64,000 bases of DNA from an uncultured Helicobacter sp. (lineage in GTDB: Bacteria; Campylobacterota; Campylobacteria; Campylobacterales; Helicobacteraceae), in NCBI GenBank assembly GCA_944323645.1, contig CALUTE010000009.1:1-64000 (forward strand), read 5' to 3'. Made by a program: the position numbers and the translations under genes. The notes under the pieces were generated by a model. It was given only the letters and a program-made list of their open reading frames with translations. It had not been told where the DNA came from and searched no databases. Positions 1 through 64,000 of the stretch are shown here, one piece after another. Within the stretch, counting starts at the first letter, position 1. Each line of letters begins with the position of its first letter.

Positions 1-183
1 ATGGTATTGTTGTGGATATTTGGGGTGTTGTTATTATGTTTGTGGTTTAGGAATAGTGTGGAGATGTTGCGTTGTTTCACGCCTAAAATACGCAATCTAG
101 CCTTTGGCACACTTCTCTTTTATGCCGCACTATTTATGCTCGGTGAGCACGCTGCCACCGAATTTTTATATTTTAACTTCTAA
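1..183 (+). CDS. MBOAT O-acyltransferase, C-terminal end (partial)
   Basis: The frame is open from the first base, so this is the 3' end of a longer gene cut by the window edge. The 60 visible residues contain two hydrophobic segments and end in FLYFNF. That ending resembles the C-terminus of AlgI-type membrane-bound O-acyltransferases, which transfer acyl groups to extracytoplasmic polysaccharide. The next gene starts 9 bases after the stop and encodes a membrane-anchored SGNH-like protein, the usual partner of AlgI/DltB-type enzymes. That pairing is the main support, because the catalytic His region lies outside the window. Confidence 0.6.
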   Translation: MVLLWIFGVLLLCLWFRNSVEMLRCFTPKIRNLAFGTLLFYAALFMLGEHAATEFLYFNF

Positions 184-192
184 GGAAATTGT

Positions 193-1224
193 ATGCGTTA
201 TAAATACTGGGTGATAACATTTGTCATGCTCACATTTCTTTGTAGCGCGGGGCTTGGTGTGAGCAACTATCTGCTAGATCCATTTGGGCTTAGAAGCGTG
301 GAGGACAAAGACTTTTACAATATCTCAAGGACTGATATTTCGTATCTCTACCCTGTCAAAATCGCCCAAAAAGCCCCATACTACCTTGTAGGCACTTCTC
401 GCACTGGACGCATAAATTTATCTATTGCCGCTAGATACTTGCAGGCACATATTATGCGAGTGGGTAGTGGCGGACAAACCCTGCAAGAGAGCCTTTTTTT
501 GATAAAACATATTAAAGCAAATGGCGGATGTTTCATCAGCGGATTTGACACATTTTCTCTCAACACACATTATTCCTCATCAGACAGGTTACAAAACGCC
601 TTTACTGTCACCACTAATGAAAACCTTTTGATGCTTTATATGCACCCTCGCACCACACAGGCAAGCTTGCGTTATCTTAGAAACAAGTTTTTTTCACAAC
701 CACATAACAAAGTCTTTAACGTCTATGATTCTGAAGTGGGCAAAAACAATTCCTATCAGGAGATTGAATCTAACTACTTTATTAATGGCAAGCAAAACTT
801 TCATTTTTATATTCTCTATAGATCTTATGCTGTTGATATACAAAAAATCCTAGAGCTTGCACGTTTGGCAGATTCTAAGGACATCGTTATTATTTTCCCA
901 AAATACGCATATTATTACAAACTTTTTGCAAAATATGGCGTGCAAGAACCGTATTTCCAAGCTATCAAACTTCTTGTAGAAAACACGAATGCGCACGTGT
1001 TTAGTTTTTATGGTATCAACTCTATCACACTTAATAAAGACAATTTCGATGACAATGCGTGGCATTTTAAGCCCAAAATAGGTAATCTTATTTTGGCTAG
1101 AATCTTTAAAGATGATAGCATAGAAGTGCCCAAAGATTTTGGCGTAGAGCTCACAAAAGACAATATCGATACATATCTTAACACCTTGCGCATTCAGATA
1201 CGAGACTACAATCCAAGCGAATAA
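193..1224 (+). CDS. SGNH-like membrane-anchored partner of the MBOAT acyltransferase
   Basis: This 343-residue protein has one N-terminal hydrophobic segment (about residues 6-24) that should anchor it with a periplasmic body. Near residue 67 it has GTSR, matching the GxSR block I that carries the nucleophile Ser in DltD/AlgX-like proteins. Near residues 286-291 it has DDNAWH, which could supply the late Asp and His. Such proteins complete acyl transfer delivered by an MBOAT partner. An AAGGA ribosome site sits about 7 bases before the ATG. The two genes form an operon. The acyl acceptor cannot be told from sequence. Confidence 0.55.
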   Translation: MRYKYWVITFVMLTFLCSAGLGVSNYLLDPFGLRSVEDKDFYNISRTDISYLYPVKIAQKAPYYLVGTSRTGRINLSIAARYLQAHIMRVGSGGQTLQESLFLIKHIKANGGCFISGFDTFSLNTHYSSSDRLQNAFTVTTNENLLMLYMHPRTTQASLRYLRNKFFSQPHNKVFNVYDSEVGKNNSYQEIESNYFINGKQNFHFYILYRSYAVDIQKILELARLADSKDIVIIFPKYAYYYKLFAKYGVQEPYFQAIKLLVENTNAHVFSFYGINSITLNKDNFDDNAWHFKPKIGNLILARIFKDDSIEVPKDFGVELTKDNIDTYLNTLRIQIRDYNPSE

Positions 1225-1246
1225 TCAAACAACCTAAGCCGCGCTG

Positions 1247-1285
1247 CTAGCACTACACTAGCTGTCTTAGCACTACCCGTGCTAG
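1247..1285 (+). repeat. Overlapping alternative hairpins after the acyltransferase operon
   Basis: TAGCAC (1268-1273) and GTGCTA (1279-1284) form a perfect 6-bp stem with a 5-base loop. A second upstream copy, CTAGCAC (1247-1253), can pair over 7 bp with GTGCTAG (1279-1285), so two exclusive structures are possible. The site lies 23 bases after the SGNH-like gene and about 120 bases before alaS. No T-run follows. It may be a weak terminator or processing site, or chance. Confidence 0.3.
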
Positions 1286-1403
1286 ATTCTGCAAATAAAC
1301 ACAATGCGATTCATACAAGACTTGCTATAAAGCACTTTGTGGCAAGCAAAAAATTTGGACTATTTTTTGCTTTTACACACTAAAAATTTTTAAAAGGTTA
1401 TAT

Positions 1404-4052
1404 ATGGTTCGTGCCAAATATCTTGAGTTTTTTGCTAAAAATGGGCATAAAATCTATGATTCTATGCCTCTTGTACCAAATGATGCGAGCTTGCTTTTTA
1501 CCAATGCTGGTATGGTGCAGTTTAAAGACATTTTTACAGGAAAAGTCCCTATCCCCACACCTCCTAGAGCCACAAGCTCACAGCTATGCATTCGCGCTGG
1601 AGGCAAGCATAATGACTTAGAAAATGTCGGCTACACCGCGCGACACCACACGCTTTTTGAAATGCTTGGGAATTTTAGTTTTGGGGATTATTCCAAAGAA
1701 GAAGCGATTGCCTATGCGTGGGAGTTTGTTACGCAGGTTTTGAAATTTGATAAATCACTCTTGTATGTAACTATTCACGAAAGCGATGACGAAGCCTATA
1801 TGTTGTGGTGCAAACACATTGATAAAGATCGTATCAAGAGAATGGGCGATAAAGACAACTTCTGGCAAATGGGAGACAGCGGACCTTGCGGACCTTGTAG
1901 TGAGATTTATGTCGATCAAGGAGAGCGGTATTTTCACTCAAGCGAGGATTATTTCGGTGGAGAGGGCGATAGGTTCTTAGAAATCTGGAATCTAGTGTTT
2001 ATGCAATATGAACAAACAGAGGGCAAACGTATCCCACTACCAAAGCCAAGTATCGACACAGGTATGGGGCTTGAACGTGTCATAGCTCTACTTGAGGGCA
2101 AAATAAACAACTTCGATACTTCGCTATTTGCCCCTCTTATGCAGTGTATCGAGCGAATCAGTGGTAAGACATACTACCACGACAATGATGTGCTTGATAA
2201 CACAATGCAGGCAGATTCTGCAACACTTCTTGCCATAAAATCCACCCAAGCAAGCTTCCGTGTCATCGCAGATCACGCACGAAGCGTGGCGTTTTTGCTA
2301 GCACAAGGCGTGCATTTTGACAAAGAGGGGCGCGGTTATGTTTTGCGCAGAATCTTGCGCCGAGCGGTGCGACACGGATATTTATTGGGGCTAAAAAGGG
2401 CTTTTTTGTATGAAGTGGTGGGCGAGGTGTGCGAGAGTATGGGCGCACACTATACCTATCTCAAAGAGCGAAAATCCGCGATAGAACAGCAGTGCAAAAA
2501 CGAAGAAGAGCGGTTCTTTGAAACAATCGAAAATGGTATGAATCTTTTTGGCAAAGAGCTAGATACCCTCCTAAGCACCTCATCGCACACCACCCCAAAA
2601 CACTTTAGCGGACAAGTGGCGTTTAAACTCTATGACACCTATGGTTTTCCGCTTGATCTTACGCAAGATATGTTGCGTGAGCACGCTATCGAGGTGGATT
2701 TGGCGGAGTTTGAACGTTGTATGAATGAGCAAAAAACCAAAGCAAAAGCCAGCTGGAAAGGGAGCGGTGATGCGCTTAAGGTTGGGGATTTTAAAGAGCT
2801 TTTGAATGAGTTTGGGCACAATGCTTTTGTGGGCTATGAAGAAATGCACACAACAGCGCGTATCCTTGCCTTGCTAGATTCTAGCTTCAAACGCACCACC
2901 AAGCTAGCACCTAGCGAAGAAGGCTATGTGCTTTTAGATTCTACGCCGTTTTATCCAGAATCTGGCGGTCCTATCGGCGATAAAGGCACATTAAATGCCG
3001 CGCATACAAACACCCCACTAGCTGAAGTGCTTGATACACAAAAATATTTTGAGCTTAATCTCTCACACATCAAAGCCCTAGAATCTATAAAAGCGGGTGA
3101 TGAAGTATTAGCGCAGGTTAGTGAAGCGCGCTTTGAGATAAGCAAGCACCACTCCGCTACGCACCTTCTACACTTTGCCTTGCGCAAGATTCTTGGCGAG
3201 CATATCGCGCAAGCAGGAAGCTTGGTAGAACCTCATCGCTTGCGCTTTGATTTCTCCCACCCAAACGCCCTAAGCAGCGATGAGATAGTGCGCATTCAAG
3301 ACTTGGTCAATGAGCAGATTCTACGTGCAAGCCCGCAAGTGTGCGAGATTATGAGCTTTGATGCAGCAAAGGCAAAGGGCGCGATAGCACTTTTTGGTGA
3401 GAAATATACTAATAAAGTGCGCGTGATAGGCTTTGGAGACTCTATTGAGCTATGTGGCGGAATCCATACTAAAAACACTGCCGAGATTGGGAGCTTTTAT
3501 ATCATCAAAGAAAGCGGTGTGAGTAGTGGTGTGCGACGTATTGAAGCAGTGTGTGGCAAGGCAGCGTATGCCTACGCAAAAACAGCCATAGAAACACTAA
3601 GCCAAGCAAAAGAAGCTCTCAAATCCCAAGATGTCTTGCAAGGTATCGCTAAAATAAAAGCCCAACTTAATGAATACAAAGAAAAAGCCAACAAAGCACG
3701 ACAAAACATAAAAAGCTTTGAATACGAAGAGATAGGCGGGGTGAAGCTCATCGTACTAAAACTAGATTCTACAGAATCTAGCGAAGCAAAAAACGCTATT
3801 GATAGAGCAAAAAACGAATATGATCGCATAGCGATTCTGCTTATCACAGAATCTAGCGGCAAAATAGCAATCGCAGCAGGTGTGAAAAACGCACCACTAA
3901 AAGCAGGCGAATGGGTCAAGCAAGTCGCCAAAGAGCTAGGCGGCAATGGTGGTGGGCGCGATGACTTCGCCACTGCAGGTGGGCGCGATATAAGCAAGAT
4001 CCAAAGCGCACTTACACTTGCCAAAACCATAGCAAGACAAAGCCTACAATAA
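1404..4052 (+). CDS. alaS: Alanyl-tRNA synthetase
   Basis: The 882-residue protein charges tRNA-Ala. The N-terminal class II core shows LLFTNAGM, the ARHHTLFEMLGNFSFGDY block and the GMGLER motif 3. The editing domain has the zinc-binding HHSATHLLH near residue 580 and CGGIH near residue 684. The C-terminal region ends with GGGRDDFATAGGRD, typical of the C-Ala/DHHA1 domain. Length is normal. The ATG at 1404 has AAAAGG about 6-8 bases upstream, and the protein starts at the family's usual place. The gene is monocistronic in appearance, with a hairpin-rich convergent gap after it. Confidence 0.97.
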   Translation: MVRAKYLEFFAKNGHKIYDSMPLVPNDASLLFTNAGMVQFKDIFTGKVPIPTPPRATSSQLCIRAGGKHNDLENVGYTARHHTLFEMLGNFSFGDYSKEEAIAYAWEFVTQVLKFDKSLLYVTIHESDDEAYMLWCKHIDKDRIKRMGDKDNFWQMGDSGPCGPCSEIYVDQGERYFHSSEDYFGGEGDRFLEIWNLVFMQYEQTEGKRIPLPKPSIDTGMGLERVIALLEGKINNFDTSLFAPLMQCIERISGKTYYHDNDVLDNTMQADSATLLAIKSTQASFRVIADHARSVAFLLAQGVHFDKEGRGYVLRRILRRAVRHGYLLGLKRAFLYEVVGEVCESMGAHYTYLKERKSAIEQQCKNEEERFFETIENGMNLFGKELDTLLSTSSHTTPKHFSGQVAFKLYDTYGFPLDLTQDMLREHAIEVDLAEFERCMNEQKTKAKASWKGSGDALKVGDFKELLNEFGHNAFVGYEEMHTTARILALLDSSFKRTTKLAPSEEGYVLLDSTPFYPESGGPIGDKGTLNAAHTNTPLAEVLDTQKYFELNLSHIKALESIKAGDEVLAQVSEARFEISKHHSATHLLHFALRKILGEHIAQAGSLVEPHRLRFDFSHPNALSSDEIVRIQDLVNEQILRASPQVCEIMSFDAAKAKGAIALFGEKYTNKVRVIGFGDSIELCGGIHTKNTAEIGSFYIIKESGVSSGVRRIEAVCGKAAYAYAKTAIETLSQAKEALKSQDVLQGIAKIKAQLNEYKEKANKARQNIKSFEYEEIGGVKLIVLKLDSTESSEAKNAIDRAKNEYDRIAILLITESSGKIAIAAGVKNAPLKAGEWVKQVAKELGGNGGGRDDFATAGGRDISKIQSALTLAKTIARQSLQ

Positions 4053-4065
4053 AAACTTATAGCAC

Positions 4066-4079
4066 AGAATCTAGATTCT
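4066..4079. terminator. 14-bp palindrome AGAATCTAGATTCT followed by T5, after alaS
   Basis: A perfect palindrome made of the two orientations of the recurrent heptamer starts 14 bases after the alaS stop and is followed by TTTTT. Its position and T-run suggest a short intrinsic terminator. A 14-bp palindrome with no loop makes only a small hairpin, so this is tentative. It resembles terminators built from paired uptake sequences in Neisseria. Confidence 0.35.
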
Positions 4080-4190
4080 TTTTGCTTCAAGGTTACAAGG
4101 GGTTTGCGAATCTGTATTTGCTTATGAAGCTCTGTTATTTTGTGAATCGTGAGTGTTTAAAGATTCTGTATTGCTTTGTGAATTGAAAAT

Positions 4191-4233
4191 ATTTTGAGAA
4201 TCTTTGAATGTAGATTTTAAAGATTCTCAAAAT
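4191..4233. terminator. 15-bp perfect inverted repeat between convergent genes
   Basis: Arms 4191-4205 and 4219-4233 are exact reverse complements with a 13-base loop. The core of each arm is the recurrent AGAATCT/AGATTCT heptamer. The outer ends are ATTTT and AAAAT, which gives each strand a run of Ts on the 3' side only in part. It lies between alaS (plus) and the lysozyme-fold gene (minus), where a bidirectional terminator is expected. The inverted repeat is certain; the termination role is inference. Confidence 0.5.
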
Positions 4234-4306
4234 CCACATTAAGGCGCTGGTTTTTGGCTTATACTCTCCCAATAAGCTTGTTGCTTGGAACCTAAAGTTT
4301 TTGCAC

Positions 4307-5260
4307 CTAGCCTTCAAAAATGAGATTAAAATCCTCAAAATTTTCATCAAAATTGTCATTTCTTTGCGTGCCACCCTCTAGTGGTAGATCGACAAAATCA
4401 TTAGGCAGAATCTTGTTTGGAGTGGGTTTTGCTTGGGGTTTTTGTTTAGAGGGTGTGGGCTTTTGTTGGGTCTTTGGAGTAGTTTTAGATTTTTGTTCTT
4501 TCGCTCCCTTTAGCTGCTCTAGCGTGTGTTGTATTTGTTTGTTTTTATCGCCCATTTCAACAAAAATACTTTGGTTTTTTATGCGACTATAGCGCGGAAT
4601 GTAGGATTCTAGTGTGCGAATCTTTTTGGTAATGCTTATATAGTAGGATTCTGCGAGCGCATTGCTTTTGCTATCTTTTTCCCATTTGAAACCCTTGTTG
4701 TAAGATTTAATAATATTCTTGTAATTGCCTTTGTGGTATGTGTGCCAATACAGCAAAGAATCTAGCGCTACTTTGCTTGCAAACTTTTTATCATCAATAA
4801 GTAATTGCCCCATAATATTACGTGTAAAGGGGGTGTCTTTGTAGTTTGAGTAGTATTTCAAAACCACTGGAATATGCGCGTGATAAAGCCCAGCTGAAGG
4901 ATCAGAGAAATTCACCATATACACACCTGCGCAAGATTCCTGCCAAGCAATCGCAGCCATCGTATAACCCATACCGCGCGGGGCACCAAAATTATATGCA
5001 TAGATGATATTTTCGCGCTGTGTTTTGGAAAAGTGCTTTGGATTGTCGCATTCATTTTGTGGAAAAACAGCCTTAGTAGCAGTATCTGCATAAGCACTAC
5101 TATGAAACCCAACAAATACCAACACCAACAAAAGTACTACAAACTTCACACAATACCTATGCCTACTTAAACAAGATTTTGTAATAACCGCCAACAAAAC
5201 AGACATAAAAGGTATAAAAGCCTTTGTAACGCCAAGGGGTTGTTTTTCATAGAGTGCCAT
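4307..5260 (-). CDS. Exported lysozyme-fold (transglycosylase-like) protein
   Basis: The product is about 317 residues from the ATG at 5260. A TTG at 5281 and an ATG at 5206 are alternatives, and none has a strong ribosome site. A hydrophobic signal segment (about residues 36-57) ends near SSAYA, pointing to export. The next 150 residues contain AAIAWQES followed by SAGLYH, which resembles the catalytic Glu-Ser block and following Gly-Leu block of the SLT/lysozyme fold. The C-terminal 90 residues are rich in Lys, Pro, Gln and Thr and look disordered. A peptidoglycan-lytic role is inferred. The gene is convergent with alaS. Confidence 0.6.
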   Translation of the reverse strand: MALYEKQPLGVTKAFIPFMSVLLAVITKSCLSRHRYCVKFVVLLLVLVFVGFHSSAYADTATKAVFPQNECDNPKHFSKTQRENIIYAYNFGAPRGMGYTMAAIAWQESCAGVYMVNFSDPSAGLYHAHIPVVLKYYSNYKDTPFTRNIMGQLLIDDKKFASKVALDSLLYWHTYHKGNYKNIIKSYNKGFKWEKDSKSNALAESYYISITKKIRTLESYIPRYSRIKNQSIFVEMGDKNKQIQHTLEQLKGAKEQKSKTTPKTQQKPTPSKQKPQAKPTPNKILPNDFVDLPLEGGTQRNDNFDENFEDFNLIFEG

Positions 5261-5328
5261 ACAGGGTCTTTTAAGTGTCAAATTGCTAGAATATTATACC
5301 TAAAAGCTGCCAGAAAAAGGAATGTTGT

Positions 5329-7428
5329 GTGCCAACTCATAAAGAACTGCTTATCGAAATTTTAACAGAAGAGTTGCCAGCTCTACCATTTTTAAAAGAA
5401 TGGCGCAATATCCCTGCCAAATGGGAGCAAGCACTCAAAACGCACAATCTTAGCGCCACATCACAAATCCACTTCACACCTCGTCGCATCGCTATCATCG
5501 CGCGAGATGTTCCGATTAAAACAGCACCAATACATCAAGAGTTTTTTGGACCCCCCATTGCTATTGCCTATGTAGATGGCGACAAAAACAAAGGTTTTAG
5601 CAAGGCAGGGGAGAGCTTTTTAAAAAAGGTGGGGCTGGAATCTGATGTGTTAAAAAACCTAGCGCAAAATTCACCCCTGCAAACCACCATAAAAGACGGC
5701 AAAGAAGTGCTCTTTGTCCAAAAAACCATAGATGGTATCGCGACACAAGAGGTGCTAGGCAAGATTGTGCGCTCCTTTTTAAAAACACTCAATTTTGGTA
5801 AAACAATGCACTGGGGTACCGTAAAAGAAGGGTTTATACGTCCTATTCGCAATATCGCAATCCTCTTTGGCGATACGACAATATCCATAACAGACTTTGA
5901 TCAAGAGGGCAAGGGTGCTACACTACTGCACAGAGATAGCCCCAAGGGAAACCAATGGGTAGAGATAAAAAGTGTGCAAAACTACCTAGATATGCTTGCA
6001 AGTGGTGGCGTATTGCTTGATGAAGCACAACGTAGAGCTACTATCATAGAGCAAATCCGCACCATAGAAACACACCACCAGATTCAAGTCGAGCTTGATG
6101 AAGCACTGCTAGATGAAGTTGTGGCAATCACGGAATATCCAAGCGCACTTTTAGGGCATTTTGATAAGCGCTTTTTGGCACTGCCTAGTGAGGTTATCCT
6201 CACCTCGATGAAAGAAAACCAACGATATTTTGGAATCTACAAAAATGGCAAGCTCTATAATGGTTTCATTGTCGTAGCAAACTCACTTTGCAAAGACACT
6301 GCCTTCATCATTAATGGCAATCAAAAGGTGCTAAAAGCTCGTTTAAGTGATGCAGAGTTTTTCTACCAAAACGATCTAAAAACAAAACTCGAACCAGAAT
6401 CCTTAGCGCAAATCGCGTTTGTTGAGGGGCTTGGCAGTATGTTTGACAAAACACAGCGCGAAGTACAAATTGGTTCTTATCTAGCCAAATGCTACAACCA
6501 AGCGCACGATATAATTACAACATCATTGCGCTATGCAAAGGTAGATTTGCTAAGTGAAATGGTTGGAGAATTTCCGGAACTTCAAGGAATTATGGGGTAC
6601 TATTATGCGCTTCCACGTTTTGGTGAGCAAATAGCAAGCGCTATCAAAGAACAATATCTGCCAAATGGCGAAGATTCTCCCTTGCCCAACAACGCGCTTA
6701 ATGCAATCGTGGCAATGAGTATCAAGCTTGATAATTTGCTTGCACTCTTTAGTATTGGAAAGATTCCAAGTGGCTCAAAAGATCCTTTCGCATTGAGGCG
6801 CGCAGCAAATGGTGTGCTTAGAATCCTACTTGCCTATAATCTGGCATTTGATTTGGATTCTACCCTGAAAGATTTGGTAAGTGTGGGAGGATATCAGATA
6901 GATTCTGCAAAACTTACTAGTTTGCGAAACTTTTTGCTAGATCGGCTAGAATCTATTTTGGGACTAGATTCCCTAATATTTCGTAGTGTTTCTAAGGGGG
7001 CTAGCGCAGAGATCCTGCAAATAAAACACAACGCTCAAGCACTTGCGGGCTTACTTTTACGAGATGATAAAGACCAAATTGTAAGTGTTTTCAAACGTGT
7101 CGCCAATATCACAAAAGACATAGATTCTGGTGTATTAGCCACACAAAAGCTTGCAGAGATTTTAGCGCAGATTGCTACAGATCTGTTACACACACCACAA
7201 GAGCGCGATCTTTATGATGCATTGCGCACACTAGAATCTAAACATCTACAAGATCCAAAAGTGCTGCTTGAGGCTCTATTCTCCCTGCGCGAGGTACTTG
7301 AGAAGTTCTTTGAAAATGTTATGGTCAATGTTGATGACCCCATTTTGTGTTATAACAGAAAACTTCTTATTTATGCAATCTATGCAGAGTTTCGCAAAAT
7401 AGGCGATTTAAAAGAACTTGCGATTTAG
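5329..7428 (+). CDS. glyS: Glycyl-tRNA synthetase beta subunit
   Basis: The 699-residue protein is the beta chain of the alpha2-beta2 bacterial glycyl-tRNA synthetase. It opens with LLIEILTEELPALP, the standard N-terminus, and contains SMKENQRYFG, TEYPSALLGHF and the KDPFALRRAANGVLR HD-like block. Length is normal. The start is GTG at 5329, preceded by AAAAAGG at 5314-5320; the nearby ATG at 5322 is out of frame. The alpha subunit gene is not in this window. The gene starts 68 bases from the divergent exported protein. Confidence 0.96.
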   Translation: MPTHKELLIEILTEELPALPFLKEWRNIPAKWEQALKTHNLSATSQIHFTPRRIAIIARDVPIKTAPIHQEFFGPPIAIAYVDGDKNKGFSKAGESFLKKVGLESDVLKNLAQNSPLQTTIKDGKEVLFVQKTIDGIATQEVLGKIVRSFLKTLNFGKTMHWGTVKEGFIRPIRNIAILFGDTTISITDFDQEGKGATLLHRDSPKGNQWVEIKSVQNYLDMLASGGVLLDEAQRRATIIEQIRTIETHHQIQVELDEALLDEVVAITEYPSALLGHFDKRFLALPSEVILTSMKENQRYFGIYKNGKLYNGFIVVANSLCKDTAFIINGNQKVLKARLSDAEFFYQNDLKTKLEPESLAQIAFVEGLGSMFDKTQREVQIGSYLAKCYNQAHDIITTSLRYAKVDLLSEMVGEFPELQGIMGYYYALPRFGEQIASAIKEQYLPNGEDSPLPNNALNAIVAMSIKLDNLLALFSIGKIPSGSKDPFALRRAANGVLRILLAYNLAFDLDSTLKDLVSVGGYQIDSAKLTSLRNFLLDRLESILGLDSLIFRSVSKGASAEILQIKHNAQALAGLLLRDDKDQIVSVFKRVANITKDIDSGVLATQKLAEILAQIATDLLHTPQERDLYDALRTLESKHLQDPKVLLEALFSLREVLEKFFENVMVNVDDPILCYNRKLLIYAIYAEFRKIGDLKELAI

Positions 7429-7436
7429 GATATTAA

Positions 7437-8900
7437 ATGGGCGAAATCTTTAGCAAGATTTTGACACCATTTGCGCTAGCTAGCATACTTTTTGCACAGG
7501 CTATGTATGGCTCTGTTATGCTGCCTATGCAAAATACACCTACACAAAATAGCATCACAGAATCTAACCAACCCCAAGAAAAACCTACAAATATATCTTT
7601 TGATAAAGATTCTAGCCCCAAAGAAGTACAAAATGATGAGAAATATTTTGATGTTTGGCTGACACAAAAGCCCCATACTCTGCTTGCTTCTGCACACCCT
7701 ATATTGCAGCTAAATGACATAGACCTGGCTTCTTTCAGCACTGTCGCCCACACGCAATCATCGCTTTTTGACTCACCATTTGATAGTGGCTATAGTGCGC
7801 TTTTTACCAAAATCTCTTTAAACACACCGGCAGTCTATGGATTCTATATGGGAACCACATTTTCAGCACTTGCTAGAATTGCAGACTTCTCCTCTCAAAG
7901 ATTTTCGTTTGAAGACCCCCGTATTTATTCACTACTTATCAACAATGATGAGGCAAAAGACACGTTTTTTGTAAGTGAGTATGCGCACTTGAGCGCGCTG
8001 TTTTTGGGATATGAGAATGAACAAGGAAACTTTGGTGCTAAAATCGGGCGCTACGAGGGAGATTATGAGTGGATAGGAGATTATTTGGAGGGTGCGGAAG
8101 TCTATGGTGTGTATCGCGATATGCGCTTAGCGTTTGGGGGATTTTATCGCCAATCATATGCCAATCCTTCTGAAAACACACGCTATGGTTATCTTAAACA
8201 GCTCTATGAACGCTACGAGGGGTATCATATCACTATGAACTTTTATGCTGATGCAAACTACCAAGCAGAATCTTGGGGTATGCGTATTTATGCAAACTAT
8301 TTTGCAAGCCTTTATGCTGCTACTGGGATCTCTTATCGCTATGACAAACAATGGAATAAAATGTATTTTGGGGCGTTAGGTCATCTTACTTTTGTGAGTG
8401 CTGGCACACAAGAAGCAGCATTTTGTACAAATCCAAATATAGCAGAGGCAGTGGGGCTTTCCTGCTATCAACAAGGGAGTTTTGGCAAGCGCAATGGCGG
8501 TGTATTGCACCTTGAGGGCAGAGTTGGTTATGGATTGTTTCGCTTATTTGCTGGGTTTGTAGGCAATGATAAAAACCGCGCCACAGATCTTTTGCCCATC
8601 TATTCTGATAATAATCCTCTCGAATACAACACCTACATTTATGGCGAGGGAGGACAGAGTGGTTATATCAAAATCGATTATCGGGGCATTAAGCTTGGGA
8701 AAATTGCCGAACTTGGAGGATTTATAGGGTATGGTCGGACAATGTTTTTTGCTCCAGATAAACATTTTTCCAACCAAGCGGTGGGCGAGATTGAGCTAGA
8801 CTTTAAACGCATAAAATGGCATTTAACTATAGTCTATCTAGATGAGGTGCGATACTCTAAAACTCTCATTACAAAATTATTAATAGGTTATAAATTTTAA
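7437..8900 (+). CDS. Outer membrane beta-barrel (porin-like) protein
   Basis: The 487-residue product begins with a signal peptide (about residues 1-23) and then has a Gln/Thr/Ser-rich stretch. The rest alternates short Gly- and Tyr-rich strands and ends in Phe (LLIGYKF), the pattern of a beta-barrel outer membrane protein. It looks like the Helicobacter Hof/OprD-like porins in length and style, but I cannot assign a subfamily. It starts 8 bases after glyS, so it may share that transcript. Substrate is unknown. Confidence 0.65.
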   Translation: MGEIFSKILTPFALASILFAQAMYGSVMLPMQNTPTQNSITESNQPQEKPTNISFDKDSSPKEVQNDEKYFDVWLTQKPHTLLASAHPILQLNDIDLASFSTVAHTQSSLFDSPFDSGYSALFTKISLNTPAVYGFYMGTTFSALARIADFSSQRFSFEDPRIYSLLINNDEAKDTFFVSEYAHLSALFLGYENEQGNFGAKIGRYEGDYEWIGDYLEGAEVYGVYRDMRLAFGGFYRQSYANPSENTRYGYLKQLYERYEGYHITMNFYADANYQAESWGMRIYANYFASLYAATGISYRYDKQWNKMYFGALGHLTFVSAGTQEAAFCTNPNIAEAVGLSCYQQGSFGKRNGGVLHLEGRVGYGLFRLFAGFVGNDKNRATDLLPIYSDNNPLEYNTYIYGEGGQSGYIKIDYRGIKLGKIAELGGFIGYGRTMFFAPDKHFSNQAVGEIELDFKRIKWHLTIVYLDEVRYSKTLITKLLIGYKF

Positions 8901-8967
8901 TATGTTTAATGAATCGTTATGAAATGCGTGTAGAATAAACGAGTTTATTTCTTTCTTGGGAGCCTGC

Positions 8968-10245
8968 GTGAGAATTATAAGCAGAGTGGGTGCTTTAGGC
9001 TTGGTTTTTTGTGTAAGTATATACGCTCAAAACAAGCAGTACATTAGTAAGCAAGCATTTTTTGAGGCTGTGGAAAAAAATACTATAACCCTTGTGCGCG
9101 ATAAGGCACAGTTTCAAAGCTTGCTAGAAACACAACGTGCTGCAAACTCTTGGGAGTCGCCATATGCTGAAATCGAAACAGATTTTACTAAAAACACCTA
9201 TGGTATAAAAGAAATCCAAACCACAGCTATTGTGATGCTGCGCCCAAAACTGCCTTGGGTACAAACTCTTCTTAGCAAAAGTTTGCGCCTACAAACAGAA
9301 CAATACCAAAAGACCTACGAGCTTTATAAAAATCTGGCTTTCATCTCTGCTAAACGACTTTATTTAAATTATATGATCACTAAGGAAAAATACAATATTG
9401 CTATTGCTCGTGAAAACAATTTCTTTTCTCAGCTACAAATTGCCAAAGCAAAGCTTAACGCTGGCAGTATGTCAAAAAAAGATTATATCAGTTTTAACAA
9501 CTCTTATCTTGATGCAAAGCTTCTCAAAATGCAAACCCAAACACAACTGCTTGATTTTCAACGCACACTCCACCAACTACTTGGATTTATCGAACCACAC
9601 AAATATCTTAATGCTGATGATATTGATGAGGAAATTCTAAGTCCGGCAAACGATGTCGTAGTCGATGGTGTGGCTTTTGGATACGCACAGATTGATCCAC
9701 AAACAATGCACCAATCCCTAGAATCCTCTCCCTACACAGAGATTCTCGCACTTCAAGCGAAAAACTATCAAAATAACGCTAAGTTAGCAAATCGCGATAG
9801 ATTTGATACCCTTGAACTTGGAGGAGGAATGATTCATTCCGAAAGCAATGATGGCGCGCAACTTAGATTCTCGATTCCTCTTCCTGTAACACCCAAAAAT
9901 ACCCATCTTAAGCGAAAATGGCTTGCACTACATAGTGGTAGTGTACGTGAAGGCGAAATTACTAAAAACAACTTACTTGTAAGCATGGATTCTTATCTTG
10001 ACCAGCTTCAGAGCAAAAAAAATTTTATTGAGCTCCAACAAGAAAATATCCAAAATAAGAAAGATCTTGTAGAGATGGGTAAAATTGCTTATGAAGCCCA
10101 AAAAATCAGCCTTTTTGAGTATCTATCCTATCAAAACTCATATATGGATAGTCTCATTATGCTCGCAGAAGCCAAACTCGAATATGTGGGTATCCAATCT
10201 CTTCTTGAGGAAACTTTAGGCGAAATGCTAGGAGATAAACAATGA
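8968..10245 (+). CDS. cznC: Outer membrane channel of metal efflux system (TolC family)
   Basis: The product is about 425 residues, with a signal peptide ending near SIYAQ and then long helices rich in Gln, Lys and Leu, typical of CusC/CzcC channels. I chose GTG at 8968 because GGGAG (8958-8962) lies 5 bases upstream; a TTG at 8956 is the alternative. The stop overlaps the adaptor start by 4 bases, so the operon is translationally coupled. From context it is the exit duct of the tripartite pump; the name follows H. pylori CznC by gene order and is provisional. Confidence 0.8.
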   Translation: MRIISRVGALGLVFCVSIYAQNKQYISKQAFFEAVEKNTITLVRDKAQFQSLLETQRAANSWESPYAEIETDFTKNTYGIKEIQTTAIVMLRPKLPWVQTLLSKSLRLQTEQYQKTYELYKNLAFISAKRLYLNYMITKEKYNIAIARENNFFSQLQIAKAKLNAGSMSKKDYISFNNSYLDAKLLKMQTQTQLLDFQRTLHQLLGFIEPHKYLNADDIDEEILSPANDVVVDGVAFGYAQIDPQTMHQSLESSPYTEILALQAKNYQNNAKLANRDRFDTLELGGGMIHSESNDGAQLRFSIPLPVTPKNTHLKRKWLALHSGSVREGEITKNNLLVSMDSYLDQLQSKKNFIELQQENIQNKKDLVEMGKIAYEAQKISLFEYLSYQNSYMDSLIMLAEAKLEYVGIQSLLEETLGEMLGDKQ

Positions 10246-11309
10246 AAAAAGTGTTGCTTAGTCTGACTTGTATGTTTTATATGCTTTATGGCTACTCTGA
10301 AGTGCGCATTGCACCTATGCAAGCACAGAGTATGGGAATCCAAGATATTCCTATCCAAAATCCAAGTATTTCGCGCGGTGTGCCTTTTAATGCTTTTATT
10401 GATTTTGATAATAAAGATTCCACAACGCAAAGCTCAACATTTGATGTGGTTGTTGTAGCTATTTATAGGCGTGAAGGAGAGCAAATTCAACAAAATGATG
10501 AAATTTGCGAGATTAGCTCCAATGAACTAAACAATCTTTATTTTGAAATAGAAAATACCCAAAACAAATACCGAGTCGCCGATCAAATCACCAAAAAAGA
10601 CAAAGAGTTGTTTGAAGCGGGTGTAATTTCCCAGCGTGAATATCAAACAAGCTATCTTACAAGTCGTGAGCTATTTTTAAAGCTTTCCCAACTCAAAAAC
10701 ACATTCAAGCTTTTTGGTATCGATCCAGAGCGCCCTAGAGGATCTTATGGATTCCGTGTCATTGCGAGTGCAAGTGGAATCCTTTCTGTCGCTCCAAAAA
10801 ATACTGGTGAAAAAATCTTGGCATTTACACCCTATGTTAGAATCTCAAAAAACAACAACCTACTTGCGCGCATAAAGATTCCGCTTTCTGTTTCAGACTA
10901 TGTGCTACCGGGCTCAAAGGTATATAGCGAAAATGGGCAGTATGTAGGAGATATCACCACTGTTTCAGTTGTTGTCGATAAAAACAATAACTCTATTATG
11001 GCAACTGCAGATTTGAAACAAAATATTTTTCATGTCGGAGAAGTGGTAGATATTTATATTGAAGGTAAGCAGCCAGAAGGCACCTTTGCTCTACCTTCTA
11101 ATGCGGTAATAAAAAATGGTAAAGACAATCTTATATTTATCAAAACCAAAAACGGCTATTTACCAAAAGTTGTGCGCATAATCGAAAAACGAAGCAAATC
11201 CTTTGTAATAGATTCTAAAGGATTCAAAGGTAATGAAAAAATCGCTTCAGGCGCACTTATCACACTCAAAGGGCTTATCAACAATCTTGGCAACAAGGGA
11301 GGAAATTAA
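10242..11309 (+). CDS. cznB: Periplasmic adaptor of metal efflux system (RND membrane fusion protein)
   Basis: The 355-residue protein has an N-terminal signal segment and the MFP plan: a short barrel-sandwich/lipoyl region split by a coiled-coil hairpin (about residues 85-150, with ENTQNKY and KDKELFEAGVISQREYQ), then beta-barrel blocks including LPSNAVI. It should link the inner membrane pump to the outer channel. Its start overlaps the preceding gene and its stop is directly followed by the pump ATG. Specificity cannot be read from it. I saw no clear His-rich metal-binding segment. Confidence 0.82.
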   Translation: MKKVLLSLTCMFYMLYGYSEVRIAPMQAQSMGIQDIPIQNPSISRGVPFNAFIDFDNKDSTTQSSTFDVVVVAIYRREGEQIQQNDEICEISSNELNNLYFEIENTQNKYRVADQITKKDKELFEAGVISQREYQTSYLTSRELFLKLSQLKNTFKLFGIDPERPRGSYGFRVIASASGILSVAPKNTGEKILAFTPYVRISKNNNLLARIKIPLSVSDYVLPGSKVYSENGQYVGDITTVSVVVDKNNNSIMATADLKQNIFHVGEVVDIYIEGKQPEGTFALPSNAVIKNGKDNLIFIKTKNGYLPKVVRIIEKRSKSFVIDSKGFKGNEKIASGALITLKGLINNLGNKGGN

Positions 11310-14300
11310 ATGCTAGCCAAGATTATTGAATTTTCTCTGATACAGCGCATTATCATAGTAATTTGCGCGTGTGCATTGCTTCTTTTTGGTGGATATAGCT
11401 TTTTGAGCATTCCTATTGATGCATTTCCTGATGTTTCTTCCACACAAGTTCGTGTCGCAGTAAAAGCAGCAGGTATGGCACCAGAGGAAGTGGAAAATCG
11501 TGTTGTGCGTCCGCTTGAGCTAGAGCTTCAAGGGCTTCCTGGACAAAAACTCCTGCGCTCTACCTCAAAATATGCAATTGCTGATATTGTTCTTGATTTT
11601 GAAGATAATGTTGATATTTATCTTGCGCGCCAAATGGTCAATGAAAGGCTTGCAAATGTGTTAAATGATCTTCCAAGTGGTGTAGATGTGCGCTTACAGC
11701 CTATTGTTACTCCACTTTCTGATATGTTTATGTTTACTATCGAGGGGGATATATCCAACCTAGAAAAACGTCATTTGCTTGATTTTGTCATTCGCCCAGA
11801 GATTCGAAAAATTAAAGGTGTGGCTGATGTGAGTTCGCTTGGAGGATTTGCGGAAGCCTTTGTTGTTGTACCAGATTTTAATGATATGGCGCGACTAGGG
11901 GTTACAATCACCCAGCTAGAAGAAGTGCTTGAGGCAAGTCTCAAAAACGATGGTGCCGGACGTGTGGATAGAGATGGCGAAAACTTTCTTGTAAAAATAC
12001 AAAACGCAGCCCTCACGCCCCAAGAAATTGCTGCCCTTGCAATACAAACACGAGTAGGCTTTGTAAAAATCGGTGATTTTGCAAACGTAAGCACAAGCTA
12101 TATAACAAGGCTTGGTTTTACCACTCGAAATGGTATGGGCGAGACAACGCAAGGAATTGTTTTCTCTCTCAAGGGTGCCAACTCCAAAGAAACCATTAGC
12201 AACATTTATGCAAAACTCGAAGAAATCAAACCCCAAATGCCAGAAAATGTACAAATCAATGTTTTTTACGATCGATCAGTTTTAACCAAAAAAGCAGTAG
12301 ATAATGTAACCAAAGTCCTTATTGAAGCCATTGTACTAATTATTGTGCTACTATTTTTATTTTTAGGTGATCTGCGCGCTGCGATAGCGGTGAGCGTAAT
12401 TTTGCCCTGTGCTTTATCGGTGGCATTTATCTGTATGAGTCTTAATGGAATGACAGCAAACCTTATGAGTCTTGGAGGACTTGCAATTGCCATAGGGATT
12501 CTGGTAGATTCCGCGGTGGTTATGGTAGAAAATGCCTTTGAAAAGCTAAGTTCCAACACCACAACCACAAAGCTTCATGCGCTCTATCGCGCTTGTAAAG
12601 AGATTTCTGTTTCTGTGGTAAGCGGAATTATCATCATAATTGTATTTTTCGTCCCAATCCTTACGCTTGAAGGTTTAGAAGGTAAAATGTTTGCGCCTCT
12701 TGCCAAAAGCATAGTGTTTGCACTGCTTGGCTCTTTAGTACTCTCTATAACAGTGATTCCAGTTATTGCCTCGCTTGTTCTAAAAACAAAAGAACACAAA
12801 GAAACACTAATCACGCGTTTCTTTTACAGAATCTATACACCAACGCTAAATTTCTGTCTCACACACAGCAAAAAGGTAATCATATTTGCCCTTGTATTTT
12901 TGGTAGCAAGTCTTTCGCTTTTTCCATTTGTAGGAAAATCTTTTATGCCAACACTTGATGAGGGCGATGTAGTGCTTATGGTTGAGACAACCCCATCTAT
13001 TTCACTAACTCAATCACGCGATCTTATTTTGCGCATTCAAAGAGCCATAAAAGAATCAGTTCCTGAAGTCAAAGAAATTGTCGCACGCACTGGGACAGAT
13101 GAGCTAGGACTTAGTCTTGATGGGCTTAATCAAAGCGATATGTTTATTTCTTTTGTTCCCAAAGAACAGTGGCAGGTAAAAACTAAACAACAAGTTCTTG
13201 AAAAAATTTCGTATGCACTTAGAGATTTTGTAGGAATTAGCTTCACTTTTACGCAGCCTATTGATATGAGAATTTCCGAAATGCTCACAGGAGTACGCGG
13301 GGATTTGGCAATAAAGATTTTTGGTGATGATATTCCAACGCTTAATGCACTTAGCAAACAAGTAAAAGAGATTCTTGAGGGTGTTCGAGGAAGCTCTGAA
13401 GTATTTACTACCCTAAATGAAGGTGTAAATTACCTTTATATCACGCCTGAAAAGCATATTATGAGCAATGTTGGAGTAAGCATAGATGAATTTGCTAAAT
13501 TTATGAAATCTTCTTTGGAGGGCATTATTGTTTCCTATATTCCTCTAGGCGTAGCACGCATACCAGTTATCATACGCCAAGACCCAGAGATTTCTACAGA
13601 CATCACAAAACTTGAGGCATTAGAAATTTTCTCATCTCGTGGCTATGTTGTACCTATTAGTTCCATAGCTGAAATAAAAGAAGTTGATGGTCCTGTAACA
13701 ATCGTACGCGAAAACAATCGCCGAATGAGCGTTGTGCGTAGTAATGTCGAAAACCGCGATCTTGGTGGATTTGTAAATGAAGCGAAAGAAAAAATCAGCG
13801 CACAAGTAAAGCTACCACCTAATTATTTTATTACTTATGGCGGACAATTTGAAAATCAGCAGCGCGCAAATGCTCGGTTTGCTGTGGTAATTCCTATAAG
13901 TATTGTGGTCATATTTTTTATTTTGTATTTCACATTCAAAAGCATTCCCTTGGCGCTTTTGATTCTGCTTAATATTCCTTTTGCGGTAACAGGTGGGCTC
14001 ATCTCACTCTTCTTGTCTGGGGAATATATTTCAGTACCAGCAAGTATCGGATTTATCACGCTTTTTGGCATTGCTGTGCTAAATGGGGTGGTTATGATAG
14101 GCTATTTCAAAGAGCTAATAAAACAGGGCAAAAGTGTTGATGAAGCAGTTATAATGGGTGCAAAAAGACGCTTGCGCCCTATTCTTATGACTGCTTTTAT
14201 CGCAGCTTTTGGACTTGTGCCAATGTTGCTTTCTAGTGGCGTAGGAAGTGAGGTGCAAAAGCCGCTTGCGGTGGTTGTGCTAGGCGGGCTTGTAACATCT

Positions 14301-14366
14301 AGCTCACTGACACTTTTGCTACTGCCTGCTATGTTTCGCATCATTGCTAAACGCATACACATTTAA
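11310..14366 (+). CDS. cznA: Heavy-metal efflux RND pump (CznA/CusA-like)
   Basis: The 1018-residue proton-driven pump has the RND plan of twelve membrane segments and two large periplasmic loops, with IPIDAFPDVSSTQV near the N-terminus. TM4 (residues 388-408) reads LGGLAIAIGILVDSAVVMVEN, giving D400 and E407 for proton relay. The first Asp of the CzcA DFGxxxDGA signature is replaced by Ala-Ile-Gly, as in CusA-like or broader divalent pumps. The GGAGG ribosome site overlaps the end of the adaptor gene. In H. pylori the equivalent genes confer Cd, Zn and Ni resistance; transferring that substrate range here is inference. Confidence 0.88.
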   Translation: MLAKIIEFSLIQRIIIVICACALLLFGGYSFLSIPIDAFPDVSSTQVRVAVKAAGMAPEEVENRVVRPLELELQGLPGQKLLRSTSKYAIADIVLDFEDNVDIYLARQMVNERLANVLNDLPSGVDVRLQPIVTPLSDMFMFTIEGDISNLEKRHLLDFVIRPEIRKIKGVADVSSLGGFAEAFVVVPDFNDMARLGVTITQLEEVLEASLKNDGAGRVDRDGENFLVKIQNAALTPQEIAALAIQTRVGFVKIGDFANVSTSYITRLGFTTRNGMGETTQGIVFSLKGANSKETISNIYAKLEEIKPQMPENVQINVFYDRSVLTKKAVDNVTKVLIEAIVLIIVLLFLFLGDLRAAIAVSVILPCALSVAFICMSLNGMTANLMSLGGLAIAIGILVDSAVVMVENAFEKLSSNTTTTKLHALYRACKEISVSVVSGIIIIIVFFVPILTLEGLEGKMFAPLAKSIVFALLGSLVLSITVIPVIASLVLKTKEHKETLITRFFYRIYTPTLNFCLTHSKKVIIFALVFLVASLSLFPFVGKSFMPTLDEGDVVLMVETTPSISLTQSRDLILRIQRAIKESVPEVKEIVARTGTDELGLSLDGLNQSDMFISFVPKEQWQVKTKQQVLEKISYALRDFVGISFTFTQPIDMRISEMLTGVRGDLAIKIFGDDIPTLNALSKQVKEILEGVRGSSEVFTTLNEGVNYLYITPEKHIMSNVGVSIDEFAKFMKSSLEGIIVSYIPLGVARIPVIIRQDPEISTDITKLEALEIFSSRGYVVPISSIAEIKEVDGPVTIVRENNRRMSVVRSNVENRDLGGFVNEAKEKISAQVKLPPNYFITYGGQFENQQRANARFAVVIPISIVVIFFILYFTFKSIPLALLILLNIPFAVTGGLISLFLSGEYISVPASIGFITLFGIAVLNGVVMIGYFKELIKQGKSVDEAVIMGAKRRLRPILMTAFIAAFGLVPMLLSSGVGSEVQKPLAVVVLGGLVTSSSLTLLLLPAMFRIIAKRIHI

Positions 14367-14377
14367 GGAGAAACATA

Positions 14378-14674
14378 ATGTGTAGCTATCTACAAATCTA
14401 TGCAGACATCAAGCTCAAAGATCATATCGTGGATTCTCTACTTGAACGAAGACTCAATGACTTTTACTACACACATTGTGATAAATATGCCGCACGAAAT
14501 CTACTCATAAGTAGTCGCGAACAAGTAAGTGGGCGAAAACAATATGGACGATTTGAAATCTTCATCGATTATGATAGGGCGGTTGAGATTGTTGAATATT
14601 TCTATGGGCAATACGGACGCGATAATGTTAGTTGTTTTATGATACAAAGTGTTGAAGATTTTGGAAAAAACTGA
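14378..14674 (+). CDS. DUF3240-like small protein of the metal efflux operon
   Basis: This 98-residue soluble protein has no signal peptide and starts 11 bases after the pump gene with AAGGAGA in front. Length, position and the C-terminal half (EIFIDYDRAVEIVEYFY followed by VSCFMIQSVEDFG) fit the DUF3240 family found beside CzcA/CusA pumps, which is expected to adopt a PII-like ferredoxin fold. It holds three Cys and two His that might bind metal. A regulatory or sensing role is inferred from location only. Confidence 0.55.
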   Translation: MCSYLQIYADIKLKDHIVDSLLERRLNDFYYTHCDKYAARNLLISSREQVSGRKQYGRFEIFIDYDRAVEIVEYFYGQYGRDNVSCFMIQSVEDFGKN

Positions 14675-14742
14675 ATCTGCTAATTCAAACTCGCTCTTGA
14701 TTCTGTATCTCTAATTTTATCTTCTGGTACTTCTTGCAATAT

Positions 14743-15192
14743 CTAATCAACTTCAATACGATTAGTGGTGCTAGATACCAACGCAAAATAGCGTTCTAAA
14801 ATTTCACAAGCCGCCAAAGAGTCCAATGTGCCGTTTTTTATGTAAGTTTTTTTGGCTTTTTTGCGCACGTGCTGCAATGATTCTAAGGCATTAATGCTTG
14901 TAAAATCCTCATCTATATACACAACTTCGCCGCAGAAATCAAGCAACCCAACAAAATGCTTTATACGCTCTGTGGTTATGGCATTATCTCTTGGAATCCC
15001 AACGACAAGTATGCGTATATCACGAGTATTTAAAAGATTTGTGAGCGCACTTGCTGCCTGATTACGATTATGGCGTATGATAGGTGAAAGAGGCAAAATA
15101 ATCCCCTGCAACCTATGTGCGCAGCCTATGCGCTTTAGCCCAATATCGCAAGCTAGAATCTGGTGTTCTGCCACCGACATAGTACCTAGCAT
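14743..15192 (-). CDS. ruvX: RuvX/YqgF RNase H-fold nuclease
   Basis: The 149-residue protein has ACDIGLKRIGCA at the N-terminus, the first catalytic Asp block of the YqgF/RuvX family. It also has LVVGIPR in the middle and the YIDEDFTSINA block with acidic residues near residue 95. In other bacteria this enzyme processes the 5' end of pre-16S rRNA, and Holliday junction resolution has been proposed. It starts 3 bases after dprA ends, so the two are coupled. A second in-frame ATG at residue 5 is an alternative start. Confidence 0.85.
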   Translation of the reverse strand: MLGTMSVAEHQILACDIGLKRIGCAHRLQGIILPLSPIIRHNRNQAASALTNLLNTRDIRILVVGIPRDNAITTERIKHFVGLLDFCGEVVYIDEDFTSINALESLQHVRKKAKKTYIKNGTLDSLAACEILERYFALVSSTTNRIEVD

Positions 15193-15195
15193 TTT

Positions 15196-16005
15196 TCATA
15201 ATTCCTTGAGTACCACGCGCCCATTAATGCGCTCGATTTTGCCCTCAATCTCATATTCTAATAATACATCGCCATAGCGCAAATACGCCTCCTCAAAAGA
15301 AGGATTTGTACGACAAAAATCAAGGAATGTATCAGTCTTAGAATCCCTCCTAGATTCTGACGTAGTAATATTAATTTCTTGCAAGAAAGATTCTATACTA
15401 AAAATTGGTTTGGCAACATTGCTAATAAGCAACTCTTGTGTGCCCAAAGATTCTCCTATGCGGTGCACCAGTACAAAAAGTGGCTTATTGAGCTTGCGAC
15501 AGATATTAGCACTATATAAGGATCCACTCTGCATATCTGCTTGTGGAATAATAACAATATCACTCAAGCCTACCACTATGCGGTTACGATGAAGAAAATC
15601 ATAGGCTTTTGGGTTTGGATTATGTTCATACTCGCTAATAATAAGTCCTCCTTGGGTAGCGATTGCACGAATAATTGCAGAATTGCTTGCGGGATAAAGC
15701 TTATCAAGACTTGTTGGAGAGACACAAATAGTATGTGGCATAGCTGCTTTATGGGCAATAATATCTGTCCCAAGCGCGCCACCACTGACAATAATCGCAC
15801 CTGCTTGAACAAGAGCCTTTGCAAGAAGAGAAGTTTGTAGTTGTGCATATGTATTTGGTTTGCGCGTACCTATGATAGCAACCTTAAGTGGTGCATTTAA
15901 AAGCCCTGTATCGCCCACATAAAAAAGTGTTTTTGGCGGTGTTGATAACTCCAGCAAAACATCTGGCACGCGCCCAAGTGTCAGAATCTCAAAACCACTT
16001 TGCAT
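15196..16005 (-). CDS. dprA: DNA processing protein DprA
   Basis: The 269-residue protein loads RecA on incoming single-stranded DNA in natural transformation. The Rossmann-like core shows VAIIGTRKPNTYA, IIVSGGALGTDIIAHKAA and GGLIISEY, and a C-terminal winged-helix-like region follows. Length matches the short Helicobacter form without the N-terminal SAM domain. It lies between the deacetylase and ruvX on the minus strand. Its presence implies competence, which bears on the repeated heptamer described under findings. Confidence 0.93.
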   Translation of the reverse strand: MQSGFEILTLGRVPDVLLELSTPPKTLFYVGDTGLLNAPLKVAIIGTRKPNTYAQLQTSLLAKALVQAGAIIVSGGALGTDIIAHKAAMPHTICVSPTSLDKLYPASNSAIIRAIATQGGLIISEYEHNPNPKAYDFLHRNRIVVGLSDIVIIPQADMQSGSLYSANICRKLNKPLFVLVHRIGESLGTQELLISNVAKPIFSIESFLQEINITTSESRRDSKTDTFLDFCRTNPSFEEAYLRYGDVLLEYEIEGKIERINGRVVLKEL

Positions 16006-16008
16006 TCA

Positions 16009-17730
16009 CTATTGAACAATATCATCAGAATCTAAAAAGTCTCTTGGCTTTGCGCCTGTGCTTTGTGAGCTAGAGCCTTGCTTATTATTCCATTCTAAGT
16101 TAATAAACCCCTGCTGCTTATTTTTGCTTTTCCTATCGCTTGGACAACCAGAAACAAACGCCTCCACATCGCTTTGCTCACAATCTTTAATTGTATCAAA
16201 TGTAGGTTGTTTTTGCTTTTGGGGAGGTTGTTTGGGTTTGGTGGCTGATTTTTGTTTGCTTTGACGTTTGGCTTCATCAAACATTGTTTTATCTATTTTT
16301 GATGGTTTTGGTTCAATGGGCTTTGATGTACCAACTACTTGAGCCTTGGCATCTTGAGAGCTTTGGTGCGCAGCCTGACTGGGCGATACGGGACCTTGTG
16401 TGCTGTTATCTTGTTTTGAATCCACAGTAGCGATAGGCTTATTTGACTCATTGGATACCACATCTGCTTTATTATCAGTAGGAACAGCAGTTTGAGCAAT
16501 CACACCCGTATCTTTTGTGCCCAAGCCCTGTGCGCTAGAATCTTGATCCAAAGCTTTTGTGCCAGATTCTGCTTGCTCATTACCTTCAAGATAAACATTG
16601 CTTGGCAAAGACTCCTTGATAAAAGGATTCTCTTGTGCAGCTGGCATACTTGAGGTGGTTTGCGTGGTTGGGTGCATAGATGATTCATTAGATAATGTGT
16701 CTTTAGCTGCTTGGGTTTTTATACTAGCATCTGGTTTTTGGGGCTTGGTATGCTGGGCAGTATTGACACCCTGCTTGGCGGCAACATTATTGGTTAGAGA
16801 GGATTTTGTACGCTTTTCTGTAGCAATATTATCTGCCATAAGTGCGCGCGAAATGGGAATGTCTTTAATATAAACAAGTTCAACTTCTTGAAGCACGCTT
16901 TTCTTAGCCTGACCCAATGCTTTAAATGTTGCAGTGTGCGGATGACAAATCGCTATTGCATATCCCTTTTTTTTAGCAAGTGAAACTGCAGACTCAATTT
17001 GTTTGAGGATATACCCCACTTCAAGTGTATTGTCCAAAAACACATCACGCTCAAGAAGTTTGCGCCCCTGCTGCTTATAGATTGCTGCAACAACACTATC
17101 TTGTGTTGTACGAGAATCTACAAATTCTATACCATTCTCTCCCAAAACTGCAAGCAGATTCTGCATATCAGGCATACTCGCTGTAAATTTACTGCCTGTA
17201 TGATTGTTTAAAAACATTAATCGAGGAAAATCACGTTTAATAGCAACAATGTGTTGATTGATTTCTTCCTTTGTCATACCTGTTCGCATCCATTGGTGTC
17301 GTGATTTTTGTTGCGTAGTTGCCTCCATTGGCAAATGCACCATATAAAACGGTACAGAGGCAGCCATTTTGGCAGTATCAGGAGAATCTTTACTAACAGG
17401 AAAAAATGAGGGGGTTATAATAAGTCCTAATTTTTGCAGATTTTTTAGCTGGCTAGGATACGCCATATCATCCATAATAATGGCAAGCAAAGGTTTTGAG
17501 TGTGAGTGTTCGGAAGGTTTCTTGGGAGAATCTTGCACCGATGCAAAAATGCCGCCCCAATCAATATCTTTAGTATTTTTGGTGCTAGATTCTATACCCT
17601 TAGTATCAATGTTGCTAGACAAACTATCTTGATACGCCTTGTAACCAAAATATCCCCCTGTTCCAAGCAATGCAATAATGACAAGGGTACTAATGTTTTT
17701 TAGAATTCTAAAAACTCTTGTGTTTCTCAT
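16009..17730 (-). CDS. Divergent polysaccharide deacetylase-family protein with long disordered tail
   Basis: The 573-residue protein has an N-terminal membrane anchor (about residues 13-30) and a NodB-like domain of the YibQ/DUF610 divergent type (about residues 55-290). That domain has LAIIMDDMAYP, HLPMEA, FLNNHTGSKFT and IAICHPHTAT. The last 270 residues are low complexity, rich in Gln, Ser, Thr, Lys and Pro, and look disordered. The domain suggests a periplasmic cell-wall or polysaccharide role, but family members often lack a proven activity. It sits between minE and dprA, genes that I recall as adjacent in H. pylori. Confidence 0.75.
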   Translation of the reverse strand: MRNTRVFRILKNISTLVIIALLGTGGYFGYKAYQDSLSSNIDTKGIESSTKNTKDIDWGGIFASVQDSPKKPSEHSHSKPLLAIIMDDMAYPSQLKNLQKLGLIITPSFFPVSKDSPDTAKMAASVPFYMVHLPMEATTQQKSRHQWMRTGMTKEEINQHIVAIKRDFPRLMFLNNHTGSKFTASMPDMQNLLAVLGENGIEFVDSRTTQDSVVAAIYKQQGRKLLERDVFLDNTLEVGYILKQIESAVSLAKKKGYAIAICHPHTATFKALGQAKKSVLQEVELVYIKDIPISRALMADNIATEKRTKSSLTNNVAAKQGVNTAQHTKPQKPDASIKTQAAKDTLSNESSMHPTTQTTSSMPAAQENPFIKESLPSNVYLEGNEQAESGTKALDQDSSAQGLGTKDTGVIAQTAVPTDNKADVVSNESNKPIATVDSKQDNSTQGPVSPSQAAHQSSQDAKAQVVGTSKPIEPKPSKIDKTMFDEAKRQSKQKSATKPKQPPQKQKQPTFDTIKDCEQSDVEAFVSGCPSDRKSKNKQQGFINLEWNNKQGSSSQSTGAKPRDFLDSDDIVQ

Positions 17731-17739
17731 TGCTACAAC

Positions 17740-17973
17740 CTAAGTATGATCGAGTATGATTTCTATCTCAAGTGTGCTAATATTTTGGTTAGAATCCGCA
17801 CGAACAGAGATTTTATCAGTGTGTGTGTATTTGCGCACGACTTGCAAAAGCTCTTGTTGCATTTCTTCGATATGTGGAATCTGCGCACTACGCTCATGAG
17901 AGAGAACCAATGTCAGCCTGTTGTATGCAGTCTGCGCGCTAGCAGATTCTTTACCAAATCCAAATAGTCTCAT
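17740..17973 (-). CDS. minE: Cell division topological specificity factor MinE
   Basis: The 77-residue protein starts with an amphipathic segment (MRLFGFG), the membrane-contact sequence of MinE. The MinD-contact helix region follows ([11 protein letters not shown]) and then the beta-stranded dimer domain with [10 protein letters not shown] at the end. It stimulates MinD ATPase and drives Min oscillation. Its ATG overlaps the minD stop by four bases, so the pair is translationally coupled. Confidence 0.95.
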
Positions 17974-18779
17974 CGAAACAACCTCTTAAAAGATTTTAAA
18001 ATGCCGCCCTGTGATTTAAAATCTACAAAAGGCACCTCATCGCCCAATATCCGTGCGACAATACGCTTGTAACACTCACCGCTTATGCTGTTTTTGTCAT
18101 AAACCACTGGCATACCGCAGTTTGTTGCAGAAACAACCTTCTCATCTTCAGGTATAAGTCCAATAAGCGGTATAGCTAAAATCTTCAGCACATCATCACT
18201 ACTAAGCATTGACCCGCTCTCTACAAGCTCTGGCTTAATACGATTGATAATAAGATGTTTTTGAACCTTCTTACCCTGTACAGCCCTATCAGATTTTGCA
18301 TCAATAATCCCTATCACTCTATCACTATCGCGCACGGAGCTCACCTCTGGAGTAACAACAATCAATGCACGATCTGCCCAAAAAATAGTATGCTCAAATC
18401 CTCCTTCAATGCCCGCTGGAGAATCTAACAAAATATAATCAAACTCTTTTTTTAACTCCTCAATAAGAGTCTTGACTTTGTTTTTGTCTAAAATAGTCTT
18501 ATCTTTACTCTGGCTTGCTGGCAAAAACGAGAGATTAGGAATTTGCTTATCCTGAATCAATGCCTGAGAAAGCACACACTTTCCCTCCATAACATCAACC
18601 ACATCATATACAATGCGATTTTCTAGACCCAAAATCATATCAAGATTGCGCAAGCCAATATCAAAATCTACTGCCACAACCTTTTGCCCTACAAGCCCCA
18701 GTCCAACAGCTATATTTGCAGTAGCAGTAGATTTGCCTACACCACCCTTTCCTGATGTAATGGTAATAACTTCTGCCAT
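17970..18779 (-). CDS. minD: Septum site-determining ATPase MinD
   Basis: The 269-residue ParA-family ATPase has the deviant Walker [10 protein letters not shown] near residues 10-18, FDIGLRNLD, and LLDSPAGIE. Its C-terminal amphipathic membrane-targeting helix is [12 protein letters not shown]. With MinE it positions the division septum. It is the first gene of the minD-minE-deacetylase-dprA-ruvX run, so the promoter should lie in 18780-18893. ilvC, which I recall as its neighbour in H. pylori, is not here. Confidence 0.97.
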
Positions 18780-18893
18780 TATTGTCTCCTACATAAATTA
18801 CAAAAATAAATTTTTCACTATTGTAGCACTTGTTTTGCTAGATAGGTGCATTTTGTGAATAAAGCAATTCATATTCCTAAAGCTTCCTTAACC

Positions 18894-19604
18894 TTATTTA
18901 ATTTTAGTGTTTTGTGCAACTTGATCGCATACAGAATCTTTTGTGACAACAATAGGTAATTGTTTGCCCTGTATAATATAAGGTGGTAATTGCTCGTTAG
19001 TACATACAAGAATCTCTATGGTCTGCGTATAGTGCTTTGGCTCGCCACTTTGATGAATTTTAAAAACGATTTGGGGCAATACAAGGTGCTCATCTTCCTT
19101 GACGACAAACCCCAAAAAGCGCGGCTTGTTGTTTAGCATATCCCACCCTTCACGCTTAGTGTAATCACCTTTTTGTGAAATAGCGATCGCTTTGGGCGCT
19201 TCAATCTCAAAAGAATCCAAATAATACGTTCCCGCATCAAGAGTAATAACCTCATCGCGTACTTTGCGGAATCTTGTGGTATTTATAGCTCGATTAAAAG
19301 CATTGGCTCCGCCTATGGCAAATCGATCGCCCTTACTTCCATCTGGGTTTATCTTGCGCCAATAGGTGAGCGCGGATTTTATGGTGGTGCGATCTGATTT
19401 TGTATCGTAGAAAAACCCTGCAAAATTTGCAGTGATTGTGGCTGGATTTGCGGTAAGTGGCTTTGGGATTCTCGCACAAGATAAAATCATAAAAACCGCG
19501 GTGCAACAACCACACCAAGCCATAAGACGTAAGGCAAAAGGGTAGCACACTCTCCAGAATCTACTAAATATCGTGTATACGATTAGCGGGCGCAAAATAA
19601 ACAT
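18894..19604 (-). CDS. Putative exported lipoprotein of unknown function
   Basis: I do not recognise this 236-residue protein. A hydrophobic segment near residues 30-43 ends in MILSC, which resembles a lipobox with Cys as the first mature residue. If so, the better start is the internal ATG at 19523, giving about 209 residues. The mature part alternates polar strands and has no motif I know. It is transcribed separately from minD (114-base gap) and recO (90-base gap). Confidence 0.5.
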   Translation of the reverse strand: MFILRPLIVYTIFSRFWRVCYPFALRLMAWCGCCTAVFMILSCARIPKPLTANPATITANFAGFFYDTKSDRTTIKSALTYWRKINPDGSKGDRFAIGGANAFNRAINTTRFRKVRDEVITLDAGTYYLDSFEIEAPKAIAISQKGDYTKREGWDMLNNKPRFLGFVVKEDEHLVLPQIVFKIHQSGEPKHYTQTIEILVCTNEQLPPYIIQGKQLPIVVTKDSVCDQVAQNTKIK

Positions 19605-19694
19605 CTGGATCCTTTGAGGCTAATATGCTAGGGCTATTTTTCACATTATAGCCAAAATCAGTATGAAAACATAGCCTCTTCTTAGTTAATATAC

Positions 19695-20414
19695 CTAGAG
19701 TCCAAGCAGGAGTACCTGATATGCCCTTTGCACTTCTTCATCATCAAGCTCTATCGTGCTTGCGCTCTCTAAGAAAGATTGCAATTTATCATAATCAAAC
19801 ATCTCGCCATACACACATTCTGTATGTGCGCCTAAAAACCCGCGCGTTACATTAATTTGTACATTATTTGCTGGGTTATCACTTGATGGATTGAATTTTT
19901 CCGAAAATGGCTTGTTGTATCGTCCTAGCAACAGTTCCTCTGGCGCAAAATCTAATGGTGGAGGATTTGTTAAAAGTTGTGCGCACAAGATGCAATGCAT
20001 ATTAGTCGGCTTGCGCCCCTCATAACGGAGAATTTGCGCATACATTTCTAAAACAACACGCTTGGGGTTCTGGGCACAAAGCTTTTGTGCGCCAAAATCT
20101 AAAATTTCAAAATATGCCTGATCAATTGTATAAATATCTTTTAGGTGTTGATGTAAAAGTCCTATAAAGCGCTGCCATATATATAGGCGCTCTTCTTCTC
20201 TTTCCCAGTTAAAGCCTATATGAAAGACATTGCGTAGTTTTGGCATAAATATGCCATTATTTTCTTGGATAAAATCTATCTTGCGCCCAATATGCACAAT
20301 AGAATGACGTGCGCCATAAAAACGATAGAGTGTTTTTATCTCATTTTTGGTCAAAATGCGCACAATGAGATCTTCATTTTTTTGGTTCTGTGTGTGGATA
20401 ATGTAGCCCTGCAT
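19695..20414 (-). CDS. recO: Recombination protein RecO (epsilonproteobacterial type)
   Basis: The 239-residue protein begins MQGYIIHTQNQKNEDLIVRIL, the OB-fold start of the RecO type I recall in Helicobacter and Campylobacter. It has CILC near residue 140, half of a possible zinc site. RecO with RecR loads RecA onto SSB-coated DNA. The family is divergent, so this rests on the N-terminal pattern, length and neighbours (accD and rlmH lie near recO in H. pylori as I recall). It is divergent from the next gene with a 105-base gap. Confidence 0.75.
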   Translation of the reverse strand: MQGYIIHTQNQKNEDLIVRILTKNEIKTLYRFYGARHSIVHIGRKIDFIQENNGIFMPKLRNVFHIGFNWEREEERLYIWQRFIGLLHQHLKDIYTIDQAYFEILDFGAQKLCAQNPKRVVLEMYAQILRYEGRKPTNMHCILCAQLLTNPPPLDFAPEELLLGRYNKPFSEKFNPSSDNPANNVQINVTRGFLGAHTECVYGEMFDYDKLQSFLESASTIELDDEEVQRAYQVLLLGL

Positions 20415-20519
20415 AGCAATGTATGGATTCCTTGATTAGTATGTGGATTGTCTCTAAAGTTTGCTTAATCTAAAACTAACTACAATTTTGTCCAATTTGC
20501 TAAAGTGCAAGGAGAGATG

Positions 20520-21266
20520 ATGAGTCAATTTTTACAAGGTGCTATAAGCGCAGCTTGTGAGATCATTCCCCTACTTAATACGCGCGCAAAAGAGCTTATG
20601 GTGCTTGGTAGCAAAGGTGCTGGGGGAGACACAAGCATAGGTGCGGACCTTATGTGTGAAGAGCTTTTTTGCAAACATTTACTTAGTGTTGCAAATATAG
20701 ATTCTGAAGAAAGCGGCTTTATAAAATCTGCACACAAGAATAAAGACATTATTATTCTTGATCCCCTCGATGGGAGCGATAATTATCTCTCAAATATACC
20801 ATATTTTGGTGCTTCTCTAGCATTGTGCGATCAAAATGGCACTATCAAAGAAGCAATAGTTATCAATTTTTGTACTGGTGAAGCTTTCTATGATGGTATC
20901 AAACAAAACAATGTCCAAAAAATCCATATTTTTACCAATACACAACTACCAATACGAGCTACAACACCAAAGTGTGGTGTCTTTGAAAAAGCATATTGTA
21001 ATCCAAAAATAGCAAAAAAACTCTACAAGCATCATATCAAGTTTCGATCTCTTGGTGCTGGTGCCTTATCTTTGGCATATGCACTTGAAAATAACTTCTT
21101 GCTCTTTGGTGGCAATATTCGAAAATACGATGTAAAAGCCGGACTTTTTTTGTGCCGTGGGCTTGAGATAGCACACAAAAAAGATTTTTTACTTGTAAGT
21201 CAAAATAAGAAAGTTTTTGGTATGATTGCCCGGATTCTTTGGGATAAAAACCATTTAAGACATTAA
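20520..21266 (+). CDS. Inositol monophosphatase-family phosphatase
   Basis: The product is about 248 residues. DSEESG (first metal-binding Glu) and DPLDGSDNY (the IMPase DPxDGT/S motif) identify the Mg-dependent, Li-sensitive phosphatase superfamily that includes IMPase, FBPase and CysQ. The usual C-terminal WDxA motif is weak, with KYDVKAGLFL in that place. I chose ATG 20520 because AAGGAGA (20509-20515) lies 4 bases upstream; GTG 20505 and ATG 20517 are alternatives. The substrate cannot be told. It is followed by accD after 22 bases. Confidence 0.75.
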   Translation: MSQFLQGAISAACEIIPLLNTRAKELMVLGSKGAGGDTSIGADLMCEELFCKHLLSVANIDSEESGFIKSAHKNKDIIILDPLDGSDNYLSNIPYFGASLALCDQNGTIKEAIVINFCTGEAFYDGIKQNNVQKIHIFTNTQLPIRATTPKCGVFEKAYCNPKIAKKLYKHHIKFRSLGAGALSLAYALENNFLLFGGNIRKYDVKAGLFLCRGLEIAHKKDFLLVSQNKKVFGMIARILWDKNHLRH

Positions 21267-21288
21267 GTAAGCGCGCAAAGGAGTAATA

Positions 21289-22164
21289 ATGGGCTTTGTA
21301 GAGTTTTTGAAAAACCTCAAGCGCGATGAAGAGCGTAGCAACAAAGATCCCTCAAGTCATTGGGTAAAATGTCAAAAATGTGGTGCTTTAATGTATTACA
21401 AAGAAGTGGTAGCTATGGGGCAGGTTTGTCCAAAGTGCAATTACCATTTTCGCATTTCAGCAAATGATAGAATTAAATTTCTCTGTGATGAGGGTAGCTT
21501 TGTCGAATACGACAAGGCACTCGCGCCCATAGATCCGCTCAACTTTGTTGATAAAGCAAGCTATAAACAGCGTGTAAAAAAATACGAACAAAAAACTGGG
21601 CGTCCTAGCTCTGTCATTGCTGGAGAGGGTCTTGTAGAGCGTGTACCTATGCAAATTGTTGTATTTGATTTTGCGTTTATGGGAGGAAGTTTGGGATCTG
21701 TAGAGGGCGAAAAGATTGTGCGTGCAATTGATAGGGCTATCAATAAACAGCAATCTCTAGTCATTGTCTCTACAAGTGGTGGTGCGAGAATGCAAGAATC
21801 TACCTATTCTCTTATGCAAATGGCAAAAACTTCCGCCGCGCTCAATCGTCTTTCAGAACATTCACTACCCTTTTTCTCTGTTCTCACAGATCCGACCTTT
21901 GGCGGAGTAAGTGCGAGTTTTGCATTCTTGGGAGATATAATCATAGCAGAACCAGGCGCAATGATAGGGTTTGCTGGTGCGCGTGTTATCAAACAAACCA
22001 TTGGTACAGACCTCCCAGAAGGCTTCCAAACAGCTGAATTCCTGCTTGAACACGGACTTATTGATATGGTTGTTTCAAGGGGAGACTTGCGAAAAACATT
22101 GAGTGATTTGAGTTTGTATCTTAACCCTTATAGCTATGAAAATTCTGCTTTACACCATATCTAA
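21289..22164 (+). CDS. accD: Acetyl-CoA carboxylase carboxyltransferase subunit beta
   Basis: The 291-residue protein makes malonyl-CoA with AccA, AccB and AccC. An N-terminal C4 zinc ribbon has CQKC and CPKC (about residues 28-51). The crotonase-type carboxyltransferase core shows MGGSLGSVEGEKI, STSGGARMQE, DPTFGGVSASFA and GFAGARVI. Length is normal. Its end overlaps the rlmH start by 29 bases, implying coupled translation. Confidence 0.97.
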   Translation: MGFVEFLKNLKRDEERSNKDPSSHWVKCQKCGALMYYKEVVAMGQVCPKCNYHFRISANDRIKFLCDEGSFVEYDKALAPIDPLNFVDKASYKQRVKKYEQKTGRPSSVIAGEGLVERVPMQIVVFDFAFMGGSLGSVEGEKIVRAIDRAINKQQSLVIVSTSGGARMQESTYSLMQMAKTSAALNRLSEHSLPFFSVLTDPTFGGVSASFAFLGDIIIAEPGAMIGFAGARVIKQTIGTDLPEGFQTAEFLLEHGLIDMVVSRGDLRKTLSDLSLYLNPYSYENSALHHI

Positions 22165-22594
22165 ATCTCTGCCCTTAGAGCCCATATATACGCACTATAA
22201 AAAGCTTTGTCGGGGGTTTGGAGCAGAGATTGTGTGCAAAAACATATTTAATCGGGAGATTGTTATCGCACAAAAAACCAATCCCAAAAGCGCACAAGAA
22301 TCTTACACCAAAGCCCTAAATCCATTACTTTTGCAACACCAAGCAAACAATATCGCCCTACATAAAGAAGGCAGGAGTCTTGATAGCGCAGCTTTTGCCA
22401 ATCTCCTTGCACAACGTAGCAAGGTGGCATTTTTCATAGGTGGGGCATTTGGCTTTGAAGAAAAATTTTTGGCAAAAACAACACCCATAAGCTTAAGCCC
22501 TCTAACATTTAGTCATACAATAGTAGGGATTATTGTGCTTGAGCAGATCTATCGATCGCTTAGTATCTTAGCACATCATCCCTATCACAAATAA
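22136..22594 (+). CDS. rlmH: 23S rRNA pseudouridine1915 N3-methyltransferase RlmH
   Basis: The 152-residue SPOUT methyltransferase shows the family C-terminus: FFIGGAFGFEE, then SLSPLTFSHTIVGIIVLEQIYR and the terminal HPYHK. It methylates the pseudouridine in helix 69 of 23S rRNA on assembled ribosomes. The ATG lies inside the last codons of accD. An identical pairing with accD is recalled from H. pylori. Confidence 0.92.
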   Translation: MKILLYTISKSLPLEPIYTHYKKLCRGFGAEIVCKNIFNREIVIAQKTNPKSAQESYTKALNPLLLQHQANNIALHKEGRSLDSAAFANLLAQRSKVAFFIGGAFGFEEKFLAKTTPISLSPLTFSHTIVGIIVLEQIYRSLSILAHHPYHK

Positions 22595-22623
22595 CGCCTA
22601 TATCACTGTCAAGGAGGTTTGAT

Positions 22624-22974
22624 TTGAAAGATTTGCAAGCATTTGAAGCATTGCTTCTTGCACGAAAACAGAATCTGCTTGAGATTCTTGATGTGCGAAA
22701 TTCTAACATTAAAGACCTACAAAAAGTCGCTCTTAAAGACGATAGCGACCTTGTTTCAGCACATATGCAAGGACATCTTGATTCGTTAATCATTGAAAAA
22801 TACGCTCTAGAATTACAAGAAATAGAGACATCTTTGCAAAAAATCAAAGATAATATCTATGGTATTTGCGAAATGTGTGATGGTGAAATAAGTCCAGAAC
22901 GTTTATCGGCAAAGCCGCACGCGCGTTATTGCGTGAATTGTAGAGAACTCTACGAAAAAAACCAACCTAAATAA
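22624..22974 (+). CDS. DksA/TraR-family C4 zinc-finger protein
   Basis: The 116-residue protein is mostly a coiled coil followed by a C4 zinc finger with CEMC and CVNC (about residues 80-101). The coiled-coil tip region carries DDSDLVSA, resembling the DxxDxA acidic tip by which DksA enters the RNA polymerase secondary channel. The start is TTG at 22624, supported by AAGGAGG at 22612-22618; no ATG fits. It may tune transcription with ppGpp, which is inferred from the family. Confidence 0.8.
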   Translation: MKDLQAFEALLLARKQNLLEILDVRNSNIKDLQKVALKDDSDLVSAHMQGHLDSLIIEKYALELQEIETSLQKIKDNIYGICEMCDGEISPERLSAKPHARYCVNCRELYEKNQPK

Positions 22975-23007
22975 ATCTTGGGGTCCTACAAAATCTAAGG
23001 AGTATCG

Positions 23008-24084
23008 ATGAAGTTTGGATATTATATATTATTTTCGATGGTATTTTTTGTCGTTGTCTTTTTCTCCATTTATACTATCACAATAGAACGCTATGACATT
23101 GGTCTGGGAGTGAGCCTACCCATTGCACTATGGGCAACACTTATTGTGGTCGTGTTTTTTTTATGCACACTGTGCTTTTTGCTGTTTTGGTGGGCGCGGT
23201 CTTTTATTATACACAAGCGCATTATTAATGACATAGAATCTATCGTTGAGCAGATTCTCTATCAAGCCACACAAGAAAACCAAACATTCTTTACCACAAA
23301 TCAAAATCACCCAAAAGACGAAACAATAAATCCCTTGCTACCAGCAACATCCACTATGTCTGCAAAGCGCTTTTTTAATGCGCATCTTGATATGTTGGCA
23401 AAAATCATTGCTCGCTATTATCTGAGCCCCAATCTTTCCAGCCAAAGTTCTGGAAATGCACGTATAGACAAAATGTTTGAAGTCTATAGAAATATCGCTG
23501 CAGGAACACTAGAAGACTTGCGTAAATATCATCTTCCAGCACACAACCCCTTTGTAATAAAGAATTTACAAAATTACATCCTAAAAAATAATAAAAATGC
23601 GCTTGAAATTGTGCGCGATAGTACCCAAGAGAACGCTTTACGAATTTTTGCCCTCGAAACAATTTGTGCTTCTAAAAAAGAAAAGGATATCAAAAAAGCT
23701 CTTGAGACAATCGACTATTTCGATCCACCAAGTGCCCAAAAAATATTGCTAGCGTGCGCAGATCTAAAGATAACCCTAGAATCTAGTCTCATAGCTAAAA
23801 TTTGTGCAGTAGCAGCATTTAATAAGCAAGACTACATTGCCTTGGCAAAATCTTTCAAAGAAAAATTGCCGCCTGATGAATGGCTTACATATTTTCTTAG
23901 GCTAGCTCGCAGCAATGAAGATGCACACATTGCTTATGTATTTGTGCTACTTGATCTTGAAATGATAGATAAAGCAATCGAGGAGCTTAAGGGGTTTGAC
24001 AAAAATGAAGCACTTGGGGCGCGAGCTTATATTGAGCTAAAGAAAGCAGGCAAAGGGTATCCAATAGAAGCATTTGTTTTGTAG
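23008..24084 (+). CDS. Membrane protein of unknown function with two N-terminal TM segments
   Basis: The 358-residue protein has two hydrophobic segments (about residues 5-24 and 38-64). A Gln/Asn/Thr-rich linker follows, then an alpha-helical cytoplasmic part of about 240 residues with helix repeats like those of TPR proteins (for example near IAYVFVLLDLEMIDKAIEEL). AAGGAG lies about 5 bases upstream. It follows the DksA-like gene by 33 bases. I know no function; it may be a Helicobacter-conserved scaffold protein. Confidence 0.6.
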   Translation: MKFGYYILFSMVFFVVVFFSIYTITIERYDIGLGVSLPIALWATLIVVVFFLCTLCFLLFWWARSFIIHKRIINDIESIVEQILYQATQENQTFFTTNQNHPKDETINPLLPATSTMSAKRFFNAHLDMLAKIIARYYLSPNLSSQSSGNARIDKMFEVYRNIAAGTLEDLRKYHLPAHNPFVIKNLQNYILKNNKNALEIVRDSTQENALRIFALETICASKKEKDIKKALETIDYFDPPSAQKILLACADLKITLESSLIAKICAVAAFNKQDYIALAKSFKEKLPPDEWLTYFLRLARSNEDAHIAYVFVLLDLEMIDKAIEELKGFDKNEALGARAYIELKKAGKGYPIEAFVL

Positions 24085-24274
24085 ATTTTTAGTAAGCAAT
24101 AAAATTGTGTGAAAGCCAAACAAGTTAAAAGTCGCTGCGAAAAGGTTGTGGGAATTTTGACAGATTTTCGTTGGTGTTTTAGATTGTGAAAATACTTGTG
24201 TTGTTGAGCCTTTGAGCGATCTTTACACAAAACCGCAAAGCAAAGTACTCAATTCCTTATAAACCAACAAAGGG

Positions 24275-24907
24275 TTATTTCAAAGGAGCAGTGAAATGGA
24301 TTTCTACCTGTGTCCAACTCACACCCTCGTGTAAATCTTTACATGCTTTAGCAAGCTTAGTAAAAGCATCTTCAAGTCCAAAATCTAAAACATCTAAAAC
24401 CCCTTTTGCTGTAAGCGTATCATTTTGAATAGTGTACTGCATAGGAATTTTTTGGGTTCTGCCATTCATTGTTACCCCTGCAAGAATCGTACCAGTATTT
24501 TCTCCTGCTATTATATTACGAAAAGTAACTTTTATGGGTTGATTGCCCTTTTTATCTTTTTTGAAAAGTGAGAAAAAGTTTTCTTTAAGGCTTGCATCTT
24601 TAGCGGCATCTCCTAGATTTATAGCCATTGCATCCATTGTGGCAGTCGCACCTTCAAGCTGTGCCAAAAAATCATCACCTTTCTTAAATTTAAAAACAAT
24701 ATTATTGAATGTTCCACCTACCGCAGCTTTTTTCGCTGTTTTAAATGCATTAAAGCCCGCTTTAACATTTGATGTGTCAATTCCCTTAGCATTAAGCCAC
24801 GCACTTAATCCAAAACACATAAACCCAACCACAAACACTCTACTAAGCATTTTACCAAAGGTTGGTGCTTGAAAATTTTGCACATTTTTGTATGCTTTTG
24901 TTCTCAT
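24275..24907 (-). CDS. YceI-family periplasmic protein
   Basis: The 210-residue product has a signal peptide (hydrophobic core about residues 24-37, ending LNAKG). The mature part fits the YceI lipocalin-like fold: VGGTFNNIVFKF near residue 70, VTFRNI, NGRTQKIPMQYTI, LTAKGVLDVLDF and TQVEIHFTAPL at the end. YceI proteins bind isoprenoid lipids; the role here is unknown. ATG 24907 is supported by AAAGGA 6 bases upstream on the minus strand. It converges with the upstream membrane protein across a 190-base gap in which I see nothing. Confidence 0.75.
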   Translation of the reverse strand: MRTKAYKNVQNFQAPTFGKMLSRVFVVGFMCFGLSAWLNAKGIDTSNVKAGFNAFKTAKKAAVGGTFNNIVFKFKKGDDFLAQLEGATATMDAMAINLGDAAKDASLKENFFSLFKKDKKGNQPIKVTFRNIIAGENTGTILAGVTMNGRTQKIPMQYTIQNDTLTAKGVLDVLDFGLEDAFTKLAKACKDLHEGVSWTQVEIHFTAPLK

Positions 24908-25032
24908 AGAAGTCCTTTATATTGAAAATAAAATAGGCTTAGATTATAGCCTAAAGTTTTTAACAACCTATTTTGATTATACCCATCTGCTTTGCTAGGT
25001 CGAATAAAGTCGCTACTTCATTGCTCCAAGTG

Positions 25033-26574
25033 CTAATGCAAAAAATGACGCACGCCACTAAAATACAGCGCAATATTGTGCTCATTCGCTGCCTGTATAA
25101 CCTCCTCATCACGCAGGCTGCCGCCCGGCTGTATCACTGCACACACGCCAGATTCTGCCGCCAGATCAATGCTGTCTCGAAATGGAAAAAATGCTTCGCT
25201 TGCAAGCACACATCCTTTCGTATCAAGCCCCATATCTTTAGCCTTTGCTAAAGCGGCGCGAGAGGCATCTACGCGACTTGTCATACCCATTCCTATCGCT
25301 ACAAGCGCACGATCTTTCACATATGCCACGCAATTTGACTTAGTTAAAGCAGCAATTTTATAAGCAATTTCTAGATCAATCTTTTGGCTTAATGTAGCAG
25401 TCTTTGTGCTTTTGCACACTGCCTTTTGTACCTCATCATCACCCACACTATCGCTCTGCTGATAAACAAAGCCTCCGCTAATATGCTTGAAATCGAAACA
25501 ATCATTGGGGAGAAAGAGTTCTGAAGTATTTTTTTGCTTGGTAAGAAAAATTTTGAGCCGTTTTTTTGGTGCAAACACCTCTAGTGCCTCTTGCGTAATA
25601 TCTCCTGCCACAAGCACCTCAATAAAAGTCTTGTTAATCTCAAGAGCTAGTGTCTTATCAACTTGCCCATTAACAGCTACAACACCGCCATAAGCACTTA
25701 CGCGATCGCACGCAAGTGCAGCACAATAAGATTCCAATAAGCTTTCTTTCATAGCAAACCCACAAGGATTCCCGTGCTTGACAATACTAACCGCACAAGC
25801 ACTGCCAAAACTTGTTGCCAAACGCACGGCGCTATTAATATCAGTAAGATTATTAAAGCTTGGCTCACCCTTTATAATAACAAACTGGTTGTTCCAAAAA
25901 TCATCAAATGCATAAAGTGCGCCTTTTTGATGTGGATTCTCGCCATAGCGAGTTTGAAACACCTTGTTTGCTGTGATAAACATTTGCTTGCCAAAGCCAT
26001 CACAAAAACGTGCATTCATATAATTTGCAATCATTGCATCATACTGCGCTGTATGACTAAAGGCTTTTATCATCATTTCTTGGCGAAATGCTAGAGTGTT
26101 TTGTTTGGTTTTTAGCACTTCTATGGTGGATGCATAATCATCTGGCGTAGTTATGACAAGCACGTCTTTATAAGCCTTTGCTGCTGCACGCACCATACTA
26201 GGACCTCCAATATCAATATTTTCTATAATCTCATCAAAATTTTGTGTACGCTTGGTTGTCTCATAAAAAGGATAGAGATTCACACACACCAAAGTGATTG
26301 GCTTGATACCAAAATCTTCAGCTTCTTGAACATCTTGTGCGCATTCGCGGCGATACAAAATCCCACCGTGAATCTTTGGATGTAGAGTTTTTACGCGCCC
26401 ACCAAAAAGCTCTGGACTTTGGGTATAAGAACTAACTTCTAGGGCAGGGATAGAAGCTTCTTGCAAGGCTTTTAGTGTGCCACCCGTGGAGATAATTTCA
26501 TACCCCAATGTAACAAGATCGCGTGCAAACTCTACAATTCCTCGCTTATCGCTCACGCTCAATAGTGCTCTCAT
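25033..26574 (-). CDS. purH: Bifunctional AICAR transformylase/IMP cyclohydrolase
   Basis: The 513-residue enzyme makes the last two steps to IMP. The N-terminal MGS-like cyclohydrolase starts [16 protein letters not shown], with STGGTLKAL and [16 protein letters not shown]. The C-terminal transformylase has [25 protein letters not shown] (the KHxxPCG motif) and [13 protein letters not shown]. Length is normal. It stands alone on the minus strand and diverges from the aminotransferase. Confidence 0.97.
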
Positions 26575-26667
26575 TTTGTTTCCTTACTTGCTAAGATAAA
26601 AACTAGGCGATATTATAATCAAAATCAACAAAACACAATGCAAAATCTAAAAGCCAGAATCTAGTGG

Positions 26668-26673
26668 TATAAT
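26668..26673 (+). promoter_or_regulatory. -10 element TATAAT for the aminotransferase-rimO unit
   Basis: TATAAT lies 32 bases before the ATG at 26706 in the divergent gap with purH, giving a leader of about 25 bases. No clear -35 hexamer is seen, as is usual for the Helicobacter housekeeping sigma factor. Confidence 0.55.
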
Positions 26674-26705
26674 TGCGCAATCAAACTCTGAATAAAAGGA
26701 ATGTT

Positions 26706-27908
26706 ATGTTGCTTTTTACGCCCGGTCCTACACCTATTCCAGAATCTATCCGCCAAGCTATGGCAACCCCAACCCTTCACCATCGCACTAAAGAATTTGA
26801 GGAGATTTTTGCCAAAGCACGGTGGGGGCTAAAAACAATGTTAAAAATGCCTGAAGTGCTTATGCTAGCAAGCAGCGGTACAGGCGCTATGGAGGCGAGT
26901 ATATTGCAATTTTGTTCTGCAAAGCTTTTGAGTATAAATTGCGGCAAATTCGGCGAGCGCTGGGGAAAGATTGCTGCAGCAAATAGTATCCCTTATGTTG
27001 AAATCGCTCGCGAGTGGAATACGCCTGTAGAAGTCGAAGATGTCCTTCAAGAGCTAAAAAATGATACAAGTATTGATGTAGTAGCCTTACAAGTTTGCGA
27101 ATCTGCTGGCGGAATGCGCCTTAAAGCAGAAGAAATCGCAAAAAGTATCAAAGCATACAATAAAAATATCGTTGTTATCGCCGATGCAATAACGGCTATG
27201 GGAGTTGAACCTCTTGATACAACCAATATTGATGTACTTATTGGTGGAAGCCAGAAAGCATTTATGTTGCCTCCAGGAATGAGTATTTTAGGACTTTCTG
27301 AATATGCCCTCACAATCATACAAGATTCAAAGTCTCATAAAAAATATCGGAATGGACTATATTTCAATCTTGCTATCGAGCTAAATAATCAACGCAAAAA
27401 TACTACTGCTTGGACAGCGCCTACGACAATTATTAGCGGACTTGTCAAATACTTTGAGATTATCCAAGCACTTGGTGAAGGAATGGAGCTAGATTCTGCG
27501 CTTATTTGCCAAAACCTACCAAACTCACTAGAAAAAAATAGGCTAGAATCTGGATTTGCATATGCTTATAACCATACTGCTAAACTTGCTTTAGCCACTC
27601 GTGAAGCGATAAGAGAGCTTGATCTCAAGGTTTATCCTAAAACTCCAGCTCTTGCTATGAGCACAATAGAGCATAAAGAGCAAGCAGCAAAAATTCGCCA
27701 GTGTATGAAAACCTATGGTGTGAATGTCGCTGCGGGGCAAGATCATATCAAAGAGCAAATTTTTCGTATAAACCATATGGGGCTTGTGCGCGTTTATGAG
27801 GCAAGTTTTGTTGTCAATGCGCTCGAGCTAAGTCTCAATGCGCTTGGAATTAGGGCTTTTGATGGTAGGGGTGGTGCCACATTTTTGCGAACATTCTATG
27901 CGCTCTAA
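26706..27908 (+). CDS. Class V aminotransferase (alanine-glyoxylate/serine-pyruvate type)
   Basis: The 400-residue PLP enzyme opens with LLFTPGPTPIPESI and HHRTKEFEEIF, the start of serine-pyruvate/alanine-glyoxylate transaminases. VIADAITAMG carries the PLP-contact Asp and GGSQKAFMLPPG the Schiff-base Lys. ATG 26706 has AAAGGA at 26695-26700; an ATG at 26701 is out of frame. A neighbour of rimO of this family is also recalled in H. pylori. The physiological substrate is uncertain, with serine, alanine or phosphoserine all possible. Confidence 0.88.
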   Translation: MLLFTPGPTPIPESIRQAMATPTLHHRTKEFEEIFAKARWGLKTMLKMPEVLMLASSGTGAMEASILQFCSAKLLSINCGKFGERWGKIAAANSIPYVEIAREWNTPVEVEDVLQELKNDTSIDVVALQVCESAGGMRLKAEEIAKSIKAYNKNIVVIADAITAMGVEPLDTTNIDVLIGGSQKAFMLPPGMSILGLSEYALTIIQDSKSHKKYRNGLYFNLAIELNNQRKNTTAWTAPTTIISGLVKYFEIIQALGEGMELDSALICQNLPNSLEKNRLESGFAYAYNHTAKLALATREAIRELDLKVYPKTPALAMSTIEHKEQAAKIRQCMKTYGVNVAAGQDHIKEQIFRINHMGLVRVYEASFVVNALELSLNALGIRAFDGRGGATFLRTFYAL

Positions 27909-29406
27909 CAAACCAAGTATGCACAAAATTAGCCAAATTAATGCCCCTAAGCTCCACCTTATTTCTCTAGGTTGCAGTAAAAATCTTGTCGATAGTGAAG
28001 TAATGCTTGGGCGATTGCAGTGCTGCAGCCTAACTGACAATATCAGCGAAGCAGATGTGATCATTATCAATACCTGTGGCTTTATTCAGTCTGCCAAACA
28101 AGAAAGTATAAGAACAATCCTAGAAGCTTCAAATATGCGCAAAAATGGAGCGATTCTTGTTGTGAGTGGCTGCCTAAGCGAGCGCTATGCAAAAGAGCTT
28201 GAAGAGGAAATAAAGGAAATAGATATTATTATTGGTGTGCGCGATTATGCAACAATTGATAGTCTTTTAACACAAAAAGGTATTGTACTTCCAAATTTTG
28301 TCCCCACTAAAACAAAAAACAATGCAATAAGCGCACCAAAACCTCTAGATTCTTCCACTAGAAACAACGCAGATAAAGGCAGCACAGATTCTAGTTCTTT
28401 AAATTCTATAGGATACAGAAATCACCCACAAAACCTTGCAAGCAACCAAAAGGTATTTTTAGCCAACGAACATCACAAGCGCATTATAACCGGTTCTAGA
28501 ATCCACGCCTACATCAAGCTCTCTGAAGGCTGCAATCAACAATGCTCTTTCTGCTCTATCCCAAGCTTCAAGGGCAAGCTCCAGTCTCGTAGCATACAAT
28601 CTATACTAAATGAAGTAGAATCTCTTGCCAAAGAGGGTTTTATGGATTTTAGCTTTATTGCGCAAGATTCTAGCTCATATTTGCAAGATTTTGGACAAAA
28701 AGATGGATTGGTAGCGCTCATAAAGGCACTTGATGCACAAGCCATTGCGCGTAATGCCAGAATCCACTACCTCTACCCCACAAGCACGAGCGAAAAACTC
28801 ATAGAAGCAATCGCTGCATCTAACATCATACAAAATTATTTTGACATACCCATACAACACATCGCAGATTCTATGCTTGCACGTATGCGACGCAATATTC
28901 GTAAAAAACGCTTAAAAGAACTGCTTTCTTTAATGCGCCAAACACCAAATGCATTTTTGCGTAGCACTCTTATTGTAGGTCATCCGGGAGAAAGCCAAGA
29001 AGAGTTTGATGAATTGTACGAGTTTGTGGAGGAAGGGATCTTTGATAGACTTAATTTGTTTGCCTTTTCAAGCGAGGAAGGTACGCTTGCCCATACGATG
29101 GCAGAAAAAATCCAAACAAAGACCATTAACGCCCGCCTCAATGCGCTCAATAAAATCTTGCGCACACAAGATAAACATCGCTATCAAACACTAAAAAACA
29201 CCACACTTGAAGTATTGCTTGAAGGAAAAAGCAGTATAAGTGAGTATTTTTATAGTGCGCGCGATAAACGTTGGGGGCTAGAGATTGATGGTGAGATTTT
29301 AATCAACGAAAGCGACATAGAATATCCAAAGGCTGGGCTCTATGAAGCATATATTAGCGAGTATAAATATGGACTGCTCTTTGGCAAGCTTACACGTGCG
29401 CTCTAG
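27898..29406 (+). CDS. rimO: Ribosomal protein S12 methylthiotransferase RimO
   Basis: This radical SAM enzyme adds a methylthio group to an Asp of ribosomal protein S12. The N-terminal UPF0004 domain has LGCSKNLVDSEV, NTCGF and SGCLSERY, with three Cys for the auxiliary cluster. The radical SAM motif is CNQQCSFC, and a TRAM domain ends the protein. Start is ATG 27898 (overlapping the upstream stop) or 27919; neither has a ribosome site, so coupling is likely. A Ser/Asn-rich insertion of about 45 residues separates the first two domains and carries the AGATTCT heptamer twice. Confidence 0.93.
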   Translation: MRSNKPSMHKISQINAPKLHLISLGCSKNLVDSEVMLGRLQCCSLTDNISEADVIIINTCGFIQSAKQESIRTILEASNMRKNGAILVVSGCLSERYAKELEEEIKEIDIIIGVRDYATIDSLLTQKGIVLPNFVPTKTKNNAISAPKPLDSSTRNNADKGSTDSSSLNSIGYRNHPQNLASNQKVFLANEHHKRIITGSRIHAYIKLSEGCNQQCSFCSIPSFKGKLQSRSIQSILNEVESLAKEGFMDFSFIAQDSSSYLQDFGQKDGLVALIKALDAQAIARNARIHYLYPTSTSEKLIEAIAASNIIQNYFDIPIQHIADSMLARMRRNIRKKRLKELLSLMRQTPNAFLRSTLIVGHPGESQEEFDELYEFVEEGIFDRLNLFAFSSEEGTLAHTMAEKIQTKTINARLNALNKILRTQDKHRYQTLKNTTLEVLLEGKSSISEYFYSARDKRWGLEIDGEILINESDIEYPKAGLYEAYISEYKYGLLFGKLTRAL

Positions 29407-29520
29407 AGCGCACTATGCCTACGGATATTGTGAGATAGAGCAATTTTTGTTGTTTTTGCATACAAAAAAATCCAACGCTAAAAAACAACCAGAATCTAAT
29501 GTGCAACAAGGATATTGACG

Positions 29521-30618
29521 ATGAAAGTCGCACTTGTTGGATATGGATATTGGGGACGAAATGTGCTTGCTACGCTTGTTCAGCCAGCTTCGCGAGAATA
29601 TATTGTGCCCTATCCTTTTTTGGCACATACAAATCCACTACAAAAGAATTTAATAGAATCCAAAACACAAGGTGCGCATAAAATACACTTTGAAATAGAA
29701 GGTGTTTATGACATTGATATTTCGCAACAAAACAACGCCAAAGTTGCCTACGAAACACTAATTAGCCAAAATGACCAAGCCCTCAAGCATCGCACACTAA
29801 AAACCTACGCAAGTTTTGAAGCACTGCTAGCTGATGAAAACATTGAAGCGCTTTTTATTATCACACCACCACACACACATTTTGAGCTTGCTAAAGCCGC
29901 TTTAGAGGCGCGCAAACATATATTTGTCGAAAAACCTCTTGCCACAAGCCTCAAAGAGTGCGAGAGCCTCTACGAACTCGCCCAACGATATAATTGTATT
30001 TTGCACTGTGATCATATTTTTCTCTATTCGCCAGCAGTTAGTTGGCTTAAGCAAAATCTTGCGCAATTTGGCGAGATTTTGTATGTACAAGCGCGGCGAA
30101 TTAATCTTGGGCTATTTCAAAGCAATGTCGATGTGATTTGGGATTTAGCTCTTCACGATCTGTCTATATTAGATTATTTATTTACATTAGATATACGATC
30201 ACATCATACATTGCGCCAGCAATACCAAGGCTTTAGCGCACTAGCAGATATTCATCTTCAGCTAGAACATTTTGGGGCAAACATAAGTGTTTCTTGGCTC
30301 TCTCCTATAAAAGTGCGCGAAATGATGATAGGTGGCGCTAAATGCACTGCTATTTATGACGAAACCAAAAAAGATAAAATCGCACTTTTTGATTGTGGGA
30401 TAATGGCTTCTGATAGCCTCGCAAAAGATTGCTTGTACCAAAAGATGGTGCAATACCATCTTGGTGCTGTTACATATCCCACATTAGGAAGTGTATTGCC
30501 ATTACAAAGCTCCATAGCAGATTTTGGCTTACAAATCCTGCATAACACGATGCGCAACGAGCTTATAGCTCATACACTGCGCGTGGTACGGACACTTGAA
30601 ATGATTTCAGACAAATAA
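29521..30618 (+). CDS. Gfo/Idh/MocA-family NAD(P)-dependent oxidoreductase
   Basis: The 365-residue protein starts MKVALVGYGYWGRN, a Rossmann GxGxxG dinucleotide site. It then shows ALFIITPPHTHFELAKAAL and HIFVEKPLATS, the EKP motif of the Gfo/Idh/MocA family. HDLSILDYLF fits the catalytic-site helix. ATG 29521 is preceded by CAAGGA; a TTG six bases upstream is less likely. Sugar-nucleotide dehydrogenase activity is typical of the family, but no sugar pathway genes adjoin it, so the substrate is unknown. Confidence 0.82.
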   Translation: MKVALVGYGYWGRNVLATLVQPASREYIVPYPFLAHTNPLQKNLIESKTQGAHKIHFEIEGVYDIDISQQNNAKVAYETLISQNDQALKHRTLKTYASFEALLADENIEALFIITPPHTHFELAKAALEARKHIFVEKPLATSLKECESLYELAQRYNCILHCDHIFLYSPAVSWLKQNLAQFGEILYVQARRINLGLFQSNVDVIWDLALHDLSILDYLFTLDIRSHHTLRQQYQGFSALADIHLQLEHFGANISVSWLSPIKVREMMIGGAKCTAIYDETKKDKIALFDCGIMASDSLAKDCLYQKMVQYHLGAVTYPTLGSVLPLQSSIADFGLQILHNTMRNELIAHTLRVVRTLEMISDK

Positions 30619-30643
30619 AGCATCTAATTTGTACAGAATCTAC

Positions 30644-30649
30644 TATAAT
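30644..30649 (+). promoter_or_regulatory. -10 element TATAAT for the PAP2-ccoI unit
   Basis: TATAAT lies 30 bases before the PAP2 gene ATG at 30679, right after the oxidoreductase stop. No convincing -35 box is seen. Confidence 0.5.
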
Positions 30650-30678
30650 TATGGAATCTTCTAGCACAAGGAATAAGT

Positions 30679-31347
30679 ATGACCAAACCAAAAACACTGC
30701 ACATTATCTTGGTGCTCTTACTTGGGCTTTTGCATCAAGCATTCGCAGAATCTAAAGTAACTAGCCTGCCTCAAGAATATGACCAAAAACACTACATAAA
30801 CCTACAATCACAAGAAAAAGATTCTACAAATCAAAAAAGTACTTTTCAAAAGTTTGGTGATATTGCTCAATTTTTGCCAGCTACAAGTTTAGGGTACGCG
30901 CTTATACTTCGTGATTTTATCGGCGCAAGGGATCAGGTTATTGGTTTTATAGCAGTTATAGCAAGCACCTATGCAATCAAATATTCTTTTAAATTTTTTG
31001 CGGATACAAATCCTCAAATTGCACAACTTGCTAAACGTCCTGTACACAATGCATACGAGGGATTTCCAAGTGGGCATACCTCATCAGCTTTTAGTGCCGT
31101 AGGATTTTTGCAAAAGCGTTATGGAGTACGTCTTGGCTTACCTGCTGCTATTGTTGCCACTGCGGTTGGTATTTCGCGTATCCATTCACAAAGACATACT
31201 GTTTTACAGGTAATTTGTGGTGGAATGCTTGGGTTTTTTATTAGCTTTTTTCTAACAAGAGCGAGAAAGAAAAATACCGCATCAAAACCCATAAACAACA
31301 AAACCCTGGTATGTGAGCTTGGGCTTATTTCACTGATGTTTTTATAG
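30679..31347 (+). CDS. PAP2-family membrane phosphatase with altered motif 3
   Basis: The 222-residue protein has a signal-like N-terminus (ending HQAFA) and several membrane segments. The PAP2 motifs are KRP (degenerate motif 1), FPSGHTSSAFS (motif 2) and SRIHSQRHTVLQ (motif 3, nucleophile His). In motif 3 the Asp of SRx5Hx3D is Gln. Such enzymes remove phosphate from lipid A, undecaprenyl diphosphate or phosphatidylglycerophosphate; which one applies is unknown. An AAGGA ribosome site precedes the ATG. ccoI follows by 13 bases. Confidence 0.75.
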   Translation: MTKPKTLHIILVLLLGLLHQAFAESKVTSLPQEYDQKHYINLQSQEKDSTNQKSTFQKFGDIAQFLPATSLGYALILRDFIGARDQVIGFIAVIASTYAIKYSFKFFADTNPQIAQLAKRPVHNAYEGFPSGHTSSAFSAVGFLQKRYGVRLGLPAAIVATAVGISRIHSQRHTVLQVICGGMLGFFISFFLTRARKKNTASKPINNKTLVCELGLISLMFL

Positions 31348-31360
31348 CGCAAGAGATGAT

Positions 31361-33832
31361 ATGCAAACAACCCACAAATGCGCGCACTGCCAACTTACCT
31401 ACCCCTTACAAAAACTAAAGCGCACACAAGATTCTCAAGGTAAAGAGCTTTATTTCTGCTGCAATGGCTGCGAAAATGTATATTTTCTCCTCCAAAATGC
31501 GGGTTTTGGTGGTTTTTATGAGCGTTTGGGATCAAATGTTCTTACACCCATAACACAACAAACACTCAAAAACAATCAGCAATATGTTTATCTTGATGAA
31601 CCTCATTTTATTACAAATAACACCACCAAAAAAGACAATTTGCGTGAGGTTAGTATTATTATTGAAGGCATTCATTGTGCTGCGTGTGTATGGCTCAATG
31701 AAAATATGCTAGGACTTGAGCGCGGTATCTACAAAACGCATATAAACTACACCAACAATAAAGCCAAGATTCTATTTGATCCAAGTATTATTGGGCTTTC
31801 TCGCATTTTTGCTCTTATAGAATCTATAGGCTACCGTGCTCATATTTATGACCCAAGCACTCAAGAAAAACAACTCCAAAATACGCAACGCTCGTTTTTT
31901 GTCGCATTTGTTGTAGGAGTGTTTTGTACAATGAGCATTATGATGGTTGCCATAGCGCAATATGCAGGGTATTTCGTGGGTATGAGCCAAGATATGAAAG
32001 ATGTTTTAAACCTCGTTTCTTGCCTGCTTGCTACACCAGTACTACTCTACACAGGAAGAGTCTTTTTTAGCGGAGCATATTATGGACTAAAAAATGGCTA
32101 CGTTGGTATGGATTTTTTGGTCGCTTTTGGAGCAAGTCTTACTTTTGTCTATTCGATTTATGCAAGCATTACGCGCAATGGAGAGACATATTTTGAGTCT
32201 GTAGCGATGATTATTTTGTTTGTTTTTAGCGGAAAATTTTTAGAAACACGTGCAAAAAGTGCTGCGGGAGACAGCCTTGATAGACTGCATTCTATTTTGC
32301 CAAGTGTTGTAGATGTAGAATCCGAAACAGGCATACAACAAAAAACAAAAGAATCTCTAAAAATTGGCGATATTGTTCGCATAAAGCCAGGAGAAATGCT
32401 CCCTTGTGATGGTATTGTGCTTCAAGATGCGTTGCTTGATATGCAATCTCTTAGTGGTGAGAGTATGCCAATAGCCAAGAAAAGGGGCGATGAAGTGCTC
32501 TCTGGTAGTATTGCGCTGGAACATTCTTTTACCTACGAGGTATGCAAAAGTTATAAAACATCAGCAATGTATAAGATTATCAATCTTCTTGAGGAAAGTA
32601 TTGCACATCGTCCAAAAATCCAAAATCTTGCCAACTCACTCTCAAAATATTTCTCGCGTATAGTGCTACTCATCGCTTTGTGTGGATTCTGTGGTTGGTG
32701 GTGGTGGGATAATGATATGCAACACGCTCTTATTGTTACTATTTCTGTAATTGTTATTTCCTGCCCTTGTGCACTTGCGTTAGCTACGCCTATTGCTAGT
32801 GTTGTTGGCATAAGTAATGCCTACAAAAATGGCTTGATTTTTAAAGAAGCACGATTTTTAGAAACTTTGGCGCGTGCTAAAGTTGTTGTATTTGATAAAA
32901 CAGGCACTCTTACAAATGGTACGCCGATTTTGTATGCAACAAAAAAATTTATGCCTTTTGATGAAAATCTCTTTGCAAATTTTACTAGCTTGTCTGCTCA
33001 CCCTATTTCGCGCGCTTTATCCAAAGCAGTTCCTATCACACAAAAACTTGCTCTGACAAACATTACCCAAAAAGATTCCCGCGGAATCTACGCAGAATAT
33101 GAGGGCTTAGAGCTACTTGGCGGGAATCTAAAGTTTTTGGCAGATTCTGGTGTGATAATCACCACGCAACAAGAGTTAGCAAGCGATCTTAATAAAATGA
33201 GTGTCTTTGGATATAGTGTTAATAAGCAGCTTGTTGGGGTGTTTTATCTACAAGATACCTTAAAAAATGGAGCTTTGGAGCTTATTTCTTATCTTAAAAA
33301 GCAAGGCAAACAAATAGTACTTTTAAGTGGGGATAGAGAAGGTGTTGTACAAGATGTAGCACAAAAGCTTCATATACAAGAGTGGCAAGCAAACCTACTA
33401 CCCACAGATAAAGCGTATTATATTCAAGAAAAAATTATTCAAATGCGTGCAAACAAATCCAACGATACAGAATCTAAATATGCTGATATATACGAAAGCG
33501 GCAGTGTAGTGATGATAGGCGATGGATTAAACGACATTCTTGCTTTACAAAGTGCGCAAGTAGGCATTTCTATGGGTGCTGGAAGCGATGTGGCAATCGC
33601 ACAAAGCGATATTGTTATTCTTAATGATACGCTAAAAGGCGTTCAAAGTGCCTTTGTTATCGCCACACGAACCTATCAGAGGATTAAGCAGAATCTTATG
33701 CTAAGTATTGCGTATAATGCTTTGCTTATCCCACTTGCACTTGCTGGGCTTGTTATACCACTTGTTGCAGCTCTTAGTATGAGTCTTTCATCACTTATTG
33801 TTGTGGGGAATTCCCTGCGTAAATATGCTTAA
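31361..33832 (+). CDS. ccoI: Cu(+)-exporting P1B-type ATPase for cytochrome oxidase assembly (CcoI/FixI-like)
   Basis: The 823-residue protein begins with a Cys-rich domain (CAHC near residue 7 and CCNGC near residue 35), the N-terminal metal-binding domain seen in CcoI/FixI and not in CopA. A heavy-metal domain with GIHCAAC follows. The transporter core has CPC in TM6 (C468), phosphorylated D512 in DKTGTLTNG, and GDGLNDILAL. CcoI supplies copper to cbb3 oxidase, the terminal oxidase of Helicobacter. No cco structural genes lie nearby. Confidence 0.9.
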   Translation: MQTTHKCAHCQLTYPLQKLKRTQDSQGKELYFCCNGCENVYFLLQNAGFGGFYERLGSNVLTPITQQTLKNNQQYVYLDEPHFITNNTTKKDNLREVSIIIEGIHCAACVWLNENMLGLERGIYKTHINYTNNKAKILFDPSIIGLSRIFALIESIGYRAHIYDPSTQEKQLQNTQRSFFVAFVVGVFCTMSIMMVAIAQYAGYFVGMSQDMKDVLNLVSCLLATPVLLYTGRVFFSGAYYGLKNGYVGMDFLVAFGASLTFVYSIYASITRNGETYFESVAMIILFVFSGKFLETRAKSAAGDSLDRLHSILPSVVDVESETGIQQKTKESLKIGDIVRIKPGEMLPCDGIVLQDALLDMQSLSGESMPIAKKRGDEVLSGSIALEHSFTYEVCKSYKTSAMYKIINLLEESIAHRPKIQNLANSLSKYFSRIVLLIALCGFCGWWWWDNDMQHALIVTISVIVISCPCALALATPIASVVGISNAYKNGLIFKEARFLETLARAKVVVFDKTGTLTNGTPILYATKKFMPFDENLFANFTSLSAHPISRALSKAVPITQKLALTNITQKDSRGIYAEYEGLELLGGNLKFLADSGVIITTQQELASDLNKMSVFGYSVNKQLVGVFYLQDTLKNGALELISYLKKQGKQIVLLSGDREGVVQDVAQKLHIQEWQANLLPTDKAYYIQEKIIQMRANKSNDTESKYADIYESGSVVMIGDGLNDILALQSAQVGISMGAGSDVAIAQSDIVILNDTLKGVQSAFVIATRTYQRIKQNLMLSIAYNALLIPLALAGLVIPLVAALSMSLSSLIVVGNSLRKYA

Positions 33833-33875
33833 TATATCTTAGATTCTGATGTGAGCCAAATCCAAACCATAAATT

Positions 33876-34556
33876 TTAGGAACATTCTACGCAATATTGT
33901 CCATCAAGCTCTTCTAACCGTTTTCTGTATGATTTCAAAAGACACTCCACATCACCATCGCATTCTTTTACATTTTCAAGCCAGAGTTTTTGGCTTTCTT
34001 TTAGGGTTGTAGCCTTTTTTGTATCGTGATTTTTTAACAATTCTGCATAAAAATCATTAAGCAAAATATCATAGTAACCAAGTAGTATTTCACTTGAATG
34101 GCAAATTGTTTTTTCGTTGCTTGTGCGAGCTTTGGTACAATCAAAGGCAGGATGAACTTTGTTTTGTTGATAGCTTACTCCTACTTCTAATGGTGAAAAA
34201 CACGTATTTTTTGTCGCTAGCAAATAAGGCGAATCACTGCTTGAAGAAGCTTCTTTTAGCGGTGCTCTTTGGGAGCTTACTTGAAGTTGTAGCGTGCATC
34301 CTTTGTTAATAACTTCTGCTTTGTCATAACTCAGTAGGCGAATTTTGGCATTAAAGCGAGGTTTGCTTTCTTCAAAAATAAATATACGAAAAGTACATAG
34401 ATTGTCCCTACATTGTGCAATATCAATATAATAGTCGCCAAAAGCTACCCAACGCCCCTGCCAAGATGACCGAAACTCCACATCACCAAACATTATACTA
34501 GCAGCAAATAATAACGATAGTGCTAGAACCTTGCGAGATATTTTTGTTTGTCGCAT
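33876..34556 (-). CDS. Periplasmic LprI/DUF1311-like protein
   Basis: The product is about 226 residues from ATG 34556, chosen because AAGGATA lies 5 bases upstream; ATG 34601 is too far from any ribosome site. The signal peptide ends near SIMFGD. The last 90 residues fit the LprI domain: FDCTKARTSNEKTICHSSE, then YDILLNDFYAEL and SQKLWLENVKECDGD, with four Cys for disulfides. Some family members inhibit lysozyme. The N-terminal half is not recognised. Confidence 0.65.
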   Translation of the reverse strand: MRQTKISRKVLALSLLFAASIMFGDVEFRSSWQGRWVAFGDYYIDIAQCRDNLCTFRIFIFEESKPRFNAKIRLLSYDKAEVINKGCTLQLQVSSQRAPLKEASSSSDSPYLLATKNTCFSPLEVGVSYQQNKVHPAFDCTKARTSNEKTICHSSEILLGYYDILLNDFYAELLKNHDTKKATTLKESQKLWLENVKECDGDVECLLKSYRKRLEELDGQYCVECS

Positions 34557-34649
34557 AAACTTATCCTTGAGTTTTGTTATATCATAGCATATTCTATACA
34601 TTATTTCTCTATTGCGTTACAATATACTATTTAAGGATTTGGAGAGGAA

Positions 34650-36014
34650 ATGACATTATTTGAATTATCTTGTATTGCACAGTATATACAAAGTTTCAAA
34701 AAACTTCATTATATCAAGCGCATAAATGATATGCTTTTTAAACTTGAGCTGCGCGGTGGAGGGCAAGATTCTAGCACCAGTATGAGCAATATTTTATATA
34801 TTGATATGGAACGTGGAAATAGTTCTATATTCATCGCACCAGCTCCTCTCACAAGTGCAAAACATTATAGTGCACCCTTTGATAAAACCTTAGAAAAACT
34901 TACTCAAACGCAAATTCTCTCGTGCGTTTTACATAACAACGACAGAATCCTACGTCTAAGACTTTTGCAAAGATCCAGCTATAAACAACAAGAAATATAC
35001 TTACAATTCGAATTTAGCGGCAAACATACTAATGTTATCATTCTAAGTACGCAAGAAATTATTCTTGATGCGTTGCGCTATATTTCATCATCACAATCAT
35101 CACGCCCAATAAAAATAGGCTCTTCCCTTGCACCAATGCCCCAAAACCCAAACACACATAAAAGTTTAAGTTCTGAAAATCCAGAATCTAATCAAAATAT
35201 TATAAAACTGCTTACTAACACATATACAAAAAACCAAGCACAAAGAATGCAAGCACAAAAGCAAACCATCATTACAACACTTACACGTACAAAAAATAAA
35301 TTTAATGCTTTACTTATTGCACTTCCAGAATCTGACACTTTGTTTCAGCAAAGCCAGATTTTGCACAAAAACGCAACCTTATTACTCACGCATATCTATG
35401 AGCTAAAGCCATACCAACAGAATGTTCGTCTGTATGATGAAAATAACCAAGTGCACAATATTGCCCTATTACCAGCATCAAGCCCACAAGAAAGTATTAA
35501 TCAAATGTTCAAATTATCAAAAAAATATGCTAAAAAAGCAAAAAATATTCACAAAGAAGTGAAAAATCTCCAAAGCAAAATAAATTTTCTTGAGCGTGAG
35601 ATAGAGTTTATCACACAATGTAAAGATCTTGATATGCTAAAAATTCTTAAGCCAAGGCAAATAAACAAAGCAAAATCCAAAACCACCACGTATGGAATGA
35701 TATTTTTCATAGAAGGATTTAAAATTTCTATAGGGCGCAATGAAAGAGAAAACAAAACTCTTCTCGAAAATGCAAAAGCTGATGATATATGGCTACATAT
35801 TCGTGATGTTCCTTCTTCACATATGATTATTCACTGCGGAAAACACAAGATCTATCCGCAAATTTTAGAAAAAGCAGGAGAAATCCTCGTAGGTGTTAGC
35901 ACAACTCAAAGAGGCAACTTTTGTGTCGATTATACGAAAAGAAAATTTGTTAAAATAGTACAAGGTGCGAATGTAGTGTATGCAAAACACCAAAGCTTAC
36001 ATTATTGCAAATGA
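34650..36014 (+). CDS. NFACT-family RNA-binding protein (RqcH/FbpA-like)
   Basis: The 454-residue protein has a degenerate NFACT-N start, a central coiled coil (about residues 280-325) and a C-terminal NFACT-R domain with DDIWLHIRDVPSSHMII and GNFCVDYTKRKFVKI. Homologues include RqcH, which adds C-terminal alanine tails in ribosome quality control, and proteins named fibronectin-binding. It is shorter than Bacillus RqcH (about 570), as is usual in Campylobacterota. GGAGAGG lies before the ATG. Confidence 0.8.
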   Translation: MTLFELSCIAQYIQSFKKLHYIKRINDMLFKLELRGGGQDSSTSMSNILYIDMERGNSSIFIAPAPLTSAKHYSAPFDKTLEKLTQTQILSCVLHNNDRILRLRLLQRSSYKQQEIYLQFEFSGKHTNVIILSTQEIILDALRYISSSQSSRPIKIGSSLAPMPQNPNTHKSLSSENPESNQNIIKLLTNTYTKNQAQRMQAQKQTIITTLTRTKNKFNALLIALPESDTLFQQSQILHKNATLLLTHIYELKPYQQNVRLYDENNQVHNIALLPASSPQESINQMFKLSKKYAKKAKNIHKEVKNLQSKINFLEREIEFITQCKDLDMLKILKPRQINKAKSKTTTYGMIFFIEGFKISIGRNERENKTLLENAKADDIWLHIRDVPSSHMIIHCGKHKIYPQILEKAGEILVGVSTTQRGNFCVDYTKRKFVKIVQGANVVYAKHQSLHYCK

Positions 36015-36029
36015 TTAAAAGGATTTATA

Positions 36030-36338
36030 ATGGCTATTTCAACAATTGGTAACATCACTTATATCAATCAAAATATGCAAACAACATCTGCTGCATATGC
36101 TAATGCTGCGCAAAGAGGGGATATTATCCCTCAAGAATTTGAGGATAAACTCAAAGAAATCCAAGAAGTTCGCCCAACAGAAACAGATATGAAAATTAAT
36201 AAAGATTCTAAAAATAAGCATAACCAAGAGAAAGAAGAACAAAAACAAGCGGGAAGTGAAGAAAATACAGAAGAAAATGATGAAAAGACTATCCCAAAAT
36301 CTTCTGGTGATGGGCATCTACTCAATATCAAAGTATAA
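36030..36338 (+). CDS. Small highly charged protein of unknown function
   Basis: The 102-residue product starts 15 bases after the NFACT gene with AAAGGA in front of the ATG. The first 35 residues are uncharged and Ala/Asn/Thr-rich. Residues 38-90 are strongly charged (many Lys, Glu, Asn) and likely disordered, and the C-terminus is HLLNIKV. I recall hypothetical proteins of this kind at this place in Helicobacter but know no function. Confidence 0.55.
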   Translation: MAISTIGNITYINQNMQTTSAAYANAAQRGDIIPQEFEDKLKEIQEVRPTETDMKINKDSKNKHNQEKEEQKQAGSEENTEENDEKTIPKSSGDGHLLNIKV

Positions 36339-36362
36339 ATATTAGTTTATTCTAAGCTTAAA

Positions 36363-36824
36363 CTAAAGATTCCTCGCGTGGGTAATAGCCACAGCGATTG
36401 CATCTGTTATATCAAGAGGTTTTATCTCGGCTTTTATGCCTAAAATCTGCTTAACCATAAAAGCAACTTGTGTCTTATCAGCTTTTGCTTTACCCGTGAT
36501 TGTTTTTTTTATTTGCAAAGGCGTATATTCAGCAAAATTACCTACTTCTTGAAGAATCTTTAAACCTATTGCACCGCGCATTTGTGCGAGCTTTAGAACA
36601 CTTTTTGGATTATAAGCGTAAAAAATGTCCTCCATTGCCACAGAATCTATTGTATATGTGTTAAATACAAGATCAATCCCTTCAACAAACTCTAAAATCT
36701 GACTTTGCAAGTTCCGCTCCATAATTTTGATAAAACCCGCTTCAAGAAGCCTAAGCCTTGGGGTGGATTCAAGAACTGCATATCCACAATTTCTACTTCC
36801 AGGATCTATTCCTAAAATTATCAT
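36363..36824 (-). CDS. ruvC: Holliday junction resolvase RuvC
   Basis: The 153-residue RNase H-fold nuclease begins [16 protein letters not shown] (first catalytic Asp). It has [26 protein letters not shown] (catalytic Glu and core helix) and the C-terminal block [12 protein letters not shown] with the last Asp. It resolves Holliday junctions with RuvAB. It diverges from dnaA across the upstream part of the origin, the same ruvC-dnaA arrangement I recall from Wolinella and other Campylobacterota. Confidence 0.95.
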
Positions 36825-36840
36825 TCCTGCTCATTTTATT

Positions 36841-36981
36841 TTTTTCACAATTTGATTTTGTTACAATACCTGAAGTCTGCTTTTACATTGTTAAGTAAAT
36901 ACGAAAAAAGCAAAATTATAAAATAAATGTTCTCAATTATTCACATCTTTTTCACATATTATTTTAAAGAAATGTGAATAA
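36841..36981. other. oriC1: oriC1: DnaA-box cluster upstream of dnaA
   Basis: Four 9-mers with a TTCAC core lie in the ruvC-dnaA gap: TTTTTCACA at 36841-36849 and 36948-36956, TTATTCACA at 36937-36945, and TTATTCACA on the minus strand at 36973-36981. TTATTCACA is one base from the E. coli consensus TTATCCACA and close to the H. pylori box. The last three sit within 45 bases, just upstream of the dnaA start, so they could also autoregulate dnaA. Confidence 0.75.
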
Positions 36982-37006
36982 TTATCATAAAATACGAAGG
37001 TATATG

Positions 37007-38323
37007 ATGATTTGGGATGAAGTGCTCCATAACCTCAAACAAGAAATCTCTCCTTATGAATTTGAAACCTACATTTCACCAATTAAATACGATGAAAACG
37101 CTTCCAAGAGTAATTTAGCAGTTCTTGTTGTTCAGAACGTTTATATCGAAAAATGGGTTAAAACTAAGTATGCAGAAACTATTGCACATAACTTTGAGAT
37201 TATCTCAAAAACCAAGCCAGAAATAAAGATCATCGTTGCTAAAGACAAACAAAATGTGAAAAAGTCCCATATGAAAAATTCAAGGGTTCAAAACCAAAAT
37301 TTTTTCAATTCACAACAGTCTTTTGATAACTTTGTCGTAGGAAATAGCAATAAATCCGCTTTTACTATCGCAAAGAGTGTAGCCGAACATCAAGCAAAGT
37401 TTTATAATCCAGTATTAATTTATGGTCAAACAGGACTTGGAAAGACACATTTACTTTATGCAATTGGCAACTTTGTTCTTGAAAAAAACAAAAAAATAAT
37501 CTACATAACTACAGAAGAATTTATGAATGAATATCATAAACACCTAAAACAGCATACAATGGACACTTTTCGAGATAATTACCGCAATTGCGATTATTTC
37601 TTAATTGATGACGTACAATTCTTAAAGGGAAAAAGCAACCTACAAGAAGAATTTTTTAATACTTTTGAAGCACTTTATAAAAACAAAAAACAAATTGTTA
37701 TGACCTCTGACAAACTTCCTAAGCAAATACAAGGTCTTGAAGAACGCTTACGTTCGCGATTTGAGGGTGGTATGATGATGGAAATTCAAACTCCAGAAAT
37801 CGAGACAAAAATCCGTATTATCGAACAAAAATGTCGTGACAACCAAATCAATATGGACAAAGAAATTATAATTTTCTTGGCAGAAAATATTAATGAAAAT
37901 ATTAGACAAATCGAAAGTACCATTCTTAAACTTAATTTTCATCACTCTATGACAAATCAACCATTCAATATCACAATGGCAAAAAACGTCCTTAAAGAAA
38001 CCCAAAAAGAGACTTCTGGTGAAATCAACCTAGAAAAAATCATTAACACCGTAGCACGCGAATGCAATATCAAACCAAGTGAAATCATTTCAAAATCACG
38101 CATTTCAAAAATAGTACAAGCAAGACATCTTGTCATCTACCTCACTCGCACTCTCTCTACGATAGATTCTATGGGCATACTCGCACAAAAGCTCAATATG
38201 AAAGATCATAGTGCCATTTCAAAAGCTTTCAAACAAATAACCAAAAAAATAGAACAAGACGAAAATCTAAAACAACTTACTAAAGACCTAAAAAACAAAA
38301 TACAGAAAGAAAAAAATCCCTAA
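37007..38323 (+). CDS. dnaA: Chromosomal replication initiator DnaA
   Basis: The product is about 438 residues. It has a domain I start (WDEVLHNLKQEISPYEFETYISPI), a short domain II and an AAA+ domain III with GQTGLGKTHLL (Walker A) and YFLIDDVQFLKGK (Walker B). Domain IV carries the DnaA signature around DHSAISKAFKQI. I prefer ATG 37007 over 37004 because GAAGG (36996-37000) is then 6 bases away. It lies between two DnaA-box clusters and upstream of dnaN, forming the origin region. Confidence 0.97.
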   Translation: MIWDEVLHNLKQEISPYEFETYISPIKYDENASKSNLAVLVVQNVYIEKWVKTKYAETIAHNFEIISKTKPEIKIIVAKDKQNVKKSHMKNSRVQNQNFFNSQQSFDNFVVGNSNKSAFTIAKSVAEHQAKFYNPVLIYGQTGLGKTHLLYAIGNFVLEKNKKIIYITTEEFMNEYHKHLKQHTMDTFRDNYRNCDYFLIDDVQFLKGKSNLQEEFFNTFEALYKNKKQIVMTSDKLPKQIQGLEERLRSRFEGGMMMEIQTPEIETKIRIIEQKCRDNQINMDKEIIIFLAENINENIRQIESTILKLNFHHSMTNQPFNITMAKNVLKETQKETSGEINLEKIINTVARECNIKPSEIISKSRISKIVQARHLVIYLTRTLSTIDSMGILAQKLNMKDHSAISKAFKQITKKIEQDENLKQLTKDLKNKIQKEKNP

Positions 38324-38348
38324 TTTATCTAGTTTCTGATAAAATAGC

Positions 38349-38466
38349 AGTGAAAATACGTGAAAAATAAAGAAAAGTGTAGCAATGGAAAAAGTCCCAA
38401 AACAATGGAAAAACAAAAGATTTTCACTTTTTCACAACCCCTACTACTACTACTAGTACTTTAAAC
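38349..38466. other. oriC2: oriC2: DnaA boxes, GC patch, DnaA-trio and AT-rich unwinding element
   Basis: In the dnaA-dnaN gap lie TTCAC-core boxes: two on the minus strand (38349-38357 and 38359-38367) and two on the plus strand (38420-38428 and TTTTTCACA at 38428-38436). The last is followed by CCC and then five CTA triplets (38441-38455), GTA, and A+T-rich sequence up to the dnaN ribosome site. This box, GC patch, trio and AT order matches the bacterial basal unwinding system, in which DnaA loads on the trio strand. It marks the likely point of replication start. Confidence 0.85.
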
Positions 38467-38483
38467 TTATAAAGGAGTAAGCA

Positions 38484-39569
38484 ATGAAAATCACACTCAA
38501 CAAAAACAACTTTGAAATTATTCTTAATAATTTCCAGTCTTTTTTAGACAAAAAAGATTCCTCACAAATCACATCTCATATTTACTTAGAAACTATAGAA
38601 AATAAACTACTCCTCAAAGCAACCGATTACGAAATTGCTATTCAATCAAAAATAGATATTCTCCAAAATCTAGAGAATGGTATAGCTACCATCGAAGGAA
38701 AAAAAATCCTCCCCATCATTAAACAATTAAAAGATGGCGAAGTAACACTTGAAACAAAAGATGGGCAAATCTTCGTAAAACAAGGTAAAACAAAATTTAA
38801 GCTTTCTTCTTTTAATGCAGCAGAATTCAACGATGCTACAAGATTCCCAGAAATAAGTGATTCAGACATAAAAATCAATTTACAAGCTACAGATTTTATA
38901 GAATCCATAAAGAAAGCCGCGATTGCTGCTGATTCAAATAATCATCGAATCGAACTAACAGGAACACTACTTGATGTAAAAGATTATCACTGCAATTTTG
39001 TTGGCTCTGATACAAAAAGACTTGCTATCATACGCCAAAATACACAATCTATTGGTACACAAATCTCTATCATCATACCAAAACGTGCTATTATGGAGAT
39101 AGCTAAACTTTTTTATGATGAATTTGAAATATATTTTTCATCAACAATGCTCTTTATCAAATCACAAAACTATACCTTCTCTACTAAACTTATCAATGGT
39201 AAATATCCAGATTATGAAAAAATTATCCCAAAAGAATTTAAAACACAGCTGAAACTTCCTAAAAATGAAATTATCGAAGCTATTAAACTTATGAATCCAC
39301 TTTCTACGAATGTTAAAATAACGTTTGATTCTAATGGTTTATTGTTTGAAGCAATGAGTTCTGAAGAGTTAGAATCTGCTAGTACACAGGTAGAAATTCC
39401 TTTAAACATAACAGAATCTATCACACTTGGTACAAATTCTCGATATATTCTTGATTTTTTAGCTTTAATTCATAGTACAGAGTTTGAGATTCTTATCAAT
39501 GAAGCAAATATGCCATTTATGCTAAAAGATGAAAACTATTCAACAATTATTATGCCTGTGCTTTGCTAA
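38484..39569 (+). CDS. dnaN: DNA polymerase III beta sliding clamp
   Basis: The 361-residue protein begins MKITLNKNNFEIILNNFQSFL and shows the threefold clamp repeats, with GKKILPIIKQL and the C-terminal block MPFMLKDENYSTIIMPVLC (the family's pocket and end). It tethers the polymerase to DNA. AAAGGAG lies before the ATG. It follows the unwinding element and precedes gyrB by 9 bases, so dnaN-gyrB is probably one transcript. Confidence 0.96.
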   Translation: MKITLNKNNFEIILNNFQSFLDKKDSSQITSHIYLETIENKLLLKATDYEIAIQSKIDILQNLENGIATIEGKKILPIIKQLKDGEVTLETKDGQIFVKQGKTKFKLSSFNAAEFNDATRFPEISDSDIKINLQATDFIESIKKAAIAADSNNHRIELTGTLLDVKDYHCNFVGSDTKRLAIIRQNTQSIGTQISIIIPKRAIMEIAKLFYDEFEIYFSSTMLFIKSQNYTFSTKLINGKYPDYEKIIPKEFKTQLKLPKNEIIEAIKLMNPLSTNVKITFDSNGLLFEAMSSEELESASTQVEIPLNITESITLGTNSRYILDFLALIHSTEFEILINEANMPFMLKDENYSTIIMPVLC

Positions 39570-41924
<2,355 letters not shown>

Positions 41925-41946
41925 TTATTATTTTTTATAAGGATTT

Positions 41947-42204
41947 ATGTTGTTGTTTGAAAGAGAAAAAATTATCGTTGTTGATGGGGTGGAAATCCTT
42001 TCATATGGTATTGATTATGAATTTATGACTATTTTTATTATAAGCTGCGTTGTTGCTTTTGGTATTTATTTTCTACCAAGCTTGATTGCTTTTGGTAGAA
42101 ACCATAGAGATAAAATCATAATTCTTCTAATTGATGTGTTTTTTGGTTGGAGTATAGTTGGGTGGTTTATTGCACTTGGTTGGAGTTTTACAAAAAAAGA
42201 TTGA
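41947..42204 (+). CDS. Small membrane protein resembling superinfection immunity family
   Basis: The 85-residue protein has two hydrophobic segments (about residues 25-45 and 55-79). Between and within them is LIAFGRNHRDKIIILLIDVFFGWSIVGW, which resembles the phage T4 Imm-like superinfection-immunity domain (arginine and histidine before a helix, then LGWTxxGW and a second helix). It follows gyrB by 22 bases with TAAGGA in front. Chromosomal members have no known phage role, and no phage genes adjoin it. Confidence 0.6.
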   Translation: MLLFEREKIIVVDGVEILSYGIDYEFMTIFIISCVVAFGIYFLPSLIAFGRNHRDKIIILLIDVFFGWSIVGWFIALGWSFTKKD

Positions 42205-42213
42205 TAAGAGTTG

Positions 42214-42969
42214 TCATATTTCTATTTCTAGTCCTACAGGACAATGATCACTACCAAAAACCTCTGGATATATACTTGCATTTTTGAGTTTTGAATCAAG
42301 TACTTTAGAACAGAGAAAATAATCAATCCTCCATCCTGTATTGTTTTCTCGTGCTTTGCCCATATAACTCCACCAACTATAGGCTCCTTCTAATGTAGGG
42401 TAAAAATGTCGAAAAGTATCAGTAAATCCAGAATCTAAGAGTTTTGTCATTTTTTCGCGTTCTTCATCTGTAAAACCAGCGTTTCTGCGATTTGTTTTTG
42501 GGTTTTTGAGATCTATTTCTTGGTGAGCAACATTGAGATCGCCACATACAATCAAAGGCTTGGTTTGTTCTAGTGTTTTGAGATAAGTACGAAAATCATC
42601 TTCCCATTCCATTCGGTATTCTAGTCGTTCAAGTTCACGTTTGGAATTTGGTGTATAGACATTTACAAGATAAAAGTTATTATATTCGGCAGTAATTATG
42701 CGCCCCTCTTTATCGTGGTGGGCTATCCCCATATCATAGGTTACATTTAGAGGTTTTTGTTTAGTGAATACTGCTACGCCAGAGTAGCCTTTTTTTTCAG
42801 CACTATTCCAATATTCCTCATAATTTGGAAAATCAAAAGTAGCTTGTTCACGTTGCATTTTGGATTCTTGAATGCAAAATATATCCGCATCTATAGTATT
42901 AAAAAAATCCATAAATCCTTTATTCATACAGGCACGCAGACCATTAACATTCCAAGAGATAAGCTTCAT
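42214..42969 (-). CDS. xth: Exodeoxyribonuclease III (AP endonuclease)
   Basis: The 251-residue exonuclease/endonuclease/phosphatase-fold enzyme shows MKLISWNVNGLRAC, FCIQESK (metal-binding Glu), CGDLNVAHQEIDL (catalytic Asp and Asn) and the terminal FGSDHCPVGLEIEI (catalytic Asp-His). It cuts DNA 5' to abasic sites in base excision repair. It stands alone on the minus strand and converges with the small membrane protein. Confidence 0.95.
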   Translation of the reverse strand: MKLISWNVNGLRACMNKGFMDFFNTIDADIFCIQESKMQREQATFDFPNYEEYWNSAEKKGYSGVAVFTKQKPLNVTYDMGIAHHDKEGRIITAEYNNFYLVNVYTPNSKRELERLEYRMEWEDDFRTYLKTLEQTKPLIVCGDLNVAHQEIDLKNPKTNRRNAGFTDEEREKMTKLLDSGFTDTFRHFYPTLEGAYSWWSYMGKARENNTGWRIDYFLCSKVLDSKLKNASIYPEVFGSDHCPVGLEIEI

Positions 42970-43117
42970 ACTAATTCCTTTAAATAGAATCTATAAGCAA
43001 AGCGCAATTATATAGTAAAAATGCTTTGTTTATTAAATTTTTAAGCGAATTTTTAAGCAAAATAGGGCAAAATTCAGGTTTGACTTATGGCTAGATTGTC
43101 TTTGTTTTAGTCATTAA

Positions 43118-43193
43118 GGCTCGATAGCTCAGTCGGTAGAGCAGGAGACTGAAAATCTCCGTGTCGGTGGTTCGATTCCGCCTCGAGCCACCA
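43118..43193 (+). tRNA. tRNA-Phe (anticodon GAA)
   Basis: The acceptor stem pairs GGCTCGA (43118-43124) with TCGAGCC (43183-43189), followed by A and an encoded CCA. The anticodon stem GGAGA/TCTCC encloses CTGAAAA with anticodon GAA at 43151-43153, and the T arm has GGTTCGATTCC. The cloverleaf is complete with 76 bases including CCA. Confidence 0.97.
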
Positions 43194-43329
43194 CGACTGT
43201 TTCTTTCATTTTGTTTTTATAAATTAAACTACAATGCTTCTGTCTCGTTGTTTTTCTTTTTGTCCCTAAACGTTATGCTATAAATTGAGCCATATAGTAC
43301 AGCTTGATTTTTTTGTGTTTTATTGTTAC

Positions 43330-43335
43330 TATAAT
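43330..43335 (+). promoter_or_regulatory. -10 element TATAAT for the accessory cluster
   Basis: TATAAT lies 49 bases before the ATG at 43384, between tRNA-Phe and the small exported-protein gene. It would transcribe the cluster at 43384-45499. Confidence 0.4.
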
Positions 43336-43383
43336 TCTTGCGTAGATTTTAGATCTATACAAAATAATATTAAAGAGCTATTT

Positions 43384-43664
43384 ATGAAAAGGTTGGTTTG
43401 TATTTTTTAGCGTTGGTAATGTTTGGCTTTGGCTCTTTATCTGTACAGACTGCAGAATTAGACACAAAAGATAAAGAAGATATCTTTGGTATGCAAAAAT
43501 ATACACAGATAGCTATGCTCTCTGAAGAAGAGGTGAAAGAAACACAGGTGGAAGGGTTTTTGTTATCATTTGGAATAGCAGCTTTGATAGGATTAAGATC
43601 GCTTGCTTATAATTGTTTTACAGGGAATTGTGAATTCGAAACAGGTGGTTTATGGAAATGGTAA
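43384..43664 (+). pseudogene. Frameshifted small exported protein with leader-like motif
   Basis: ATG 43384 (AAGAG upstream) encodes MKRLVCIF and then hits TAG after a run of six Ts (43403-43408). With one extra T the frame continues into an 88-residue open frame, giving MKRLVCIFLALVMFGFGSLS, a good signal peptide ending near VQTA. The mature part has LSEEEVKETQVEG, which resembles the end of double-glycine leaders. A hydrophobic, Gly-rich tail with Cys-x5-Cys follows, ending LWKW. Translation from TTG 43398 would give a signal without its basic residues. A C39 peptidase pseudogene lies 1.2 kb downstream, which could have processed it. Confidence 0.55.
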
Positions 43665-44512
43665 GCAAATGGTTTGTACAAGTTATTTTATTATACGTTA
43701 GTTTATGTACTAGCGCATGGGCTTGGAAATGCCATTATGACTTTTACTGCCAAGATGCGCGCATAGGGCTTGGAGGTTACTATGCACACTTCACTTCTCC
43801 TTCTGTTAGCACACATAATGGAGGAGGCTTTCTTACGCTACAAGAGCATATGCATTGGAAATGGTTTTATCTTGGTATAGATGCATATAGTGGCATTGGT
43901 GGCTCTTCTTTGAGTGGTGTAGCAAGTGGTAGTGGTATGTATGAGAAAGTATCAGATAGAAATTGGTTTTTTACTTTTGTAACGAATATTGGTATGAATT
44001 TTGGCTCGTTAGAAAAGCCTACCTTTTTGTATCTGACACTTTCTCCAGAGTGGTATGACATTGGATTTGAAAAGGATAGAGGTAGATTTATAAACGGAAT
44101 GTTATTGTTTGGGCTTGGCACATTTAATCGTACAATGCTTACGGACAAAATTGGGCTAGAATCTAGGGCGAATGTTGCTTGGGATGTTACGCGTAGGCTT
44201 GTTGGCTATGGGTATAATGTACGATCAGATCAAGTAGTTGGTGCATTTGATGGAAGCTATAAAGTGGAGCTTGCACTAGGAATAGTCTATCGAGGTAATG
44301 CCTATAATGGCGTAGAAGATGTAGGAAAAGTACTCACAAGTGCAAGGAGATTTGAGATTCCAGATCTTTACGCAAAAATCAAGGGAATCTACTACCACAC
44401 AAAAGGGCTTAATGTTCCCTATTTAGAGACACAAACTCTGCGCTATCCCACAACTGATAATTTTGTGTTTATGCTTGAATTTGGTATAGGGCTTAATGCA
44501 CCATTTATTTGA
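43658..44512 (+). CDS. Putative outer membrane beta-barrel protein
   Basis: The product is about 284 residues from ATG 43658; ATG 43652 is also possible, and both overlap the end of the small exported gene. The signal peptide ends near TSAWA. The mature chain is rich in Gly, Tyr and Phe with amphipathic strands, and four His/Lys/Trp-rich strands near the start (EHMHWKWFYLGI). It ends NAPFI, not the classical terminal Phe. It is the only intact gene of the cluster. Outer membrane location is inferred; I know no close family. Confidence 0.5.
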   Translation: MVSKWFVQVILLYVSLCTSAWAWKCHYDFYCQDARIGLGGYYAHFTSPSVSTHNGGGFLTLQEHMHWKWFYLGIDAYSGIGGSSLSGVASGSGMYEKVSDRNWFFTFVTNIGMNFGSLEKPTFLYLTLSPEWYDIGFEKDRGRFINGMLLFGLGTFNRTMLTDKIGLESRANVAWDVTRRLVGYGYNVRSDQVVGAFDGSYKVELALGIVYRGNAYNGVEDVGKVLTSARRFEIPDLYAKIKGIYYHTKGLNVPYLETQTLRYPTTDNFVFMLEFGIGLNAPFI

Positions 44513-44820
44513 TAATAAAAGCACTCTCTTTAATTTCCCTTTTGTTTTTTTCTGTTCTTGGCTCGGTGTGAAAGCAATCAATGGTGTATTTTGCTGTAAA
44601 TCCTTATGTATCGTTAAATGTAGGGGTAGAATATAAATACAAAAGTAGAGATAGTATTGATGACACTCTTTTGGCACCACTTGGATCATCGCTAGGCTAT
44701 ACGTTTGGAATCGGGTATGAAATAAAGCCAAAGCTCATATTTTTCGCTAATACAGAGATTTTTCCTACAAGTCAATACACAAACAACTCTTTTTCTTTAA
44801 TGCTCTCTTATAGAATCTAA
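44509..44820 (+). pseudogene. Internally deleted outer membrane protein gene
   Basis: TTG 44509 overlaps the stop of the gene before and would encode IIKALSLISLLFFSVLGSV, a signal peptide, ending at TGA 44569. In the same frame, 79 further residues run from 44581 to 44820 as alternating strands (YFAVNPYVSLNVGVEYKYK) and end SLMLSYRI, a typical barrel C-terminus. A signal joined directly to the last strands implies that the middle of a longer barrel gene was lost. The remnant probably makes no working protein. Confidence 0.55.
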
Positions 44821-44828
44821 GAAATACA

Positions 44829-45499
44829 ATGCGCGTATTATTTTATCATTTTTATATGTATCATTGGTTTTAGCGCATAGATTTATAACGAGCCCATATA
44901 AATTATGAATCCTATGCGTTCTTGGATAGAATTGCGCGATGAAAATCTTGCAAGACAACGTTATGATTATAGCTGTGGTGCAGCATCACTTTCTAGTATT
45001 TTGATGTATTATTATGGATTAGAAAATGCAGGCGAACGAGAAATTTTGGAGGCGATATTATCAAACAAAGGGATTGATAGTAGTTAGAAAGAAAATATAG
45101 AAATAGATGAGAATCTGTGGAAAAAACCTAGCATATCGTTTTATGATTTAGGAGAGTATGCTAAAGCACCTGGTTTAAAGCTAATAGGATTGGCACTTTA
45201 TATGGAGAGCAAAGTTACAAATCCCTGTTATAGTGTATGTGAATATGCGCGATATAGAACATTTTAGTGTGTTCAAAGAGATAGATGAACATTTCGCTTA
45301 TCCTGCTGATCCAAGTTTTGGCAATATAAAGGTGAGTCTTAAAAAATTTCAAGAAATGTTCTTACTAGCGCAAGGACCTACAATATCCAGGAAAGATTAT
45401 TGCTTTTATCCTACAAGAAGATAAACATACAGCAGAAACCCAAAGTTTATGGAGCTAGATAATAGTTTATTTGTTGTATATGAAGCTATTCAAGATTAA
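44829..45499 (+). pseudogene. C39-family peptidase pseudogene with several frame breaks
   Basis: From ATG 44905 the frame reads DENLARQRYDYSCGAASLSSIL, with Cys in the C39 (double-glycine peptidase) active-site context, then stops at TAG 45085. The same frame goes on to about 45212, where it shifts to PVIVYVNMRDIEHFSVFKEI (catalytic-His block). Two more shifts near 45390 and 45450 lead to PGKIIAFILQED and a final stop at 45499. A signal-like sequence in other frames from 44829 suggests an exported enzyme. It cannot be functional as read. Confidence 0.75.
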
Positions 45500-45516
45500 C
45501 TTGTTTTCTAAATACA

Positions 45517-45756
45517 TTAAAACACCAGCATTTCACGCTTGATTTTATTAAGTTTATCAATTTGTTCTTTTAATAAATCGACTTGATCATTGATCTGCCC
45601 TAATACCGCCATTTGTAGGTGTTCTGGCATATCCATAGAACCTCGTTTTATCATAATATAATCCACAAAGCTGATTTTACCCATACTTAGTAGAATCTGG
45701 ATTTCATCTCGTATTTCTTCTATTCTTGCAATGATTTCATCGATTTTTTCAAACAT
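45517..45756 (-). CDS. Small coiled-coil protein of unknown function
   Basis: The 79-residue product starts at ATG 45756, which has a strong AAAGGAG ribosome site; the longer frame from 45801 has none. Both ends are strongly helical and charged (FEKIDEIIARIEEIRDEIQILL and the QVDLLKEQIDKLNKIKREM region), and a short loop with Pro joins them, so a helical hairpin is likely. It follows kdsD on the minus strand by 25 bases and may share its transcript. I do not recognise it. Confidence 0.6.
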   Translation of the reverse strand: MFEKIDEIIARIEEIRDEIQILLSMGKISFVDYIMIKRGSMDMPEHLQMAVLGQINDQVDLLKEQIDKLNKIKREMLVF

Positions 45757-45781
45757 TTCTACTCCTTTGTTGTTGAAAGAT

Positions 45782-46813
45782 TCAAGATTTAATGCCTGCA
45801 CTAATTAATGTGTGAATGTGTAATACCCCAAGAATATGTTTTTGTTTATCTGTGATGATAAGAAGTTGAATTTTATTGTGCTCAATAAATGCTAATGCTT
45901 CACTTGCAAGAAGATTTGGATTCTCATAGGTTTTTGGATTTTTATTTGCATAAATTAGTGCTTTAGCATTAAGATCAAAATGTGCAGACATCATAGCCCT
46001 GCGTAAATCACCATCGCTTAGAACCGCTATAAGCTTGTTATTTTCTGTGATAAGAGCATTACCTAGTCGTTTTTCACTCATTACGATAATAGCTTCTTTA
46101 AGTGGTGTATTTGATGAGATAATGGGTAGATTCTCTGTTTGCATAAGATCAGAGATTTTTACAAAAAGCTGTTTTCCAAGGCTACCGCCCGGGTGTAATT
46201 TACCAAAATCATATTTATTAAATTTCCTTGCTTCTATGAGACAAGCTGCTAATGCATCTCCCATAGCAAGTGTTAGAGTTGTTGAACTCATTGGTACGGC
46301 GTCTATGGTACACGCTTCTTTACACACACTAATAGGCAAAAAGAAATCACCAAGTTTGCTTAGTGGTGAATGCTCTGCTTTACTCATAGTGATAATAGCA
46401 CGACTTCTGTGTTTTAAGTGAGGCATAATGCTTAAGATCTCCACACTTTCTCCACTATAACTGATAACAAGCATTATATCTTGTGTTTGTACCATACCTA
46501 GATCCCCGTGAAGTGCTTCAGTAGGGTGGAGAAAAAAGCTAGGTGTGCCAGTAGAAGCAAGCGTAGCAGCAATTTTTGCTCCAATGTGCCCGCTTTTTCC
46601 TACTCCACAGACGATAAGTCGTCCTCCATTAGCCGTAGAATCTATAATAGCTGCAATCATTGTGTGCCATTGTATTTGCTCACATTGTTTTGCTGTGCGC
46701 AATAGCTCTGTGGCTTCTGATTCAAGTGTATTGCGGGCAATTGTGCCGAAATTATGTGTTTTAGCATTTTGTGAGTTATCACTAGATTCTGTAATGCTTT
46801 GGGATTTTGCCAT
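45782..46813 (-). CDS. kdsD: Arabinose-5-phosphate isomerase (KpsF/KdsD)
   Basis: The product is about 343 residues from ATG 46813, supported by AAGGGA; the longer frame starts inside rnj. The N-terminal SIS domain has GVGKSGHIGAKIAATLASTG, HPTEALHGDLG and SYSGESVEI. Two CBS domains follow after HPGGSLGKQL. It converts ribulose-5-phosphate to arabinose-5-phosphate for Kdo and lipopolysaccharide synthesis. The order rlmN, kdsD, rnj, ksgA is as I recall it in H. pylori. Confidence 0.93.
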   Translation of the reverse strand: MAKSQSITESSDNSQNAKTHNFGTIARNTLESEATELLRTAKQCEQIQWHTMIAAIIDSTANGGRLIVCGVGKSGHIGAKIAATLASTGTPSFFLHPTEALHGDLGMVQTQDIMLVISYSGESVEILSIMPHLKHRSRAIITMSKAEHSPLSKLGDFFLPISVCKEACTIDAVPMSSTTLTLAMGDALAACLIEARKFNKYDFGKLHPGGSLGKQLFVKISDLMQTENLPIISSNTPLKEAIIVMSEKRLGNALITENNKLIAVLSDGDLRRAMMSAHFDLNAKALIYANKNPKTYENPNLLASEALAFIEHNKIQLLIITDKQKHILGVLHIHTLISAGIKS

Positions 46814-46826
46814 ATTTATCCCTTTA

Positions 46827-48842
46827 TTATGCGACAAAGATATGCAAAAGAACTGCTGGATATTTTTTAAGCTTTTTAAACAAAAGTTTTCTCGAGAGAT
46901 TACGTAATTCACCCTCTAAAAGCTTTTTGTTATTGATAATTTCTGGTTTCATTGTACGTATTGCCATTTCAATAGCACCTTGTAATTCTTTTTGTAGTTC
47001 TTTTTCCTCTTTTTGACTGACTACACCCACCATTTCTATCTCAAAAGATCGCATTCTTTGATCCTTTTGGGCGATAAATAATACCATACTAATAAGCCCA
47101 GCATCAGCGAGATCTTGGCGATCTTGTACGGTAGAACTATCAACTTCCCTGCAGGCTTGGTTATCGATAAAAACTTTACCGGATTTAACATTGCCGACTT
47201 TTTTTATGTAGCTTGGATTGACTTCGATTTGATCACCATCTTCCATAAGTAAGATGTTTTTTTCTAATACACCACATTTTATTGCTGTATCTTTGTGTTT
47301 TGCAACGTGATTGTATTCTCCGTGTACAGGAAGGAAGAATTTGGGATTAATAAGTCTGAGCATAAGCTTTTGCTCTTCTTGTGCAGCATGACCACTTACG
47401 TGGATTTCACTGAAATCTTGATAAGCTACACTTGCTCCGGCTTTCATAAGAAAATTAAGCACTGCTGAAACAGAACCTTCATTGCCCGGAATCGCTTTTG
47501 CTGAAAGAATGATAAGATCTGTTGGCTTAATTTTTACGTGACGATGCTCATCGGTTGCCATACGATAAAGCGCACTCATTGTTTCTCCTTGCGAACCTGT
47601 TGTGATGATGAGAATCTCGCTTTCTGGATATTTTTCGATTTCGTGTGCTTCGATAAAAATATTATTTGGCAAAATGACATATCCAAGCTCACGTGCTATG
47701 TCAATATTTTTTTCCATAGAGCGTCCTATTACACAAACCTTTCGTCCATATTTTATGCCATACGTAATTGCTTGATAAACACGATGAATATTAGAACTGA
47801 AAGTGCTCATTATCACACGTCCTTGTGCGTTTTTAAACAATGTATCAAATGTTGGACCAACAACAGCTTCGCTTTGTGTACAGCCACTTTTGTGAGAGTT
47901 GGTAGAATCACTTAAAAGCAACATAACACCTTGCTCACCATAATGTGCTAGACGATGGAGATCTGTAGGAAGATTGTCAATTGGTGTATGGTCGATTTTA
48001 AAATCTCCAGTGTGAATGATGAGTCCAGCTTCTGTTTTGATAGCAAGAGCTGAAGAATCAATGATAGAGTGCGTGATGTGAATCCATTCTATTTCAAAAT
48101 CTCCTATTCGTACAGGTTCGCGTTTTTGAATGACTTTGAGCAAAGGACGAAATTTTTTTAATCCGTGCTCATCAAACTTTGCTCCTATCATACCTAATGC
48201 AAGTGGTGTACCGTAGAGAGGGAATTGTAATTCTTTGAAAAGATATGGTACCGCGCCTATATGATCTTCGTGTGCGTGAGTTATAACAATGCCGGCAATT
48301 TTATCTTTTATAGAGTGGATATAGCTAAAATCTGGAATTAGAATATCGACACCATGCATATTTTCTTCTGGGAAGCTCATACCAATGTCAATAATGATCG
48401 CAGATTTTTCTGTTTCCATAACCATCATGTTACCACCGATTTCACCAAGTCCTCCAAGTGGTGTAATACGTACGTGTGCTTTTGTATTGAGATTGAGTTT
48501 ATTATGGGGGTTGAGATTGTTTTTTTGGATTCTAGTATTGGTTTCTACACCTTTTTTTAGATCTTTGTGGAATGCAAGATTACCCTTTTCGCTAGCACCT
48601 TGTACTTCTCTGGCACCACCATTTGTCTGTTGTTCTGTCTTATTACGATTTGGCCATTGACGTTTTTGGGTTTGGGGATTTTCTGCAGATTTACTACGGC
48701 TTTGTATAGATTTTTGTAAAGCATCATTTTGCGCGTCATTTGTTTTATTGTTGTGTTGTTCGTCAGGCTTTTTAAAACGAGAGCGAAAAAACCTGCGCCT
48801 AGGCTGAGTATTGTTGTTAGAGCTATTGCTATGGTCATTCAT
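46827..48842 (-). CDS. rnj: Ribonuclease J
   Basis: The 671-residue metallo-beta-lactamase/beta-CASP RNase has HAHEDHIGAVPYL near residue 185 as the metal site, plus LSDSTNSHKSG, FSSNIHRV and HVSGHAAQEEQKL. The first 125 residues form a basic Asn/Gln/Lys-rich extension before VRITPLGGLGEIGGN, as in H. pylori RNase J, where the extension matters for activity. It is the main mRNA-degrading nuclease where RNase E is absent. Its start overlaps the ksgA end by 8 bases. Confidence 0.95.
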   Translation of the reverse strand: MNDHSNSSNNNTQPRRRFFRSRFKKPDEQHNNKTNDAQNDALQKSIQSRSKSAENPQTQKRQWPNRNKTEQQTNGGAREVQGASEKGNLAFHKDLKKGVETNTRIQKNNLNPHNKLNLNTKAHVRITPLGGLGEIGGNMMVMETEKSAIIIDIGMSFPEENMHGVDILIPDFSYIHSIKDKIAGIVITHAHEDHIGAVPYLFKELQFPLYGTPLALGMIGAKFDEHGLKKFRPLLKVIQKREPVRIGDFEIEWIHITHSIIDSSALAIKTEAGLIIHTGDFKIDHTPIDNLPTDLHRLAHYGEQGVMLLLSDSTNSHKSGCTQSEAVVGPTFDTLFKNAQGRVIMSTFSSNIHRVYQAITYGIKYGRKVCVIGRSMEKNIDIARELGYVILPNNIFIEAHEIEKYPESEILIITTGSQGETMSALYRMATDEHRHVKIKPTDLIILSAKAIPGNEGSVSAVLNFLMKAGASVAYQDFSEIHVSGHAAQEEQKLMLRLINPKFFLPVHGEYNHVAKHKDTAIKCGVLEKNILLMEDGDQIEVNPSYIKKVGNVKSGKVFIDNQACREVDSSTVQDRQDLADAGLISMVLFIAQKDQRMRSFEIEMVGVVSQKEEKELQKELQGAIEMAIRTMKPEIINNKKLLEGELRNLSRKLLFKKLKKYPAVLLHIFVA

Positions 48843-49746
48843 TGGTTGTTCCTTTCAAATGTTTGTAAATTTGGTGATATTTTTGTGTGCTTACTTCGTG
48901 TGGTCGTGTGTTCTGTGTGATTTGCTGTTGTTTAAAGATAGATTCTAGTTTTGTTCTAGAATAATGTGTCGCAAGATTATTAAAGAGTTTTTTGCGCGGA
49001 GCACAAAAAGCGATCTTTAGCATATCTTCAAAGCCTTTTGTTATTCCTAAAGCTTTTTTTTGCTGTTTTTGATGTACAAAAACAGATGAGGTAACTTTGG
49101 GCATAGGATAAAATGCTTCTTTTGGAACATCAAAAAGTAGGCTAGTTGTGCCAACACTTTGAGCAAGAATACTTAGAGCACAAAAGCCACTTTCTTTAAC
49201 AGCTGCACAAAATTTCAACGCGACTTCTTTTTGTGTCATCACAACAAACCCTTCACACATAGGATCTTTGAGGAGATTAAGAACAATACGTGTTGCGATG
49301 TAATATGGGAGATTTGAAACAAGAATGTAAGGCTCATTAGCAAGCCATCCTTTTTGCATATCCCTTTTGCTTGTATTAGTTATCTTATCTTTCTTTGATC
49401 TTGTTATGTCGCATTGCATTTGTATAGATTCTGTATGAGAATCTATACAAGAATCTTGTGTTTGCTCATAAAAAGGCAAAGAAAGTACATCGCAATGCAA
49501 CAATGTGAATTGATTCTGATATGGGCACGATGAGAATTTTTGCAAAACAAAAGAACACAGATCAGCGTCAATTTCATAAGCTGTGAGACTTGAGATTGTT
49601 AAAAGCCTTTCTGATAAATCACCCAAACCAACACCAATTTCTATGAGTTTTTGTCCTTTTAGAATCTTGGTGCTTACTTGGACGATCTGATCAAGAATGT
49701 AAGGATCTTTCAAAAAATTTTGCCCAAATTGCTTTTTGGCTTGCAA
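48835..49746 (-). CDS. ksgA: 16S rRNA dimethyladenosine transferase KsgA
   Basis: The 303-residue SAM methyltransferase begins AKKQFGQNFLKD and has LIEIGVGLGDLSERL (SAM site) and VSNLPYYIATRI (the NLPY catalytic motif). It dimethylates two adenosines near the 3' end of 16S rRNA. Between the SAM-binding core and NLPY is an extra polar insertion (about residues 90-125) not usual in the family. At DNA level the insertion holds a 13-bp inverted repeat built from the recurrent heptamer. Confidence 0.94.
   Translation of the reverse strand: MQAKKQFGQNFLKDPYILDQIVQVSTKILKGQKLIEIGVGLGDLSERLLTISSLTAYEIDADLCSFVLQKFSSCPYQNQFTLLHCDVLSLPFYEQTQDSCIDSHTESIQMQCDITRSKKDKITNTSKRDMQKGWLANEPYILVSNLPYYIATRIVLNLLKDPMCEGFVVMTQKEVALKFCAAVKESGFCALSILAQSVGTTSLLFDVPKEAFYPMPKVTSSVFVHQKQQKKALGITKGFEDMLKIAFCAPRKKLFNNLATHYSRTKLESIFKQQQITQNTRPHEVSTQKYHQIYKHLKGTTNE
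49420..49450. repeat. 13-bp perfect inverted repeat inside ksgA insertion
   Basis: Arms 49420-49432 (TTGTATAGATTCT) and 49438-49450 (AGAATCTATACAA) are exact reverse complements around a 5-base loop. The inner seven bases are the recurrent heptamer in both orientations, and a third copy (AGAATCT) follows at 49450-49456. The repeat lies in codons about 99-109 of ksgA, in a variable insertion. Confidence 0.8.
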
Positions 49747-49878
49747 TAAAAAAATCCTTTAATTTATTTCTTGACATAATTGTATCAAGTTTTTCATTAA
49801 TTATTGTAAAGAATTGGCTATGATTCTGTTGTTAAAATATTTTACTAAGTAGAATCTAAACAAGAAAGAGGAGTATAA

Positions 49879-50643
49879 ATGAGTCGCCTTGCAAAAAGAA
49901 TCATTCCTTGTTTAGATATAAAAAATGGACAAGTTGTAAAGGGGGTGCACTTTGTGGGCTTACAAAATATTGGTGATCCGATTGAGTTTGCAGTATTTTA
50001 TAATAATGCTGGTGCGGATGAATTGGTGATCTTAGATATTACTGCATCGTTTGAGCATAGACAAATTGTCAGTGATATTATTAAACATATTGCAAAAGAA
50101 GTATATATTCCTCTCACGGTTGGTGGAGGCATACGAACACTTGATGATATTTATATGCTTTTAGATTCTGGTGCAGATAAAATCAGTCTTAATAGTGCTG
50201 CGATCAATAATCCTTCTCTTATAAATCAGGCAGCAAAAAGGTTTGGTTCGCAATGTGTGGTAGTTGCGATTGATGTGCGCACTAATATAAGTGGATATAA
50301 AGAAGTTTATATTAAGGGAGGACGAGAATCTGCAAATCTAGAGATGTGTGAATGGGCAAAAATTTGTGAAGATAACGGAGCAGGAGAGTTTTTGCTTACA
50401 AGTATGGATACAGATGGTACAAAAAGTGGTTATGATATTGTTGCGCTTAAATCATTGCGTCAGGCAGTGAAACTTCCAATTATTGCTTCTGGTGGAGCTG
50501 GTTGTAAGGAAGATATAGCCGAAATTTTTACTTTAGATGTTGCAGATGCCGCACTTGCAGCAAGTATATTTCACAATAATGAAATTACGATTATGGAACT
50601 GAAGCACTATTTAGCCACACAGAATATTGCCGTGCGTCTTTAG
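49879..50643 (+). CDS. hisF: Imidazole glycerol phosphate synthase cyclase subunit HisF
   Basis: The 254-residue TIM-barrel enzyme has RIIPCLDIKNGQVVKGV (first catalytic Asp), VGGGIRTLDDI, VVVAIDVRTN (second Asp), LTSMDTDGTKSGYD and IASGGAG phosphate-binding loops. It works with HisH in histidine synthesis. GAGGAG lies before the ATG. Other his genes are not adjacent, so the pathway is scattered. It is divergent from ksgA across 132 bases. Confidence 0.96.
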   Translation: MSRLAKRIIPCLDIKNGQVVKGVHFVGLQNIGDPIEFAVFYNNAGADELVILDITASFEHRQIVSDIIKHIAKEVYIPLTVGGGIRTLDDIYMLLDSGADKISLNSAAINNPSLINQAAKRFGSQCVVVAIDVRTNISGYKEVYIKGGRESANLEMCEWAKICEDNGAGEFLLTSMDTDGTKSGYDIVALKSLRQAVKLPIIASGGAGCKEDIAEIFTLDVADAALAASIFHNNEITIMELKHYLATQNIAVRL

Positions 50644-50653
50644 GAGACAGCAG

Positions 50654-51196
50654 ATGTTAGTTTGTGCTGGACGAGAGGAAATAATTTCTTATGCCACTCC
50701 TATTGGCGTTGGGTTGATAGAAGCGAGTATGGGACTTACTAAGCTTTGTTTGCGAGAACGTATTGAGGATATTATTTTTGTTGGTACAGCCGGCTCTTAT
50801 TCTTGTGATATTCCAATGCTTTCTTTATATGTAAGCATACAGGCTACCCAGATAGAATCTGGATTTTTGTCAGAGGCATGTTATACGCCTTTGGATAATT
50901 ATATAATAGCAGAACACCAAATTGTTTCACGAGAAACATTAGAAAAAGCATTGGTTAATTCATCAAACTATATTACGACAGATCCAAACATAGCAGAGCA
51001 AATGTGGCACGCTGGCATTTTACTAGAAAATATGGAGTTTTTTTCTGTTTTGCGTGTCGCACAAGAATTCCAAATTCCTGCTTGTGGAATTTTTTGTATT
51101 ACAAATTATTGTAATGCAAATGCACACCAAGATTTTTTATGTAATCACTCTTCCGCGAAAGTCAAGCTTCAAGATTTTATAGAAAGGTTTTTATAA
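50654..51196 (+). CDS. Short nucleoside phosphorylase-family protein
   Basis: The product is 180 residues from ATG 50654, with TAGGAG just upstream. It has [12 protein letters not shown], like the beta-strand and glycine loop of PNP/UDP phosphorylases and MTA/SAH nucleosidase, and [13 protein letters not shown] near the end in the place of the catalytic Asp block. At 180 residues it is shorter than typical members (about 230). It begins 10 bases after hisF, and its stop overlaps the rlmN ATG by one base. Substrate is unknown. Confidence 0.6.
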
Positions 51197-52335
51197 TGCA
51201 AAGTTCTATAAATATCAACACAATAGATTCTAAAAATATTCCAAAGACAACAATCGAGACAAAAAATATCTACGATTTTTCTCTTAAAGATTTGGAAAAT
51301 ATTTTTCAACCAACGTATCGAGCAAAACAATTGTACAATTGGCTTTATGCATTTTATGAAAAAGATTTTCATAAAATGCAGAATTTGTCTAAAGATTTTC
51401 GTACACAACTTGCATCGACTTATAGTACAGAAAATCTAAAATTAGTTGGGCAAGAGGAAAGCAAAGATGGTACAAAAAAATATCTTTTTAAAACTAAAGA
51501 TGGACATACGTTTGAAAGTGTCTTATTGAAAATGAAAGACAAAAGCATAAATGAAAATGGTAAAATCATCAGAGGAGAAAAGTATACTTTTTGTATTTCA
51601 AGTCAAATAGGTTGTAAAGTGGGCTGTACATTTTGCTTTACGGCAAAGGGTGGGTTCATTCGTGATCTAAGTTGTGGGGAGATTGTTGAGCAAGTTGTTA
51701 ATCTCAAAAAATATAATGCTATTGCTCCGGAAAAGAGAGTAAATATTGTCTATATGGGAATGGGAGAACCGCTTAATAATTTTGAGAATCTTATTCGTGC
51801 TATTAAGATTCTTGCAGAACCTTCAGGGTTATCTATAGCTCCTAGACGACAAACTATCTCTACCAGTGGCATTAGTCCAAAAATCCAAGAATTAGGTACT
51901 ATGAATTTGGGTGTTCAGCTTGCGATTTCGCTTCACGCAGTAAGCGATGTGCTTCGAACAAAACTTATGCCTATCAATAGAACATACAATATCCAAAGTG
52001 TTATAGAGGCTGTTCGTGCCTTTCCTCTTGGTACAAGAAAACGTATTATGTTTGAATATCTTGTCATCAAAGATCTTAATGATGATATTCAGAGTGCCAA
52101 CAAACTCATAAAACTTTTGAATGGTATCAAAATAAAAGTTAACCTTATTTTGTTTAATCCTCATAGTGGTTCAGAGTTTGAACGTCCTGATATAGAAAAA
52201 GTAAAAAAGTTTGCAGATTTTTTGATTGGTAAGGGAGTGCTTGCTACTATTAGAGAATCTAAGGGGCTTGATATTTCTGCGGCTTGTGGGCAGTTGCGAG
52301 AGAAAAAACTAAAAAATGTTTCATATGAAACATAG
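51196..52335 (+). CDS. rlmN: 23S rRNA A2503/tRNA A37 methyltransferase RlmN
   Basis: The 379-residue radical SAM enzyme has the N-terminal helical domain ([11 protein letters not shown]), [15 protein letters not shown] near residues 140-155 for the 4Fe-4S cluster, [11 protein letters not shown], and the C-terminal [13 protein letters not shown] with the catalytic Cys. It makes 2-methyladenosine in 23S rRNA and some tRNAs. It follows the phosphorylase-like gene with a one-base overlap. Confidence 0.96.
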
Positions 52336-52346
52336 CAAGGAAGATT

Positions 52347-52463
52347 ATGGAAGCAATTGACATTATTTTACTGATTTTTTTAGCATTGGTATCAGTGGGC
52401 GGTATATGTGGGTATATTTATTTCATCAAAGATGATGAGCAAAAAAAGAAAAAGGATTTTTGA
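52347..52463 (+). CDS. 38-residue single-pass membrane peptide
   Basis: ATG 52347 has AAGGAAG about 5 bases upstream and encodes 38 residues: a hydrophobic segment of about 20 residues (IILLIFLALVSVGGICGYIY) and a charged tail with DDEQKKKK. The TGA overlaps the queH ATG in TGATG, so translation is coupled. The short length, good ribosome site and coupling support a real small membrane protein. Function is unknown. Confidence 0.65.
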   Translation: MEAIDIILLIFLALVSVGGICGYIYFIKDDEQKKKKDF

Positions 52464-53611
52464 TGTTAGTACATATTTGTTGTTCTGTTGATAGTCACTA
52501 TTTTTTAAGTGAGCTTCAAAAGCAATATCCTGAAGAAAAACTAATTGGATTTTTTTACAATCCAAATATTCATCCTGAATCAGAATATATTCTTCGATTG
52601 AATGATGTGCGTAGAAGTTGTACGATGTTGGGCATACAATTAATAGAGGAGGATTATGAGCAAAAAAAATGGTTCAATAGTGTGCGAGGCTTAGAACATG
52701 AACCAGAAAAGGGAAAGCGTTGTATACAGTGTTTTGATATGCGTTTGGAAAAAAGTGCAGAAGTAGCGTATGCTATGGGTGAGCGAAGATTTACGACTAC
52801 ACTTCTTTCTAGTCCCATCAAAGAACAAAAAATACTTTATGAGCAGGGAGATATTATTTCTGAGAAATATAACCTTGACTTTATAAAAATTGATGTACGA
52901 AAAAATGGTGGTGTACAAAAGCAAAATGAGCTCGCCAAAAAAGATCTTTTATATAGGCAAAATTATTGTGGTTGCCAATTTGCCCTACAACAGCAGCGTC
53001 ACAAGCAAAATCGTATCAGTTTAGAGATGATGAGTGAACTTGGGCGCAGAAGTTTGCCAGGTAGCATTGAGGAGCGTATGGAAACTTTTGCAAGTAGAAA
53101 TGCACTTGAAGCTAGCAATGAAAATTTTATACTAACACAAAGAAAAAAGCGCGTATGGAGATTGCTACAAGGAAAGGTATCTTATAATGATAGTATAATC
53201 CATAGCTATATTTTAGCACATTCAGAATCCAAAACCGCAAAGGTTGGCGCGATTGTTTGGGGACAAGTAATGCTTCGATCGCTTGTGTTGCAGGAAAGCA
53301 ATCTTACAAATATCAAGAATTTGGCAGTAGCTTTTAAAGTATGGCTTGGATTTAGTAAAAAGGACGACACTCTTTTTATTTGTTTAAAAGATTTCAATAT
53401 GTTAGTGGGTACGGAATACAAAAGCGTACTTGAGTTGGTTTATCATCCGATAGACTATGAAAAAGAATTGTTGTTGCGAACACAACTTTGTGGCAGTGAA
53501 ACAACAAATCCAATTATTATCATCGATAAACCAATAGAAGAGAATCTAAAAATAGAAATATCATCAATTTTTCAAGATGAAAAGGTGTTTCAAACAATAG
53601 CTTTAGCATAG
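52463..53611 (+). CDS. queH: Epoxyqueuosine reductase QueH, long form
   Basis: The product is about 382 residues from ATG 52463 (AAAAGGA 7 bases upstream). The first 185 residues match QueH: HICCSVDS, FFYNPNIHPESEY, GLEHEPEKGKRCIQC, RLEKSAEVAY, TTTLLSSPIKE and QNYCGCQFAL, with paired Cys for the iron-sulfur and metal sites. QueH performs the last step to queuosine in tRNA. The C-terminal 190 residues are an extension seen in Campylobacterota forms and of unclear role. Confidence 0.9.
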   Translation: MLVHICCSVDSHYFLSELQKQYPEEKLIGFFYNPNIHPESEYILRLNDVRRSCTMLGIQLIEEDYEQKKWFNSVRGLEHEPEKGKRCIQCFDMRLEKSAEVAYAMGERRFTTTLLSSPIKEQKILYEQGDIISEKYNLDFIKIDVRKNGGVQKQNELAKKDLLYRQNYCGCQFALQQQRHKQNRISLEMMSELGRRSLPGSIEERMETFASRNALEASNENFILTQRKKRVWRLLQGKVSYNDSIIHSYILAHSESKTAKVGAIVWGQVMLRSLVLQESNLTNIKNLAVAFKVWLGFSKKDDTLFICLKDFNMLVGTEYKSVLELVYHPIDYEKELLLRTQLCGSETTNPIIIIDKPIEENLKIEISSIFQDEKVFQTIALA

Positions 53612-54806
53612 GCTAACAAAATCTTACATTGAACCTGAAATTTTAGAATGCCACACTAAGTGTATTGGTATAAAAAGGGGTGGTGTATGAAAGCCAGATT
53701 TGTACTTACAATATTTTGTAAATTATATTAGCATACCTTGTTCATTGATATATCAAAAATTTAAGAAATGGAGTGTTTTTCTCTACATCTTAGTTAAGTC
53801 AAGAGACAAAATGATGACCATACAAAAACCCCGATATAAATTCCTTTATAGTACTCCTCTACTCCCAGCAAAACCTTATACGTGTAATTAACGTGTCAAG
53901 GTACCAGTGCTATTGAAATCGATTCTCTTGATATTATAAGCTTATGAGATTGTTTATTCATATTTTGGTATCTGGCGCATTTCAAGCTATAGTTAGCACC
54001 ACCCTTGAAAGTAGTGCAAAATTTGAGTAAATGAATAGTATATGCCCTTGAAGCAAAATAATATTGGAATCTATACAATTGTTGCTACCCCTAGAAATCA
54101 TTGCTTGGCAGTTATTCGTATAGTTTGTAAATCAGCCCGAATATAAACCCTAAGATATTTGCAATGTATTTGTTTAGGCAGCAAAATCGATAGCCATCTA
54201 ATAGATTAACTTCAATGAGAGTTTTCATACGTTTTTATACTTGGGCTCAGAATATCTGTACTCCAAATACCATTAGGCGTAATACTTGCTATGCTTTAGA
54301 AACCACAAGTCGCACCCATATCAGAACAATAATATTTTGTTTTGGTTATAATTTATTTACATACTTACTTAAGTATCTGCAGAAACTATATTTTATCAAA
54401 AAACAATAGTAAAATAAAACCAGCTTTTTGATCATATCACTTCTTAAATATTTCTTTATAAGTTGAGGTCATCAGGATTTTAGAAAAAAAGAAGATTAAA
54501 TTACAGGTGGTCTATGTCTAGAACAACGTTAGATTACAAGACTTTAAGGAATTATGGAGTTTATTTGATTGTGTAAAATATATGCTGTGTTACAAATGCT
54601 TTAAAACATCATTAAATAGAATTATATAGATGTATAATCCATAATCTATTTTAGATTTTTTACCTCAATTTTAAACCTTTGTATTTTTAAAATATCAAAA
54701 TAATGTAATCGTTAAATTTTTGAGATTCTGGTTTTGCATTGCCCAAAGCATAAAATATGCCTTAAGAACTTACAATAATTTAAAGATAAAAAACTAAAAA
54801 ATAATG
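53612..54806. other. 1.2 kb stretch with no supported gene
   Basis: Between queH and the fabZ promoter no open frame exceeds about 65 codons with a ribosome site or familiar sequence. A short frame ATG 53687 (good AAAGGGG) ends after 14 codons. On the minus strand near 53900-54400 short pieces in changing frames look protein-like (for example CSDMGATCGF, then SITPNGIWSTDIL after a stop), which may be a decayed gene that I cannot identify. The recurrent heptamer appears once here (54722). No tRNA, repeat array or insertion-sequence end was seen. Confidence 0.5.
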
Positions 54807-54812
54807 TATAAT
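54807..54812 (+). promoter_or_regulatory. -10 element TATAAT for the fabZ-mreC operon
   Basis: TATAAT lies 31 bases before the fabZ ATG in a very A+T-rich region, with GAGAGGCG as ribosome site closer to the ATG. It would drive fabZ-lpxA-clpX-mreB-mreC. Confidence 0.6.
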
Positions 54813-54843
54813 TACATATTTTTTTGTATTTGAGAGGCGATTT

Positions 54844-55308
54844 ATGTTGGATATTAACCAAATAAAAAAAATTCTTCCCCACCGTTACCCCTTGCTTCTT
54901 GTTGATAGGATTACAAAACTTGAGCCCAATGTTTTTATTGAAGGGTTTAAAAATGTTACTGCAAATGAAGAGATTTTTTTAGGGCATTTTCCCAATAAGC
55001 CTATTTATCCAGGTGTAATGATTATTGAGGGAATGGCACAAGCAGGCGGTGTCCTTGCTTTTGTAAGCTCTTGGGGCGATAATATCGAGGCGGCAGAAAA
55101 TAAGATTGTGTATTTTATGACAATTGATAGGGTGAAATTCCGCGTGCCAGTCGTGCCCGGAGACAGGTTGGAGTATCGCTTGGAGGTGTTAAAGCACAGG
55201 GGAGATATTTGGTCTCTTGATGGAAAAACGTTTGTAGATGGGAAGCTTGTTTGCGAAGCAGAATTGAAAGCAATGGTTGCAGAAAATGATAAAGAAACAA
55301 GGGCATAG
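54844..55308 (+). CDS. fabZ: 3-hydroxyacyl-ACP dehydratase FabZ
   Basis: The 154-residue hot-dog enzyme shows ILPHRYPLLLVDRI, GHFPNKPIYPGVMIIEGMAQAGG (catalytic His and Glu) and RVPVVPGDRLEYR. It dehydrates hydroxyacyl-ACP in fatty acid synthesis. lpxA follows by three bases, tying lipid A and fatty acid supply as in many proteobacteria. Confidence 0.97.
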   Translation: MLDINQIKKILPHRYPLLLVDRITKLEPNVFIEGFKNVTANEEIFLGHFPNKPIYPGVMIIEGMAQAGGVLAFVSSWGDNIEAAENKIVYFMTIDRVKFRVPVVPGDRLEYRLEVLKHRGDIWSLDGKTFVDGKLVCEAELKAMVAENDKETRA

Positions 55309-55311
55309 TCA

Positions 55312-56094
55312 ATGAGCATTGCAAAAACAGCCATAATTCACGATGGAGCACAAATAGCTAAAGATGTTGAGATTGGCGATTTTTGTGTGATTGGTGAGGG
55401 TGTCAAAATAGATAAAGGATGCAAGCTTTATAATGGTGTGACAATTCTTGGCGATACTACTATTGGTAAGAATAATACGATTTTTCCATATGCCGTACTT
55501 GGGACAATCCCACAAGATCTCAAATATGCAGGCGAAAAAGTTGAGCTTATCATTGGCGATAACAATCTAATCCGAGAACATTGTATGTTTAATCCCGGTA
55601 CAGAAGGTGGCATACGTAAAACAATTATTGGCAACAACAATCTTTTTATGGCTTTTGTGCATATTGCTCATGATTGTGTGATAGGCAGCCATTGCATACT
55701 TGCAAATAATGCTACACTTGGTGGGCATATTGTGCTGGGTGATTATGTGAATATCGGCGGAATGACGCCCATACATCAATTTGTAAAGATAGGCGATGGC
55801 GCTATGGTGGCTGGTGCAAGCGCTCTTTCACAGGATATTCCACCTTTCTGCTTGGCAGAGGGAAACCGTGCTACTATTCGTGGGTTAAACAAGCACAGAA
55901 TGCGAAAACTTTTCTCAAGTGAAGAGATCGATAAAATTAGCCATTTTTATAAGGATCTTTTCGCGGCTGTTTCTATGCGTGCTTTTGCTCAAGAAGTACT
56001 AGATTCTAAGCCCGACACAGAATCTATTGTCAAAATTTGTCATTTTATCTTAGAATCAGAACGAGGCATTCCACTGCGCAAGGTGAAAGAATGA
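55312..56094 (+). CDS. lpxA: UDP-N-acetylglucosamine acyltransferase LpxA
   Basis: The 260-residue protein has left-handed beta-helix hexapeptide repeats ([20 protein letters not shown] and onward) and IAHDCVIG with the catalytic His. It also has [13 protein letters not shown] and the C-terminal helical part with GLNKHRMRK. It starts lipid A synthesis. Its last bases overlap the clpX ATG (ATGA). Confidence 0.97.
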
Positions 56095-57353
56095 AGCAGA
56101 TATGTGATTTTTGTGGCAGAAGAATTGAGTCAAACTTTCTTTTTCGTAGCCCCAGTAGCTGCATTTGCATTTCTTGCATAGGTGCATTGTACAAGAAAAT
56201 GCGCCAATCGGGAATTGATGCAGAGGCTATCCCGAGTACTTCTAAAGAGTTGTTGGCAGATGAAGCGTTTTCTTTGATAGATATTCCGACACCTAAAGAG
56301 ATGAAAGCTAAGCTTGATGAATATGTAATAGGACAAGAGGAGGCTAAGAAGGTTTTTTCTGTTGCTGTTTATAATCACTACAAACGTATTGTGAGCAACG
56401 TTGCTAATACAGATGATGTTGAAATAGCCAAATCAAACATTTTGCTCATAGGACCAACAGGAAGCGGAAAAACTCTTATGGCACAAACGCTCGCAAGATT
56501 CCTAGATGTGCCAATCGCCATTTCTGATGCTACAAGCCTTACAGAAGCGGGCTATGTGGGAGAAGATGTAGAAAATATCCTTACAAGGCTTTATCAAGCG
56601 GCAGGAAACGATGAAAAAAGAGCACAGATGGGCATTGTTTTTATCGATGAAATCGACAAAATATCGCGTCTTTCTGAAAATCGATCAATTACACGTGATG
56701 TTTCTGGAGAGGGGGTACAACAAGCACTATTAAAAATTATTGAAGGAAGTGTAGTTAATATCCCTCCAAAAGGAGGTAGAAAGCACCCAAACCAAGAATT
56801 TGTTCAAATTGATACAACAAATATTCTTTTTATTTGCGGAGGGGCTTTTGATGGGCTAAGCGAAATCATTAAGCGCAGAATGGGAAACAATACGCTAGGG
56901 TTTGGACAAGCACAAAAAACAAAAGCAGAACAAGAAAATGTATTGGAACTTGTTGAGCCTGATGATTTGGTAGGGTATGGATTGATACCAGAACTCATAG
57001 GGCGTTTGCATATTATTGCCACCTTAACACCCATTACAAAAGAAGCAATGATCGACATTCTTACTAAGCCTAAAAATGCGTTGATAAAACAATACAAAAA
57101 ATTGTTTCAGCTTGATAATGTGGAGCTTGAATTCGAAGAAGGCGCTATTAGGAAAATTGCTGAACTCGCCATCGCACGCAAAACAGGCGCGCGTGGTTTG
57201 CGAGCTATCATCGAGGAATTTACTACAGACATTATGTTTGAACTTCCTTCAATGCGCAATTGCAAAGTTGTTGTTACCAAAGATTGTGTTGAGCAAAAAA
57301 CCAAACCACTTATCATCAAGCATAAAAAAACATCTAAAATACAAGGAGCGTAG
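56091..57353 (+). CDS. clpX: ATP-dependent Clp protease ATPase subunit ClpX
   Basis: The product is 420 residues from ATG 56091, which overlaps the lpxA stop; the longer frame from 56037 lies inside lpxA. The N-terminal zinc-binding domain has CDFCGRR and CISC. The AAA+ core has [12 protein letters not shown] (Walker A), VFIDEIDKI (Walker B), GGAFDGL and ELIGRL with sensor residues. It unfolds substrates for ClpP, which is not in this window. Confidence 0.96.
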
Positions 57354-57355
57354 CA

Positions 57356-58396
57356 GTGATTTTCAACAAGTTTATTGGTATGTTTTCGCACGATATTGCG
57401 ATAGATTTGGGAACAGCGAACACTATTGTTTTGATAAAAGGGCAAGGCATCATCATTAATGAGCCTTCGATTGTTGCTGTGCGTGTAGATAGGTTTGATA
57501 GGGACGGAGAGATTTTGGCTGTTGGACACGAAGCAAAAGAAATGGTTGGAAAAACGCCTAGTGGCATTCAAGCTATTCGTCCAATGAAAGATGGAGTTAT
57601 TGCGGATTTTGATGTAACAGAAAAGATGATCCGCTACTTCATAGAAAAGGCGCATAATCGAAAATCTTTGATTCGTCCTCGTATTATGGTGTGTGTCCCC
57701 TACGGACTCACAGGTGTTGAGCGTAAAGCAGTCAAAGAATCTGCGATGAGTGCTGGTGCTAGGGAGGTGTATCTTATTGAAGAGCCTATGGCGGCTGCAA
57801 TTGGTGCGGGACTTCCTATCAAAGAGCCGCAAGGGAGCCTAATCGTAGATATTGGTGGAGGCACAACAGAGATTGGCGTTATTTCACTGGGAGGATTGGT
57901 GATTTCAAAATCTATTCGTGTGGCAGGCGACAAGCTTGATTTGGCGATTGTAAATTATGTACGCAAACACCACAACTTACTTATTGGCGAACGTGCAGGT
58001 GAGGAGATAAAAATCCAAATAGGCGCAGCCGCTCCATTAGAAACACAGCTTTCTATGCAGATAAAAGGGCGCGATCAAGTGAGCGGACTGCTCAATACAA
58101 TTGAGCTCACAAGCGAGGATATTCGCGAAGCTATCAAGGATCAATTACGTGAAATTAGTAGCGCAGTAAAAAGTGTCATAGAGGCAGTACCTGCAGATTT
58201 GGCAGGCGATTTGGTTGAAAATGGACTTACCTTAACGGGTGGCGGAGCACTCATTCGAGGGCTTGATAGATACCTTTCTGACACTGTTAAGTTGCCTGTA
58301 TTTATTGGTGATGAGCCATTGTTAGCAGTTGCTAAGGGCACAGGAAAAGCAATAGAAGAGCTTGATACGCTCCATAATGCTAGTAGCTACGAATAA
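57356..58396 (+). CDS. mreB: Rod shape-determining actin homologue MreB
   Basis: The 346-residue protein shows IAIDLGTANT (phosphate 1), VDIGGGTTEIGVI (phosphate 2), RPRIMVCVPYG and LTGGGALIRGLD (adenosine motif). It organises cell-wall synthesis along the cylinder. Start is GTG 57356 with AAGGAG at 57343-57348. mreC follows by 2 bases. Confidence 0.96.
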   Translation: MIFNKFIGMFSHDIAIDLGTANTIVLIKGQGIIINEPSIVAVRVDRFDRDGEILAVGHEAKEMVGKTPSGIQAIRPMKDGVIADFDVTEKMIRYFIEKAHNRKSLIRPRIMVCVPYGLTGVERKAVKESAMSAGAREVYLIEEPMAAAIGAGLPIKEPQGSLIVDIGGGTTEIGVISLGGLVISKSIRVAGDKLDLAIVNYVRKHHNLLIGERAGEEIKIQIGAAAPLETQLSMQIKGRDQVSGLLNTIELTSEDIREAIKDQLREISSAVKSVIEAVPADLAGDLVENGLTLTGGGALIRGLDRYLSDTVKLPVFIGDEPLLAVAKGTGKAIEELDTLHNASSYE

Positions 58397-58398
58397 GA

Positions 58399-59217
58399 AT
58401 GCGCTATCAGTCTCTAACTATCGCTGTTGTATTTCTAGCAATTATTTTTATTGCGGTAGATTCTAGCAATTTTTTACAAAAGCATATTATGGCTGTTGGA
58501 GATGTGATAAAAGTATTTGTTTTAGATTCTAAAGAGGGCATCATCACTTCTTATCAAAGATACATCAACCAGGCGAGAACTATTGCACAATATGAAGAAA
58601 AACTCAAAAATTACCAGAAACTAGAAATTGAATTGCACCATATCCAAAACGAAATGGAAGCACTTTCGGTATTTGACACCCAACAAGCGTTCTATAATGA
58701 TGCGCGATTTTTACCAACTCGTGCATATTCTTATGTGGGTATGGGAGATTATAGTCGCATATGGCTTAATTTTGATGTTAAAGGTTATCCGGAAGATAGA
58801 ATTTTTGGAATAGTACAAGACAATAAAGCACTTGGAATAGCAGTTATTCAAAACGAAAAGCTTGTAGGGCTTTTAAATGGCAATAGAAAGTCTAGTTATA
58901 GCGTATTTGTTGGCGAAGAAAAGATTCCAGCAATCATTCACCATAGTGATGTTACACCAGAGAATATTACAGCAGATTTTATTCCCTTATGGAAAAAGAT
59001 CAATATTGGCGATCAGGTCTTTACAAGCGGACTTGATGGGATTTTTATCGAAGGAATTTTGGTTGGTGAAGTGGTGAGTGTGAGTTATGACTTTGGCTAT
59101 ATTTCAGCAGAAGTCAAGCCGTATGCGCAGCAATCAGGTCTTGGATATATGTGGCTCATAGACACTGCGATTCCTATTCAAACAAGCACAAAAGAGGGCA
59201 TGGGGGTTATGCCCTAA
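58399..59217 (+). CDS. mreC: Rod shape-determining protein MreC
   Basis: The 272-residue protein has one N-terminal membrane segment (about residues 5-23) and then a coiled coil (about residues 50-88, with ARTIAQYEEKLKNYQKLEIE). The paired beta-barrel periplasmic domain has TSGLDGIFIEGILVGEV near the end. It links MreB to periplasmic wall enzymes. It overlaps nothing but sits tightly between mreB and the following large gene. Confidence 0.93.
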   Translation: MRYQSLTIAVVFLAIIFIAVDSSNFLQKHIMAVGDVIKVFVLDSKEGIITSYQRYINQARTIAQYEEKLKNYQKLEIELHHIQNEMEALSVFDTQQAFYNDARFLPTRAYSYVGMGDYSRIWLNFDVKGYPEDRIFGIVQDNKALGIAVIQNEKLVGLLNGNRKSSYSVFVGEEKIPAIIHHSDVTPENITADFIPLWKKINIGDQVFTSGLDGIFIEGILVGEVVSVSYDFGYISAEVKPYAQQSGLGYMWLIDTAIPIQTSTKEGMGVMP

Positions 59218-59221
59218 TAAA

Positions 59222-61831
59222 ATGCACAAATATCTTGCGCTTTTAGAGGCTGCCACAAGCAAGCAGGAGCTTCGCGCTATTCTTCTTTCTATCATTCACA
59301 CTCTTGTTGCCTATGCTAAAATGGCTAAAACAGACACAAATAGCTCTGATATGTCAGAATCTAATAGAGCCTCTCATGTACCTTGCAAACTAAAAGCCGC
59401 TAAAGTCCAAGAATCAAACAAATTAACCAAGCCTCTACTTACGCCAAGCCATTGCCTATCACCTCTTTATAGCCCAAATTTTTATCAGCAACTATGCCAA
59501 GACATAAATATATATGAAAAAATTTTTAATTTATTTCGAGATAAGATTTTTACAATTTTTGATCACGGAGATATTATAGATTCTGCATTTTTATATTTGG
59601 GTTTTATCGCACCGACACATTTATCTTGTGATGATCGCTTTTTATCCTTTGTGCAGCTTGCAGACAAAATGCTCGCCCAGAATCCAAGCCAAGAGGAGCA
59701 CATTATGCTTGTTGAGCTTGGAGCAATATCGCGGATTTTATACTCTCCACAAGCCCAGAATATGAGCATTTTTTCTACTACAAGAGATTTGTCCTTTGCT
59801 GCATTAGAATCCATTAATCCTAGTATTGATGATGGCTTAATGTTTTTTCTTACACATATTATGCTTGTAGGTATTGACAGCCCAAGCTCCGGACGCTGTG
59901 CAGAGTTTATGCTTGAAGCTTTTACAATATTTGATGTGCGTTTTGATGTGTTGTACCCTGCTCTTTCTTTTGCATTTACCAAAGCTAAAGCTCCCATTGT
60001 GCGCCGCAATATATGCAATTGGCAGCTTCATATTTTGTGGAATATACCACATCTGTTTAACAATCGAGAATGGCTTTGTCTTTATGGCTTATGGAAAGAT
60101 GGGCTTTATGCTGCATTGTCACGAGCAAAAATGGCGATAGATCAGGTGGGGCAAAGTTTAGAATCTAGTATGCCCAAAACTCAAGAAACCAAGCAATCAC
60201 AAAATGCGCGTATGCAAGCAGAAATCGCTATCGATGAGGCTTTGTATTTGCAGTTTTTTCTCTACCATATGTGCGGCAATAGTTTTAGCACTCAAGAACA
60301 ATGGGCATTGTTTAATACAGAAGTTTCTAAAGCTACAACACCTATATACAGGGATTTTGCTATTCATTTTCTAGATAAATCAGAAAATGCATCAAGTATT
60401 CCTATAAAAACAGAGCCAGAATCTAGTATGCTTCACAATAAGTCTGATCGCATAATAATCGGCTTTTTACGCGATAGACTTGTAGAAAATTCTCCTTTTA
60501 AAGTTGAATACAGTTTGCTAAAAAATCTCCTTACACACAAAGAGTTTAACAATCGTTTTGTGATAAAAGTGTATTGTATGAGTTTGATAGAAAAATCTGA
60601 AAACAATCCAGAAGTTATCAGCAAACTTGCTGCTTTGGGAATAGAAACTATCGATATAGGGCTTGGCTTTAATAAGGCTGGATTCTATAATTCTCATTTG
60701 CAGAAAGCTTGTGCTTTGCGCTCAATTATCCAAAAAGACAGGGTTGCGGTACTCATAAGTCCTAATAATGGCTATGGTATTAGTGATTTTTTGCTAGCGA
60801 CACGAAGTGCCCCACTGCAGGTTTTTTGGACACATGGGAATTTTGTGTATGATATTTGCGGAATCGATGCGCGTCTTACACATATTTGCGACAATCAAGC
60901 CCATATTACGCATCATAGCTTTAGCTTCTATGGGATTCCAGTTAAAATGGATGATGTGTTTTATAATCCCCCAGTAGATCAAACACTCGTTGCAAAAGAA
61001 CAAATGAAATATATTCCAAAATCTACTAGCAAATCTAATACAAGCCTTGGCGCAACGCTTGCTAAAGAGTATTTTCTTATGGGGGTTATTGGGCGTTTAA
61101 CCAAGATAGATTCTCTAGAATATTTGCGCATTATTTGCGCATTGCTTGATAAGCGAAAAGAGTGGGCGTTTCTTGCTTGTGGTCTTGGGAATGAGCAAGA
61201 AATACGGCGTAAAATCACCACAATAAATCCCAACGTACTGGATCGATTTTATTTTGGTGGTTATGTGGATAGCGCTTTGTATGGACATTTGCTTGATTTT
61301 TGGGTGGATAGCTTTCCTATGGAGCAGGGCGAGAGCCGCATAGAGTATGTAGCAAAATCACGTGGGCTTACTTTGCGATACTACCCCTTTTGCGCAAATG
61401 TATTGCAAGAGCGATTGGAGCAGCAGCTTACCGCGATACGAGATGTTATTGAAGCAATCATTGTAGATTCTCGTTTTGCTAGCAAAGAAAAAGATGGGCG
61501 GCATAGCAGAGAATCCTATATAGGCGATGTAGCTAGCGCGCTAGATTCTGGGTTGTTTTGTGATTTTGCAAGCTATAAGGCACTATTTCTTGGTTTTATG
61601 GAGCAGACAAGCGCCTTTAGTGCGCAAGAATACCAAGATAAAGCTCTTATTCTTATGGACAAAACAGCATTCAAAAAGACAAATGAAGAATCTAAAGTAA
61701 AAAAATCTGGGCAGGGATTCTCACAACTTTTACAAACACAAAGCGCTATACATTCTATGAATAATGCAATAAAAGCTCGACTTGGTGTGCAATATTTTTT
61801 GCGCTTTTTACACGAGCATTCTTTGTGCTAA
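59222..61831 (+). CDS. Large putative GT-B glycosyltransferase with helical N-terminal region
   Basis: The 869-residue protein has no signal or membrane segment. Residues about 1-390 are mostly helical with polar Ser/Gln/Asn linkers. Residues about 410-790 look like a GT-B fold: RVAVLISPNNGYGISDFLLATRSAPLQVFW, then MGVIGRLTKIDSLEYLRIICALLDKR, RFYFGGYVDSALYGHLLDFWVDSFP and QGESRIEYVAKSRG. The last three resemble the donor-binding domain of group 1 and OGT/HMW1C-like transferases. It starts 4 bases after mreC without a clear ribosome site. Target and sugar are unknown. Confidence 0.55.
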   Translation: MHKYLALLEAATSKQELRAILLSIIHTLVAYAKMAKTDTNSSDMSESNRASHVPCKLKAAKVQESNKLTKPLLTPSHCLSPLYSPNFYQQLCQDINIYEKIFNLFRDKIFTIFDHGDIIDSAFLYLGFIAPTHLSCDDRFLSFVQLADKMLAQNPSQEEHIMLVELGAISRILYSPQAQNMSIFSTTRDLSFAALESINPSIDDGLMFFLTHIMLVGIDSPSSGRCAEFMLEAFTIFDVRFDVLYPALSFAFTKAKAPIVRRNICNWQLHILWNIPHLFNNREWLCLYGLWKDGLYAALSRAKMAIDQVGQSLESSMPKTQETKQSQNARMQAEIAIDEALYLQFFLYHMCGNSFSTQEQWALFNTEVSKATTPIYRDFAIHFLDKSENASSIPIKTEPESSMLHNKSDRIIIGFLRDRLVENSPFKVEYSLLKNLLTHKEFNNRFVIKVYCMSLIEKSENNPEVISKLAALGIETIDIGLGFNKAGFYNSHLQKACALRSIIQKDRVAVLISPNNGYGISDFLLATRSAPLQVFWTHGNFVYDICGIDARLTHICDNQAHITHHSFSFYGIPVKMDDVFYNPPVDQTLVAKEQMKYIPKSTSKSNTSLGATLAKEYFLMGVIGRLTKIDSLEYLRIICALLDKRKEWAFLACGLGNEQEIRRKITTINPNVLDRFYFGGYVDSALYGHLLDFWVDSFPMEQGESRIEYVAKSRGLTLRYYPFCANVLQERLEQQLTAIRDVIEAIIVDSRFASKEKDGRHSRESYIGDVASALDSGLFCDFASYKALFLGFMEQTSAFSAQEYQDKALILMDKTAFKKTNEESKVKKSGQGFSQLLQTQSAIHSMNNAIKARLGVQYFLRFLHEHSLC

Positions 61832-61936
61832 TTTGAGCTTTGAACGCTCATTTGATATGGTGTTTGTGTAGCTATTACGCAGTGTATGAGCTATTAAAGG
61901 GTAGCAAGGCTACATTGTTGCTTTTAGATTCTGTGT

Positions 61937-61942
61937 TATAAT
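61937..61942 (+). promoter_or_regulatory. -10 element TATAAT for the SH3-like pair
   Basis: TATAAT lies 24 bases before ATG 61966 and is followed by TAGGAGG as a strong ribosome site. It begins a new transcription unit after the glycosyltransferase gene. Confidence 0.55.
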
Positions 61943-61965
61943 GCCAACTTTATTTAGGAGGATAT

Positions 61966-62766
61966 ATGCATAGCGTTTGTTATAGAGAATATTTAGCGAA
62001 GTTTGTATTTACTGTGGCTGTTGTGTGCGTATTACTGGTAGTGCCACAATCAGTGTTGTCGTTGTCCTATGAAGCACCTCAAGCACCCTCCTATGCACCA
62101 AAGGATAAAGACGAAGGGTTGCTTGTACAGTTTGCTTGGGTAGGGCACAATCTCCCTCTAGACACCGGAGAATACCCACCCTTTATGTATCCAGTTCTTG
62201 CACCTTTCCAGACAAATTTTTTGACACATCGTGTTAAAGTGCTCGATGCGGCTTTTGATATGCAGTGGGCAGATGAGACTTTTGATGACACTATACCATT
62301 TTGGATTTGGACATTTTGGGACACAGAAACAAAAATAATACTTGATGAGGAAGAAAAGAGCCTATGCTATGCAGCCACTTTTGGGTGTATGATTCCTTAT
62401 GCGCCAAAATTCAAAGCAGGACAAAAAGCCTATGAAAGCCCAGATTCTGCTTCTGCAGTGCTTCATACGCTCGATAAAAGCGACATTATCTTTCCCCTTA
62501 GCCTCACAAGCGGTGGAGACTTTTACCAAGTGATTATTTTTCCTGCAATGCACAAGTCCATTGAGATGATAAAAGAAAAACATTCTAAACAAGAGAGCGC
62601 AGAAGAAAGTCTTGATATGTCAGAGGCGCAACCTCCAATCAATGCATTTGTCAAAAAGGCAGCGATACGACAACTTAGCAAAGGACACCCCTCTATGCGC
62701 CTTGATCCAAACTACACTGATATACCGGTATTTTTCACACCCCCTTTGACGAGAAGCAAAAACTAG
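61966..62766 (+). CDS. Exported protein with SH3-like domain
   Basis: The 266-residue product has a signal peptide (hydrophobic residues 12-33, ending VLSLS). Residues about 145-195 resemble a bacterial SH3 domain: KAYESPDSASAVLHTL, then DFYQVIIFP. C-terminal charged residues follow, ending FVKKAAIRQLSKG and FFTPPLTRSKN. Bacterial SH3 domains often bind cell wall, but no catalytic domain is seen. AGGAGG precedes the ATG. The next gene starts 16 bases on and has a similar plan. Confidence 0.55.
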   Translation: MHSVCYREYLAKFVFTVAVVCVLLVVPQSVLSLSYEAPQAPSYAPKDKDEGLLVQFAWVGHNLPLDTGEYPPFMYPVLAPFQTNFLTHRVKVLDAAFDMQWADETFDDTIPFWIWTFWDTETKIILDEEEKSLCYAATFGCMIPYAPKFKAGQKAYESPDSASAVLHTLDKSDIIFPLSLTSGGDFYQVIIFPAMHKSIEMIKEKHSKQESAEESLDMSEAQPPINAFVKKAAIRQLSKGHPSMRLDPNYTDIPVFFTPPLTRSKN

Positions 62767-62782
62767 CAAGCAAAGTGTGTGT

Positions 62783-64000
62783 ATGAATAGATTTTGTATG
62801 CGCAAGATGTGTTGCAAGATTCTGCTTGCTGTTGTTGTGGCGGTGCCAAATGTGGCATTGGCACTTTGTGGCAAGGTTATAACAAGTAGTGATAAGGTAT
62901 TTTTTCTTGTAGATGTGTGTCCGTATGAGAAAGCAGACCCACCACCTAGCAGGATTTTGCCCAATCAAGTGCTAACACTTCACGATTTTGATGAAAAAAA
63001 CAACCCAGACACAACACGATCGTTTTTTTGTTTTGAAAATTCTAAGCCAACCCTAACAGCGCAGTGCCTGAATACGTATGCAAACCTATATCTTCCAGAT
63101 ACTATCATAGCAAATGTCGTACGCATACAGAGCGATAAGCATAATATGATTTCTCTTGTACATAAACGTTATGGGTTTCAGATGAATCGCTCAGATCGCA
63201 ATGGCGGGTATTTAGGGTTTCAGAAGACTGGCGGTACCGCTAATAGCTATCAGAATTTCCAAGAGGTTGTGCTAGCGCGTGATACGATGCCACTCTACAA
63301 AGACCCAAGCCTAAATAGCCAAATAATCCTACCAATGATCCACAAAGCCCCTCGTATAAACCCTCAACCAGTTGTGCGTAAAGAAGTTAAAAGCACTACC
63401 CCCGTTTCAAGCGAGATATTTGCTACATTTTTGGGGGATAGGGTATTTCTTGTTGGCTATGAATCGCCGTTTTATAAGGCGATTGTGGTGCGTGATGAGT
63501 CGATGTATTTTTGGGGATATATCTATGAAAATGATCTACAAAAAGCCATAAATACGAAAAAAAATATAAAAAACTTAAACAATAATCCCACACTAACAGC
63601 CCCAAAAGCATTAGAAAAGTTTGACTATATCCAAAATTGGTTCAAAACCCAATACAGCCTAGAATCTTTGCATAAGCAATATGGCGGAATAATCCCAATC
63701 CAATCTGTCAATTCTTCTGCAGAATCAAGCGACAAAAGGGTGTTTATCAAGACGATTTTTGATACACAAACCCAGCGCTTTGCTTTGGCAAATGATGCTG
63801 CAGCACTACCATATTTACCAATAAGCCAGGAGTTTGATGCTTATATTAGCGAGCAAGATCGCGCGAAGGTTTTGGAGATCGCCCATAAGAGGGGCAAGCC
63901 CACTTTCGAAGCGTGGTTTGAGGTGTTTGTAGATTCTGCGACATTGGATTTTATCGAGCGAGAACCCGAAATAAAACTTCTTTCATTAAAACTCTATGAA
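62783..64000 (+). CDS. Exported protein with SH3-like segment, 3' end outside the window
   Basis: From ATG 62783 the frame is open for 406 codons to the last base, so the gene is partial. It begins with a signal peptide (basic MNRFCMRKM, hydrophobic core, ending NVALA) and a Cys soon after. Near residues 170-185 is TMPLYKDPSLNSQIILPMI, like the entry strand of a bacterial SH3 domain. FLVGYESPFYKAIVV followed by WGYIYENDL further on fits its later strands. I do not recognise the rest. It is probably co-transcribed with the preceding exported protein. Confidence 0.6.
   Translation, partial: MNRFCMRKMCCKILLAVVVAVPNVALALCGKVITSSDKVFFLVDVCPYEKADPPPSRILPNQVLTLHDFDEKNNPDTTRSFFCFENSKPTLTAQCLNTYANLYLPDTIIANVVRIQSDKHNMISLVHKRYGFQMNRSDRNGGYLGFQKTGGTANSYQNFQEVVLARDTMPLYKDPSLNSQIILPMIHKAPRINPQPVVRKEVKSTTPVSSEIFATFLGDRVFLVGYESPFYKAIVVRDESMYFWGYIYENDLQKAINTKKNIKNLNNNPTLTAPKALEKFDYIQNWFKTQYSLESLHKQYGGIIPIQSVNSSAESSDKRVFIKTIFDTQTQRFALANDAAALPYLPISQEFDAYISEQDRAKVLEIAHKRGKPTFEAWFEVFVDSATLDFIEREPEIKLLSLKLYE

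Follow-up and report, generated by a model that had tools for sequence, protein, structure and literature searches.

The window, a 64,000-nucleotide stretch of a 76.9-kb contig from an uncultured Helicobacter sp. (H. canis group), contains the gene order ruvC (reverse strand), dnaA, dnaN and gyrB, all four named via NCBIfam equivalogs. The features around dnaA and in the gap between dnaA and dnaN are the following:

36841..36849, + strand, putative oriC1 DnaA box TTTTTCACA, TTCAC core
36937..36945, + strand, putative oriC1 DnaA box TTATTCACA
36948..36956, + strand, putative oriC1 DnaA box TTTTTCACA
36973..36981, - strand, putative oriC1 DnaA box TTATTCACA in reverse orientation
37004..38323, + strand, dnaA (listed reading frame from GTG 36974; likely start ATG 37004 or 37007 behind GAAGG)
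38349..38357, - strand, putative oriC2 box ATTTTCACT in reverse orientation
38359..38367, - strand, putative oriC2 box TTTTTCACG in reverse orientation
38420..38428, + strand, tandem DnaA box 1 ATTTTCACT in a ts1-like position, like the box behind dnaA in genus relatives
38428..38436, + strand, tandem DnaA box 2 TTTTTCACA, trio-proximal, in a ts2-like position
38437..38440, + strand, 4-bp spacer ACCC (GC patch)
38441..38461, + strand, DnaA-trio: five CTA, GTA and CTT (3'-GAT-5' on the complementary strand)
38462..38483, + strand, A+T-rich start of the putative unwinding element, overlapping the dnaN Shine-Dalgarno sequence AAGGAG
38484..39569, + strand, dnaN, sliding clamp (NCBIfam)

Positions 38420-38483 read ATTTTCACTTTTTCACA-ACCC-CTACTACTACTACTA-GTA-CTT-TAAACTTATAAAGGAGTAAGCA, and the ATG of dnaN at 38484 follows directly. 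The tandem boxes ATTTTCACT and TTTTTCACA are of the epsilonproteobacterial type and overlap by one base, 38428. By nearest-neighbour stability, the 50 bp from 38,441 are among the contig's 2% least stable windows. An earlier note on this DNA had described two tandem boxes followed by a GC patch, a DnaA-trio and A+T-rich DNA; both the pair of boxes and this order hold, with the correct strand and spacing. Its five CTA triplets followed by GTA are exact, except that the triplet phase runs on for two triplets beyond the five CTA (GTA and CTT), and its GC patch CCC is present within a spacer that is properly ACCC.

The published rule for a basal unwinding system (BUS) asks for a DnaA box or a pair of them, with the better one lying within a permitted distance of the trio. 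The trio itself should have three or more NAN triplets (NTN if read from the other strand), preferably 3'-GAT-5', the first of which adjoin the box. Here, 4 bp separate TTTTTCACA from the trio, the second box lies directly ahead of TTTTTCACA, and there are seven NTN triplets, the first five being CTA. The wider locus also has the layout of a bipartite oriC: ruvC, dnaA and dnaN are in order, and boxes with TTCAC, the core of epsilonproteobacterial DnaA boxes (PMC5043019), lie on both sides of dnaA.

The arrangement is rare. Five consecutive CTA triplets occur once in the whole 1.88-Mb genome, and TTCAC followed by CTACTA within 2-8 bases is found at two sites, the other of which has just two CTA. 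The combined score for box, spacer and trio is 17 here, compared with 9 at the best unrelated place on the 76.9-kb contig, and it never exceeded 10 in dinucleotide-shuffled dnaA 3' flanks (40 shuffles for each of 49 genomes).

The module is also conserved. In three genus relatives, about 120 nt separate it from the dnaA stop, and in a fourth about 160 nt; the trios of the four are CTACTACTACTACTA, CTACTATTACTACTA, TTACTATTACTACTA and TTACTACTACATACTA. While other letters vary, the boxes hold and each triplet keeps its middle T; the triplet phase is broken in the last of these (TTACTACTACATACTA) only. Since a strict scan for TTCAC, spacer and trio misses many relatives with variable boxes, a looser trio-only scan was adopted for the wider order. 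A trio score of at least 9 was reached in 29 of 49 Campylobacterales dnaA 3' flanks, compared with 0.55% of the shuffled flanks, and the module is present, in varied form, in most of the Campylobacterales checked. Several of the remaining genomes have dnaA and dnaN apart; in G031 and a few other relatives, the simple score picked out no clear trio.

Upstream of dnaA, the oriC1 boxes occupy positions similar to those in three genus relatives, and their orientation pattern (+,+,-) is common to the genus relatives. The start GTG of the longest dnaA reading frame falls inside one of these boxes (36974-37007 region). Alignment with the DnaA proteins of relatives begins only at residue 10-11, so translation probably starts at ATG 37004 or 37007. 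The region around dnaA, dnaN and gyrB (34000-46000) has a G+C content of about 0.32, compared with 0.38 contig-wide, and a genus relative (G003) shows a like dip at the origin, 0.36 compared with 0.46.

Close to dnaA, the least stable stretch of 50-100 bp falls in oriC1 (36,894-36,995) and not in oriC2. With its four boxes, oriC1 might therefore itself be the unwinding site, leaving oriC2 as merely an accessory cluster for DnaA binding. However, the box-plus-trio scan of the contig found no good trio in oriC1, each of the four epsilonproteobacteria whose bipartite origins have been studied opens in oriC2 (PMC5043019), and opening in H. pylori does not need oriC1 (PMC8235120). We consider unwinding at oriC1 very unlikely. 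Instead, 38420-38483 is very probably the core of oriC2, the DnaA-dependent basal unwinding module of a bipartite Helicobacter origin, as judged from its sequence and its likeness to characterized origins. The earlier note had likewise read this site as the place of unwinding, and that reading is supported by the presence of all the BUS elements, by their conservation and by a local GC-skew minimum close by.

GC skew was computed on the 76.9-kb contig, one of the 45 that make up the genome, and on a 400-kb stretch of the genus relative G003. The cumulative curve of the contig reaches its minimum at 39,307; this is about 0.9 kb away from the trio and close to the 38.4 kb at which the earlier note had proposed to look for it. 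In G003, 19 kb lie between the minimum and dnaN, so skew by itself lacks base-level precision. The skew agrees with an origin here, not to the base.

The genome encodes HobA, a DnaA partner known from H. pylori. Its DnaA is 78% identical to the nearest named records, from Helicobacter canis and a Helicobacter metagenome assembly, and the alignment with B. subtilis DnaA (8btg) covers its length. In the B. subtilis protein, Glu183, Asn187, Arg202 and Glu228 are reported to bond with the captured trio bases, and Ile190 flanks the third trio base (PMC10721633). All four bonding residues are kept here. Among the other contacting residues, Ile193 is replaced by Leu and Ile190 by His; genus relatives have Gln or Leu in place of Ile190.

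From what is known of H. pylori and B. subtilis, we propose that the two tandem boxes would be bound as double-stranded DNA by domain IV of DnaA. An ATP-DnaA filament would then extend via domain III along the complementary strand, onto its 3'-GAT-5' repeats, capturing two bases per triplet and stretching that strand. Opening would spread from the trio into the A+T-rich beginning of dnaN, where helicase loading would follow, and the oriC1 cluster ahead of dnaA would probably help by looping. The DUE of H. pylori is about 50 nt long and begins at the third repeat. By this measure, the opened region would probably extend to about 38,497, over the Shine-Dalgarno sequence and start codon of dnaN, and the site is best read as one where unwinding begins within 60 bases, not as a replication start. 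The earlier claim that the probable replication start is fixed to about 60 bases overstated what can be said of the start of synthesis; what the motif marks is the predicted unwinding site. A probable unwinding site is in this way located for a little-studied Helicobacter, and the case shows how easily a trio search picks it out from sequence alone.

Genomes in which dnaA and dnaN are separated serve as a natural experiment. Hundreds of kb separate dnaN from dnaA in two H. pylori-like genomes (G010 and G022); there the trio follows dnaA, and no trio precedes dnaN. Conversely, in genus g11 of the Helicobacter family, dnaA and dnaN are apart in all 11 genomes, and tandem boxes with CTACTA-type triplets stand directly before dnaN in every one; no trio follows dnaA in the dnaA flanks of these 11. 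The third CTA is replaced by CCC, CCT or another triplet in many of them, and the gap between the two genes is roughly 8 to 85 kb where both are on one contig. In G017, a genome of a third genus in which the two genes have also separated, the tandem boxes are kept before dnaN and the trio is interrupted or degraded (CTTACTATATGTTACTAAA). GC skew was considered as an arbiter between a dnaA and a dnaN origin in G034 and gave no decision, as its minimum at 1101 kb lies between dnaN (1059 kb) and dnaA (1145 kb).

These genomes bear on whether the boxes and CTA repeats might be a leader element controlling dnaN transcription or translation, or a chance microsatellite, and not an origin at all. The trio ends about 20 bases ahead of the dnaN ATG, the A+T-rich part contains the Shine-Dalgarno sequence of that gene, and the g11 module adjoins dnaN and not dnaA. 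However, the two H. pylori-like genomes carry the trio behind dnaA, far from dnaN. Unlike a random microsatellite, moreover, the module keeps its middle-T triplet phase and its order of box, spacer and trio as the sequence varies. Such an explanation is extremely improbable, even more so than unwinding at oriC1, and we retain the unwinding module.

Being with dnaA in the H. pylori-like genomes and with dnaN in g11, the module appears to move independently of dnaA and of dnaN. We lean towards the view that tandem boxes and trio form an autonomous unwinding cassette, linked to dnaA in the H. pylori-like genus and to dnaN in g11 (11 of 11 genomes). If so, the g11 origin would open without dnaA or oriC1 as direct neighbours, and g11 species would be natural tests of the contribution of oriC1 and looping. 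The predicted oriC of H. typhlonius, 11.7 kb from dnaA (PMC4705304), fits the g11 pattern if this species belongs to that group. The sequence comparison suggests that the module, rather than dnaA or dnaN, may mark the origin; this would help to predict origins in genomes for which dnaA is an unreliable guide.

The element belongs to a kind already known, the bipartite epsilonproteobacterial oriC with a DnaA-trio, which has been shown experimentally in H. pylori. In that species, KMnO4 and P1 detect opening at the trio. Opening is lost or nearly lost when the trio is scrambled or reversed, whereas changes to the GC spacer or the AT stretch have little effect on it in vitro (PMC8235120). The present locus resembles H. 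pylori oriC2 in its two fused or overlapping tandem boxes, short GC spacer, CTA-type trio and A+T-rich DNA downstream of dnaA, as well as in the oriC1 cluster upstream and the presence of HobA. Unlike in H. pylori, dnaN still follows dnaA here. The boxes are ATTTTCACT and TTTTTCACA here, compared with ts1 TCATTCCAT and the consensus TCATTCACN in H. pylori, and the trio has five perfect CTA, compared with CTACTACTGTTACTA in the H. pylori-like G010.

The order, strand and spacing of box, spacer and trio are also those of the B. subtilis BUS, formed by DnaA-boxes 6/7 and the DnaA-trios (PMC8287927, PMC10721633), and the four residues reported to bond with trio bases are shared; the TTCAC box core and the unconserved Ile190 position set the present system apart. 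A degenerate trio lies between dnaA and dnaN in C. jejuni (PMC6052347). The layout also matches that of Wolinella succinogenes, Arcobacter butzleri and Sulfurimonas denitrificans, which share the order ruvC-dnaA-dnaN and bipartite TTCAC-core boxes, and in which opening occurs between dnaA and dnaN, in oriC2 (PMC5043019). The present origin differs from these three only in its species-level box pattern.
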